Shown: positions 1 through 44,356 of the stretch, piece after piece
Layout: each line of letters begins with the position of its first letter
Position numbering within the stretch: the stretch's first letter is position 1
Source of the DNA: Candidatus Latescibacterota bacterium
GTDB lineage: Bacteria > Krumholzibacteriota > Krumholzibacteriia > WVZY01
Reading direction: 5' to 3'
Assembly (NCBI GenBank): GCA_020352495.1
Contig: CP070677.1
Coordinates: 716,301 to 760,656 of the forward strand
DNA: 44,356 nucleotides
Made by a program: the position numbers and the translations under genes
The notes under the pieces: generated by a model
What the model was told of the DNA's origin: nothing
Seen by the model: the letters and a program-made list of their open reading frames with translations, nothing else
Database searches by the model: none

Positions 1-271
1 GGAAGTACGACGACACCTGAGCGGTGATATCGATTGTCGTCCAGCCCTGAGGCGTGGGAGCACCGGTCGATGTATCAAACTGCCACCAACCAATAACAAC
101 CGTGTTGGCCGCGGCTGCCTGGAACATCGATCCACCAAGCTCCGGAGCCGTCGACTGAGCTGGCACTTCCACGAATTTGTAGTCGGCCAGCTTGCCCTGC
201 GTGTTCTTCGCCAAAGCGACAGAGCTCATCGCGAAAAGCACACACAGAGCTATTACGAGAGTTTTCTTCAT
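1..271 (-). CDS. Secreted protein of unknown function, N-terminal part (runs off the left edge)
   Basis: The reading frame opens with ATG at 271 and stays open for 90 codons to the window edge, so the C-terminus is missing. The start is backed by a GGGGGA ribosome-binding site 5 bases upstream. The first 21 residues form a signal peptide: MKK, a hydrophobic core, then a likely cut after SSVALA. The mature part begins KNTQGKLADY and contains W-x-FD and PQGWTTIDITAQ, a style seen at the start of large secreted proteins in FCB-type genomes (recollection, not a search). It sits downstream of glyS but appears to have its own promoter at 602-631 and a long leader. The function is unknown, and it could be a long exported protein with a C-terminal sorting tail. 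Confidence 0.75.
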   Translation of the reverse strand, partial: MKKTLVIALCVLFAMSSVALAKNTQGKLADYKFVEVPAQSTAPELGGSMFQAAAANTVVIGWWQFDTSTGAPTPQGWTTIDITAQVSSYF

Positions 272-601
272 CGTATTCCCCCATCGTTGCTGAGAAGGAA
301 ATTGAATACGCGAAAACCATAAAAAACCAATTTAGTGCTTCCTCTTTGGGAAAGCTGTTCGGTCAAGAGGCAAAGTGTGTTCTCGCACTTCCTGAAACGC
401 TGACGCTCACCTCCTCAACATCTCCGTCTCAGGGTTGAAGCCTACGATAACCGTCGGGTTTACATTAAACTTGTCGAGTAAAAGGCTAACACCAACGGTG
501 GTCGGCTCGAAACGCACGCGTCCCTGCGCGCATGTTTCATCTCGAACAAAGATTTGCGGCGATACCGCAAACCATAACCCTTTGCCCCTAGGCCGGCCGA
601 A
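272..601 (-). other. Long 5' leader or intergenic region before the left-edge gene
   Basis: About 330 bases separate the promoter at 602-631 from the ATG at 271. The stretch has one clean hairpin (553-571) and a perfect GGAGG just before a stop near 407. An open frame to 407 ends in a protein-like stretch (VSLLLDKF, NPTVIVGFNPETEML) that could be read as a ThiS/MoaD-like fragment. It has no good start and lacks the usual GG end, so I do not call it a gene. I recognise no known riboswitch consensus. Confidence 0.4.
553..571 (-). terminator. Hairpin, weak terminator or leader attenuator
   Basis: TTTGCGG and CCGCAAA form a perfect 7-bp stem around a 5-base loop. On the minus strand it is followed by TCTTTGTT, a poor U-tract. 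It lies about 95 bases past the glyS stop and also about 25 bases into the transcript expected from the promoter at 602-631. It could therefore end the glyS operon or attenuate the next gene. Confidence 0.35.
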
Positions 602-631
602 ATTGTACCATAAAAAGGGGTTAGATGTCAA
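602..631 (-). promoter_or_regulatory. Sigma-70-type promoter for the left-edge secreted gene
   Basis: On the minus strand TTGACA (626-631) is followed after 18 bases by TACAAT (602-607), close to the consensus. It starts about 33 bases past the glyS stop, in an intergenic region, and points toward the secreted-protein gene. The expected transcript start is near 595. Confidence 0.65.
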
Positions 632-663
632 GGTGGGATTGTGGATCGAGAAGGGGTAAGAAG

Positions 664-2838
664 CTATTGGACGAGGGTTTTCTCTTCTTCCACTATAAAC
701 GAAAAATCGGCGTATCGCGAAAACAGGGCGAAGACCGACGCAAGAAACTGTTGACGGTTGGCCCGAAGTGACTCATCGGGACAGTTGACCAAAACACGGT
801 CAAAATACTCATCGATCCTTGGCCCCAGCCCTGACAGGATCCCAAAAACCGCCGTCACGTCAGATGACGCCTCGTATCGGATCATGTCAGGGATCACGCG
901 CTGAACTGCTCTATGGAGATTGTGCTCGGCATCGTCCTCGAACCGCCCCGGGTCGAACCGGCCGGTCGCTGAGAGCTGGCCCGATCCCAAAAAGGCCTCC
1001 TCGAGCGCACCCCACTCCGCCCCGAGCACCTTGGCCTCGGGAGGGAGGATGTTCCCAACCCGTTTCGCGCCGGTTATGAGGAGCTCGAAGGCTTTGTCGC
1101 CTCTAGAGTTCTGCATTGCCCGGGCCCTCGCGAGGGCGGTGGCCGGTGTCGACCACGCGACGGCGCCGACCGCGGCAACGACGTCGTAGGCGATTCCCTT
1201 CTCCTTGAGAAACGTTTCGGTTCGTAGACGGAAGAATTCCTCGAGCTGCCTGGAGACTTCAGCGGGGCGGGCATCCTGTCCAAGACCCGATTCCGTATAG
1301 GCCGCGACGGCGGCCTCGAGCAGGGGACGGATCGAGACGGCAGCCCGGTGTTCGAGCAGACGAATGAGCCCCGATGCCTGACGACGCAACGCGTACGGGT
1401 CCTGCGATCCCGTCGGCACGTGCCCGGCCATAAAGCACCCCGATATCGTATCGATACGGTCGGCAATGCTTAGCAGCGACCCGAGGGGGGTTTTCGGAAG
1501 CGGGTCCGATGGCGTCCTCGGGAGGTATTGCTCGCGAACGGCGGCCACCACTTCGCTATTTTCCCCCGCCCGACCCGCATAGTGACTCCCAATGAGCCCC
1601 TCGAGCAGCGTGAACTCTTTCCCGTCTTTGACCATTTCGCTCGCCAGATCGGCTTTGGCCACAAACGCCGCGCGCTCGATCTGCCCCGTGGAGAGGCGGC
1701 CGCTCTCCGGCTCCATGGAGTTGATGAGGAGCCCAAGTTTGACCAGCCGCTCCCCCTTGTCCTTGAGCGTGCCCATTCCTTCGATAAAAACGATCGAATC
1801 GAGTCTCTTGGCGAGACCCTCGACCCCCGTCTTGAGATCTTCCTCCCAGTAGAAGTGGGCATCTTCGAGCCGCGCCTTCAGAACCTTCTCGTTTCCACGG
1901 CGAACGACCGCCGGCGACCCGACTCGACCCTCGGTAAACGTGATGAACTTGGGGACGAGCTTTTTTCCCTTCTCTCGAAGCGCAATGTATCTTTGATGAG
2001 CTTTCATCGCGGTGACCAACACTTCGGGAGGGAGCTTGAGATACGCGTTGTCGAAATCACCCATCATGACACGGGGCGATTCGAGCATGAACGTCAGCTC
2101 GTCGATGAGGCCTGGATCCGCTATCAAAATGAGCCCCGATCTCTCCGCTGTTCTGCGAGCTAGAGACTCGATAACGCGGCGTCGCTCGACGTGATCGATC
2201 AAGAGCCCGGCCTTTTTCACCACGGTCATGTAGTGATCGGCATTCTTGATCTTGTATTTCTCGCGCCGGAGCCACGGGATCACATAAGTGACGTCACCGC
2301 TCTTGACACCGGCGATCTCGAACCTCAAGACGGATCCCCCAAAAAGACATACCAACCAGCGGATCGGTCTGGCGAAACGGACTCCCGATCTCTCCCATCG
2401 CATCACCTTGGGAAATCGCAAACCGGTGATGAGATCGGGAAGAAATCGTTTCAAAATGATGGCGGCCCGTTCACTCTTTAGTTTTCTGGTGAACCCCAGA
2501 TATAGGCCCCTTTCCGTTTCGATCCGCTCGAGTTTGGCGACGGGCACACCGTGCGATTTGGCAAATCCCAGCGCCGTCTTTGTCGGCTCACCGTTTTCAT
2601 CAAACCCTTTGCTCACCGGGGGTCCGGTCACCGTTTCCGTCGTGCTTGTTTGAGAGGTTGCAAGACCTCTGACGACGAGAACCAACCGGCGAGGTGTTCC
2701 CGTCACGTACACGCCCTCGTAAGTCAACCGGTGCTCGTCGAGTTTTGCTCGAACGTCGGAACCGAGTTGCTCGAACGCCGGGCGAATCGAGGCTGGAGGA
2801 AGATTCTCGCACCCTATTTCAAGCAGGAGGTCCTTCAT
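664..2838 (-). CDS. glyS: Glycyl-tRNA synthetase, beta subunit
   Basis: This 724-residue protein is the beta subunit of the bacterial alpha2-beta2 glycyl-tRNA synthetase, which recognises tRNA-Gly and works with GlyQ. The family signature is clear: the N-terminus [15 protein letters not shown], then TPRRL, TGPP and GFA, and a C-terminal all-helical half with DPYALRR and a DALR-like anticodon-binding end. Length is normal (about 690-720). The ATG overlaps the glyQ stop by four bases (ATGA), which supports the start and implies coupled translation. It is the last gene of the long phoH-to-glyS operon. Confidence 0.97.
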
Positions 2839-3788
2839 GCGTCCGTTGCTCCCCGAAGCAGAGGGTAACCCTGCGCTTCGCGTGTCTCGAGATATTTGAG
2901 CGCGACCTTTCGCGCGATTCCCCGGATCCGCGCGATATAACCGGTACGTTCGGTCACGCTGATCGCCCCGCGCGCGTCGAGTATGTTGAAGATGTGCGAG
3001 AGCTTGATCACATAGTCATACGCGGGGAGAACGAGACCGGCGTCGATCATCTTGTCCGCTTCGTTCTCGAAGTCCTGGAAGAGCCCGAAATAGAGCGCTG
3101 TGTTTGCCTGTTCGAAATGAAAGATAGAGAACTCTCTCTCCGCTTGCCGGTTGACCTCAGCCCAACTCACACCGTCACCCCACTCGATTTCCATCACCGA
3201 GTCGACCTTCTGGAGATAGAGACAGATTCTCAAGAGCCCGTAGGTGATCTCCGCAGACACGGGATCGAGTTCGAGCGAACCCGCCTGTTGGAAATACGTG
3301 AACTGGGTTATTTCCATCCCGTCGAGCCACACCTCCCAACCCAAACCCAATGCGCCAAGCGTCGGCGCCTCCCAGTCATCCTCGACCAATCGGATGTCGT
3401 GATTTTTTGGATCGATACCAATGTGCTCGAGACTCTTGATATAGATTCCAAGGACATCCTCGGGCGGCGGTTTCAAGATGACTTGATACTGGAGAAACTG
3501 CTGGACCCGGTTGGGATTGTCACCATAACGGCCGTCCTTTGGTCTCTTTGACGGCTCTACGTAGGCCACGCGCCACGGCTCGGGACCTAGGACCCGAAGA
3601 AAAGTGGCCGGGTTTAGGGTCCCCGCTCCGACCTCGGAGTTGTAAGGTTGGACAAGCACACACCCCTGCTCCATCCAGAACCCCTGGAGCCTGTGTATGA
3701 TCTCCTGGTACGTCGGCGTGCGCGATCGTTTTTTTGATTTGCGGGTTCCCTGTGCCCTCTTTTTTTGTGTCCGCTTTCTAGATTCCAA
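2835..3788 (-). CDS. glyQ: Glycyl-tRNA synthetase, alpha subunit, with basic N-terminal extension
   Basis: This is the catalytic class II alpha subunit that activates glycine. The conserved core is easy to see: [45 protein letters not shown]-type QVILKP and [20 protein letters not shown]. coli GlyQ starts only a few residues before the first motif, whereas this protein has an extra Lys/Arg-rich segment ([20 protein letters not shown]). I place the start at TTG 3788 because AGGAG lies 10 bases upstream. A TTG at 3848 that overlaps the recO stop (TTGA) would add 20 residues. The extension might bind RNA (inference). Confidence 0.93.
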
Positions 3789-3844
3789 CGAAACGCTGCT
3801 CCTATTTACGTTGCCAATGGATTTCGCCGGACCGTCCGTCTTGA

Positions 3845-4600
3845 TCAATCTGTCGCTCGTTTGTCTTTTGGTATCAGCTTGAGTGCGTCGGGAAGGCGAT
3901 AATCATTTACGTGGTAAGTATACGTCCAATGAAGGATCGCCCCCAAGTCTTTTCTCAGCTCGGTACCAACCGTCAATTTGCGGAGCTCGGCAACCGGTGA
4001 ATCACCGATCTTCGCTATGAGCGAGAGGAGTTCTTTGTCCATCCAGACGCGGCGGGATGACGACTCGCTGTGGTCCCGGCAGGCGCTTCCGCCCTCGGCC
4101 GGATGGAAGAACCCATCGTTGAGAGATTCGCCGCATAAAGCGCACGAAGAGAACTCCGGGAGTGCTCCGAGAACGCCGAGAAGGTTGAACTGAAAAACGA
4201 GAAACGAGAACAACGGGTCATTGTCGGTCGAGCACCGAAGGTACTCAAGAAGCAGATTCACGATTCGTGGCTCGGGGCTCTCCCAGAAACAAACATGGTC
4301 GAGAAGCTCGAGAACGGCAAGGGTGGCGGCGAGTCTCGTGATCGTATATGTCTCTGTCCGGAGCGCCGAGTGAACGTGCGCTTCCTTCAAAAAATACTGT
4401 GTTCTGCCTTCCTTGTGGTAGTAAACGACCTCGAGGTGGGTTCCCGGTTCGAGCATCCCGCGAAACGCGCTCTTCGCACCGAGCGCTCCCTTTGCTACCA
4501 ACCTGGTTTTGCCGCTCTCTCGCCCGAGAAAGGTGACGAGCTTACTCGTCTCTCCGCTCCGCGCGCTCTTTAACACAACTCCTTCGTCTTTTCGAATCAT
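3845..4600 (-). CDS. recO: DNA repair protein RecO
   Basis: This 251-residue RecO acts with RecF and RecR to load RecA onto single-stranded DNA at gaps. The N-terminal OB-fold is recognisable ([26 protein letters not shown], with K and G at the usual places). A helical C-terminal domain follows with a likely zinc-binding CALCG and a downstream C-x-x-H pair, as in many RecO proteins. Length matches the family (about 240-260). It lies directly upstream of glyQ, the same neighbour as in the Firmicutes phoH-era-recO-glyQ cluster, although era is absent here. Confidence 0.92.
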
Positions 4601-4639
4601 TGGGGTGTGTTGGATTGGGTCGGTTTCCCGCGGGCGCCA

Positions 4640-6004
4640 TCAACGACTGATATACGAAACGTAATAAGTGGCAAACGTCATGTAGATCACGAGTCCCACG
4701 ATGTCGCTCAGCACCGTGATGAAGGGTCCCGTCGCAATCGCGGGGTCGATCTTCATCCGGTTCATCACGAGGGGGATGAGCGTACCCAGGAACGCAGCGA
4801 CAAAGGTCACCGTGAGCAAAGAGACGAGCAGCAGCAACCCAAGACTCAATTCCCTCTGCCACGCCGTGACAAGCGCAAACAGTAACGCCCCCAGCACGAT
4901 GCCGTTTAGCACCGTGACCTGAAGCTCCCTGAACACACGTCGCCAAATATACCCCGTCGAAATCTCACCAACGGCGATCTCACGCACGACGACAACCGCA
5001 GCCTGGACCCCGATACTCCCCGCCGTCCCAATAACGAGCGGCACAAAAAACGCAAGAACGACCGCCGTCTCGAGGGAAACCGAATAATGGCTCATGATGA
5101 CCGCGTTCACAACCTGCCCGAGCATGGCGACAATTAGCCACGGGAGCCTCGCCCGCGAGATTTTTATCGGTGACGTCTCACGGATTTCCTCCTCGACGGT
5201 GCCTACGATACGAACGATGTCCTCCGACGCCTCTTCCTCTACGACATCGAGGATATCGTCAGCCGTAATCCGCCCGACGAGCTTTCCGTCCTCGTCGACG
5301 ACGGGGAGCGTGAACTCGTCGTACTTGCCAAATAGACTGGCCACGTCTTCCTGATCCATATCGACCGGGACCGTGATCACGTGGTCGTCCATCACGTCGA
5401 CCATCCTGGTGACCGGCTCGTGGAGCAAAAGATCCAGAACGGCCACGCTCCCGATCAACTGTCCGCTCGCGTTGACCACATAGACGTTTTGTATGTTTTC
5501 GATTTCGTCCGCCTGTTCTCTCACGAGTTCGATGGCCTCACGGATCGTCGCCTGTTCTGTTACGGCGATCTTCTCCGCCTCCATGATCCCGCCGGCGGTA
5601 TCTTCGTCGAACTCCATGAGCTCGTGGAGGATCTCCCGTTCATCAGAGGGAAGGAGTGCGTCGATTTGTTTTGATTTCTCCGGAGGAAGGCTCGAAATGA
5701 GATCCACCGCGTCATCCGACGGCATCTCTCCAAGAAGAGAAACCACCTCCGTGTCGGTTAGAAGCTCCAGAAGCGCCTGGCCGGAATGTTCGTCGACAAC
5801 GGTCAACACGTCGGCGGCCCTCTCTGTACCCAGATGTTTGAGAAGACGCACCTTTTCCTCGTTCTCCAGACCCTCGAGGATATCGGCAATATCGGCGGGG
5901 TGAAGCGGTTCGAGGAGCTCGGTCAGGGCGGGCGAATCACCCGTCTGAACGAGCTCTCTCACTCTGGACACAGTATCCGGGGTCAGTTCGCTCATAGCTG
6001 GCAT
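4640..6004 (-). CDS. mgtE: Magnesium channel/transporter MgtE
   Basis: About 454 residues with the full MgtE order: an N-domain of helical repeats (LHPADIADILEGLE; LLGEMPSDDAVDLISSLP), two CBS domains at about 140-260 (DEDTAGGIME; YVVNASGQLIGSV; LPVVDEDGKLVGRI) and five C-terminal membrane helices with PLVIGTAGSIGVQA and MKIDPAIATGPFITVLSD, the pore region. MgtE is a Mg2+-gated Mg2+ channel in the inner membrane. The start is uncertain: ATG at 6004, ATG at 5995 or TTG at 6031, none with a strong ribosome-binding site. It lies two genes from the CorC-type transporter, so Mg2+ handling is a local theme. Confidence 0.93.
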   Translation of the reverse strand: MPAMSELTPDTVSRVRELVQTGDSPALTELLEPLHPADIADILEGLENEEKVRLLKHLGTERAADVLTVVDEHSGQALLELLTDTEVVSLLGEMPSDDAVDLISSLPPEKSKQIDALLPSDEREILHELMEFDEDTAGGIMEAEKIAVTEQATIREAIELVREQADEIENIQNVYVVNASGQLIGSVAVLDLLLHEPVTRMVDVMDDHVITVPVDMDQEDVASLFGKYDEFTLPVVDEDGKLVGRITADDILDVVEEEASEDIVRIVGTVEEEIRETSPIKISRARLPWLIVAMLGQVVNAVIMSHYSVSLETAVVLAFFVPLVIGTAGSIGVQAAVVVVREIAVGEISTGYIWRRVFRELQVTVLNGIVLGALLFALVTAWQRELSLGLLLLVSLLTVTFVAAFLGTLIPLVMNRMKIDPAIATGPFITVLSDIVGLVIYMTFATYYVSYISR

Positions 6005-6057
6005 CGTAGTGAACAACCGGAGTCTTGACAAGGAGTTTTGGAGTGGACCGGGAGACC

Positions 6058-6669
6058 TCAGCGGGGCCGAGCGGCGGCGCTCTGGAGAAGCTGTGGAGTG
6101 AACGCTCCGCCGGATATCACCATCTTCATGGCTTCCTCGACGCTTATGTCCACTGGGAACGTCTCCCCTTTTGGGATCATGAGGAGAAAACCCGACGTCG
6201 GGTTGGGTGTCGTTGGAATGAACACGTTGATCAGTTCATCCCCAACGAGCGTATTGAAATAACCGGCTCCCCGGTTGGTCACGAACGCCAACGCGTACGA
6301 GTTCGGGTGCGGGTAGCGAATCAGCACCACGCTCTGGAACACCGTCTTCTTGTCGGTCAAAAAAACTTCGCTCAGCTCTTTGGAGGCATTGTAGATCCGC
6401 CGGATCAGCGGCAGCCGGTTGAGGAGTCTCTCCCCGAGGGCAATAAACCGCCTTCCGATCAGATTGCTCGCCAAAAAACCCGTGATCAAGATGATCAGAA
6501 GAACAAAAACAAAACCGATCCCCGGGATGTCTATCAGTGGGAATTTTTTTTGAAAGGGCGCGATGAGGTTGTCGACCGTGACAAAGATCTTCCAGACCAG
6601 CCACCCCGTGATTACGGTGGGAGTAAGAACGAGAAGCCCCGTAAAGAAATGCCGTCTCAGATATTTCAA
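6058..6669 (-). CDS. DUF502 family inner-membrane protein
   Basis: About 203 residues with the DUF502 layout: LRRHFFTGLLVLTPTVITGW, two membrane helices (about 8-30 and 48-72), then GRRFIALGERLLNRLPLIRRIY, KTVFQSVVLIRYP, FIPTTPNPTSGFLLMIPK and a conserved end. These motifs are typical and the family's function is unknown. I chose TTG 6669 because GGGGGAG lies 6 bases upstream and the family normally begins just before LRR. A GTG at 6702 would add 11 residues. It sits between mgtE and corC in the operon. Confidence 0.85.
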   Translation of the reverse strand: MKYLRRHFFTGLLVLTPTVITGWLVWKIFVTVDNLIAPFQKKFPLIDIPGIGFVFVLLIILITGFLASNLIGRRFIALGERLLNRLPLIRRIYNASKELSEVFLTDKKTVFQSVVLIRYPHPNSYALAFVTNRGAGYFNTLVGDELINVFIPTTPNPTSGFLLMIPKGETFPVDISVEEAMKMVISGGAFTPQLLQSAAARPR

Positions 6670-6740
6670 ACGATTTCTCCCCCGCCCGCGGGCAACGCAC
6701 ACGACACGGTATGCACCTGCGCTCGGACCCCCCTCCGGTG

Positions 6741-8009
6741 CTATCCGACCACATCGTCCGGTCTTTTTCGGACCGAGCTTAACCCCTTGATGTGCACCTT
6801 GTCTATCCTTTGTCTCACGACCGAAACGATCTCGAACTCGATCCCCTCGTGTTCGAACACTTCGCCCACGCGTGGCACGCGTCCAATGAGTCCAAAAAGA
6901 AATCCACCCAGTGTGTCGACGTCACCTTCTTCGAGGTCGAGCCCGAGAGTCTCGTGGAGCTCGTCGAGGCGAACTCTCGCGTTGCACACGACGTTGTCTC
7001 CGTCGAGCACCTTGACCAGTTCCTCCTCCGTGTCGAACTCGTCTTGGATGTCTCCGACGAGTTCTTCGAGCACATCTTCCAGCGTGACCATACCGGCCGT
7101 CCCACCGTACTCATCCACGACGATTGCGATATGGATCCTTCGTTTCTGGAACTCGGAAAGGAGTTCGTCGATCATCTTGGACTCGGGGACGAAGTACACG
7201 TCCCTCACCAGATCACCAAGCGAAAAAACTCCGCCCGCGACGATTTTCTGCAAAACATCCTTGGTGTGAACGACACCCACGATTCGGTCGATGCTCTCGT
7301 CGTAAACGGGGATTCGTGAATGTCCCGCCTCGACGATCGTCCTTACCACATCGGGGCCGGGAGTGTGAAGATCCACGGCGACCATGTCGATCCGGGGAAC
7401 CATGACCTCTCTCACCTTTGTATCGCCAAAATCGAAAACACTCGAGACGAGCTGTTGTTCGTCGGTTTCCTCCTCCCCTTCCTTGTATCCGTAAAGCTCG
7501 ATTCGTTTCTTGAACGGTAGGACGGGGAACGAGAGCGCATTGAGTAGGTCGGGTGACAGACGTCTCAGCACGAGCACTCCTACATAAACAAACGGCCGCA
7601 GCACATAGATCACCGGATAGGTGACGAATTTGGTGATCTCTGTAAACCGCTCTGGATCCCGTAGCGCGATGAGCTTGGCCATGAGTAGAGGAAGCAACAA
7701 GACCAAGGCCACAAATGCGAGAAGACCCGGTGAGAGGAGACTTTCCGTAAAGAAGTGCTGTGTTGCAAACCGGTACGAGACGATGATGAGGAGGGCGAGA
7801 AAGAGGACCCTTCCCAAACCGAGCGAAAGGTAGTTGGCAACGGGTTTCTCCAACAGATGATCGACGAACTTGCCGTTTTGCGTGTTCTCATCGCCGTTTC
7901 GCTCCGAATGCCCGTATGCCAACAGCTCGATCGCCGAGTAGGTCCCGGAAAAAACTCCAAACAAAACAGCCGAGAGAACGAGTAGGACTAGGTCTATCTC
8001 AGGGTTCAT
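6741..8009 (-). CDS. CorC/TlyC (CNNM-type) transporter with CBS pair
   Basis: A 422-residue protein of the CNNM/CorC (old name hemolysin C) family, which exports Mg2+ or Co2+ or modulates that export. Order: a CNNM membrane domain (about 1-180, several hydrophobic helices), VREVMVPRIDMVAVD leading into two CBS domains (about 200-320; HSRIPVYDESIDRIVGVVHTKD and IVVDEYGGTAGMVTLEDVLEELVGDI), then the CorC_HlyC C-terminal domain (LDELHETLGLDLEE, DTLGGFLFGLIGRVP). ATG 8009 is chosen over the overlapping TTG 8012 and has AGGA upstream. It replaces dgkA/cdd in the phoH cluster seen in other phyla. Confidence 0.9.
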   Translation of the reverse strand: MNPEIDLVLLVLSAVLFGVFSGTYSAIELLAYGHSERNGDENTQNGKFVDHLLEKPVANYLSLGLGRVLFLALLIIVSYRFATQHFFTESLLSPGLLAFVALVLLLPLLMAKLIALRDPERFTEITKFVTYPVIYVLRPFVYVGVLVLRRLSPDLLNALSFPVLPFKKRIELYGYKEGEEETDEQQLVSSVFDFGDTKVREVMVPRIDMVAVDLHTPGPDVVRTIVEAGHSRIPVYDESIDRIVGVVHTKDVLQKIVAGGVFSLGDLVRDVYFVPESKMIDELLSEFQKRRIHIAIVVDEYGGTAGMVTLEDVLEELVGDIQDEFDTEEELVKVLDGDNVVCNARVRLDELHETLGLDLEEGDVDTLGGFLFGLIGRVPRVGEVFEHEGIEFEIVSVVRQRIDKVHIKGLSSVRKRPDDVVG

Positions 8010-8060
8010 CAATTCCTGGAACGGGGTGACAAAGCACCCTTGCCGGCAGTCGCCGGATTT

Positions 8061-8534
8061 TCAAAAAAGTTCCTCCACCTCCGCGGGGTTCAAATGGTCG
8101 AGAAGAAGACGTTTCTCCTCTGTTTCCATCCGGCGCGCGTCAGCGTCCGTGCGGTGATCGTACCCAAGAAGATGAAGAAGCCCGTGGACGACGAGCCGAA
8201 GAAACAGATACTCCGCGGGGACGCCTTGTGCGATCGCGTCTCTCTCCAGTGTCTCATGCGAGACATAAATCTCGCCGGCAACGTCGTCGGCCGGCGCGGG
8301 CGAGACTCCACCGTCGAGATACGAAAAGGATATGACATCGGTCGCGTTGTCGAGACCACGATACTCCCGGTTGATCTGTCGGATGTAGTCGTCGTCGACG
8401 ATAACGATCTCGACGGTATCCTCCTCGCGTCCCAGCGCAGCGGCCGTCTCGCGAAGCATCACAGTCGCACGGCGGTCAATCCAGGGTATTCTCCTGGCGG
8501 CGCACCGGCTATGCCGGCTTAGCGACAGCTTCAC
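8061..8534 (-). CDS. ybeY: Endoribonuclease YbeY, rRNA maturation
   Basis: A 157-residue zinc-dependent endoribonuclease acting in 16S rRNA 3' end maturation and ribosome quality control. The metal site HGLLHLLGYDH is intact, and ATDVISFSY and GEIYVS are typical of the family. The start is GTG at 8534 inside the end of pgpH (26-base overlap), with AAGGAG about 7 bases upstream in the pgpH coding sequence. The phoH-pgpH-ybeY order is widely conserved. Confidence 0.95.
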   Translation of the reverse strand: MKLSLSRHSRCAARRIPWIDRRATVMLRETAAALGREEDTVEIVIVDDDYIRQINREYRGLDNATDVISFSYLDGGVSPAPADDVAGEIYVSHETLERDAIAQGVPAEYLFLRLVVHGLLHLLGYDHRTDADARRMETEEKRLLLDHLNPAEVEELF

Positions 8535-10779
8535 CCTCCCTCTCCTTCTCTTCCTCCTGCCCGGGGTAAGCCACGCGTTTGTGATAAATCCCGGTGAGAA
8601 TCGAGATGAACTTCTCCTTAATTTTCGCCACGTCGTTTAGTGTCAGTCCGCTGTTGTCGAGCTGCCCCTCCTGCGCCCTGGAATCGACCAGCTTTATCAC
8701 AACGTTCCGGATGCTCGACGGTGTCGGATCCTGCAGGGATCGGCACGCGGGCTCCACGGTGTCGGCGAGCATGAGCAGGGCCGCCTCACGGCCAAGCGGT
8801 CTCGGTCCCGGGTACCGGAAATCGTCCTTCTTGACACTCGAGTGCGAGTCCGTCTCGAGCGCCTTCTGATAGAAAAACGCCATCACGGTGGTCCCATGAT
8901 GCTGCTGTACCGCGTCAATCACCAGATCGGGGAGCTTCTCCTCTTTGGCGAGCTCGACGCCGTCCTTGACATGCGAAAGAAGTATCAGGCTGCTCATCTG
9001 TGGTGTGATCTTTTCGTGAGGGTTGAGTCCCGTCTCTTGGTTTTCGACGTAGTATTCGGGTTTGAAGATCTTGCCCATGTCGTGGTAATAGGCCATCACT
9101 CGCGCCCTGAGCGCGTCTGCGCCAATCTCGGTGGCGACGGCATCCACGAGATTGCCAAGCAGCATCGAGTGATGATAGGTTCCCGGCGCTTCCATGTTGA
9201 TTCGTTTTAGAATCGGCTTATTGAGATCGGTGAGCTCGAGCAACGTGAATCGGGTCGTCAGGTTGAAGATGTTTTCAAATATCGGAAGCAGGAACATCGT
9301 TGAGAGACTCACAGCCAGTGCGTTGGCCATCGCCCAAAGAATGTGCGTATAGAAAACCGAGAACTGCGTCGCAGAGCCAAGCTCCGTCCCGATGATACCG
9401 ATGACAGACGCGGCGGAGATCAAAATGAACACCGAATAGAAATGGCTTCTCGATCTCATTCTCAGGAGTCCCATCACTGCTGTTGTGCCGGCCAAAAGCG
9501 ACACAAAAACCACGTTGGGACTGATGTTGGTTACAAGGGGGAGCAGAAAACTGGCAAAAACGGTCGTGACGAGACCTAGCCGGTAATCGAACAGTGCCGT
9601 GATCATCAAAGAGACGAACGCCACGGGGATCAGGTAGGGGTTCAGATCAAAACGTAGTACCGCCGCCGTGAACACCAGATAGAGAAGAAACACCGTCATC
9701 ACGGCGCCCAGCCGGCTCAGTGCGCGATAGACCGTCGGACGAAAAACGATGAGGTAACCACCAAAGAGCAGTCCAAAGAGGAGCAGTCTGAGAACCTCTC
9801 CCGCATACAATCCCACCAAAATCAGGGGAGACGTCTGACCTTTCATCGCTCGCCGCGCCTCCTCGAGCGCCGAGAGCATTTTTGCCTGTTCCTTCGAGAC
9901 CTTGTCGTGCTTGCTAATGATGCGTTGGCTCTCGGATATCTTGATCGTCCTCTCGACTTCCGCGATCGCCAGGTCCCGTCGAGCTTGTGTTTCTCCCGTG
10001 TCCAATATCAGGTTGGGACGGAGATGGATTCTGACTATGTCGAAAAACACCTGCGCCACCCCGCGACTCTTGCCAAAGCGTCTAAGGGCTTCTTCACGGA
10101 TCAGCCGGTCGATGTCACCCTGTTCGATGACGTTGTCGACCGACAGCCTTCTCTCATCGGACCCATCGACTACAGCGATCGTCGTGTAGGCCCGCGCGCG
10201 AAGCGGACCGGCGTTGTCGATCAACCCGCGTGAAAACACCTTTTTTTGATAGTCGAGCGCCGTCTTGCCAATCGACGACAACCGTGATGAATCGAGGAGT
10301 TGTTTTGCAAGGTTTTCGTTGAGATCCGGAATCTGGCCCCGGACCATCTTCACCAGGGTCTCTTCGGTGATCGTGTCGATCTCCGCGATCGTCGCGAGAC
10401 TATCGAAGAGCTCGGTGAGATCCTCGGTCAGGCCGCGCTCGATCGACTGGTCCCGCACGTAAACGGGTGGTACCTTTAGCAGGGCCCCGGCCTTCCTGAC
10501 ATCCAGCTCGGTTTCAGACAGCGGCACCTCAAAATCGAACGGTGCGATGATCGTCCTGTCCGCGATCTCGCCGGCCTTGAACGTGACCTCCTTCATTGTC
10601 TGGGTCGGCGGAAACAGAGCGACCGCGGCGGCCACAAACCCGGCGAGAAGCCCGAAACGCGGCAATAGTCCCTTGTAGACCTCGCGCTTCAGCCGCAAAT
10701 GCTTGGAGATCCTCTCAGCGCGACCGTTCCGCGACATGTTTTTGCGTCGCCGGATCGCTCTTAGGAGCCTGATTTTCAT
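8509..10779 (-). CDS. pgpH: Seven-transmembrane HD phosphohydrolase, PgpH-type c-di-AMP phosphodiesterase
   Basis: 756 residues. Order: a basic cytoplasmic start, one membrane helix (about 40-58), an extracytoplasmic 7TMR-HDED domain (AGEIADRTIIAPFDFEVP), seven membrane helices (about 315-500), then an HD domain with THHS-type YHHSMLLGNLVDA, YYHDMGK, HEKITPQMSSLILLSHVKDGVELA and QQHHGTT. PgpH hydrolyses the second messenger c-di-AMP at the inner membrane; the assignment rests on architecture and metal-binding histidines. It overlaps phoH by four bases (ATGA). A CdaR-like gene is at 18261-19220. Confidence 0.92.
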   Translation of the reverse strand: MKIRLLRAIRRRKNMSRNGRAERISKHLRLKREVYKGLLPRFGLLAGFVAAAVALFPPTQTMKEVTFKAGEIADRTIIAPFDFEVPLSETELDVRKAGALLKVPPVYVRDQSIERGLTEDLTELFDSLATIAEIDTITEETLVKMVRGQIPDLNENLAKQLLDSSRLSSIGKTALDYQKKVFSRGLIDNAGPLRARAYTTIAVVDGSDERRLSVDNVIEQGDIDRLIREEALRRFGKSRGVAQVFFDIVRIHLRPNLILDTGETQARRDLAIAEVERTIKISESQRIISKHDKVSKEQAKMLSALEEARRAMKGQTSPLILVGLYAGEVLRLLLFGLLFGGYLIVFRPTVYRALSRLGAVMTVFLLYLVFTAAVLRFDLNPYLIPVAFVSLMITALFDYRLGLVTTVFASFLLPLVTNISPNVVFVSLLAGTTAVMGLLRMRSRSHFYSVFILISAASVIGIIGTELGSATQFSVFYTHILWAMANALAVSLSTMFLLPIFENIFNLTTRFTLLELTDLNKPILKRINMEAPGTYHHSMLLGNLVDAVATEIGADALRARVMAYYHDMGKIFKPEYYVENQETGLNPHEKITPQMSSLILLSHVKDGVELAKEEKLPDLVIDAVQQHHGTTVMAFFYQKALETDSHSSVKKDDFRYPGPRPLGREAALLMLADTVEPACRSLQDPTPSSIRNVVIKLVDSRAQEGQLDNSGLTLNDVAKIKEKFISILTGIYHKRVAYPGQEEEKEREGEAVAKPA

Positions 10780-11750
10780 GTCTCGGCGTTCTCCGTGTTG
10801 TTGCCGTTTCGGGCAAATGCGTCGATGATCTTTTGTACCAGTCTATGTCGAACCACATCTTCCGCCGTCAGGTGGATGAACTCGAGACCGTCCACGTCGC
10901 TCAAGATCTTCTGCGCCTCGACAAGACCCGATCTCGATGGCGGGTCGAGATCGATCTGTGTGATATCGCCGTTTATGATCGCCTTCGCGTTGCTCCCCAG
11001 TCGTGTCAGAAACATTTTCATCTGCATCTTTGTTGTATTCTGAGCTTCGTCGAGGATCACATACGCGTTGTTTAGCGTACGCCCCCTCATATAGGCCAGT
11101 GGAGCGATCTCGATCGTACCGTTTTCCTGATATTTCGTGGTCCGTTCGGGACCCAGCATGTCGTACAGCGCGTCGAGAACGGGTCGCATATACGGGTCGA
11201 GTTTGGCCTGGAAATCGCCGGGCAAAAACCCGAGACTCTCCCCCGCCTCGACGACGGGCCGAACGAGAAAGATCCGGTCGATTTCCTTTCGTTTTAACGC
11301 CGCGACGGCGTTTGCGACTGCAAGATACGTCTTCCCCGTCCCGGCGGGTCCGATCGCAAACACGATGTCATATTTGGCAATCGCCTCGTGGTACCGATTC
11401 TGGTTGAACGTCTTTGGTCGGATCGCGCGGCCGCCCTTCGTGACGACGACGACCTCTTTGTCCAGATCGTCGAGACTGACGCCACGATTCGATCCATCCA
11501 CCCGAAGAAGACGTCGAAAATCTTGTTCGGTAATCACGCGCCCCTTCTTCACAATCTCAAACAACTCCCCAAAAAAATCCGTCAGGCACTTGAGATCATC
11601 GTCGCTTCCCTTCAAGATGATCTCGTCGCCCCGCACTACCACGACACCCGGATATTTCTCCTCGAGTATCTCCAGGTGACCTTCGCGTTGGCCAAAGAGC
11701 CTCAGAGGGTCGATACCGGCAAACGACAGGACCCTTCTTTTAGCTTTCAA
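10776..11750 (-). CDS. phoH: PhoH-like ATPase
   Basis: About 324 residues of the PhoH family, with an RNA-linked helicase-like ATPase domain. GPAGTGKT (Walker A) and VILDEAQN (Walker B) are intact, followed by FLTRLGSNAKAIINGD.TQIDL and EDVVRHRLVQKII. The start is chosen at TTG 11750 because GGAGGT lies 9 bases upstream. An earlier in-frame TTG at 11792 has poorly spaced signals. The ribosome-binding site sits inside a small inverted repeat (ACACC/GGTGT), which could limit translation. It is the first gene of the operon behind the promoter at 11955-11983. Confidence 0.93.
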   Translation of the reverse strand: MKAKRRVLSFAGIDPLRLFGQREGHLEILEEKYPGVVVVRGDEIILKGSDDDLKCLTDFFGELFEIVKKGRVITEQDFRRLLRVDGSNRGVSLDDLDKEVVVVTKGGRAIRPKTFNQNRYHEAIAKYDIVFAIGPAGTGKTYLAVANAVAALKRKEIDRIFLVRPVVEAGESLGFLPGDFQAKLDPYMRPVLDALYDMLGPERTTKYQENGTIEIAPLAYMRGRTLNNAYVILDEAQNTTKMQMKMFLTRLGSNAKAIINGDITQIDLDPPSRSGLVEAQKILSDVDGLEFIHLTAEDVVRHRLVQKIIDAFARNGNNTENAET

Positions 11751-11830
11751 CCTATGAACACCTCCAGGTGTCGACCCATCGGCGGGCTTCAAAACCCTCG
11801 AGTCGCCATGGCCCGCCCTCTAGAATGAAA

Positions 11831-11848
11831 GGGATTCCGGAGAATCCC
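11831..11848 (-). promoter_or_regulatory. Leader hairpin upstream of phoH (possible attenuator)
   Basis: GGGATTC and GAATCCC form a perfect 7-bp stem around 4 bases. On the minus strand it is followed by TTTCATTCT, a weak U-tract. It lies about 100 bases into the phoH leader, so it could be a leaky terminator controlling the nine-gene operon. Confidence 0.35.
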
Positions 11849-11954
11849 CATAATACAAAACTCCTGGAAAAGGACGCAATCACCCTCTCCCAAGAGCAAA
11901 CAGTTAACCTGGTTTAGTAGTTGGCCATACTCCTCTCCCCGACGGCTTATACAA

Positions 11955-11983
11955 ATAATAGGCCAAAACGCCGGGGGGCGCAA
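11955..11983 (-). promoter_or_regulatory. Sigma-70-type promoter of the phoH-to-glyS operon
   Basis: TTGCGC (11978-11983) and TATTAT (11955-11960) are separated by 17 bases on the minus strand. The genes downstream overlap or lie within about 75 bases of each other down to glyS, so this may drive all nine. The expected start is near 11948, giving a leader of about 200 bases. Confidence 0.6.
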
Positions 11984-12133
11984 TCATTCAGGGGGTCGAC
12001 TGGTTGCAAGGTGTTTGATAACAATAGAATAACCCGCCGGCGTGACTATCTCCACCCACACCCCGGCATCAAAGACGGGACCACGGGAGACGGGTGCTAT
12101 CGCAATTCCAGCGCGATTGGCAGACTTCCCACA

Positions 12134-12685
12134 TCAGTCGGTAGGCCAGTCACGCGGGATAACAAGGACGGTATCCGGAAAGATGAAATACGGATCGTCG
12201 ATCTTGTCCTGGTTGGCCTGGAAGATTCTTTCCCACTTGTCTATGTCGTTGTAGATCTCCGGCCGCATGGCGATGGCGGTCAGGCTCTCGCCTTCCTTGA
12301 TCACATATTCGGTCGGGAGCGCCTTGACCTCTTCGATCTGGTCGTTGAGCGTCCGGATATCCGACTCCAACTGGAGCACCTCTCGCTCGATGGGCACGAT
12401 CTGATCGCGCAGCGAACGTGTCAGGGTCCTGGTTTCCTCCAGTTGTTGAGTCTTGGCGTCAAACTCCTGCCGCGTACTACCAAGCACGGCCTGAAGGTCT
12501 TGGCAGTATCTCGATCTCTTTGAGGCGGGGAGCGCCTCGATCTCATCCTCGGAGTAGTAGTCACCCTCAGATACATCGATCTGGCGGTGTTTCGAACCAC
12601 CACACCCACTAACCACGAACCCCATCGTTACGACCAACGAAACAATCAGCAATATGATCAATGTCGTTTTTGTCTGAATCATCAT
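12134..12685 (-). CDS. LysM-domain lipoprotein with coiled coil
   Basis: 183 residues. A lipoprotein signal ends at Cys28 (VVSGC). A coiled coil of about 50 residues follows (QEFDAKTQQLEETRTLTRSLRDQ...), then a C-terminal LysM domain (EYVIKEGESLTAIAMRPEIYND...WERIFQANQDKI...IFPDTVLVIP), which binds peptidoglycan. It probably links a membrane to the cell wall. The start is ATG 12685 just after AGGGG and GGGAG; a GTG at 12703 overlapping the upstream stop (GTGA) is possible. It forms a pair with the next coiled-coil lipoprotein gene. Confidence 0.85.
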   Translation of the reverse strand: MMIQTKTTLIILLIVSLVVTMGFVVSGCGGSKHRQIDVSEGDYYSEDEIEALPASKRSRYCQDLQAVLGSTRQEFDAKTQQLEETRTLTRSLRDQIVPIEREVLQLESDIRTLNDQIEEVKALPTEYVIKEGESLTAIAMRPEIYNDIDKWERIFQANQDKIDDPYFIFPDTVLVIPRDWPTD

Positions 12686-12699
12686 CTCCCATTCACCCC

Positions 12700-13038
12700 T
12701 CACAGACCCGCCGCCGACTGCTCGGCCGGTTCCTCTTCTTCGGGTCTCTCGGTTACGCCACTAGCCTTCCTGAGGCGAACCAGCTCGGCCTCGAGAGCCG
12801 GGATTTCCGCCCGTCTTTCCGCAAGCCTTTTCTCCCAACCGGCAAGATCTGCCTGGACCTGGGCGAGCCTCTCATTGGCCGTTTCCAACTGAGCATCGAG
12901 GTCGCGGATATCCGATTTCAACTCTTCTATGTCAATGGGTGTCACCGTGCAGGGTTTGGGCGCGGCGCACCCCAGGAAACCGGCGAGGGAACACAGCGCC
13001 AAAATCAACACAATACGTTGCACAATTCTGTATCGCAC
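12700..13038 (-). CDS. Small coiled-coil lipoprotein
   Basis: 112 residues. The signal MRYRIVQRIVLILALCSLAGFLGC ends in a lipobox cysteine. A heptad-rich helix follows (IEELKSDIRDLDAQLETANERLAQVQADLAGWEKRLAERRAEIPALEAELVRLR) and an acidic tail. GTG 13038 is chosen because AAGGAG lies 9 bases upstream; the ATG at 13047 sits directly on that site and cannot use it. Its design (anchor plus coil) resembles Lpp-like or SlyB-type spacers, but I recognise no specific family. Confidence 0.8.
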   Translation of the reverse strand: MRYRIVQRIVLILALCSLAGFLGCAAPKPCTVTPIDIEELKSDIRDLDAQLETANERLAQVQADLAGWEKRLAERRAEIPALEAELVRLRKASGVTERPEEEEPAEQSAAGL

Positions 13039-13064
13039 CCGCGTCATCTCCTTTGCATATCAGT

Positions 13065-13092
13065 TTCGTGGGGTAAGAGTTCGTGGGGTAAG
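13065..13092. repeat. Tandem 13-base direct repeat in the lipoprotein leader
   Basis: TTCGTGGGGTAAG occurs twice with a 15-base period (13065-13077 and 13080-13092). It lies directly after the transcript start expected from the promoter at 13102-13130 and before the ribosome-binding site. This position suits a repressor operator or an RNA-level control site. Confidence 0.6.
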
Positions 13093-13101
13093 CCGTTGGG
13101 T

Positions 13102-13130
13102 AGCGTAACAATCCGCAACGCACCTGTCAA
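13102..13130 (-). promoter_or_regulatory. Sigma-70-type promoter of the lipoprotein pair
   Basis: TTGACA (13125-13130), 17 bases, then TACGCT (13102-13107). The TGA inside the -35 hexamer is the stop codon of aspS, so the promoter overlaps the end of the upstream gene. Confidence 0.6.
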
Positions 13131-14956
13131 GGCGATTTCTCCCTGCTCGTACCCTGCGAACCGTCATTCTCGCCCTTCACGTTGATCTGAATGTGAAGTT
13201 CCTCGAGCTGGTCCCGATCCACCGGTGACGGGGCGTCATCCATCAGTGACGTCGCCCTGTGGGTCTTTGGAAAAGCGATCACGTCCCGGATCGAATCACT
13301 CCCGGCGAGCAGCATCACGATTCGGTCGAGTCCAGGAGCGATCCCGCCGTGCGGTGGCGCACCGAACTCGAGCGCCTTGAGCAAAAAGCCAAACCGTTTC
13401 CGCGCCCTCTCACGTGAAACCCCTCCGACCTCAAGGATTTTTTCCTGGAGCGAACGATTGTGGACTCGAATGCTTCCCGACGCCAGCTCGACACCGTTGC
13501 ACACGAGATCGTAGAGGTGTGCGCGCACCTTTAGCGGATCCTCATCGAGAAGCGGTATATCCTCTTCGCGTGGCATTGAGAAAAAATGATGCGACGGCGT
13601 TATGCAACTGTGTTCCTCATCCCACTCGAACAGGGGGAAATCGTTGATCCAGGCAAAATCGAATCTGCCCTCCCCCTCGAGAGAGAGAAGCTTGCCAACG
13701 TCCAAACGGAGTTTGCCAAGGATGGAGGTAATCTCCTTGTACCCCCCGACAACGGCGAGCAACAGATCACCGTCATCGAGCCCGCTCCCCCCAATCACGC
13801 GCTCGCAACCCGACGCCCCAAGGAACTTGGCCATGGGTCCCTTGAGCGTACCGCCCTCGCGTTTCAAATGGATCAACCCACCGGCACCGGCGTTCTTGGC
13901 CGTCCCCTCGAGCTCGTCGATCGACTTCCTCTTGATTCCCGCCCCACGGGGCACGACGAACCCGCGTACGGTCTCACCGCGGCCGAGCGCCTCGTCCACA
14001 AACCGGATCCCGCCGTCGCGGAACGCCTCATCGAGATCTTGTATCTCCATCCCGAGACGAAGATCCGGTTTGTCCGTACCGTATTTGCTGATTGCCTCGT
14101 TGTATGGAATGACCCGAAACGGAGCTTCCAAAGTGATCCCGCGGCCGACACGGAAGACCTCCGTCATGAGATCTTCGAGCAGCTTGAACACGTCCCCTTC
14201 CCGCACAAAGCTCATCTCGATGTCGATCTGTGTGTGCTCGGGCTGACGGTCCGCTCGAAGATCCTCATCTCGCATGCATCTGGCGATTTGGAAATAGCGG
14301 TCGAATCCGGAAACCATAAGGATCTGTTTGTAGAGTTGCGGACTCTGCGGGAGCGCGTAAAAGTCGCCGGGATGAAGACGGCTGGGGACGAGATAATCGC
14401 GGGCGCCTTCCGGTGTGGCCCGGACGAGGATGGGTGTCTCGATCTCCAAAAAGCCTCTCTCGCTGAGGAAGTTCCGCGCGGCGAGGATGACCCTGTGCCG
14501 CAGCTCGATATTTCGCTGCATCGGCCGCCGCCGCAGATCCAGATATCGGTATTTGAGCCGCAGATCCTCCCCGGCCTTGACGTCGTCCACGATGGTAAAC
14601 GGCGGTACTTCCGAGGCGTTTAGAAGATAAAGCGTATCGACCGCGATCTCGAACGCGCCGGTAGACATGTCGGTGCGAACCATGTCGTCCGGTCTTCGCT
14701 GCACCCGGCCCTCGCATGCGATGACGTCCTCCATGTTGAGCGACTTTGAAAGATCGTCGAGCTCCTTCTTACCCGGATCAACAAGAAGCTGGACGATTCC
14801 ATACCGGTCCCTGAGATCGATGAACCGAAGCCCTCCGAGATCACGAACCCGGGAAACCCAACCCATCACCCGAACCTCACCACCCACGTCGCTTTGTGAA
14901 ATCTCGTTGCACGTGTGCGTCCGGGAAAACGGTATCACATATTTCTGTTCGCTCAT
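13127..14956 (-). CDS. aspS: Aspartyl-tRNA synthetase (bacterial type)
   Basis: 609 residues, a class II synthetase charging tRNA-Asp. Order: an OB-fold anticodon domain ([27 protein letters not shown]), a catalytic core with motif 2 ([17 protein letters not shown]), the bacterial GAD insertion in the middle, and motif 3 ([12 protein letters not shown]). Whether it discriminates Asp from Asn tRNA cannot be told here. The ATG overlaps the hisS stop by four bases (ATGA). Confidence 0.97.
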
Positions 14957-16224
14957 TCGTCACCCACTCGTTTGCCCGCAAGCTTCGCTTCCGCGAACTC
15001 CAACAGACGATCGTCGTCGACCTCGAATTGCTCCCTTTTTGTCATGTCTTTCCATTTGATGCGGTCCGGCAACTCGTTCTCTACGATCAGCGTGACAGCC
15101 GCCCCGCGTCTCTCGGCGTTTCTCAGCTGTTTTTTGAGCGAGCGCATGGAAGCGTCGATTTCAATTCTCCCAAACGCCCTCAAGACGCGGGCCGCCTGGA
15201 GAGCACGCGCCGACGATTCCTCATCGAGACAAATGAGATAGAAATCCACCCCGCTCCCTGACGTCGCAACCGCCGTGCTTTCCTCGGGGAGAACGCTTAT
15301 GATCCGCTCGATCCCCGCGCTGAATCCAACGGCAGGGGTCGGTGGTCCCCCGCACTGTGCGACGAGGTCATCATAGCGCCCACCCCCGCACAGAGCGTTC
15401 TGTGCACCGAGCCCGCTGTGGATGATCTCGAATGTCGTTCGCGTATAATAGTCGAGCCCGCGAACGAGTCGGGGGTCCATCTCGAAGTGGCGGTCGATCG
15501 CCTCGAGATAGGATTTCACCTGCGCAAAGTGTTTGGCGCAACCCTCGCAGAGATGTTCTGATATCGGCGGCAGATCACCCTTGACGTCTACGCACCGCTT
15601 GCAATCAAAGACACGCATCGGGTTTTTCATCGCGCGCTCGTCACAGTCCTCACAGAGTCTGTCTCTGAGTCTCTCGAGTTCGGTCCTGAGGAGCTCTGTG
15701 TACGGTTTCCTACACTCGGCGCACCCGACCGAGTTCAGTTTGACAACCAGATCGTCAAACCCAAGTGCTTCCAGTGCGGTCATCACCACATCGATTGTCT
15801 CGACATCGAAAATCGGGTTGAGACTACCGATGACCTCTGATCCAACCTGATGAAACTGTCTGTAGCGTCCCGCCTGCGGACGATCGTATCGGAACATCGG
15901 CCCGATGTAGCTCAGTCTCGTGGTCCCCCCTTTTCTGTGGAGCCCGTTTTCGAGATACGCTCGGATCACCGCCGCCGTGTTTTCGGGTCTCAGCGTGATG
16001 CTACGCCCACCGCGGTCCGCGAACGTGTACATTTCCTTCGATACAATATCGGTATTTTCGCCTACCGACCTGAGAAACACATCGGTGGATTCGAAGATCG
16101 GCGTACGAATGGGTTCGTACCCGTAGCGTTCGAATGTCGCCTCGAATACCCCCTCCACGTACCGCCATATATGTATGTCGGGGGGCAGGATGTCCTGCGT
16201 CCCTCTGGGTCGGGAATACTTCAC
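14953..16224 (-). CDS. hisS: Histidyl-tRNA synthetase
   Basis: 423 residues of class II HisRS. Seen: [10 protein letters not shown], motif 2 ([18 protein letters not shown]), the histidine-binding [12 protein letters not shown] and [10 protein letters not shown], and a C-terminal anticodon domain. A CxxC-containing segment (CAECRK... CEDCDERA... CKRCVD... CEGCAKHF) in the mid region is cysteine-rich and looks like zinc-binding pairs, as in some FCB and Firmicutes HisRS. The start is GTG 16224: it overlaps the upstream stop (GTGA) and has AGGGG 8 bases upstream. A GTG at 16251 is less likely. Confidence 0.96.
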
Positions 16225-16643
16225 GTCGGTTTCCCCTCGCTTGCCGGCCACTCACTCTTTCCGTCTTCCGATCGAGACCGGTCTCTCCTCGCAGCATACA
16301 TAAATAACCCGACTCCAATCACCACGCCAAGCGCATCCGCGTACCAATCATAAACACTCATCATCCGCCCCGGAATAAAGCTCTGGTATATCTCGTCCAA
16401 CGCGGCGACGCTCACACCAACGCTCACCAAGAAACCAAGCGTCGCCGTCCGGGAGCGGCTGACTGTCCACCCGACTCCCCTAAACAGGAGAAGTCCCAAC
16501 ACGAAATACTCAGCGGTATGGGCGATCTTATCCTTGAGGGCGAAGCTCGGGCCCGGGGCCTTTAGTGAAGGAAAGGAAGACACGGCGAATATCAACAGGA
16601 CGTAGATAAGAACCGGATACAATCGACGCTGATTTTGGAACAT
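16221..16643 (-). CDS. VanZ-like integral membrane protein
   Basis: 140 residues with four membrane helices and the VanZ-family motifs DKIAHTAEYFVLGLLL and DEIYQSFIPGR.MSVYDWYADALGV. VanZ homologues are membrane proteins of uncertain function; VanZ itself gives low-level teicoplanin resistance. Here the neighbours are an EIIA protein and hisS, which give no clue. The start is ATG 16643, without a strong ribosome-binding site. Confidence 0.88.
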   Translation of the reverse strand: MFQNQRRLYPVLIYVLLIFAVSSFPSLKAPGPSFALKDKIAHTAEYFVLGLLLFRGVGWTVSRSRTATLGFLVSVGVSVAALDEIYQSFIPGRMMSVYDWYADALGVVIGVGLFMYAARRDRSRSEDGKSEWPASEGKPT

Positions 16644-16720
16644 GCGCCATCACTCTAGCCGTCTCGTCTTCATATCTGCGTCACGACTCTCCCTCGGCCA
16701 ACCGTGGCCGATTTGTCCGA

Positions 16721-17179
16721 TCAACGATCCCCGAATCGTTTGAACACGGCAAAAACGTCTTCGACGTCGGCAGCTTTTCGCAGCTCCTCCCGGAAGTCGC
16801 TGTGGTTGAGAAGACGCGATATCTTGGCAAGTACCTTGATGTGGTCCCTCCGGCTCGCCTTGGGCCCTAGTATTATGAAGAACAAATCGACGTCCCCGCC
16901 GTCGAGGGCGGCAAAATCCACTCCTTTTTGAGTTCGGTAGAATCCAGCCACGAGGCGGTCGACGCCGTCCGTGTACGCGTGGGGGATAGCCACACCGCTT
17001 CCGATCCCGGTGCTCATTACCTTCTCGCGCTCAAGGACATCTCTGAGCGCGTGGTCGCAGTCCTTGATCATACCTTTTGCGTCGAGGTCCCTGAGGATCC
17101 GTTCAAGCAGATCGTCCTTCGTACCCGGCGCAAAGTCGAGCACTATGCCGTTTTCACCAAAAAGTTCGGACAGCTTCAC
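16721..17179 (-). CDS. PTS EIIA domain protein (PtsN/fructose-mannitol type)
   Basis: 152 residues forming one EIIA domain, with the phosphorylated histidine at H67 in GSGVAIPHA and the usual VDFAALDGGDVDLFFIILGP...HIKVLAKISRLL. No permease, HPr or EI is nearby, which suggests the nitrogen-type (PtsN) regulatory branch rather than sugar uptake. The start is GTG 17179 with AGAGG 5 bases upstream. It heads an apparent EIIA-VanZ-hisS-aspS operon behind the promoter at 17223-17251. Confidence 0.9.
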   Translation of the reverse strand: MKLSELFGENGIVLDFAPGTKDDLLERILRDLDAKGMIKDCDHALRDVLEREKVMSTGIGSGVAIPHAYTDGVDRLVAGFYRTQKGVDFAALDGGDVDLFFIILGPKASRRDHIKVLAKISRLLNHSDFREELRKAADVEDVFAVFKRFGDR

Positions 17180-17222
17180 CGTAAACCTCTGTCAATTTGA
17201 TCGGCCGAGTTTGCAAAGTATG

Positions 17223-17251
17223 AAACTATTTTGATCTACGCGGTGTGTCAA
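17223..17251 (-). promoter_or_regulatory. Sigma-70-type promoter of the EIIA-hisS-aspS operon
   Basis: TTGACA (17246-17251), 17 bases, then TAGTTT (17223-17228). The stop codon of the PhnD-like gene lies inside the -35 hexamer, the same arrangement as at 13102-13130. Confidence 0.5.
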
Positions 17252-18198
17252 GGCCTTACTACCTGAGTTGTATCAAAAAGACTCCCGAACTCCTCGAACA
17301 ATTCGCGGGTCCTTTTCATACGATCCGCCGTGACGGGCACCAGCCGGCAAACCCCAAGCGATTTGAGCAACCTCACCGTCGTGTCCGCCGTCGCCGTTGA
17401 GGCGTCCTCGTCGAGCAACCGTGCCACTCCCTCGAGTCGTCGCCCGTAATACGCCGCTTCGTCGCGCCCCGCTGCAATTACCAACTCCGGTAACACGTCC
17501 TCGCCGTGCACGACGTGGAACTCCTCAGCCCTGACAATTCCCTCGTTTGCCAACGTCGTGAGTTCGCTCAACTTACAGGCCCCGAGACGGTACGCGCCAA
17601 AGAGAACCCCAAAGACCGCCCTATCCCCGGTCGCAGTTGATCCTTCAAAGCAAAGCTCGCGCGGATCGTCTGGGAACTCGAATCCCGCCTTCTTCATCGC
17701 CGCCGCCTGGATCCAAAAGCCGTTCACCGCGTGTGGGTGCGAGAAAACGACATCGGCGGGAGACGCATCGGAGAGACGGATACCATGGTCCCGGGTTCTC
17801 GATATGATCACTGCTTTGTCTCTACGTCTCTCCGAGGACTCGACCTCGTGGAGCGCCACAACGTCCAGCGTCTCCTCGTGCAGCAAGTACTGGTGAATCG
17901 GCATGACGTACAGGTCGAATCCGGGGGGCCAGTGCTCACCGCACTCGGACAGAACCACCGGTCTCCGCGCCTCGCGGCTCAACAGCGCGCGCAACGGATC
18001 GAAAACACGGAGCGCCTCCCCCTCGGTGGCACTCGACGGCACACATACGGAAATCACGTTGTGCTCTGAGCCTCGACCCCCGCGCAGATACGCGCTGATT
18101 GCGACGGAAACGACGAAAACCGTTACAACGACGGTGAGCGCTCTCCCCATATAGGAAGAGAGCAAGCTGACATCGATCAGTCTGAGTTTGTCCTTCAT
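17248..18198 (-). CDS. Membrane-anchored PhnD-like periplasmic binding protein
   Basis: 316 residues: one membrane helix near residues 18-38 and a soluble domain of the phosphonate/phosphite-binding PhnD type (VFDPLRALLSREARRPVVL; FDLYVMPIHQYLL; PADVVFSHPHAVNGFWIQAAAMKKAGF; DRAVFGVLFGAYRLGACKLSELT; HGEDVLPELVIAAGRD). No ABC permease or ATPase is in the window, so it may sense or tether rather than import. It is anchored by an uncleaved N-terminal helix, since no clear cleavage site or lipobox is seen. The ligand is unknown. Confidence 0.75.
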   Translation of the reverse strand: MKDKLRLIDVSLLSSYMGRALTVVVTVFVVSVAISAYLRGGRGSEHNVISVCVPSSATEGEALRVFDPLRALLSREARRPVVLSECGEHWPPGFDLYVMPIHQYLLHEETLDVVALHEVESSERRRDKAVIISRTRDHGIRLSDASPADVVFSHPHAVNGFWIQAAAMKKAGFEFPDDPRELCFEGSTATGDRAVFGVLFGAYRLGACKLSELTTLANEGIVRAEEFHVVHGEDVLPELVIAAGRDEAAYYGRRLEGVARLLDEDASTATADTTVRLLKSLGVCRLVPVTADRMKRTRELFEEFGSLFDTTQVVRP

Positions 18199-18260
18199 AC
18201 AACAGCCCTGCAGGTGGCTAGTGACTGGCGATTGAACTCCGCCGAGAACAAGAACGGTAC

Positions 18261-19220
18261 CTACATCGATCGTGGCCCTTCTTCGGCGCGGTTGATGATG
18301 ACCCTGAGGCTGTCGATGTCCATCATATATTTCTCCACACCATCCGGAACGATGACTTCCGGGGCCAGCGTGTAGCTACCCGGCGGCCTGCCGCTCAAAT
18401 CGACCAGCACCGAGACATCTCCCGAAGAAAGCGTGTCCAACAATGCCTCGGGCCCTTCGAGTGTCAGCGAGACCGTCTTCGGATGGACCTCGGCAAAGAG
18501 ATCCTCTCTATCCACCAGTATCGTGGGTGGTATGTTCGCAAGCACTCGCGTGCCCCTGGCACTCACCAAAACAGCTACCCTTACACGCGGCGGTTCACAG
18601 TCGAAGATCTTTTCGTCATAGTCGAGATCGACGTCTCGCTCGACGGACTCCCTGATCTTGCCAAGGTCGATCGGTTTGGTGAATACCTTCTCCAGCGGGG
18701 TGACAGCACTTTCCGGTCCCGTCACCAATACCCACCCGGGAACTGCCCCGGGAACGGAACTCAACAGCTGATTCCCCTGAAGACTTCCGGAAAGTGACAC
18801 GGCAACACGGACCCGTTTTGTCTGCAGACGTTCGAGCCCGACGTCGATGAGCAGAGGTGAAACGATGCGCACGCTTCGCGGCTCGAGCCCCGGAGGCAAC
18901 AGCACGTCCGATGTCGAAAGCCGTTGGCTGAACCGTCCCGGCACGGCCCGGTTCATGTTCACTTGCACGCGGATCTTCTTGAACCCCATCAAAAGGAGAT
19001 CACGCCGTGTGCCCGTGACGTTGAGTTCGACCTCGGTTGGTACCCTGCCGGTGACGGTCAGGCTGTCGGGCAGGTTGACAAAATCAAGAGTGGCGACATA
19101 TGTCCTTTCGACTTCCCGCTGACCGATCGCACTGAACCAGATCACCATCGCAACAATGAGGGCGATGAGTTTGACCCCGATGTTTCCGACGATACCGCGG
19201 GCAAATCTAGTGACGGTCAT
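18261..19220 (-). CDS. YbbR/CdaR-like protein
   Basis: 319 residues: an N-terminal membrane helix (IGVKLIALIVAMVIWFSAIG) and repeated YbbR domains (VELNVTGTRRDLLLMGF; PGWVLVTGPESAVTPLEKVFTKPIDLGK; VSLTLEGPEALLDTLSSGDVSVLVDLSG). CdaR proteins bind and control the c-di-AMP cyclase CdaA. The usual partner gene cdaA is not adjacent here; the amidase gene overlaps the start by 14 bases (ATG 19220). With PgpH at 8509-10779, c-di-AMP signalling is likely in this organism. Confidence 0.85.
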   Translation of the reverse strand: MTVTRFARGIVGNIGVKLIALIVAMVIWFSAIGQREVERTYVATLDFVNLPDSLTVTGRVPTEVELNVTGTRRDLLLMGFKKIRVQVNMNRAVPGRFSQRLSTSDVLLPPGLEPRSVRIVSPLLIDVGLERLQTKRVRVAVSLSGSLQGNQLLSSVPGAVPGWVLVTGPESAVTPLEKVFTKPIDLGKIRESVERDVDLDYDEKIFDCEPPRVRVAVLVSARGTRVLANIPPTILVDREDLFAEVHPKTVSLTLEGPEALLDTLSSGDVSVLVDLSGRPPGSYTLAPEVIVPDGVEKYMMDIDSLRVIINRAEEGPRSM

Positions 19221-20565
19221 AGCCTTCCCGGACCACGAGTTCCTGTCCGACGTGGATGGTGTGAGATCGGCCGAGCTTGTTTGACTTCTGAATGGACGCC
19301 ACCGTAGTCTTGTATTCTCTCGAGATCTTCCAAAGAGTGTCCCCCCGTCTCACCGTGTGGATACGCAGACGGCCCTCTTGAGCATCGGGCGGAGGGTACT
19401 TTTTCAAAAAAGACACGACTCCGGCAGCGATCGCCACGGCGACGTCTTGTCTTCCCTTGCTTTTTTTGAAGATACCGGCGTCCTTTGAGTTCGTGATAAA
19501 CCCCGCTTCCAACATTACCGACGGCATATCGATCGACTTGAGTACCGCGAACGACCGTTGTTTGATACCACGGGTTGGAGGAAGCCCGCGTCGATTCATA
19601 CCTTTCAAAATCTCTTCGGCCAGCAGTTGACTTCGCTGCATCATTGCCTGCTGGTTTACGTCCACCAGCATGTGCATGATGTCATCATTCTGCGGCGCAT
19701 CGAGACCCAATTCTCTGGCCGCCGAACTCTTACTGGACAAAAGCTTGTTCGCCGTTGCCTTGGCTCCGGCGGGCGATATGAAAAAAACCTCGACGCCACG
19801 CGCGCTCTTTCTCTTGGCGGAGTTGAGGTGGATGCTCACAAAGATGTCAGCACCCTTGTTCTTCGCAATTCGGACCCGTCTCACCAAATCCAGATAAACG
19901 TCGCTGTCGCGGGTCAACACCGCCTTGAACCCGCCCATCGCGTTGATCTCACCAGCCACACGTCTTGCCAAGTCCAGGGCGATCTTTTTCTCGATAAGCT
20001 CGTGTCGGCCTATCGCGCCCGGGTCTTTGCCCCCGTGACCTGCGTCGATGGCCACGATGAATTCGCGTTTGGGCTTCTCCTGCCTTTTCTTGGACGTCAC
20101 CCGAACAGGTGACGGCGGCGACGAGGAGGGGACCTTTGATTTCTTTGAGCGACCCACATCGATAACGATGCGGTCGGGCATCTCGTCAACGGGCGCCAGG
20201 TACAGATCGGACCAGTCCACTTCAAAGCGGAGATCAAGGACGATCTGCGTCCCCCACGACAGCTTGTTGATGCGAACCCGTCGGACAACACCTTCGGCGA
20301 TATCGAATCGTTTGAGGTCTTGCGACGCGTTTGTCTTGGGAAGGTTGATGGCCAGACGTGAGGGATTTTCGAAGGAACGTAGCTCGTAAGCCACTTTCGA
20401 TGACAAATCGAGGACGATCCGGGTGTGGTTGTCCTTGACGCTGTGACGAATCCGCGTAACGGTAGCGGAATTTCCCGCCGCGGGCGGTACCGTCGACAGC
20501 CACGCGCCCGCGATCCACGCAGTTACCACAAATTTCGCGAGACACCCGCGTCTCGGCGTCTGCAT
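19207..20565 (-). CDS. N-acetylmuramoyl-L-alanine amidase with AMIN and LysM domains
   Basis: 452 residues: a signal peptide ending near AAG-N, an AMIN domain (about 40-140, VTRIRHSVKDNHTRIVLDLS...), a zinc amidase_3 domain (about 165-385), and a LysM (about 400-445, HTVRRGDTLWKISREYKTTVASIQKSNKLG). Zinc and catalytic residues are visible: AIDAGHGGKDPGA, the E in LIEKKIALD, SIHLNS, and MPSVMLEAGFITN. It cleaves septal peptidoglycan like AmiC. ATG 20565 has AAGGG 8 bases upstream; the upstream TTG (20592) is weaker. Confidence 0.92.
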   Translation of the reverse strand: MQTPRRGCLAKFVVTAWIAGAWLSTVPPAAGNSATVTRIRHSVKDNHTRIVLDLSSKVAYELRSFENPSRLAINLPKTNASQDLKRFDIAEGVVRRVRINKLSWGTQIVLDLRFEVDWSDLYLAPVDEMPDRIVIDVGRSKKSKVPSSSPPSPVRVTSKKRQEKPKREFIVAIDAGHGGKDPGAIGRHELIEKKIALDLARRVAGEINAMGGFKAVLTRDSDVYLDLVRRVRIAKNKGADIFVSIHLNSAKRKSARGVEVFFISPAGAKATANKLLSSKSSAARELGLDAPQNDDIMHMLVDVNQQAMMQRSQLLAEEILKGMNRRGLPPTRGIKQRSFAVLKSIDMPSVMLEAGFITNSKDAGIFKKSKGRQDVAVAIAAGVVSFLKKYPPPDAQEGRLRIHTVRRGDTLWKISREYKTTVASIQKSNKLGRSHTIHVGQELVVREGYDRH

Positions 20566-20754
20566 CGTCAGTACCCTTCTCAATGGCGACAATCCACCAC
20601 CGTCGGCGGCGAGCCGTGACTACCGCCGTCAATCGACCGGAGAAAGTCTCCATCCACCGGCCACAGAGTCTGAGACGTCTCAATATATACGTCTACCGCG
20701 TGCACTAAAAATAGAACAGGGGGAAAAACCTTGGCAAGAGAATATTGAGGGTCT

Positions 20755-21684
20755 CTAGTCCACAACTTCCCGTCTGGAAAGCACATACCGCAGCGGGTTC
20801 TTTTTCTTGCCGCCCTTGATCACTTCATAGTGGACGTGAGTGGCGGTCGACCGGCCCGACGACCCGACCCGTGCAATGACATCGCCGCGTTTTACGCGTT
20901 GCCCCTTCTTTACCAGAAGTTTGGCGGCGTGCGCGTAGCGGGTCACAAAACCCGAACCATGCGAGATCTCGACGGTCCAGCCAAACTGGTACCATCTCCC
21001 GGCAAACGTTACGACACCGTCGGCCGTGGCAAAAATCGGTGTTCCGAAACGCGCCGAATAGTCCACACCGTGGTGCCACGACGACCTCCCCGTAAACGGA
21101 TCCATCCGGCGTCCGAACCGGCTCGAAACGAACCCCGACGGCACCGGCCGAATCGAAGGTGTCGAGTTTCGTTCTTTCCGATTCTCGGTGAGCCGGTCGA
21201 TGATCTCCTTATAGCTTTCGGTCTGGAGCCTCGCCTGACGGGTGAGTTTGTCTATGTCTTCCTCGAGAAACTCCGTCCTGCCTCGGGTCTCGTCGTCGAG
21301 GAACGACAACGCCTCGATGTACGCGAATTCCGGACCACCAACGCCGACTTCGGTCACGTCGTCGTTGATCTCATCGAGGTTTGCGAGAAGTCTCGCTTTC
21401 TTCTGAAAATCGAAGTTTTGGTGAACTTGTCTCTCGAGAAGCTCCACGTGCTGTGCATACTGATCGAGCTTGCCCCTCAGGACGGCGTTCTCCTTTTCGA
21501 CCGTGGCGAGCCGATGCGAGGTGGCAACACCCGATGAGTATTTCACCATCATCACGGCGGTGGCAGAAACAAGGAAGACGAGTGTCGATACCACACCAAA
21601 AACTATCCACTTGTGAATGCGTACCGTTTTCAACCCGCCGTCTTGCTTGGGGATGTATAGAAACGTGAAGTACTTGTTCTTCAT
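20755..21684 (-). CDS. M23 (LytM-type) peptidase with membrane anchor and coiled coil
   Basis: 309 residues: a short cytoplasmic start (MKNKYFTFLYIPKQDGG), one membrane helix (about 30-50), a coiled coil (about 60-150), and a C-terminal LytM domain with HHGVDYS and HVHYEV zinc ligands (WHHGVDYSARFGTPIFATADG; THVHYEVIKGGKKKNP). This suits MepM or an EnvC-like role, either cutting peptidoglycan or activating an amidase; the metal motif looks intact so activity is expected. The start at 21684 is supported by the promoter at 21716-21744. An upstream start at 21750 would lie above the promoter, so I reject it. Confidence 0.9.
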   Translation of the reverse strand: MKNKYFTFLYIPKQDGGLKTVRIHKWIVFGVVSTLVFLVSATAVMMVKYSSGVATSHRLATVEKENAVLRGKLDQYAQHVELLERQVHQNFDFQKKARLLANLDEINDDVTEVGVGGPEFAYIEALSFLDDETRGRTEFLEEDIDKLTRQARLQTESYKEIIDRLTENRKERNSTPSIRPVPSGFVSSRFGRRMDPFTGRSSWHHGVDYSARFGTPIFATADGVVTFAGRWYQFGWTVEISHGSGFVTRYAHAAKLLVKKGQRVKRGDVIARVGSSGRSTATHVHYEVIKGGKKKNPLRYVLSRREVVD

Positions 21685-21715
21685 TTCTGAGGTTCTCTCT
21701 CGCGAATTATCGGGA

Positions 21716-21744
21716 AGCCTAGGGCCCAAACACCCAATTGTCAA
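21716..21744 (-). promoter_or_regulatory. Sigma-70-type promoter of the M23 peptidase gene
   Basis: TTGACA (21739-21744), 17 bases, then TAGGCT (21716-21721). Expected start near 21709, 25 bases before the ATG. Confidence 0.65.
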
Positions 21745-21800
21745 GGACATTCTCCCGAAACCGCGACAGAGGCAGCAAGTTCCGTTCCACGGAATCCGGC

Positions 21801-21843
21801 GTTGAAAAACAAAAGGTTATCGGGACCGTTGCCCGATAACCTT
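21801..21843 (-). terminator. Intrinsic terminator after the sigma factor gene
   Basis: A perfect 12-bp stem (AAGGTTATCGGG with its complement, 21813-21824 and 21832-21843) around a 7-base loop is followed on the minus strand by TTGTTTTTC. On the plus strand CTCGTTTTT follows, so it may work in both directions. It separates the htrA-sigma unit from the M23 gene. Confidence 0.85.
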
Positions 21844-21888
21844 CTCGTTTTTGGCCACCGTATGCCTCAAACGGCAATGCCGATCAGG

Positions 21889-22770
21889 TCACTCTTCCAT
21901 GTACCCCTTCAGAAACTTTGACCTCGACGAATGACGGAGCCGCACCATCGCCTTTTCCTTGATCTGCCGGATCCGTTCACGTGTTAACCCAAGTTCCTTT
22001 CCGATTTCTTCCAGCGTCAGTGGTTCCTCGCCGTTCAGTCCGAAATAGAGGGTGAGAATGAGCTTTTCCCTATCCGAAAGCGTATCCAACGCCCTTTCCA
22101 TGTCGTCGCTCAGCGCCCGCTCGTAGGTCTGCTCGTCCGGCATCTGAGCGTTCTCATCCATGAGGTAGTCGACCAGTGCGCTGTCATCTTGATCGCTGGA
22201 GTAAGGATCATCCAGCGAAACATGCGTGTTGGCGATGTGCATCGTGTCCTGTACTTCTTCGACGGACAGCTTTAGTTTCTTTGCTATCTCCCCGGCGCTT
22301 GGCGCACGTCCGAGCTCCTGATCCAGCTGGCGGGACACCTTACCGATTCGGTAAAGAGTGCCGGCACGGTTCAGCGGCAGCCGCACGATACGTGAGTGCT
22401 CCGCCAATGACTGGAGCATCGCCTGGCGGATCCACCAAACCGCGTACGAGATGAACTTGTACCCACGTTTCTCGTCGAACCGGTGTGCCGCCTTGATCAG
22501 TCCGAGGTTTCCGTCGTTGATCAGATCTTCCAACGCCAGCCCCTGGTTGGCGTATTGTTTGGCGATCGACACCACAAAACGCAGGTTGGCCTTCACCAGT
22601 TTGTCGAGTGCATCTTTGTCGCCCTTGCGGATGCGACGTGCCAGCTGCTGCTCTTCCTCTCTGGTGAGAAGCGGGGTTTTATTGATCTCATGAAGATAGA
22701 CATCGAGGCTTCGGTTACCGCTGTAGCCCTCTTTGCCTTCTCCAGTTTTCTTTTCCTCGTCTTGCCTCAT
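21889..22770 (-). CDS. rpoD: RNA polymerase sigma-70 family factor, primary type without the long N-terminal region
   Basis: 293 residues with regions 1.2, 2, 3 and 4: LDVYLHEINKTPLLTREEE, KLVKANLRFVVSIAKQYANQGLALEDLINDGNLGLIKAAHRFDEKRGYKFISYAVWWIRQAM, HSRIVRLPLNR, and region 4 (TLSDREKLILTLYFGLNGEEPLTLEEIGKELGLTRERIRQIKEKA). Primary sigma factors in several FCB bacteria are about this short. RpoS-like alternatives cannot be excluded without a tree. It follows htrA by 61 bases with no clear promoter, so it is probably co-transcribed, and ends at a strong terminator (21801-21843). Confidence 0.9.
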   Translation of the reverse strand: MRQDEEKKTGEGKEGYSGNRSLDVYLHEINKTPLLTREEEQQLARRIRKGDKDALDKLVKANLRFVVSIAKQYANQGLALEDLINDGNLGLIKAAHRFDEKRGYKFISYAVWWIRQAMLQSLAEHSRIVRLPLNRAGTLYRIGKVSRQLDQELGRAPSAGEIAKKLKLSVEEVQDTMHIANTHVSLDDPYSSDQDDSALVDYLMDENAQMPDEQTYERALSDDMERALDTLSDREKLILTLYFGLNGEEPLTLEEIGKELGLTRERIRQIKEKAMVRLRHSSRSKFLKGYMEE

Positions 22771-22831
22771 GGTCTGCTCTGTTTCCTCGGGGTGGTCGCC
22801 TATTCTAAATACCTGATTTCTGGCGTTTTGT

Positions 22832-24310
22832 TCATTCTTTTTCGGGTATCACCGGCACATATCTCGAAGTTCTGTCGCGTTTGACAAGAAATGCGATGGG
22901 GTCCTTTCGTTCCTTGAGCGTCTCGGAGATCTCGACATAATCCCTCAAATTCGCGACTTTTCTTGAGTACACCTCCGTGATCACATCACCTTCACGGATT
23001 CCAGCTTCATCCGCGGGGCTCCCTTCTTCGACCCGAACGACGACAACGCCTCCGTCATCATAATCGTCCACCTGGAGCCCCAACCACCCTTCCGGACTGG
23101 GCGGCGTAATCGCCAGCACATCATCCGCCGGTCTCTCACCAAGAGTGATCCTTAGGTTCTTTTTTTGCCCTTTGCGGACAACGACGATTGGGACCTCGGT
23201 GCCGACCTCTGTGTTGCCGACCATTAGTCGGAACCGTTGGTCGTCCCTTACAGGCTTTTTGTCGAACTCGACGATTACGTCGTTCCTCATGATTCCCGCC
23301 TTCTCAGCCGGTGTGTCGGGAAGCACGTCGGTGACCAGGATCCCGTTTTCGATATCGAGGTCGAGGCCCTGGGCGAGGGTTTTGTTTAGCTCCTGGAGGC
23401 GAATCCCCATAAACCCATATTGTACACGGCCTTTCTCAATGAGCTGCCGGCTGATGTTCTTGGCCATGTTCACCGGTATCGCAAACCCGATGCCCTGGCC
23501 GGAGGGATTGATCGCCGTGTTGATCCCGATCGCCTCACCCCTGAGATTGACGAGGGGCCCACCGCTGTTCCCAAAGTTGATCGAGGCATCGGTCTGGATA
23601 AAGTTCTGGTAGCTATCGGCATTCCCCCCGAGGATACGAAGATCCGTCCGGCCCTTGGCGCTTATGACTCCGACGGTTACGGTACCGGAGAGCTGGCCGA
23701 ACGGTGTCCCGATCGCCATAACCCAGTCACCAACCCTCATTTCATCCGAATCGCCAAGCTGGACGACGGGCAAATCCCGATCGGCATCGATCTCGATAAC
23801 CGCGATATCGCTATAGGCGTCGTAGCCAACCACCGTGGCCTCATACTCCTCCTCGTAGGGCTCTTCGCCCATGACCACCGTTATCGTCTCCGCATCCCGG
23901 ATAACGTGGTGGTTGGTCACGATCCGTCCACTCTTATCGATGATAAACCCCGAGCCGCCACCCGGAATCCTGCGAGGACGATCGCTCTCGGGAAACATCT
24001 CGCGGAAGAAATCAAAGGGTCCAAAACGCTCGGACCGCTCCCTCGCCTGTAACGACCGCTCGGTCTTGATGTACACGACGGCCGGTCTCACTTGCTCGGC
24101 GACATCCGCAAAGGTCGAGTGGATGACGCCCCTCTCCGGGACGACGCCATCCTGATCCGCTGGCACGGCCCGGCTCTCCGGCGGGGTGGCGTCCGCGGTA
24201 ATGACCAGACTTGCAAGAAACCCGGCGAGAAACAACGCCGAGCCGAGGAGAAACACCCTCAAGCTTCTGCGAAGCGACGTAATCATAGCTCTAGCTTCGA
24301 TCTTCATCAT
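22832..24310 (-). CDS. htrA: HtrA/DegP-type periplasmic serine protease
   Basis: 492 residues: an N-terminal membrane or signal helix (about 16-38), a trypsin-like protease domain with the triad H135 (TNHHV), D168 (YSDIAV) and S249 (GNSGGPL), and two PDZ domains (about 295-385 and 400-485). It degrades or chaperones misfolded envelope proteins. Two tandem promoters and a dyad lie upstream (24440-24585), so regulation is probably complex. ATG 24310 has AAGGAAG 9 bases upstream; a sigma factor gene follows in the same direction. Confidence 0.94.
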   Translation of the reverse strand: MMKIEARAMITSLRRSLRVFLLGSALFLAGFLASLVITADATPPESRAVPADQDGVVPERGVIHSTFADVAEQVRPAVVYIKTERSLQARERSERFGPFDFFREMFPESDRPRRIPGGGSGFIIDKSGRIVTNHHVIRDAETITVVMGEEPYEEEYEATVVGYDAYSDIAVIEIDADRDLPVVQLGDSDEMRVGDWVMAIGTPFGQLSGTVTVGVISAKGRTDLRILGGNADSYQNFIQTDASINFGNSGGPLVNLRGEAIGINTAINPSGQGIGFAIPVNMAKNISRQLIEKGRVQYGFMGIRLQELNKTLAQGLDLDIENGILVTDVLPDTPAEKAGIMRNDVIVEFDKKPVRDDQRFRLMVGNTEVGTEVPIVVVRKGQKKNLRITLGERPADDVLAITPPSPEGWLGLQVDDYDDGGVVVVRVEEGSPADEAGIREGDVITEVYSRKVANLRDYVEISETLKERKDPIAFLVKRDRTSRYVPVIPEKE

Positions 24311-24439
24311 CGGTGGAACTTCCTTAGCCTGTTAGAAACAGATAAGATGGGGGAGCTGTGGGGCGTAACTGTTTCCGTGTTCCTGGACCCGGAGATATTC
24401 CCTGGAGATTTCGGAGTTCGAGCATTCCCTTCCTTATAA

Positions 24440-24468
24440 AGTGTAGCCCAGATTCCGATACCTGTCAA
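24440..24468 (-). promoter_or_regulatory. Proximal sigma-70-type promoter of htrA
   Basis: TTGACA (24463-24468), exactly 17 bases, TACACT (24440-24445). Expected start near 24433, giving a leader of about 120 bases. Confidence 0.7.
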
Positions 24469-24479
24469 GCTCCCATAAC

Positions 24480-24492
24480 TGACTTAACGTCA
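24480..24492. promoter_or_regulatory. Dyad just upstream of the proximal htrA promoter
   Basis: TGACTTAACGTCA is an inverted repeat (TGAC/GTCA) 12 bases above the -35 box. It is placed like an activator site. No factor can be named. Confidence 0.35.
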
Positions 24493-24556
24493 AAAAGTTA
24501 CCAATCAGAGGGGCGAGGAGTCGTCGTTCTCTGCTACACTCGAAAGCTAGCCGGAT

Positions 24557-24585
24557 AGTTTAGCACTCGGTGGGCTCGCTGTCAA
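24557..24585 (-). promoter_or_regulatory. Distal sigma-70-type promoter of htrA
   Basis: TTGACA (24580-24585), 17 bases, TAAACT (24557-24562), 117 bases above the proximal promoter and in the same direction. No gene lies between the two, so either it gives htrA a second longer transcript or it makes a short RNA. Confidence 0.6.
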
Positions 24586-24640
24586 GTTCGTTCCGCTAAC
24601 CGACTGTATTTCCCGACCCTATGTCTTATACGGCTGCCCC

Positions 24641-24666
24641 CTGGACGAGTTCCGAAAATCGTCCAG
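24641..24666. promoter_or_regulatory. Inverted repeat above the lpxH promoter
   Basis: CTGGACGA and TCGTCCAG form a perfect 8-bp dyad with a 10-base spacer, ending 8 bases before the -35 box of the lpxH promoter. Possible operator. Confidence 0.4.
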
Positions 24667-24674
24667 ATCCCGGT

Positions 24675-24702
24675 TGAACCGAGATCGAGAATTGGTAAAA
24701 TA
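24675..24702 (+). promoter_or_regulatory. Sigma-70-type promoter of lpxH
   Basis: TTGAAC (24675-24680), 16 bases, TAAAAT (24697-24702) on the plus strand, with an expected start near 24709. The leader of about 130 bases contains a GC-rich hairpin (GAGCGC/GCGCTC, 24787-24800). The 530-base divergent region 24311-24840 holds the htrA and lpxH promoters and no gene I can support. Confidence 0.55.
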
Positions 24703-24840
24703 GGTTGCTTTTCCTCCGCGACTGTCAGAGATGCTGATTTTCTGCCCCCTAGTCTATGGGTAGAGCGGAGGTAGGGGTGGCCGCTCGAGCGCCAGCGCTC
24801 CGGCTGCTCCGCTGGATGATCGGTGTCTCGAGGGATCGCC

Positions 24841-25602
24841 ATGGACCCGTTTACAAAGATTTCCCGCTCAGAGCTGTTCTTTCTGGCGGACTCGCATTTC
24901 AGGGACCGGCGAATCCCGGAGGAGGCGGTACGCCGCCGTTATTTCATCGAGTTTTTCTCTCGGGTCCCCGACGACTCCGCCGTCCTTCTGCTTGGCGATA
25001 TCTTCGATTTCTACTTCGAGTACGCCACCGTCGTCTCAAAACGGTATTTCGATATCTTTCACGGTCTACACAAGGCGAGCGCCCGAGGTGTGGAAATCCA
25101 CTTCCTCGGTGGCAACCACGATTACTGGTTCGATGGATTCTTAAGAGAAGACATCGGTGTGACCCCGCACGGTGACGATCTGCTTTTCGAGTGTCAGGGT
25201 CGAAAGCTTTGGTGCACGCACGGGGATCTTTTCATGCCCGGCGATGGCAACTACAAAACGATCCGGTCGATCATCCGGAACAGGCTGGTGATCGCCGCCG
25301 CCAAATTCCTCCATCCAGACTTGATGGATGCGATAGCGGCCAGAGTATCAAAGGGTAGCAAAAACAGAAACAAACGGTCGGTCAAGGACATGGCAAACCA
25401 ACTCGCGGCAAGACCCGATCACGAGTTTTTTTCAAAAGGAAATGATGTCTTTGTAATGGGGCATGTCCACTATCCCATCCACAAGACGAGAGACGGCCGG
25501 GACTTCATGATCGTAGGGGATTGGATCGAGAATTTCTCGTATGGGAGAATGCGTGAAGGACGGTTGTCACTCGAGAGGTTCAAACTCGAAGGGACAGACT
25601 GA
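24841..25602 (+). CDS. lpxH: UDP-2,3-diacylglucosamine diphosphatase
   Basis: 253 residues of the calcineurin-like LpxH, which splits UDP-2,3-diacylglucosamine to lipid X in lipid A synthesis at the inner membrane. The metal motifs are all present: ADSHF, LLGDIFDFYFE, GGNHDYW, THGD and MGHVHYP. Length fits (about 240). ATG 24841 has GAGGG 6 bases upstream; an in-frame GTG at 24823 is rejected. It shows that the organism makes lipid A and is thus diderm. Its end overlaps the convergent PorV-like gene by 23 bases. Confidence 0.9.
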   Translation: MDPFTKISRSELFFLADSHFRDRRIPEEAVRRRYFIEFFSRVPDDSAVLLLGDIFDFYFEYATVVSKRYFDIFHGLHKASARGVEIHFLGGNHDYWFDGFLREDIGVTPHGDDLLFECQGRKLWCTHGDLFMPGDGNYKTIRSIIRNRLVIAAAKFLHPDLMDAIAARVSKGSKNRNKRSVKDMANQLAARPDHEFFSKGNDVFVMGHVHYPIHKTRDGRDFMIVGDWIENFSYGRMREGRLSLERFKLEGTD

Positions 25603-26545
25603 TTCGGTGGCTGTCCCCGAGGTCGTTGCTCCCGAACAGGACACCGTAGTCCAACATGAACTGCTGATAACGCACGCCAAGCCCAACCGTCGCTCCCTGG
25701 GAATCATACCCTGACTTGAAGCCGGTCCGGAGAAACAACATCCGGGAGTAGACCCACTCGAGGCCAAAGTGCTCCTTGGAAATCTCGCCGAGAATATCAA
25801 CATTGGTGTCGTCGAAAGGATCGTCCACCGAGCTTGCGTCATTGGGGAATATGACGTCGAGTGTCACGAGCACATCACTCTTGAGCGAGGGGATATCTCG
25901 TTCGTAGCTCGCCCCAAGCTTGATCGTTCGCGGCAACGCGTATTCTTCCTCTTCGAATTTCATCGGCGGGCCCACGTTGGTGATCACCGCGGCGAATTTC
26001 ACGCCGGGTATCATACTCACGTGATACAGACCCGCGTCGAACGCGACTCCGGTCGCCGTCGTTTCATCGATCTTCTGGTAGACCGGTTTGACCGCAACTC
26101 CAACAGAGAGGTTCGGGATCACATACCGTGAAAAGGCCACGGTGAAGGCTACGTCGTATGCCGAAAACGTCCCCAATGGAATAGCCGACGGTATGTCCTC
26201 GTAACGGTCCATCTCGTCCATATAGAGACCGGTGAACCCGAGGCCAATTGTGCCGTACTCGGTTTCGTGGGTGAGCGCCAGCTGTTCCAAACGGAGGGAC
26301 TGGAAGTATTCGCTGTGCATGAACATGATTTCGGTGCCAAGCACGGCGCTCATGGCGCCGGGATTCCAGTACAGGGCGGAGGCGTCTTTGGCGACGGCGG
26401 TAAACGCTTCACCCATCCCCGTTGCCCTGCCCCCCATTCCCATACGGAGAAACAGAGCGCCGGCGTCTCCCGCGTCTCCGGCCTTTGAGTGTGTCGGGGT
26501 CAACAGAATCAGAAGCGCAAACATAAGGTGTGGGATTCTTCGCAT
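25580..26545 (-). CDS. PorV/PorQ-like outer-membrane protein (UPF0164-type)
   Basis: 321 residues: a signal peptide (about 1-23), then GDAGALFLRMGMGGRATGMGEAFTAVAKDASALYWNPGAMS, which is the PorV/PorQ family signature (FadL-like beta-barrel). It ends in a barrel-like SLSLRV. PorV proteins carry cargo in the type IX secretion system. The neighbouring upstream gene encodes a protein with a type IX-like tail, which supports a functional link. ATG 26545 has AAGGAGA 7 bases upstream; the GTG at 26563 overlapping the upstream stop is less likely. Confidence 0.85.
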   Translation of the reverse strand: MRRIPHLMFALLILLTPTHSKAGDAGDAGALFLRMGMGGRATGMGEAFTAVAKDASALYWNPGAMSAVLGTEIMFMHSEYFQSLRLEQLALTHETEYGTIGLGFTGLYMDEMDRYEDIPSAIPLGTFSAYDVAFTVAFSRYVIPNLSVGVAVKPVYQKIDETTATGVAFDAGLYHVSMIPGVKFAAVITNVGPPMKFEEEEYALPRTIKLGASYERDIPSLKSDVLVTLDVIFPNDASSVDDPFDDTNVDILGEISKEHFGLEWVYSRMLFLRTGFKSGYDSQGATVGLGVRYQQFMLDYGVLFGSNDLGDSHRISLSLRV

Positions 26546-26559
26546 CTTCGTTCTCCTTA

Positions 26560-29500
26560 TCACCTCAATATGGCGAACGTCTTGACAATGGAGTCGGATC
26601 CACCGGGCGAGTCCACGACGAGTCTCATCATGTAGATACCGCTTTTCAAATGACCCACGTCTATGACCTCGTCAAACGGCGTTTGGATGACATCTTCCGC
26701 GTTGCCCAAAACCTGTTCGAAGACCGCCCTTTGGCCTTCGAGATTGAATATCTCTACCTTGACGGATGCGCGCCGGTTGAGCAAAACCCGCGCGTGCACC
26801 TGGGCACCCTTGACGGGGTTCGGGTAAATGATGAACGAGCCGGGCTCGATGAGACTCCCCGTCGTCTCGAGCGGGTTGATTTCGGTGACCCTCCCCAACC
26901 GCAAGTTGTCGTGCTGGTACGCGGACCAGAAGACCTCGTCGTCCGCCGTTGACCCTGGGAGCGACTGGATGGAAAGGACCATCGCATCCGATGTGACAAT
27001 TGTATCAGAAACGGCATCGATCGTCGCGATCGAAGACACGTTTCCCAAAACCACCAGGCTCAGCTCCCCGTCTCCATCGAGGTCCGAGATCGTCGACGAA
27101 GCCGCCGACCCATCCGGGATAGGGTGACTGAAGTGGGAGAGCCGATTGCCACTGGCGTCGAACCCAAAAAGCGTCCCCTCGGCCGTTGGGCATACGATGT
27201 CCACACGGCCATCCCCATCGGCATCCATAATGAGCGGACTCACGAGTATGCGTTCGAAAGTGAGCGGCGGGAAATCCCCCAATTCGGTTTGCCGGGGCGG
27301 CTGTGGCCAGTTCGTATGGAGACGGGCGTTGTGTTCGTAAAGATAAAAATACTCATCATCCCAGAGCGCGATCTCGAGTGTGCCATTTCCATCGACATCT
27401 CCCAACGCCGGAGCCGATGGCCTCTCCGAGCGGAGCCCGACTATCCTCACCGATTCATCGGGGCTGTCGGGCGCGAACAAGAGGCTTCGATTGAGAACGA
27501 GGAGCCGATTGTCCGGCAACACGAGGACCACCTCGTCGAGACCGTTGTGATCGAGATCACCCACAACCGGAGGAGATGTCGGAGGGAATGATGCGCGGAG
27601 CGCACCCTGAGGCTTGACGGTCAGAGGTTCCGACGAGAACCCTGACGGCGTCCCCCGGTAGCGCACGGGGAAATTCGACAGCCCATACGTCGCACGGATG
27701 GTATCGACCCAGCTGACTACGACACTCTCGGTATTGTCTCCCTTGCCACCCACCGCTCCGAAGGCGAGCGGTGCGCAGTACTGCGCCTGGATCTTGGCCG
27801 GCCAGACGATTTGAAAACCAGCCCCGCTCGGTATGCTCTTCTCACCGGAGCCGTTGACAAAACCGACCTCGAGCGTGTCGGGATATCGCTCGACAATGAC
27901 GATCTCGTTTATCCCATCTTCGTTTATGTCGAGAAGCATCGGTGGCGCGGCCAGCGGCTCGCCGAAGTAGAGCACACCGGTTGTTCCCGGATCGCCATCG
28001 CCATCGACGACCTCACTTCCATCCCCCTTCCACGCGTACACGGCGCCGCCTTCGTCGGTGGCAATGATCTCGTCATCGCCCCCACCATCGATATCCCCAA
28101 ACGCCGGCGGGCCGACCCATCTCGCACCCGGGGCCGTAACATAAGGATCGATGGTTGCCGGATTCGCGTCCTGATCGAGGAACTCGGTTCCGTCGCTCTT
28201 GAACACGTATACATTTGCCGTGTCGGTAAGAACGACGATCTCGAGACCGCCCTGGCCATCGAGGTCGACCACCGAGGGAGGCTGAAAGATCCCGCTGGAC
28301 GCCCATCGCGTTCGTGTCTCTTCGTAGGGGCGTGAGACTTCGACCCTGCAGGTCATAACCGTCGCCGGGTTCGATATGTCGGTGATACGGATCCCAGTTG
28401 GGGCCCCCGAATGGGCGACGCTCGACGGTTTGGTACCGGGGCCAAATCTCGCGTTGTTTGATTCACGAAAACTGTCGAAGTGACTTCCCGTCGAGAACGG
28501 GCCCGATGTGGCGTCGAGATCCTGGATCCCATCGGCCTCTTCGAGATCGACCCCCTTCCGTGACACAAAATCGTTTGGGAGAAAACCTGTCGCGATCGTC
28601 TGACGAATGACGTTTTCGTCGACATGCCAGACATACACTCCCGATCCCGTGTGGGCAAAGAACCTCGGCGCCCCGCCAAAATCCGGATCGGGCAGGACGG
28701 CGAACGGGTTTGTCGTCCCGGTCAAAAAGAAGTCGAACTCCGCGCCCCCAAGTGAATCGGCGTTGTCTGGGAAAAAGTTGCTGTCGAGGTCGGTGAACGT
28801 GAAGAGACTGTCGAAGTTTGTATCATGGACACGGTTGACGACGAGAAAATACTCGTTCTCGCTAACGGGTATCTTGAGACACGCCGTGTCGCCCGGTGCC
28901 GGCGAGTTGATGTCCCGGAGACGATACAACCCGTCGTTTTTGACGATGAGCGGGTCGACCCACCCGGCTACCACGCGGTTGAACGCACACGGGAAACCGG
29001 GTACGAACCCCGGTCGCAACCTCAAGCCCGCGTCGATCACGACGTTGAAAAGCCCGGATGACATCAGGTCATAATCACCCACTCCCCGCGAGTCCGGAAC
29101 ACCATCCGGTGTGCTGTCGAAAAGCGGTAGGAGACCGAGACGACTCCCCATCTCGAAGGCCCAGATCCCCAGACTTCCAATGGTCACGCCGTCCTGGCTC
29201 GCGTCCTCGGGGAGGAGCATAAAGTTGCTGACAAAAAACGGCTCGCCGCCCAGGCTGTCGTTGGTGATCAGGCCAAAGACCATGCTATCTGGAAAGGCCC
29301 GGTTAATGTCGTCGCTCGCGTACAGGCTCGACCAGAGCTGCTCCCTCGAATCGTCGGCGATATCCGTCTCCTGCCCCGCCCCGGCATGGATCAGCATGAC
29401 CGTGTGGTAACGTGAGAAATCGACATCATCGTCGGCGGAGTCGATCACCGACGACATCATTTCGATTGCGCGGTCGTCTTGCAGCCTGTCGTCACCATAG

Positions 29501-29955
29501 TAGCCCATCGGCTCGGGCAGATTATAAATCTTGCCGGTCACATCCCACCTGACAGCCAGCCGGTCTCTGGACGCGCCTTTGAAATACTGATCGATGTGTT
29601 TCAATTGGTTGGCAAAGAACAGCGAATCGTGAACGGCCTCCCGGCGACTCCCCTCCTGTCCCCCCATAAGGCTGTCGGCGAATTGCACCTGGATTCCGAT
29701 CGCGGCAATCGTATCCTCAAGAGCGGGGCTCCCCGCCAGGAAGTTCCTAAGTGTATTTAGCTGGTAAGCGTTGAGTTTTTGCCCCCGGTATGCGGACGGC
29801 GCCATCGGAGAGGGCGCGAGATTTTTTGTCCTCTCCCCCGACGGGTCCGCCGGGACAAAACGCGGAGCCGGAGACTGGGCGAAAATCTCGTGGAATCCGA
29901 GGCAGGCGAGAACAACGATCGCGGCTGCTAAGACGAGGATACTGCTAAACTTCAC
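26560..29955 (-). CDS. Large secreted M6-like peptidase homologue with FG-GAP repeats and type IX-like C-terminal tail; zinc site lost
   Basis: 1131 residues. Signal peptide (1-26), then an M6 (immune inhibitor A-like) peptidase fold at about 80-545. Flanking landmarks fit (GVGDYDLMSSGLFN; GWVDPL; GSGVYVWHVDENVI; VDLEEADGIQDLD), but the expected HEFGHLLGL.DLYD is here F267-E-M-G-S271-R-L-G...D280, so both zinc histidines are gone. Next come FG-GAP/beta-propeller-like repeats (about 555-1010, DLDGQGGLEIVVL; DIDGGGDDEIIA; DVDGNGTLEIAL; DLDGDGELSLVVL), and a C-terminal domain (SFIIYPNPV... GIYMMRLVVDS...KTFAILR) typical of type IX sorting tails. It is probably a non-catalytic exported binding or surface protein. 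Start GTG 29955 has only a weak ribosome-binding site. Confidence 0.85.
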   Translation of the reverse strand: MKFSSILVLAAAIVVLACLGFHEIFAQSPAPRFVPADPSGERTKNLAPSPMAPSAYRGQKLNAYQLNTLRNFLAGSPALEDTIAAIGIQVQFADSLMGGQEGSRREAVHDSLFFANQLKHIDQYFKGASRDRLAVRWDVTGKIYNLPEPMGYYGDDRLQDDRAIEMMSSVIDSADDDVDFSRYHTVMLIHAGAGQETDIADDSREQLWSSLYASDDINRAFPDSMVFGLITNDSLGGEPFFVSNFMLLPEDASQDGVTIGSLGIWAFEMGSRLGLLPLFDSTPDGVPDSRGVGDYDLMSSGLFNVVIDAGLRLRPGFVPGFPCAFNRVVAGWVDPLIVKNDGLYRLRDINSPAPGDTACLKIPVSENEYFLVVNRVHDTNFDSLFTFTDLDSNFFPDNADSLGGAEFDFFLTGTTNPFAVLPDPDFGGAPRFFAHTGSGVYVWHVDENVIRQTIATGFLPNDFVSRKGVDLEEADGIQDLDATSGPFSTGSHFDSFRESNNARFGPGTKPSSVAHSGAPTGIRITDISNPATVMTCRVEVSRPYEETRTRWASSGIFQPPSVVDLDGQGGLEIVVLTDTANVYVFKSDGTEFLDQDANPATIDPYVTAPGARWVGPPAFGDIDGGGDDEIIATDEGGAVYAWKGDGSEVVDGDGDPGTTGVLYFGEPLAAPPMLLDINEDGINEIVIVERYPDTLEVGFVNGSGEKSIPSGAGFQIVWPAKIQAQYCAPLAFGAVGGKGDNTESVVVSWVDTIRATYGLSNFPVRYRGTPSGFSSEPLTVKPQGALRASFPPTSPPVVGDLDHNGLDEVVLVLPDNRLLVLNRSLLFAPDSPDESVRIVGLRSERPSAPALGDVDGNGTLEIALWDDEYFYLYEHNARLHTNWPQPPRQTELGDFPPLTFERILVSPLIMDADGDGRVDIVCPTAEGTLFGFDASGNRLSHFSHPIPDGSAASSTISDLDGDGELSLVVLGNVSSIATIDAVSDTIVTSDAMVLSIQSLPGSTADDEVFWSAYQHDNLRLGRVTEINPLETTGSLIEPGSFIIYPNPVKGAQVHARVLLNRRASVKVEIFNLEGQRAVFEQVLGNAEDVIQTPFDEVIDVGHLKSGIYMMRLVVDSPGGSDSIVKTFAILR

Positions 29956-30189
29956 TTAGGCTTCTTTCTGGTCAGTAACGAGCGATTACTCTATCATAGG
30001 GACGCGTTTTGTGGCAATAGCAAAGGGGAGTCAGCCTCGGTAATTGCCGCCCCTGATCGACACTTACCTTAACTCAACTCCCCCTTACCTGGTCGGCTTT
30101 CAAACCAGCCTGCTTCTTACGCTCCTTGCGAACGAGCGTTTACTACCAGCCAACCAAATCCCTCAGCAACGATGGGGAGAATTGCCATG

Positions 30190-31536
30190 TTAATTGGCGC
30201 GCTTCGCACGTTTACCTGCCTTTACTTGACGTCCTGCCCGGGAATTGCTCTGCGCGACTTTTTTGTGCGACTTTTTGCTCACACGTTGATCTTTTGCCGT
30301 GCCGGCCTTTTTCGCACTGACCTTTTTCGAACCCGAGCGATTCACTCTATTGTTTTGCTTGAGCTTTTCACGCATTTTGGTGTAGTCGTTCTTGCTTTTG
30401 ACAAAGGTGTTTCTCGTTGACCGCACCACTCGCTCCTGACCGCCCGTCTTACTCGAGGTGGATTTGGATTTGACCGTGCTTCTCCTCGTTGGTGACTTCG
30501 GCGCCACGGTGCGCGTGTTCTTTATTGCCTTCGAATTGTTGACGCGGTTCGAGTTTTCGATCCGTCTTGCCGTCCGCTTGGCGATCGATGTCTTGTTTTT
30601 GTTGGTCCTTTCGCTCACCGTCCGAAGCTCGGAGGATTTCACGACCCGTTTGGTCTTCCGATCGATGTCAGGATCGCGAAGATGCTTGGTCCCGGTCACC
30701 TGCCGGATATCCCGCATGTCCTTCGCAGCGGTGCGGTTGATCTTCGCATACCGCGTGAGCTCGTTCCGAATCTCGCGTTTCGGGTGGATCACCCGGTAGG
30801 GATCCTTCGCGTGGACCCGGTACTGTCGGTGTGCGGCACAGTGTCCGCGACAGTACGACCGCGTGCCGTAGTAGTCGTGCCATCCGACACAGAGATAGCT
30901 TGGATAACGCACGTACTCTCTGACGTAGAATCGCGCGTAGCTCACCGCGACCAGACTCCGACGACACCCCGCCGGTAGAATCGAGAAATAGAACAGCCTG
31001 GAGGCAATGAACGGATCGCCGTAGATCCGAAATCCAATCTGCGGTCCGAAAATCCCAACGCCGTAGTGAGCGAAACTAAACGGCACCGGGCTCATGACGG
31101 CAAAAGCGAAGGCGACTCCTCTGCCAAAATACGGATCATAAAATCCGAAGTCTCGCAGGCGGTACCGGTACACCCGGCCGCCGATGAGGTAGGCGTCATC
31201 GAACGGCGAGAGCGGGTGGATCACGTGTATATAGCCCTCGGTATCGATCACATAGACCGTCGTGTAACAGCTGCGGGACGCCCTGACATACAAGACGACA
31301 TCATCGGCAGACGGATATACGTCGTACGCATAATCGCCATCGTAGTAGTAATCGTCATCGTAGTAGTAGCCCTCGTCGTCATAACCTCGACCCAACCTCA
31401 CACTGACATCCGCCGATCCGGACGAGTACGCCACTCCGACGTGAACACCGGCGCTCGAGGATCCCACCCACACCGCAGCAAGCATGACTGTCCCCACGAT
31501 CAGCGCCAAAAGCATCCTATTAACGGTTGTTTTCAT
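30190..31536 (-). CDS. Secreted DUF4384-like protein with Tyr/Asp-rich and Lys/Arg-rich segments
   Basis: 448 residues. Signal peptide (about 1-29, ending SSSAG), a Tyr/Asp tract (51-74, six-residue repeats of YYYDD type), a DUF4384-like domain (about 80-175, VYVIDTEGYIHVIHPLSPFDDAYLIGG), a cysteine-containing part (C191, C216, C229, C233) and a very basic, low-complexity tail (about 240-448, many K/R/S/T). The acidic and basic parts suggest binding to polyanions, mineral or envelope. ATG 31536 overlaps the FN3 lipoprotein stop (ATGA) and has GGAGG 7 bases upstream, so the two are one operon. A weak hairpin (ACGCTC/GAGCGT, near 30120-30140) follows the stop but has no U-tract. Confidence 0.8.
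   Translation of the reverse strand: MKTTVNRMLLALIVGTVMLAAVWVGSSSAGVHVGVAYSSGSADVSVRLGRGYDDEGYYYDDDYYYDGDYAYDVYPSADDVVLYVRASRSCYTTVYVIDTEGYIHVIHPLSPFDDAYLIGGRVYRYRLRDFGFYDPYFGRGVAFAFAVMSPVPFSFAHYGVGIFGPQIGFRIYGDPFIASRLFYFSILPAGCRRSLVAVSYARFYVREYVRYPSYLCVGWHDYYGTRSYCRGHCAAHRQYRVHAKDPYRVIHPKREIRNELTRYAKINRTAAKDMRDIRQVTGTKHLRDPDIDRKTKRVVKSSELRTVSERTNKNKTSIAKRTARRIENSNRVNNSKAIKNTRTVAPKSPTRRSTVKSKSTSSKTGGQERVVRSTRNTFVKSKNDYTKMREKLKQNNRVNRSGSKKVSAKKAGTAKDQRVSKKSHKKVAQSNSRAGRQVKAGKRAKRAN
31338..31368 (-). repeat. 18-base in-frame repeat coding the Tyr/Asp tract
   Basis: CATCGTAGTAGTA (plus strand) occurs at 31338-31350 and again at 31356-31368, a period of 18 bases or six codons. It codes YYYDDD/YYYDGD and is a likely site of repeat-number change. 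Confidence 0.6.
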
Positions 31537-32390
31537 CGTGCACCTCCTACTCCAGGGGCCAGCTCTGGGTTACCTTCGGCTTCTTGATACGCCCAATCGA
31601 GGACAACCAAATCGTTCGAAACCGATACCACGAAAACCTTCGCGTACTGGTAGAACTGGCCGTCTTCGATCTGAACGACGTAGCTGTGACCCGGTATCAA
31701 CTCAACCTGTTTGGAGGGAGACCAACCGTCAAAGATATCTGGGGCCCAGTCGACAAAATCGAGATCGACGAAGCCATAGTCCTGGACATCTACTCCGGCC
31801 CCGATTGAAGACCCTTTGCCAAACAGCGTGGCGACGCTGTTGGGGGAGCCGAAGTAGACATCCGTGGTGCTGAGACTCCGATGCTGGCGGCTAAACTCCG
31901 AGAAGTCATAGCCGCTCTCGGCTTCGTTTTGCCCGAAGTCGTGGAGAATCAACCCCGTGCCAGCCGGCCGCGGGGTGTCAAAAACAATGTCTTCACTGAA
32001 TGGACCTTCGTTTCCGGCCTGATCGTAGGCGCGAATGAAGTAAAAGTAGGTAACACCGTTCTCAACATCGGCATCGCGGTAGTCCGTTCTGTGGCGTCCC
32101 AACGAGACGATGTACTCCAATGGTCCATCCACATCGTCACTCCAGAAGAGATCGTACCCGGCGAGGTCGGGTTCAGGGTTCGGATTCCAGTAGAGGTCCA
32201 CGTAACCGTCACCCGTAACGCTGAAAAACCCGTCCGGTGCGCTCGGGGGAGAATCGATGATCACAGGATCTTGGCAGTCGTCGCAGCAACCGGCCAATAG
32301 GATCGGCATTGCCACCAAGAACACGCCGGCGAGCGCGACCCCAAAGATCTCCGCCATTTGTTTCTTGCTTATGCTCAGTTTGTTTCTCAT
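31533..32390 (-). CDS. Lipoprotein with fibronectin type III domain
   Basis: 285 residues. Lipoprotein signal to C35 (LLAGC) followed by CDDC, then one FN3 domain (about 46-130, APDGFFSVTGDGYVDLYWNPNPEPDLAGYDLFWS...TYFYFIRAYDQAGNEGPFSE), and a C-terminal part I do not recognise (ending in QVELIPGHSYVVQIEDGQFYQYAKVFVVS). ATG 32390 has GGAG 6 bases upstream. A perfect sigma-54 promoter (32408-32422) lies just before it, and a sigma-70-like one farther up. First gene of the DUF4384-like operon. Confidence 0.85.
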   Translation of the reverse strand: MRNKLSISKKQMAEIFGVALAGVFLVAMPILLAGCCDDCQDPVIIDSPPSAPDGFFSVTGDGYVDLYWNPNPEPDLAGYDLFWSDDVDGPLEYIVSLGRHRTDYRDADVENGVTYFYFIRAYDQAGNEGPFSEDIVFDTPRPAGTGLILHDFGQNEAESGYDFSEFSRQHRSLSTTDVYFGSPNSVATLFGKGSSIGAGVDVQDYGFVDLDFVDWAPDIFDGWSPSKQVELIPGHSYVVQIEDGQFYQYAKVFVVSVSNDLVVLDWAYQEAEGNPELAPGVGGAR

Positions 32391-32407
32391 CACGCTCTCC
32401 CTATACC

Positions 32408-32422
32408 GCAATGAGCGTGCCA
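32408..32422 (-). promoter_or_regulatory. Sigma-54 (-24/-12) promoter of the FN3/DUF4384 operon
   Basis: TGGCACGCTCATTGC on the minus strand matches the sigma-54 core TGGCAC-N5-TTGC at every invariant base, with correct spacing. The expected start is near 32396, only six bases before the ATG at 32390, so the leader would be almost absent and would cut into the ribosome-binding site. This is an oddity that weakens the call. Two sigma-54 activators lie nearby (33189-36248 and 36729-38117). Confidence 0.65.
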
Positions 32423-32452
32423 CGGACCTACCGAACAACAAGCAAGGCCACA

Positions 32453-32480
32453 GATATACAGTTATTTGGTTTTATCACAA
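32453..32480 (-). promoter_or_regulatory. Sigma-70-like promoter above the sigma-54 site
   Basis: TTGTGA (32475-32480), 16 bases, TATATC (32453-32458) on the minus strand. It would start near 32446 and produce a normal leader with the GGAG site. If real, the FN3 operon has two promoters. Confidence 0.35.
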
Positions 32481-32570
32481 CAGATTACACGAACTTGACG
32501 CCACGGATATCCTGGGGAAAATGGCCAAAAACGCGATCTGGAGACCGCACAGAGCGTGTTCTTACATCGA

Positions 32571-32596
32571 CATGTGTCCTGAATTGAGGACAGATG
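32571..32596. promoter_or_regulatory. Dyad, candidate enhancer (activator-binding) site
   Basis: TGTCCT and AGGACA (32575-32592) form a perfect 6-bp dyad around a 6-base spacer. One mismatched base outside, CAT and ATG extend it to 9 of 10 matching bases per arm. Its centre is about 175 bases above the -12 element, the typical distance for sigma-54 enhancers. Confidence 0.5.
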
Positions 32597-32695
32597 ATCG
32601 TTGGTCCAGGGGCGACGGTGCGGGCGGGTCGAAGGGTGACGGCTCGGGCCGTTTGACAACCATACGGGCGGATCAGGATGCCGATAGAACCAGAA

Positions 32696-32819
32696 TGTTA
32701 AAAGCTGACGTTCACGAACTCCAGGAGTTAATGTTCGAGACCCCACCTCTCGAAATTAACGGACTCCGCATAGCTGGCAGCTGTGCCTCTGGAGTAACCG
32801 TGAACGTCAGCTTTTGGCA
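32696..32819 (+). ncRNA. Candidate Y-shaped structured RNA or inverted-repeat element
   Basis: A 17-bp perfect outer stem (AAAAGCTGACGTTCACG at 32700-32716, complement 32799-32815) extends to 21 bp on the plus strand with two G-U pairs, a G-C and a U-A. It is followed by a 7-bp stem (718-724 with 789-795), then two inner hairpins: 13 bp with one bulge (32727-32760) and 8 bp with one G-U (32768-32786). The G-U pairs exist only if the plus strand is the RNA. No promoter or known family is recognised; a small mobile DNA element is the alternative. Confidence 0.5.
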
Positions 32820-32840
32820 ACCTTACGGTCGCAATGCTCT

Positions 32841-32865
32841 GGAGAAAGTTTGTTGACTATTCTCC
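32841..32865. other. Hairpin GGAGAA/TTCTCC
   Basis: A 6-bp perfect stem with a 13-base loop, 20 bases beyond the Y-shaped element. Weak alone; noted as part of the repeat cluster. Confidence 0.3.
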
Positions 32866-32883
32866 GCTCCGAATCCAGGACAT

Positions 32884-32914
32884 GGATTCTTGGGGATCGA
32901 GTCCCCAAGAATCC
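32884..32914. other. 13-bp perfect hairpin
   Basis: GGATTCTTGGGGA and TCCCCAAGAATCC flank a 5-base loop. A copy of GAATCC at 32871-32876 could compete for the left arm, as in an attenuator. Only TTTCCCCC follows on the plus strand, so it is not a classical terminator. Confidence 0.5.
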
Positions 32915-32929
32915 TTTCCCCCACCAGTT

Positions 32930-32998
32930 GGAAGTTCCTTACGCACGGGATGACTTCCGCGCGTTATTCGGGCAAGACCCGTGCCACACGGAACTTTT
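32930..32998 (+). other. Two-step hairpin ending in TTTT
   Basis: GTTCC (32934-32938) pairs with GGAAC (32990-32994), and inside it GCACGGG (32943-32949) with CCCGTGC (32978-32984). Four Ts follow on the plus strand, so it could end a plus-strand RNA that includes the Y-shaped element. Confidence 0.35.
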
Positions 32999-33165
32999 CG
33001 ATCCCAAATGGGAACTATCAAACCCGTTGAGAAACAATTAGATACGTCGCTTCCCAAATTCCTACACGGCTGAAAAACGCGCCAAAATGTGCAGTCTATT
33101 AAACTTGGGGAGCCCGTGTTGTTGACAAGAAGTGGAACGGCATAACGGACAATAAGATAGTGGGG

Positions 33166-33193
33166 ATTAAAAGTCGTTATAAAGACTTTTAAT
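33166..33193 (-). terminator. Hairpin overlapping the activator gene stop
   Basis: ATTAAAAGTC and GACTTTTAAT form a 10-bp perfect but AT-rich stem with an 8-base loop. It overlaps the stop codon of the TPR activator. No U-tract follows on the minus strand, so termination would be weak. Confidence 0.4.
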
Positions 33194-36100
33194 AAACTCG
33201 GAGGTTGTAGCGCTTGATCTTGGAGAGCAAGCTCGGGTAACTGATACCCAGTTCGATGGCCGCCTGGGATTTGTTCCACCCGTTGCGTTCGAGCGAAGAG
33301 AGAATCTCGCGTTTCTCGAGAGCTTCGATCTGTCCCCGCAACCCGTTCTTCCGGTTCCCATTGCCCCCCGTTTCGCGAGCGGCGTGAACGACCTCGGCGG
33401 GCAGATGCGTCGCGGTAAGCTCTTCCCCGTCATCGGCGAGAATCACCGCGCGCTTGACGATCTTTTCGAGCTCGCGAACGTTGCCCGGCCAGTGGTAAGT
33501 CCGGAGCAGATCCATCGCGATGTCGTTGACGTCGGTAATCACTTTGTTCATCTCTGACGAGTACTTGCGCAAGTAGTGGAAGAACAACAAAGCGATATCC
33601 TCTTTTCTCCGACGCAGCGGAGGAATCTTGAGTGGGAAGTCATTGATCCTGTAATAGAAATCCTCGAGAAACCGTCCTTCGTGACACTGGTTCATCAAAT
33701 CAACCTTGGACGCGCAAATCACCCTCACATTGACGGGTTCGAGGTCGTTGGACCCAACTTTCCGGATCTTCTCGGTGTCGAGGAACTGGAGAAGCTTGCC
33801 TTGCATGGCCAGTGTCGTCTTCCCGATCTCATCGAGAAAGATCGTGCCCCCGTCGGCCCGCCGCAGCAAACCGTCCTTATCGGCCACGGCTCCGGTAAAC
33901 GCGCCCTTGACGTGGCCAAAAAGCTCCGATTCGAGAAGCGACTCGGGCATTGCCGCGCAGTTTACATGGACAAACCGCCGGTCCCTTCGGTCGCTCAAAA
34001 GGTGTATCGCATAGGCGATGAGCCCCTTACCGGTCCCCGTCTCGCCCTGGAGCAGCACGGTGGCATTCGAGTGCGCAACCCGCTCGGAGAGGTTGAGCAG
34101 CTTTATCATCTCGTTGTTTTCAGTGAGAATGCTCTCGAATCCGCTGGCGGCCGGTTTTGCTTTGGGTACGCGTCGCCTCTCGTTGCGGATCAGCTCATAG
34201 ATGGAGAGCGACACCAGCCTGGCATATGCCCCAAGGAAGTGGAGCGCTTCCTGTCCGATAGGGCCCCGGTCCTCTTGTTTGTCTTGGTGGACAAAGATCA
34301 CACCGAGGTCTTCGTTTTCGAACCCAAGCTCCTGAAAGACCAACGTCCCCATCTCGACCTTGACCCTGTCCTGGATGACTCGAAGCTCCGGCTCGTTGTC
34401 CGCCTCGGTGATGAGGAGGCCATGCGAATTCTCTGACTTGGAATGATGTTGATACCATGACAGAATCGCCTTCGCGTCCCCCCGACCCATACCCTCGAGC
34501 GACACGAGCCCGACACCGGATCCCTTGTTCCCCGGTATGGCGACAAACCCCCTATGAGCATTGAGCTTGCCAACGATGAGCTTCAGCGACGCCGCGAGAC
34601 CCGACACAAGCCGATCACGCGAGCGCGATCCGCTTTGGATGTCCCCAAACATCGGGATCTCTTCGAGGATCCTCCGTGTGTCGCGGGCCATCTGACCCTC
34701 GACACGGGAGCGCATCAATCTGAGGAGATTCTGGAATTTGGTGTTTCGCTCCTCGTCGGCAAGACGTGTCGCCTCATATACGGCAAGCAACGCATCATCG
34801 AGGTTTCCAAGCCGTTCCTCGACTGCCGCCAGGAGCACCTGTGAGAGGATCTGGTCTTTCGCTTCTTCGAGTTTGCCAAACCCGACAACGGTATCGGTGA
34901 AGATCTTTTTTGCCTTGAGAGCCGACTCCTGGTTCCTCTTGCGGAGATAGATCCGGCCGAGACGCTGCTGCGAGTGAAGCTGTTCGTACGGATTCCCGTA
35001 TTTCTCGAACATCTCGACGCTCGTCTCGAGACACTTGGCAGCCCGGTCAACCTCGCCTTTTCTGATGTAGCAAAGCCCCTGCGTCCGGTAAAAATAGCCC
35101 ATTTCGTAGAACTCGCCGCAGTTCTTGGCGACTTCGAGACCTTCGTTGACAATCGCCAGGGTCTTGTCGACATTGTTTAGCGCGAAGTGGACGTCTGCCA
35201 TCCGCCTCATGATTTCGGCCGTAATGTCACCCTCGGGAGCGATCTGTCTCGCCTTGCGAAGCGCGTTGTTCAAATTGACCAGCGCCGGTTTGACCATTCC
35301 CCGCGCGATCATCAGCTCACCAAGATACTCGTCCGCCAGGGCCGATTCGCGACCATACCCAAAATCATTGGCCATCGCCTGTCCACGGAGAATCAGCTTC
35401 TCTGCCTTGCAGTACTCCCCGCACTGGACGTACGTACGACCCTGCATGAGAATCGCCTTGGTGAGCTTATCCTGATCTCCTAGCCGCTCGGCCATCGTCG
35501 CCGCACTGGAGAATGCGCTCAGCGCATCGGTGAACCGGCGGAGCTTCGCATAGACGACACCGAGGTTTAGCTGAACTCGGATCAGGTGTTGTGTGAGTCC
35601 CAGCGACTTGGCAAGCTCGAGCGACTTCGAGAGGGACGCCAGGGAGCGGTTCCAGCGACACGCGTTTTTGTGAAGGAGACCAAGGTTGTTGTAGACGTAC
35701 GCGATTCCGATCCGGTCTTCGATGCGCCTGTATGAAGAAAGCGCATCCGTGAAAAACTCCTCCGCCTCGCCCGTCTGCCCCAGCCGGTGATAACAGTTCG
35801 CCAGCAGAAGCTGGACATCGGCTACTTCCCGATGCTCGTCCGAGTGTTTGAGACGGCGGTACGCACTGAAACCGATCTTGAGGGCGTTTTCGTAATGCCC
35901 TTGTGCGTAGAGGATATATGCTTCTCGAAAATCGACCTTGCCCAGCGCCTCGGTCGGCACGTCATCACCAAGCAGCGTCCGTGCCTTCTCGAGGAGCTTC
36001 CATGCGTCTTTGTAACTGCCTTTTTTGCGGTGGCAGTCACCGATTCGCAGAAAGAGCCGGAATCGGTCGGGAAAATCGTTTAAGTCGTTGGATTGTAGAG

Positions 36101-36248
36101 CTTTTGTGAAGTACTCGATGGCGGCGGAGTAGTTCTCCGTGGCGAAATGCATCTGCCCGATTTCCTCATTGGGCGAGAAGACCGATTCAGGATGCTTCCG
36201 TCGCTTGTTGTTATGAAGCCCGTCTTTATCGTCCCGTGCGTTCGACAT
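33189..36248 (-). CDS. Sigma-54-dependent activator with N-terminal TPR repeats and GAF-like domain
   Basis: 1019 residues. Order: about ten TPR-like repeats (30-515, e.g. [26 protein letters not shown]), a GAF-like domain (about 545-690), an AAA+ sigma-54 interaction domain with Walker A GETGTGKG (735-742), GAFTGA (782-787), Walker B GTIFLDE (801-807), then a Fis-type helix-turn-helix ([23 protein letters not shown], 993-1014). There is no receiver domain, so input is by protein or ligand binding through TPR/GAF, not phosphorylation. The intact GAFTGA implies sigma-54 contact. It follows the small secreted gene by 55 bases. ATG 36248 lacks a clear ribosome-binding site. Confidence 0.93.
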
Positions 36249-36303
36249 TTCTAGACTAGGTCTCGTGTGCTCTTAGGTTGTGCCGAAACTCAAGAGCAAT
36301 ATG

Positions 36304-36612
36304 TTATCTGTAAAGCCTGAAAGTGAAAAAGTACATCCGCCAAATCTGTGCCGCCAACCTAGCCTGAATTTGGACGCCGGTATCTATCGAGACACCGTTG
36401 GGTTTTGTCTTCTTGTTTTGGCGTCCTGCCAGGTCGTCTGCATCCCCATCGTCGCCCTCTCCGCTAAACGCCGGATTGTCACCCGACTGCGGAGTAATGA
36501 TATGTATGGTGGGCGTATCCTGGGCACCAGGGGACTTCGCAGAAGGCATAGTGGTAGGATATACGAGCACCAGAGCCATTACAGCCACCAGAGTGAGCCA
36601 TGCCCGTTTCAT
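36304..36612 (-). CDS. Small secreted protein of unknown function
   Basis: 102 residues. Signal peptide MKRAWLTLVAVMALVLVYPTTMPSA, then a short acidic stretch (GEGDDGDADD) and a basic, aromatic end (ARLAAQIWRMYFFTFRLYR). ATG 36612 has AAGGAG 12 bases upstream; longer starts are not needed. It has its own promoter (36695-36724) and lies just before the TPR activator gene, so it may be co-transcribed. A possible signal or anti-activator role is speculation. Confidence 0.7.
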   Translation of the reverse strand: MKRAWLTLVAVMALVLVYPTTMPSAKSPGAQDTPTIHIITPQSGDNPAFSGEGDDGDADDLAGRQNKKTKPNGVSIDTGVQIQARLAAQIWRMYFFTFRLYR

Positions 36613-36694
36613 CCGACCATCATCTCCTTCCAAGGCCAACCTTGTATCTACAAATCAGATAACCATCATAGGGTACGTGAATACCTACTAACAT

Positions 36695-36724
36695 AATATA
36701 GCGTTGCGTCTTACGTATTGTCAA
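36695..36724 (-). promoter_or_regulatory. Sigma-70-type promoter of the small secreted gene
   Basis: TTGACA (36719-36724), 18 bases, TATATT (36695-36700), starting 5 bases after the NtrX-like gene stop. The expected start near 36688 gives a 75-base leader. It may also drive the activator gene. Confidence 0.6.
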
Positions 36725-36728
36725 GGAC

Positions 36729-38117
36729 TTACGCCGAACTTTCCTCATTGTCCTCGTCTTCTCGGCTTCGCTTGTAAGGTATCCCGTATTTTTCTAGTTT
36801 TTTGTAAAGATTGCTCCGTTGCATCCCGAGCTTACGGGCAGTCTTGCTGACGTTGTAACCACAGGCCCGGAGTTTTCGGACAAAAAACTCCCGCTCGACC
36901 GCCTCTCTGAACTCGTTGTAGGTGTCCCTCTCGAGAAACTGCTCCTCGAGATTCTTCGCCGGCCCGAGAAGCGGAAGGTCCTCGACGTCAATCGTCTGTT
37001 TCTGGGTCAGGATGACGAGTCGTTCGATCAGGTTTTCGAGTTCCCGAATATTTCCCGGCCAGTTGTATTCGGTGAGCTCCGCGATCGCGCGCTTCGACAT
37101 CTTCTTGGGTCTCTGTCCGAGTTCCGCGGCGGTTTCTTGGAGGAAATGCTCCACCAAAAGCGGGATGTCCGTTACCCGTTTCCTCAGCGGCGGAATGGTG
37201 ACCGGCACCACATTGAGCCGGTAGAAAAGATCTTCCCGAAACGTCCCAGCCTGGCTCTCCTTTTGGAGATCTTTGTTCGTCGCGGCGATCACCCGAACAT
37301 CGACCTGTTTGGTCTCCGTTCCCCCCACGCGCTCGAATTGTGACTCCTGGAGCACGCGCAACACCTTTGCCTGAGCCGCATGGCTCATGTCCCCGACCTC
37401 ATCGAGAAACAACGTCCCACCGTCCGCCAGCTCGAATTTTCCGACCCGGCGGGACACGGCGCCCGTGAACGAGCCCTTTTCGTGACCAAAGAGTTCGCTC
37501 TCGATGAGTTCCTCGGGTATCGCGGCGCAGTTGACTTCGACAAAGGCCTCGTTCGCCCGGGGACTCATCTCATGGACGGCGCGGGCGACGAGCTCCTTGC
37601 CCGTGCCGTTCTCACCGATGATCAATATTCGCGCGTTCGTCGGAGCCACTTTTTGGAGCGTCTCCATGATTTCAGCGATGTCGGGGTGCTCGCCGATGAT
37701 CTGCGTCTTCTTTTGAACCTCCGCCTTGAGCGAGATGTTCTCGCGGATGAGCTGCCGCTGGGCGAGACCGTTCCGTATCACAAGCAGGATTCTATCCGCG
37801 TCGATGGGCTTCTCGATAAAATCGAACGCACCAAGCCGCGTGGCCTCCACGGCGGTTTGGATCGTCCCATGACCCGAAATGATGACTACGGGAAGCTCGG
37901 GTTGGCTCTTGTGAAGCCGTGAGAGAACCTCCATCCCATCCATCCCCGGCATCTTGATATCGAGAAGGACGAGATCGACGAACTCGTTTTCCGCTTTGTG
38001 GAGCGCGTCGACGCCGTCGTCAGCTGTGATGACGCTATACTTTTCGTACTCGAGAAGCCGTCGTAAGGTGTCCCGGATTCCCTTTTCGTCGTCTGCGACA
38101 AGAATGTTTTTTGGCAT
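36729..38117 (-). CDS. Sigma-54 response regulator, NtrC/NtrX family
   Basis: 462 residues: a receiver domain with phospho-acceptor D53 ([13 protein letters not shown]) and K103, an AAA+ domain (Walker A GENGTGKE 168-175, GSFTGA 215-220, [12 protein letters not shown]), and a Fis-type helix-turn-helix ([28 protein letters not shown]). GSFTGA is a usual variant of GAFTGA in NtrX-like members. It ends in an acidic tail. No cognate kinase is in the window. ATG 38117 has no visible ribosome-binding site, and the promoter is at 38186-38213. Confidence 0.93.
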
Positions 38118-38185
38118 ACGCGCGCGGAGTGTTGACTGTGCGTTCGATCCGTTTTCGATGGTTTTCCTTATGGTATAGACATATC

Positions 38186-38213
38186 ATAATAACAATCGCA
38201 ATGGCTATGGCAA
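38186..38213 (-). promoter_or_regulatory. Sigma-70-type promoter of the NtrX-like gene
   Basis: TTGCCA (38208-38213), 16 bases, TATTAT (38186-38191) on the minus strand, about 70 bases before the ATG. The divergent rlmN gene starts at 38307. I see no clear rlmN promoter. Confidence 0.5.
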
Positions 38214-38306
38214 AAAATGGACGGGGTGCCGGTATGGCTCTCCGCTACGCGCTACCCTAGCCATCACTTGTCTCGTGGCGCGAAGCGCCCGATCTGGGAG
38301 TCGGCA

Positions 38307-39428
38307 ATGCAAGACGACATGTCCGGGAGAACGCATCACAACGCACATCACGGGATCGTTGAAAACGGCCGGACTCATCTCCGTGACTTGAGTCTGACCG
38401 AGCTTCGCGAGTTCGTGGAGCGTCTCGAAGAGCCGCGCTACCGGTATCGTCAACTCGTGTCCTGGCTTTATGAAAAGCTCGCCGACGATTTTCTGGAAAT
38501 GACCGATCTGCCAATGAGCTTGCGGGAGACCCTGGGACGGAACGCGGAGGTTTCGTCGCTGCGCGGGGCCACGATGCAGGTCTCCAAGATCGACGACACG
38601 AGAAAATACCTTTTTGAGCTTCGTGACGGCAAGTTCGTCGAATCGGTCATGATGCGTCACGGTCACCGGCTTACGCTCTGCATATCCAGTCAGGTGGGAT
38701 GCCCGATGGACTGCAGGTTCTGCCAGACGTCAAAGGGCGTCTTTCAACGCAACCTCAAAAGCGGTGAGATCCTCGACCAGATCTGCCACCTAAAGCAGGA
38801 CTGCCGGGACGACGCGGACAAAGTGAATATCGTCTTCATGGGAATGGGTGAGCCGCTTCTCAATTACCGATCGCTCGTACAGGTGATCGGCACGCTCAAT
38901 GACGCAGATGGTCTGGAAATGGGTAGCAAACGGATCACTGTGTCTACCTCCGGGCTCCCGCGGCGGATGAAAAACCTCGCAAATGAAGGGATCAAGTGCT
39001 CGTTGGCCGTGTCGCTGAACGCCACTACCGACGACCAAAGACGTCGGCTGATGCCCGCCGTGTCGAGACACTCGCTCAAGGACACGATCGACGCCGCCCG
39101 TTACTTCGCCGAACGCACGGGCCGCCGGGTAACGCTCGAGTACGTGCTCCTCAAAGGGGAAAACACATCCTACGAAGATGCCCACCGGCTCGGAAAGATC
39201 TCCCGCAAGGGCCCCTTCAAGATCAACCTCATCCCGTACAACCCGGGAAGGGACCCCGAGTTCGACACGTTGAGCGAGGACGAACTCGACCGGTTTATTC
39301 AGGTTCTGCTCCCGTACTCGCCCACGCTTACCGTCAGACGAAGCAAGGGACCGGACATTTTCGCGGCCTGCGGCCAGCTGTGGAATCAGAGCCTCGGGCA
39401 CAAAAAAGAACCTGCAGAAGGAACCTAG
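38307..39428 (+). CDS. rlmN: 23S rRNA/tRNA adenine-C2 methyltransferase RlmN
   Basis: 373 residues of radical SAM RlmN, which methylates A2503 of 23S rRNA and A37 of some tRNAs. The iron-sulfur motif CPMDCRFC is intact, followed by QTSKGVFQRNLKSGEILDQ, FMGMGEPLLNY, STSGLPRRMKNLA and SLNATTDDQRRRLMP, then a C-terminal FAACGQL-type catalytic cysteine. ATG 38307 has GGGAG 6 bases upstream. The frame is open to 38217, but that stretch is not needed. It is convergent with the metallopeptidase gene. Confidence 0.95.
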   Translation: MQDDMSGRTHHNAHHGIVENGRTHLRDLSLTELREFVERLEEPRYRYRQLVSWLYEKLADDFLEMTDLPMSLRETLGRNAEVSSLRGATMQVSKIDDTRKYLFELRDGKFVESVMMRHGHRLTLCISSQVGCPMDCRFCQTSKGVFQRNLKSGEILDQICHLKQDCRDDADKVNIVFMGMGEPLLNYRSLVQVIGTLNDADGLEMGSKRITVSTSGLPRRMKNLANEGIKCSLAVSLNATTDDQRRRLMPAVSRHSLKDTIDAARYFAERTGRRVTLEYVLLKGENTSYEDAHRLGKISRKGPFKINLIPYNPGRDPEFDTLSEDELDRFIQVLLPYSPTLTVRRSKGPDIFAACGQLWNQSLGHKKEPAEGT

Positions 39429-39605
39429 GATTCGCGAGAGGAGGGATCTTTATCGGTTCCTTCCACAGGTCTGGCTGCGTGTTGTACGCAACTCGCGGAG
39501 CGCATGGTGCAGGCAACTCAAGGGACTCGCCCTGCCGAGTATTTCGTGTCTGCGTTTCCGGCAAGCCCACGAAACAGACGGCGCCTGCGGTCGAGAAGAT
39601 AGCCG

Positions 39606-40673
39606 TTATTTGATCATCAGCAACTTTGTCGTCATTCTCGAATTTCCGGCCTTCACCACCCCGAAATAGGTTGAACTGGCAACTTGTCTCCCGTGTCTGT
39701 CACGACCGTCCCAGCCCACACGAACATCGGCACCACTTGGTCGTCCTTTGTATAGCTCGCGAACCAGCGCGCCTGTCACGTCATAGACCGTAACGGTGAG
39801 CTGCTCGCCCGATGCGACGAAATCGTCGCTGACACGCACACGAAGCTCGGTTTGCGGGTTGAACGGATTCGGATACCCGACGAAGCTCACGATGATCGGC
39901 TCCCCGGAAACCCCGGTCGTGAGTCCGAGGAAGAACTGCCTCAGACCGGTGACGGCTAGCGGCGACTCGAGTTCGGGATTTTCCACACGACCTCCGAAGA
40001 AGGCCGCCGACCCGCCAAAAAGGACGCGAAAATCTTCCGCGAAGATTTCGCGAGGGCGATAGGCGTGAGCGGATGACTCCGAAAACTTGTTCCTGTCCTC
40101 GATACCCCTGATTTTTCGGTATTCGTCCCAGCGGCGATGCGATGAATCGGGGAGATAACGGTACTGGAAAACGTGCCCCATCTCGTGAGCGATGATGTAC
40201 GCCGCACCTTCAGTTGAGATTTCCAGCACCTGCGGGCTCAAATATATTCGCCGCCCGCTGGCGGAGCTGGAAAGCACGTTTGCCCTCGGAAACGGAAGGA
40301 CGTATACCTCGACCTCCAGGTCGATGTTGGGGTAGCCGATCTGGCTGAGACGATCGACCACCAAATCGTTGTCCAGAGGATGGAACCGCCCATCGCCCTT
40401 GTTTTGGATCAACGGGTCATTGATATCCGTAATCAACGTGAAATACTGGCCATTATCGAGTTCGAGAACCCCGCGTGCGCCATCGATCCTCGTACGTTCG
40501 GCAAGGTAGTCCGCCGTGAAAACCCGGGCGTCCACGCCATTGGCAAGCTGGACCTCGAGGATCCCGTCCTCGGATGCGGCATACACAGTCATCGGAGCCG
40601 ATCCGACGAGGGCAAACCCAAAGACGGATAGCACCAGGACGACTCGTAACTTCTGGAGTCCGTTCGTACTCAC
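39606..40673 (-). CDS. Secreted HEXXH metallopeptidase with FlgD/type IX-like C-terminal domain
   Basis: 355 residues. Signal peptide (about 1-33, ending VYAAS), a domain with the zinc motif HEMGH (about residue 165) and a likely third ligand E in EIFAEDFRVLFGG, and a C-terminal domain (VGYPNPFNPQTELRV...GWDGRDRHGRQVASSTYFGVVKAG...KLLMIK) that is FlgD-like and resembles type IX sorting tails. Unlike the M6-like gene at 26560-29955, the zinc site looks intact. The substrate is unknown. The start is GTG 40673 with only a weak ribosome-binding site. The 177-base gap to rlmN has a hairpin (near 39550-39580) but no clear terminator. Confidence 0.8.
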   Translation of the reverse strand: MSTNGLQKLRVVLVLSVFGFALVGSAPMTVYAASEDGILEVQLANGVDARVFTADYLAERTRIDGARGVLELDNGQYFTLITDINDPLIQNKGDGRFHPLDNDLVVDRLSQIGYPNIDLEVEVYVLPFPRANVLSSSASGRRIYLSPQVLEISTEGAAYIIAHEMGHVFQYRYLPDSSHRRWDEYRKIRGIEDRNKFSESSAHAYRPREIFAEDFRVLFGGSAAFFGGRVENPELESPLAVTGLRQFFLGLTTGVSGEPIIVSFVGYPNPFNPQTELRVRVSDDFVASGEQLTVTVYDVTGALVRELYKGRPSGADVRVGWDGRDRHGRQVASSTYFGVVKAGNSRMTTKLLMIK

Positions 40674-41041
40674 AGGTCGCGAAGCGGTTTTTAACTATGA
40701 ATGTGATTAAGCGAAGACGATTGAGCTATGAACTATAATTCGATATTTCCGATAATTGTTACGACCCCTCTGCCACTAGAGTCTGCAACCGGTGTTCCCC
40801 GGGAAGACGTTACGCGAGCCCGTTCTCGACCGACGCCCCCACCGAACCGGAAACCGATCCGTTATGTTTTTTTTCAATAGCAGGTTACAATGGTTATTTG
40901 AACTTTGTCGCCAGGCAGGTTTCCTAACACTCTGCAAATTAGGGAGGTAGTACGTGGTCAAACCGTAATGATCTTTGGGGCATCTTACCCAGAATCACAA
41001 CGACATATGGGGAATGTCACCCACCACTCGGGAGCCAACTA

Positions 41042-41064
41042 CGGGTGATTTCTCATGTTACCCG
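41042..41064. other. Hairpin next to the plus-strand terminator
   Basis: CGGGTGA and TTACCCG form a 7-bp stem with one G-U (on the plus strand) around a 9-base loop, immediately before the next hairpin. Confidence 0.3.
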
Positions 41065-41095
41065 CCCCGGAGCGGCGGCGAGATCCGGGGTTTTT
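41065..41095 (+). terminator. Terminator-like hairpin on the plus strand
   Basis: CCCCGG (41065-41070) and CCGGGG (41085-41090) around 14 bases, followed by TTTTT. The plus-strand direction does not fit any neighbouring gene, so it could end an unrecognised RNA starting between 40680 and 41040. I found no good promoter. Confidence 0.45.
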
Positions 41096-41302
41096 CGGAG
41101 AATCACGCCTGCGAGGCGGGGCGAATCCAACCTGTCGGTGTGTGGAAGCCCAGTTGGTGGCAAGGGCAGGGCTGTTGGCATCCCGTCGCGTGGTCCGCCA
41201 AGGGAGTCCGCGGAGTTCGCGGCAGGGCCGAGAGGCGGCAACTCCGGTCTCGGTGGGGTCGGCGGGAGGACCGGTCGGATTCAGTGCCGGTATCGGGAGC
41301 AG

Positions 41303-42619
41303 TTAGAACCGGACCCCAGTCCCAAAATGGAATCTGTACGACCCTCGGAGATTGAACCCAAAATCGAACCGCAACACATCCCGCAGTGGCGAGTAGACTC
41401 GGAGACCAAGCCCGCCGGTTCCCCGGAGGTTCTCCAGCTCGAACGAATCGGTATCGTCCCAAACGATGCCCCCATCGATAAACGTGACGAGACCGAGACT
41501 GATGTCAAAGGTTCTCACGATTGGCAGCCGGAGAATCTTCTTTGGCATGACTTCGTAACGCCACTCGACCGTCCCAAACCACCGATGAAATCCTGAGAAC
41601 CGGCCGTTTTGACGTCCGCGCAGCGAGCGGGGCCCGCCAAGCTTCAACACCGAGTAGTCCGGGAAATCCCCAAACTGATACTGGAAGTCCGAGAGCAACC
41701 CGATGACGTGTTTTTCACCCACGGATCGGAAATGTCTGAGCTCATTCCACAGCCAGTAGTAGACGTCGTGCCCATCGTCCAATGGATACGTGGCCCTAAG
41801 AGCGGTAACGAATACGATGCCCTGCCCGGGTCGCACGTGACTGTCGCGGCTGTCGAAACGGTAGCCGACGAGCGGGGAGAGCGAGATTTCTTTTGTGGTT
41901 TCTTCATATCTCGCACCGGTTCGGGATTTGTTGAGCGCGGCAACGAACTGAAGCTGCGAGAACTTGATTCGGCTTTCCGTCAGCGGAAAACCGACAAACC
42001 CGCTTAGACCCGTTCGCTCGAGAACGCTAACCTCGTCGGGCTCGTCACCTCTATTGAAATAGTTCCCACGCGCACCGACACTGATGTGCCTCCACCCGAT
42101 CCACGGCGAGGTCCACCCGAAAGAGAAATTCTCGTCCCGTCGCTCGTTTCGCGTAAACGTGAATGCCAGCTGTTCGATCCTGCCCCTGAAGTTCTTGTCG
42201 TTCCAGCGGATCCCATAAGTGAGTCCCGATTCAAAATCGTATTTGAGATACGGCAGGATCGCCTTGACGAACAGCTCGGACCGCTCGATCACGTGAATAC
42301 GCAGTGCGCAGTGACCGGGGCGAAGCTCGACCGCCGTCACCTCGACACTCGCAAACGGACTCATGCCGTTCAAAAAACGAATGTCACGAACGAGGGTCGG
42401 CTCATCTAGCCTCTGGCCCGGTCGTGTCTCCATCTCACGGAGGATCACGTGGGTCCGGGTTTGCCGGTTCCCCGAGACCGTAATCGAGTCCACAATCGTG
42501 TCATATGCCCAGGCCACTCTACTATCATCGACGGGGTCCGGGTTGGCCTGGGTGGGGGAAGACAAGCAAACGAGGATAATCGTAAGAGATGCAATCGCCC
42601 GCGGCGCAGCTAACCTCAT
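41303..42619 (-). CDS. BamA/TamA-superfamily outer-membrane protein with one POTRA
   Basis: 438 residues. Signal peptide (about 1-25), one POTRA domain (about 45-115: SITVSGNRQTRTHVILREMETRPGQRLDEPTLVRDIRFLNGMSPFASVEV) and a C-terminal 16-strand-type Omp85 barrel with GGPRSLRGR (loop 6) and a terminal F (FGTGVRF). BamA has five POTRA repeats, so this shorter one belongs to a different Omp85 branch, perhaps for transport of a specific protein or lipid. ATG 42619 has AAGGT upstream. Genes upstream (42688-44332) are envelope proteins in the same direction. Confidence 0.85.
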   Translation of the reverse strand: MRLAAPRAIASLTIILVCLSSPTQANPDPVDDSRVAWAYDTIVDSITVSGNRQTRTHVILREMETRPGQRLDEPTLVRDIRFLNGMSPFASVEVTAVELRPGHCALRIHVIERSELFVKAILPYLKYDFESGLTYGIRWNDKNFRGRIEQLAFTFTRNERRDENFSFGWTSPWIGWRHISVGARGNYFNRGDEPDEVSVLERTGLSGFVGFPLTESRIKFSQLQFVAALNKSRTGARYEETTKEISLSPLVGYRFDSRDSHVRPGQGIVFVTALRATYPLDDGHDVYYWLWNELRHFRSVGEKHVIGLLSDFQYQFGDFPDYSVLKLGGPRSLRGRQNGRFSGFHRWFGTVEWRYEVMPKKILRLPIVRTFDISLGLVTFIDGGIVWDDTDSFELENLRGTGGLGLRVYSPLRDVLRFDFGFNLRGSYRFHFGTGVRF

Positions 42620-42687
42620 GTAGATACCTTAATAATTGAGCCCATCGATGGAAAGAGCAAATCTGAGGCCAGCCCGCACAACTGTGA

Positions 42688-43956
42688 TCAGTCCGGGTTT
42701 GCCTGCGGGGTCATCGGCGTGCCTATCGCGACACTTCGGGTGCCAAACCGGCTGAGGAAAAGCGCGCCAAGACCGGCAAGAAACGCGAACAGACCGAGGA
42801 GCCATCCAAGGAATTTGAACAGCGTCCCCAGCGGACCACCAAAGGGCAGGAGAGAGAAGCCAAACCCCAGCAACGCGGGGAGATAAAGCACCGCCAACCC
42901 GACTACCACGATCGCAAAGGGGTTTGTGGTTTGAATGTTTAGCAACTCGTTTACTTTGGCACCCAGCGCATATATAAAGACCGTGTCCGCAATGATGAAT
43001 ATGGCGATACAGCTGACGATCAACACGAACGCGAGCGGTATACCGATGAGTGTTATCAACAGGACGATGGTCAAGAATGTCACGACGAAAACACCGATAA
43101 AGGCCACAAGAAATCCTGCTCCAAAACTCTTGAGCACACCGCTGGTCACGTGCTCCTGGCTCCGAATGACCCGCTCCCTGAGGAAAAGAATTATGAGAAA
43201 TGAGAGGATCAAACTGATAAAGAACTTCATGGGGATAATGAAAAGCTCGAACATCCGCATGTGGTGTCCAAAGAGAAGTGGGAAACCTAAAAACGACAGG
43301 TTGAAATCTTTGATATTCTTGCGCTCGCCGTGGATGAGGACTTCCGGCTCCTCCTCCAATTCTCCGCCGACTACGATGACGTTCCCATTGACCTCTGCAC
43401 CCGAGCGCATCCGGGCATTCCCACCGATAACCACAACGTCACCCACCACTTTCCCCGCACACGACACATCACCGCCAAACGCAACGACATCTCCCCGGAC
43501 CAGCTCGTCGGCGCCAACATAAACGTCCTCTCCAACCTGGATGATGTCGGAGCCTTTCTCGCGGTATCTCCGGGTCCCCTCATACGATGTCCAGTCACCC
43601 GTATCAAATATGATCCTGGGTTTGGAGGTGTCCGCCTCACCTCCTTCGCCCGCCGGTCCTTCGATCCGGATTCCGCTCTCATCAATCTTGATGCTGAGAG
43701 CACCTTCTTTTGTTTTTTTCTGCGTCGCTTTTTCAGCCTCTTGTTCTTTGTCTTTTGGCTCTTCATCCTCCACGACAACCGTGTCCGCCGCGGTCTGCCC
43801 TGTTGTGTCCGCCGCAGTCTGAGCCATGGACGTCGCGATCGGCACAAAAACCGCCTTGGCCACCGTCCGAACAACGGTGTTACTCACGCCAACGAATAGC
43901 GCCAAAAAAAGCACGAATGTCAAAACACCAAAGATTTTAAACAATGAACGACGCAT
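42688..43956 (-). CDS. Bactofilin-like repeat domain fused to multi-pass membrane domain
   Basis: 422 residues. N-terminal membrane helix (about 10-40), an acidic/basic linker (50-85), a beta-helix-like repeat (about 137-198: GEDVYVGADELVRGDVVAFGGDVSCAGKVVGDVVVIGGNARM...GNVIVVGG) that resembles bactofilin polymer-forming repeats, then four to five membrane helices (about 240-400). It may form membrane-bound scaffolds. ATG 43956 has AAGGAG 8 bases upstream. It overlaps the next gene's end by 20 bases. Confidence 0.75.
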   Translation of the reverse strand: MRRSLFKIFGVLTFVLFLALFVGVSNTVVRTVAKAVFVPIATSMAQTAADTTGQTAADTVVVEDEEPKDKEQEAEKATQKKTKEGALSIKIDESGIRIEGPAGEGGEADTSKPRIIFDTGDWTSYEGTRRYREKGSDIIQVGEDVYVGADELVRGDVVAFGGDVSCAGKVVGDVVVIGGNARMRSGAEVNGNVIVVGGELEEEPEVLIHGERKNIKDFNLSFLGFPLLFGHHMRMFELFIIPMKFFISLILSFLIILFLRERVIRSQEHVTSGVLKSFGAGFLVAFIGVFVVTFLTIVLLITLIGIPLAFVLIVSCIAIFIIADTVFIYALGAKVNELLNIQTTNPFAIVVVGLAVLYLPALLGFGFSLLPFGGPLGTLFKFLGWLLGLFAFLAGLGALFLSRFGTRSVAIGTPMTPQANPD

Positions 43957-44332
43957 TCTGAGTACTCCTTCTATGGGCACTCCTGAAATACCACCATACC
44001 CCGATGGTGAGGAGTAGGAACACCGCCAGCGCGGGCAGCATCAGTGTTTCGCCTAGAGAAGACAACAGCGAGAGTCCCGCCTGCAAGACCGTTTTGGCAG
44101 TCCTCAAGTCGCTGCCCATGCGTTCGAAGAACCGATCGACTACGTCGACGCTTGCCATCGCATCCTGCACGCCGATGTACGTATCTGTCGCGAGGACAGT
44201 GCTCTTTCCAACGAAGCCCTTGAACTGACCGGACAGTATCGACGCGACGGAGATGGCAATGAGAACCACAGCGACGGCCGCAACGACAAAAAATATTTTG
44301 ATTATTGTTGCGACATTATTGATCGGTTTCAT
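43937..44332 (-). CDS. Small membrane protein of unknown function
   Basis: 131 residues with two hydrophobic helices (about 9-34 and 95-115) and a helical loop between them (TDTYIGVQDAMASVDVVDRFFERMGSDLRTAKTVLQAGLSLL). I do not recognise it. ATG 44332 has AGGAGG 6 bases upstream. It overlaps the bactofilin-like gene, so the two are co-translated and may form a complex. Confidence 0.7.
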   Translation of the reverse strand: MKPINNVATIIKIFFVVAAVAVVLIAISVASILSGQFKGFVGKSTVLATDTYIGVQDAMASVDVVDRFFERMGSDLRTAKTVLQAGLSLLSSLGETLMLPALAVFLLLTIGVWWYFRSAHRRSTQNASFIV

Positions 44333-44356
44333 CTTGTTCCTCCTGACCCCTTCAGA

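Follow-up and report, generated by a model that had tools for sequence, protein, structure and literature searches.

The branched structure at positions 32696-32819 is, according to our comparison of related loci, the 3' domain of a predicted RNA gene of about 260 nt, which would be read on the minus strand from approximately 32960 to 32700. In the window (by which we mean the whole stretch of 44,356 nt that was analysed), this gene lies between a gene for a sigma54 activator and a gene for a lipoprotein, both on the same strand. The best explanation of these data is a non-coding RNA gene which depends on sigma54 and is activated together with the lipoprotein gene, a reading that we consider quite probable. 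The RNA very probably corresponds to an independent minus-strand gene, and not to a part of a neighbouring transcript.

The branched structure and the predicted RNA gene

The structure is based on a perfect inverted repeat of 17 bp (32700-32716 and 32799-32815, the arms being 82 nt apart). Read as plus-strand RNA, 32696-32819 folds into a 21-bp outer stem, a second stem of about 8 bp and two hairpins, as the original prediction had described. The energy of this fold is -67.4 kcal/mol, while shuffled sequences average -31.3 (sd 3.5; z -10.25); the minus-strand fold has -61.4 (z -6.07). In both strands, none of 200 shuffles is as good. Such energies, together with stems in which compensatory changes are found (0 of 500 shuffles reach the observed values), support the proposal of a structured RNA with a three-way shape. 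The original prediction could not match the shape to a known family, and this agrees with our search: The covariance models of Rfam 15, including those for Qrr, GlmZ/GlmY, CrcZ, Y RNA and T-box, give no match to the window or the region at the gathering score. When the search is loosened to E ≤ 5, only three unrelated, sub-threshold chance hits appear.

The limits originally given, 32696-32819, are correct for the Y domain, but they take in no more than the 3' half of a conserved unit that reaches to about 32960. In the five close sequences that we have compared, conservation overruns these edges and starts about 15 nt past a sigma54 promoter. In this order, the conserved block consists of a 5' hairpin that hardly varies, a stretch reading GGUGGGGG, another hairpin whose changes are paired, the Y domain and, last, a U-tract. 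The features of the predicted gene are the following:

32700-32960, minus strand: predicted RNA gene, about 261 nt, a conserved block from the sigma54 start to a short U-tract
32930-32958, minus strand: 5' hairpin P1, GGAAGUCAUCCCGUGCGUAAGGAACUUCC, nearly invariant in the close-homologue alignment A3
32919-32925, minus strand: first GGUGGGG copy, within CUGGUGGGGGAAAGG; GGTGGGGG is invariant in alignment A3
32886-32912, minus strand: hairpin P2, AUUCUUGGGGACUCGAUCCCCAAGAAU, whose changes in the homologues are paired
32841-32865, minus strand: hairpin P3, from the predicted fold, weakly conserved in sequence
32817-32832, minus strand: hairpin P4, from the predicted fold, weakly conserved in sequence
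32696-32819, minus strand: Y domain, a long outer stem ending in a U-tract, an inner stem and two hairpins (folds and covariation)
32768-32787, minus strand: first Y arm, AGCUGC/GGCU hairpin, with invariant pairs in alignment A4
32737-32751, minus strand: second Y arm, GAGA-GGUGGGG-UCUC hairpin
32741-32747, minus strand: GGUGGGG loop of the second Y arm, near-invariant across the class

The U-tract which follows the outer stem has 6-7 T in three close homologues and 4 T in the window.

A coding function was considered and rejected. The open reading frames that cover the RNA differ among homologues in frame, start and end, and the indels do not come in threes. A 199-aa frame of the plus strand (32257-32856) and a 140-aa frame of the minus strand (32857-33279), which overlap conserved RNA features, are taken as chance. 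A short repeated peptide, RSxLISRGGVS, is found over the hairpin because the bases of the hairpin are conserved.

The original prediction had a small transposon-like element as its competing idea, and a perfect terminal inverted repeat is indeed what a MITE or a REP-like element may present. Nevertheless, only one copy of the Y element is found in the 4.31-Mb genome (nucleotide search, E ≤ 0.001), the weaker matches being its own two arms; in relatives it is also present at one place per genome, in a fixed position between orthologous genes, and its stems covary. Multiple copies at unrelated sites were not found. Copy number and class-wide synteny refute the idea of mobile DNA, to which we give practically no credence.

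Neighbouring genes, promoters and strand

The predicted RNA gene is surrounded by these genes and control sites:

33189-36248, minus strand: gene for a TPR-containing sigma54 enhancer-binding protein, 1019 aa, with TPR repeats, Sigma54_activat, AAA lid and a Fis-type HTH
32972-32986, minus strand: sigma54 promoter of the RNA gene, TGGCACGGGTCTTGC, with predicted start at about 32960; found in a genome pattern scan and kept by all five close sequences
32575-32592, no strand assigned: candidate enhancer site, TGTCCT-N6-AGGACA, of the TGT-N12-ACA type, which is enriched in the RNA-lipoprotein interval
32408-32422, minus strand: second sigma54 promoter, that of the lipoprotein gene, TGGCACGCTCATTGC, directly ahead of this gene
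31533-32390, minus strand: lipoprotein gene, 285 aa, with a lipobox (LAGC) and an FN3-like domain
30190-31536, minus strand: likely next gene of the lipoprotein operon, which overlaps the lipoprotein stop

The activator shows matches to PF00158 (1.3e-61), TPR_12 and HTH_8. The FN3 assignment of the lipoprotein is based on a Pfam match in two of five members and on sequence similarity to solved FN3 domains. The product of the next gene has a basic C-terminus and a weak DUF4384 match, below the cut-off. From its predicted sigma54 start (window 32390-32422), the lipoprotein mRNA would have only some 6 nt ahead of the ATG, and it may be almost leaderless or begin translation further in.

A nucleotide search covering 98 genomes gave four close homologues beyond chance, three from the same family and one from another family of the same order. 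They are found between a TPR-containing sigma54 activator and an FN3-like lipoprotein wherever the contig is long enough; that of L003 stops short of the activator gene. The gaps of the homologues were aligned in the minus sense because both genes and the conserved sequence are on the minus strand. The lipoprotein is present in 74 of the 78 genomes of the class, some of the matches covering the FN3 part only. Throughout the class the gene order is activator, a long gap (about 600-1160 nt) and lipoprotein. Related loci are found in records titled Krumholzibacteria, Eisenbacteria, Latescibacterota and Zixibacteria, among others. In L045 (CP070631, same genus), the lipoprotein gene and the gene following it have the same order as in the window; the RNA is absent from this locus, which is uninformative, as an N-run and an unrelated peptidase gene are found upstream of the lipoprotein. 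A different arrangement appears in L076-L122, mainly Zixibacteria: A relative of the lipoprotein follows a shorter sigma54 activator (about 450-500 aa), and the gap is mostly 120-245 nt, without the long RNA slot.

Sigma54 sites are frequent in this gap and follow the direction of the genes. A loose sigma54 pattern is found in the zone before the RNA in 30 of 46 loci in the sense strand vs 2 in the antisense strand, and in the zone before the lipoprotein in 33 vs 1 of 46. It is missed in 16 of the 46 loci, in most of which a near match can be seen by eye; a relaxed core pattern gives 36 sense and 4 antisense matches. Such data are what a sigma54-dependent small RNA gene would present: a conserved -24/-12 promoter, RpoN encoded in the genome and a candidate activating sequence nearby. 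This last sequence, TGT-N12-ACA, has 50 occurrences in the interval from the RNA to the lipoprotein gene, spread over 37 of the 46 loci, vs 2-13 for the other spacings of TGT/ACA (6-11 and 13-19); upstream of the RNA it does not exceed background (7 sites). Family f4 loci often have two such sites about 21-22 bp apart, an arrangement that an enhancer would be expected to show. The site lies downstream of the RNA promoter and ahead of the lipoprotein gene. Control of both promoters by the neighbouring TPR activator is likely.

The same control region bears on two other interpretations. If the lipoprotein mRNA were long and had this RNA as its 5' untranslated region, the RNA might act in cis as a riboswitch or attenuator. 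At every locus it precedes the lipoprotein gene in the same orientation, and its terminator-like end would permit attenuation. However, the lipoprotein has a sigma54 promoter of its own, which is 32 nt upstream of the gene in the window and present in most loci, and the RNA is separated from the gene by the enhancer-like site and by a few hundred nt with little conservation. We consider such a leader rather unlikely. The RNA might also be the 3' end of the activator mRNA, either a terminator or a processed 3' UTR, as it is downstream of that gene and on the same strand. This is highly improbable: A conserved sigma54 promoter separates gene and RNA, and conservation starts right after this promoter.

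The original prediction suggested a plus-strand RNA, with three G-U pairs possible only in that strand. For the copy in the window this is correct, and its plus fold is better by 6-9 kcal/mol. It does not extend to the relatives: In all four close homologues the minus fold is better, by 8.7 to 20.6 kcal/mol, and the gene-sense fold is also better in 13 of 13 f4 sequences and in most f6 sequences. In the gene sense, cells with G-U exceed those with A-C in three alignments (19:4, 68:14 and 76:10), counts which lean to this sense since the structures were predicted in it. The promoters, the U-tracts and the gene order, on which this bias has no effect, also point to the minus strand, as do both neighbouring genes. 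We thus place the RNA gene on the minus strand from the combined sequence evidence, and a plus-strand RNA has very little probability left.

RNA families in the class

In 46 loci, a number which includes the five close sequences, the activator-lipoprotein gap contains a branched RNA whose hairpin loop reads AGGUGGGGU. The stems that flank the loop change in sequence and stay paired: GAGA/UCUC, CCGGAA/UUCCGG, CAGCGA/UCGCUG and CUGGA/UCCAG are examples. A few genera carry GAUGUGGGGUC in place of the usual loop.

Covariation was measured in two alignments. The five close sequences, which are few and related, show double changes at 11 of 44 pairs (18 cells). The result is stronger for family f6, with 16 sequences and double changes at 20 of 41 pairs (60 cells). 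In both cases all five measures beat 500 of 500 shuffles, and the signal collapses when the partners are slid by 1-3 columns.

A covariance model built from f6 alone (R2) matches 29 of the 78 class genomes at one place each, which is the same locus wherever the locus was fetched; in four cases there is a second match, which is this place read on the opposite strand. It also matches f7 and other sequences outside its build, at E 7e-10 to 1e-4. Its matches to f1 and f4 are weak and depend on the hairpin, and its best match in the window falls at the GGUGGGG hairpin, on the minus strand, with a weak score (E 0.65). A search with the f1 model (R1) does not reach the other families. The proposed homology between the RNA of the window and that of f6 is founded on position, promoter, architecture and loop taken together.

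Other RNA-like sequences are found in some of these loci. In three f6 loci (L141, L146 and L156), a second AGGUGGGG hairpin is present about 150 nt downstream, directly before a T run (AGGTGGGGCTCTTTT). In L034 (f4), L105 and 15 further f4/f8 loci, the Y RNA is closely followed by a second, very conserved element with the sequence GUCAGGGGUAU...GGAAUGGCGAGAUCC...GCGAGUAUGGACAUCCCCUCCGGUGCUCGC...GCCCCUGAC. It is preceded by a sigma70-like TTGAC/TATAAT pair in several loci, its loop CCCCUCC could pair with GGUGGGG at all positions but one, a U-U, and Rfam gives no match to it. Six loci in Eisenbacteria and Latescibacterota records (L053, L057, L060, L059, L092 and L102) have the same slot with two sigma54 sites, and contain two kinds of RNA-like sequence which are unrelated to that of the window: One has GGAGGGGGGGACCUCC at its start and, at its end, the stem GGACACCGGUC.../...GGUGUCC with a U-tract, the other has about 150 nt and ends in GGGGCUCA-U(n). 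In the wider, tentative reading given at the end of the next section, the position would predate the sequence which occupies it.

Possible mechanism and comparison with known systems

The following mechanism would account for these features. Sigma54 RNA polymerase would sit at 32972-32986 and at 32408-32422, and the TPR-type activator from the adjacent gene would bind the TGT-N12-ACA enhancer between the promoters and fire both, so that the RNA and the surface lipoprotein would be made together on one signal. The RNA would start near 32960 and have two folded domains, one of hairpins at the 5' side and the Y; it would end at the outer stem and U-tract, which would double as an intrinsic terminator. 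The exposed GGUGGGG loop, on covarying stems, is the most likely working part. We favour, with some reserve, an action of this loop on a partner in trans, which may be a protein or an RNA with CCCCAC(C).

As for such a partner, ACCCCACCT, the sequence complementary to the loop, shows no enrichment genome-wide: It occurs at 23 sites, and the reversed control at 35. An mRNA target recognized through it was rejected: Three of the sites are one repeated sequence, and the gene starts show no clear pattern. The repeated sequence is a 30-mer, GGTAAGTAAGACCCCACCTGAGCAGTGCAC, found three times in the genome (G000:C1 78540, 898008 and 910352; L160, L165 and L166), and is probably a repeated or mobile sequence. 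The tRNA-Val(CAC) of this genome ends in CCCCCACCA, which would pair with the GGUGGGG loop. Reading of the tRNA 3' end (CCCCACC-A) by the loop is a lead only; the loop hardly varies, so covariation is uninformative in this case.

Sigma54-controlled RNA genes are known in other bacteria, such as the Qrr sRNAs (LuxO) and those of the CrcZ and NfiS type. The RNA described here is like them in its control and differs in having no sequence or Rfam relation to them; neither Hfq nor CsrA was found in the genome of the window, which is 91.5% complete. A protein sponge of the CsrB/CrcZ type was rejected, as no match to CsrA is present and the repeated motif is GGUGGGG, not ANGGA; sponging of the Hfq/Crc type (CrcZ) was judged solely by the absence of Hfq. 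The bacterial Y RNAs (YrlA, in the Rsr/RtcR RNA-repair operon) are sigma54-controlled branched RNAs encoded near a sigma54 activator gene. RtcR carries CARF where the activator of the window has its TPR region. A bacterial Y RNA was also rejected: The TROVE/Rsr protein was not found in this 91.5% complete genome, and there is no Rfam match. RtcR is linked with sigma54 in a passage of PMC9879122.

The closest comparison is the glmY-qseEGF locus of E. coli, which joins the sigma54-driven sRNA glmY, a sigma54 activator and a lipoprotein, and where the QseF site is TGT-N12-ACA (PMC6075780). The locus in the window has the same three kinds of component (compare GlmY, QseF and QseG) and an enhancer-like site with the same spacing. 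On the other hand, the sensor kinase/response-regulator pair is absent, and TPR repeats are found in the activator; the lipoprotein is among the targets of sigma54, while QseG belongs to the operon of the activator; and Rfam does not link the RNA to GlmY or GlmZ. An Hfq/RapZ sRNA of the GlmY/GlmZ type was rejected, since Hfq was not found in the 91.5% complete genome. We suggest glmY-qseEGF as the best analogy for how the locus may work and do not claim kinship.

A sigma54-controlled regulatory RNA beside its activator is thus a known kind of system. The new features are the RNA of the window itself, which has no match in Rfam 15, its near-invariant loop, its class-wide spread and its pairing with a TPR activator and a lipoprotein. 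Our literature search did not find a paper naming both Krumholzibacteri- and small RNA. A wider reading, which we put forward tentatively and would not yet bet on, is that of a large new class of sigma54-dependent structured RNAs in FCB-group phyla, encoded between a TPR-type activator and the lipoprotein which it targets, and working with the GGUGGGG loop and without Hfq or CsrA, with the tRNA 3' end as a sub-reading.

If these interpretations are correct, the locus would represent an RNA family spread over a whole class of uncultured bacteria, from which descriptions of small RNAs seem to be few. It would present a genetic layout like that of glmY-qseEGF in an unrelated phylum, in a genome in which Hfq and CsrA were not found. 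It would then be a test case for how regulatory RNA is used when the usual RNA chaperones are missing, perhaps as part of an envelope response, and the short invariant loop would be the obvious experimental handle.
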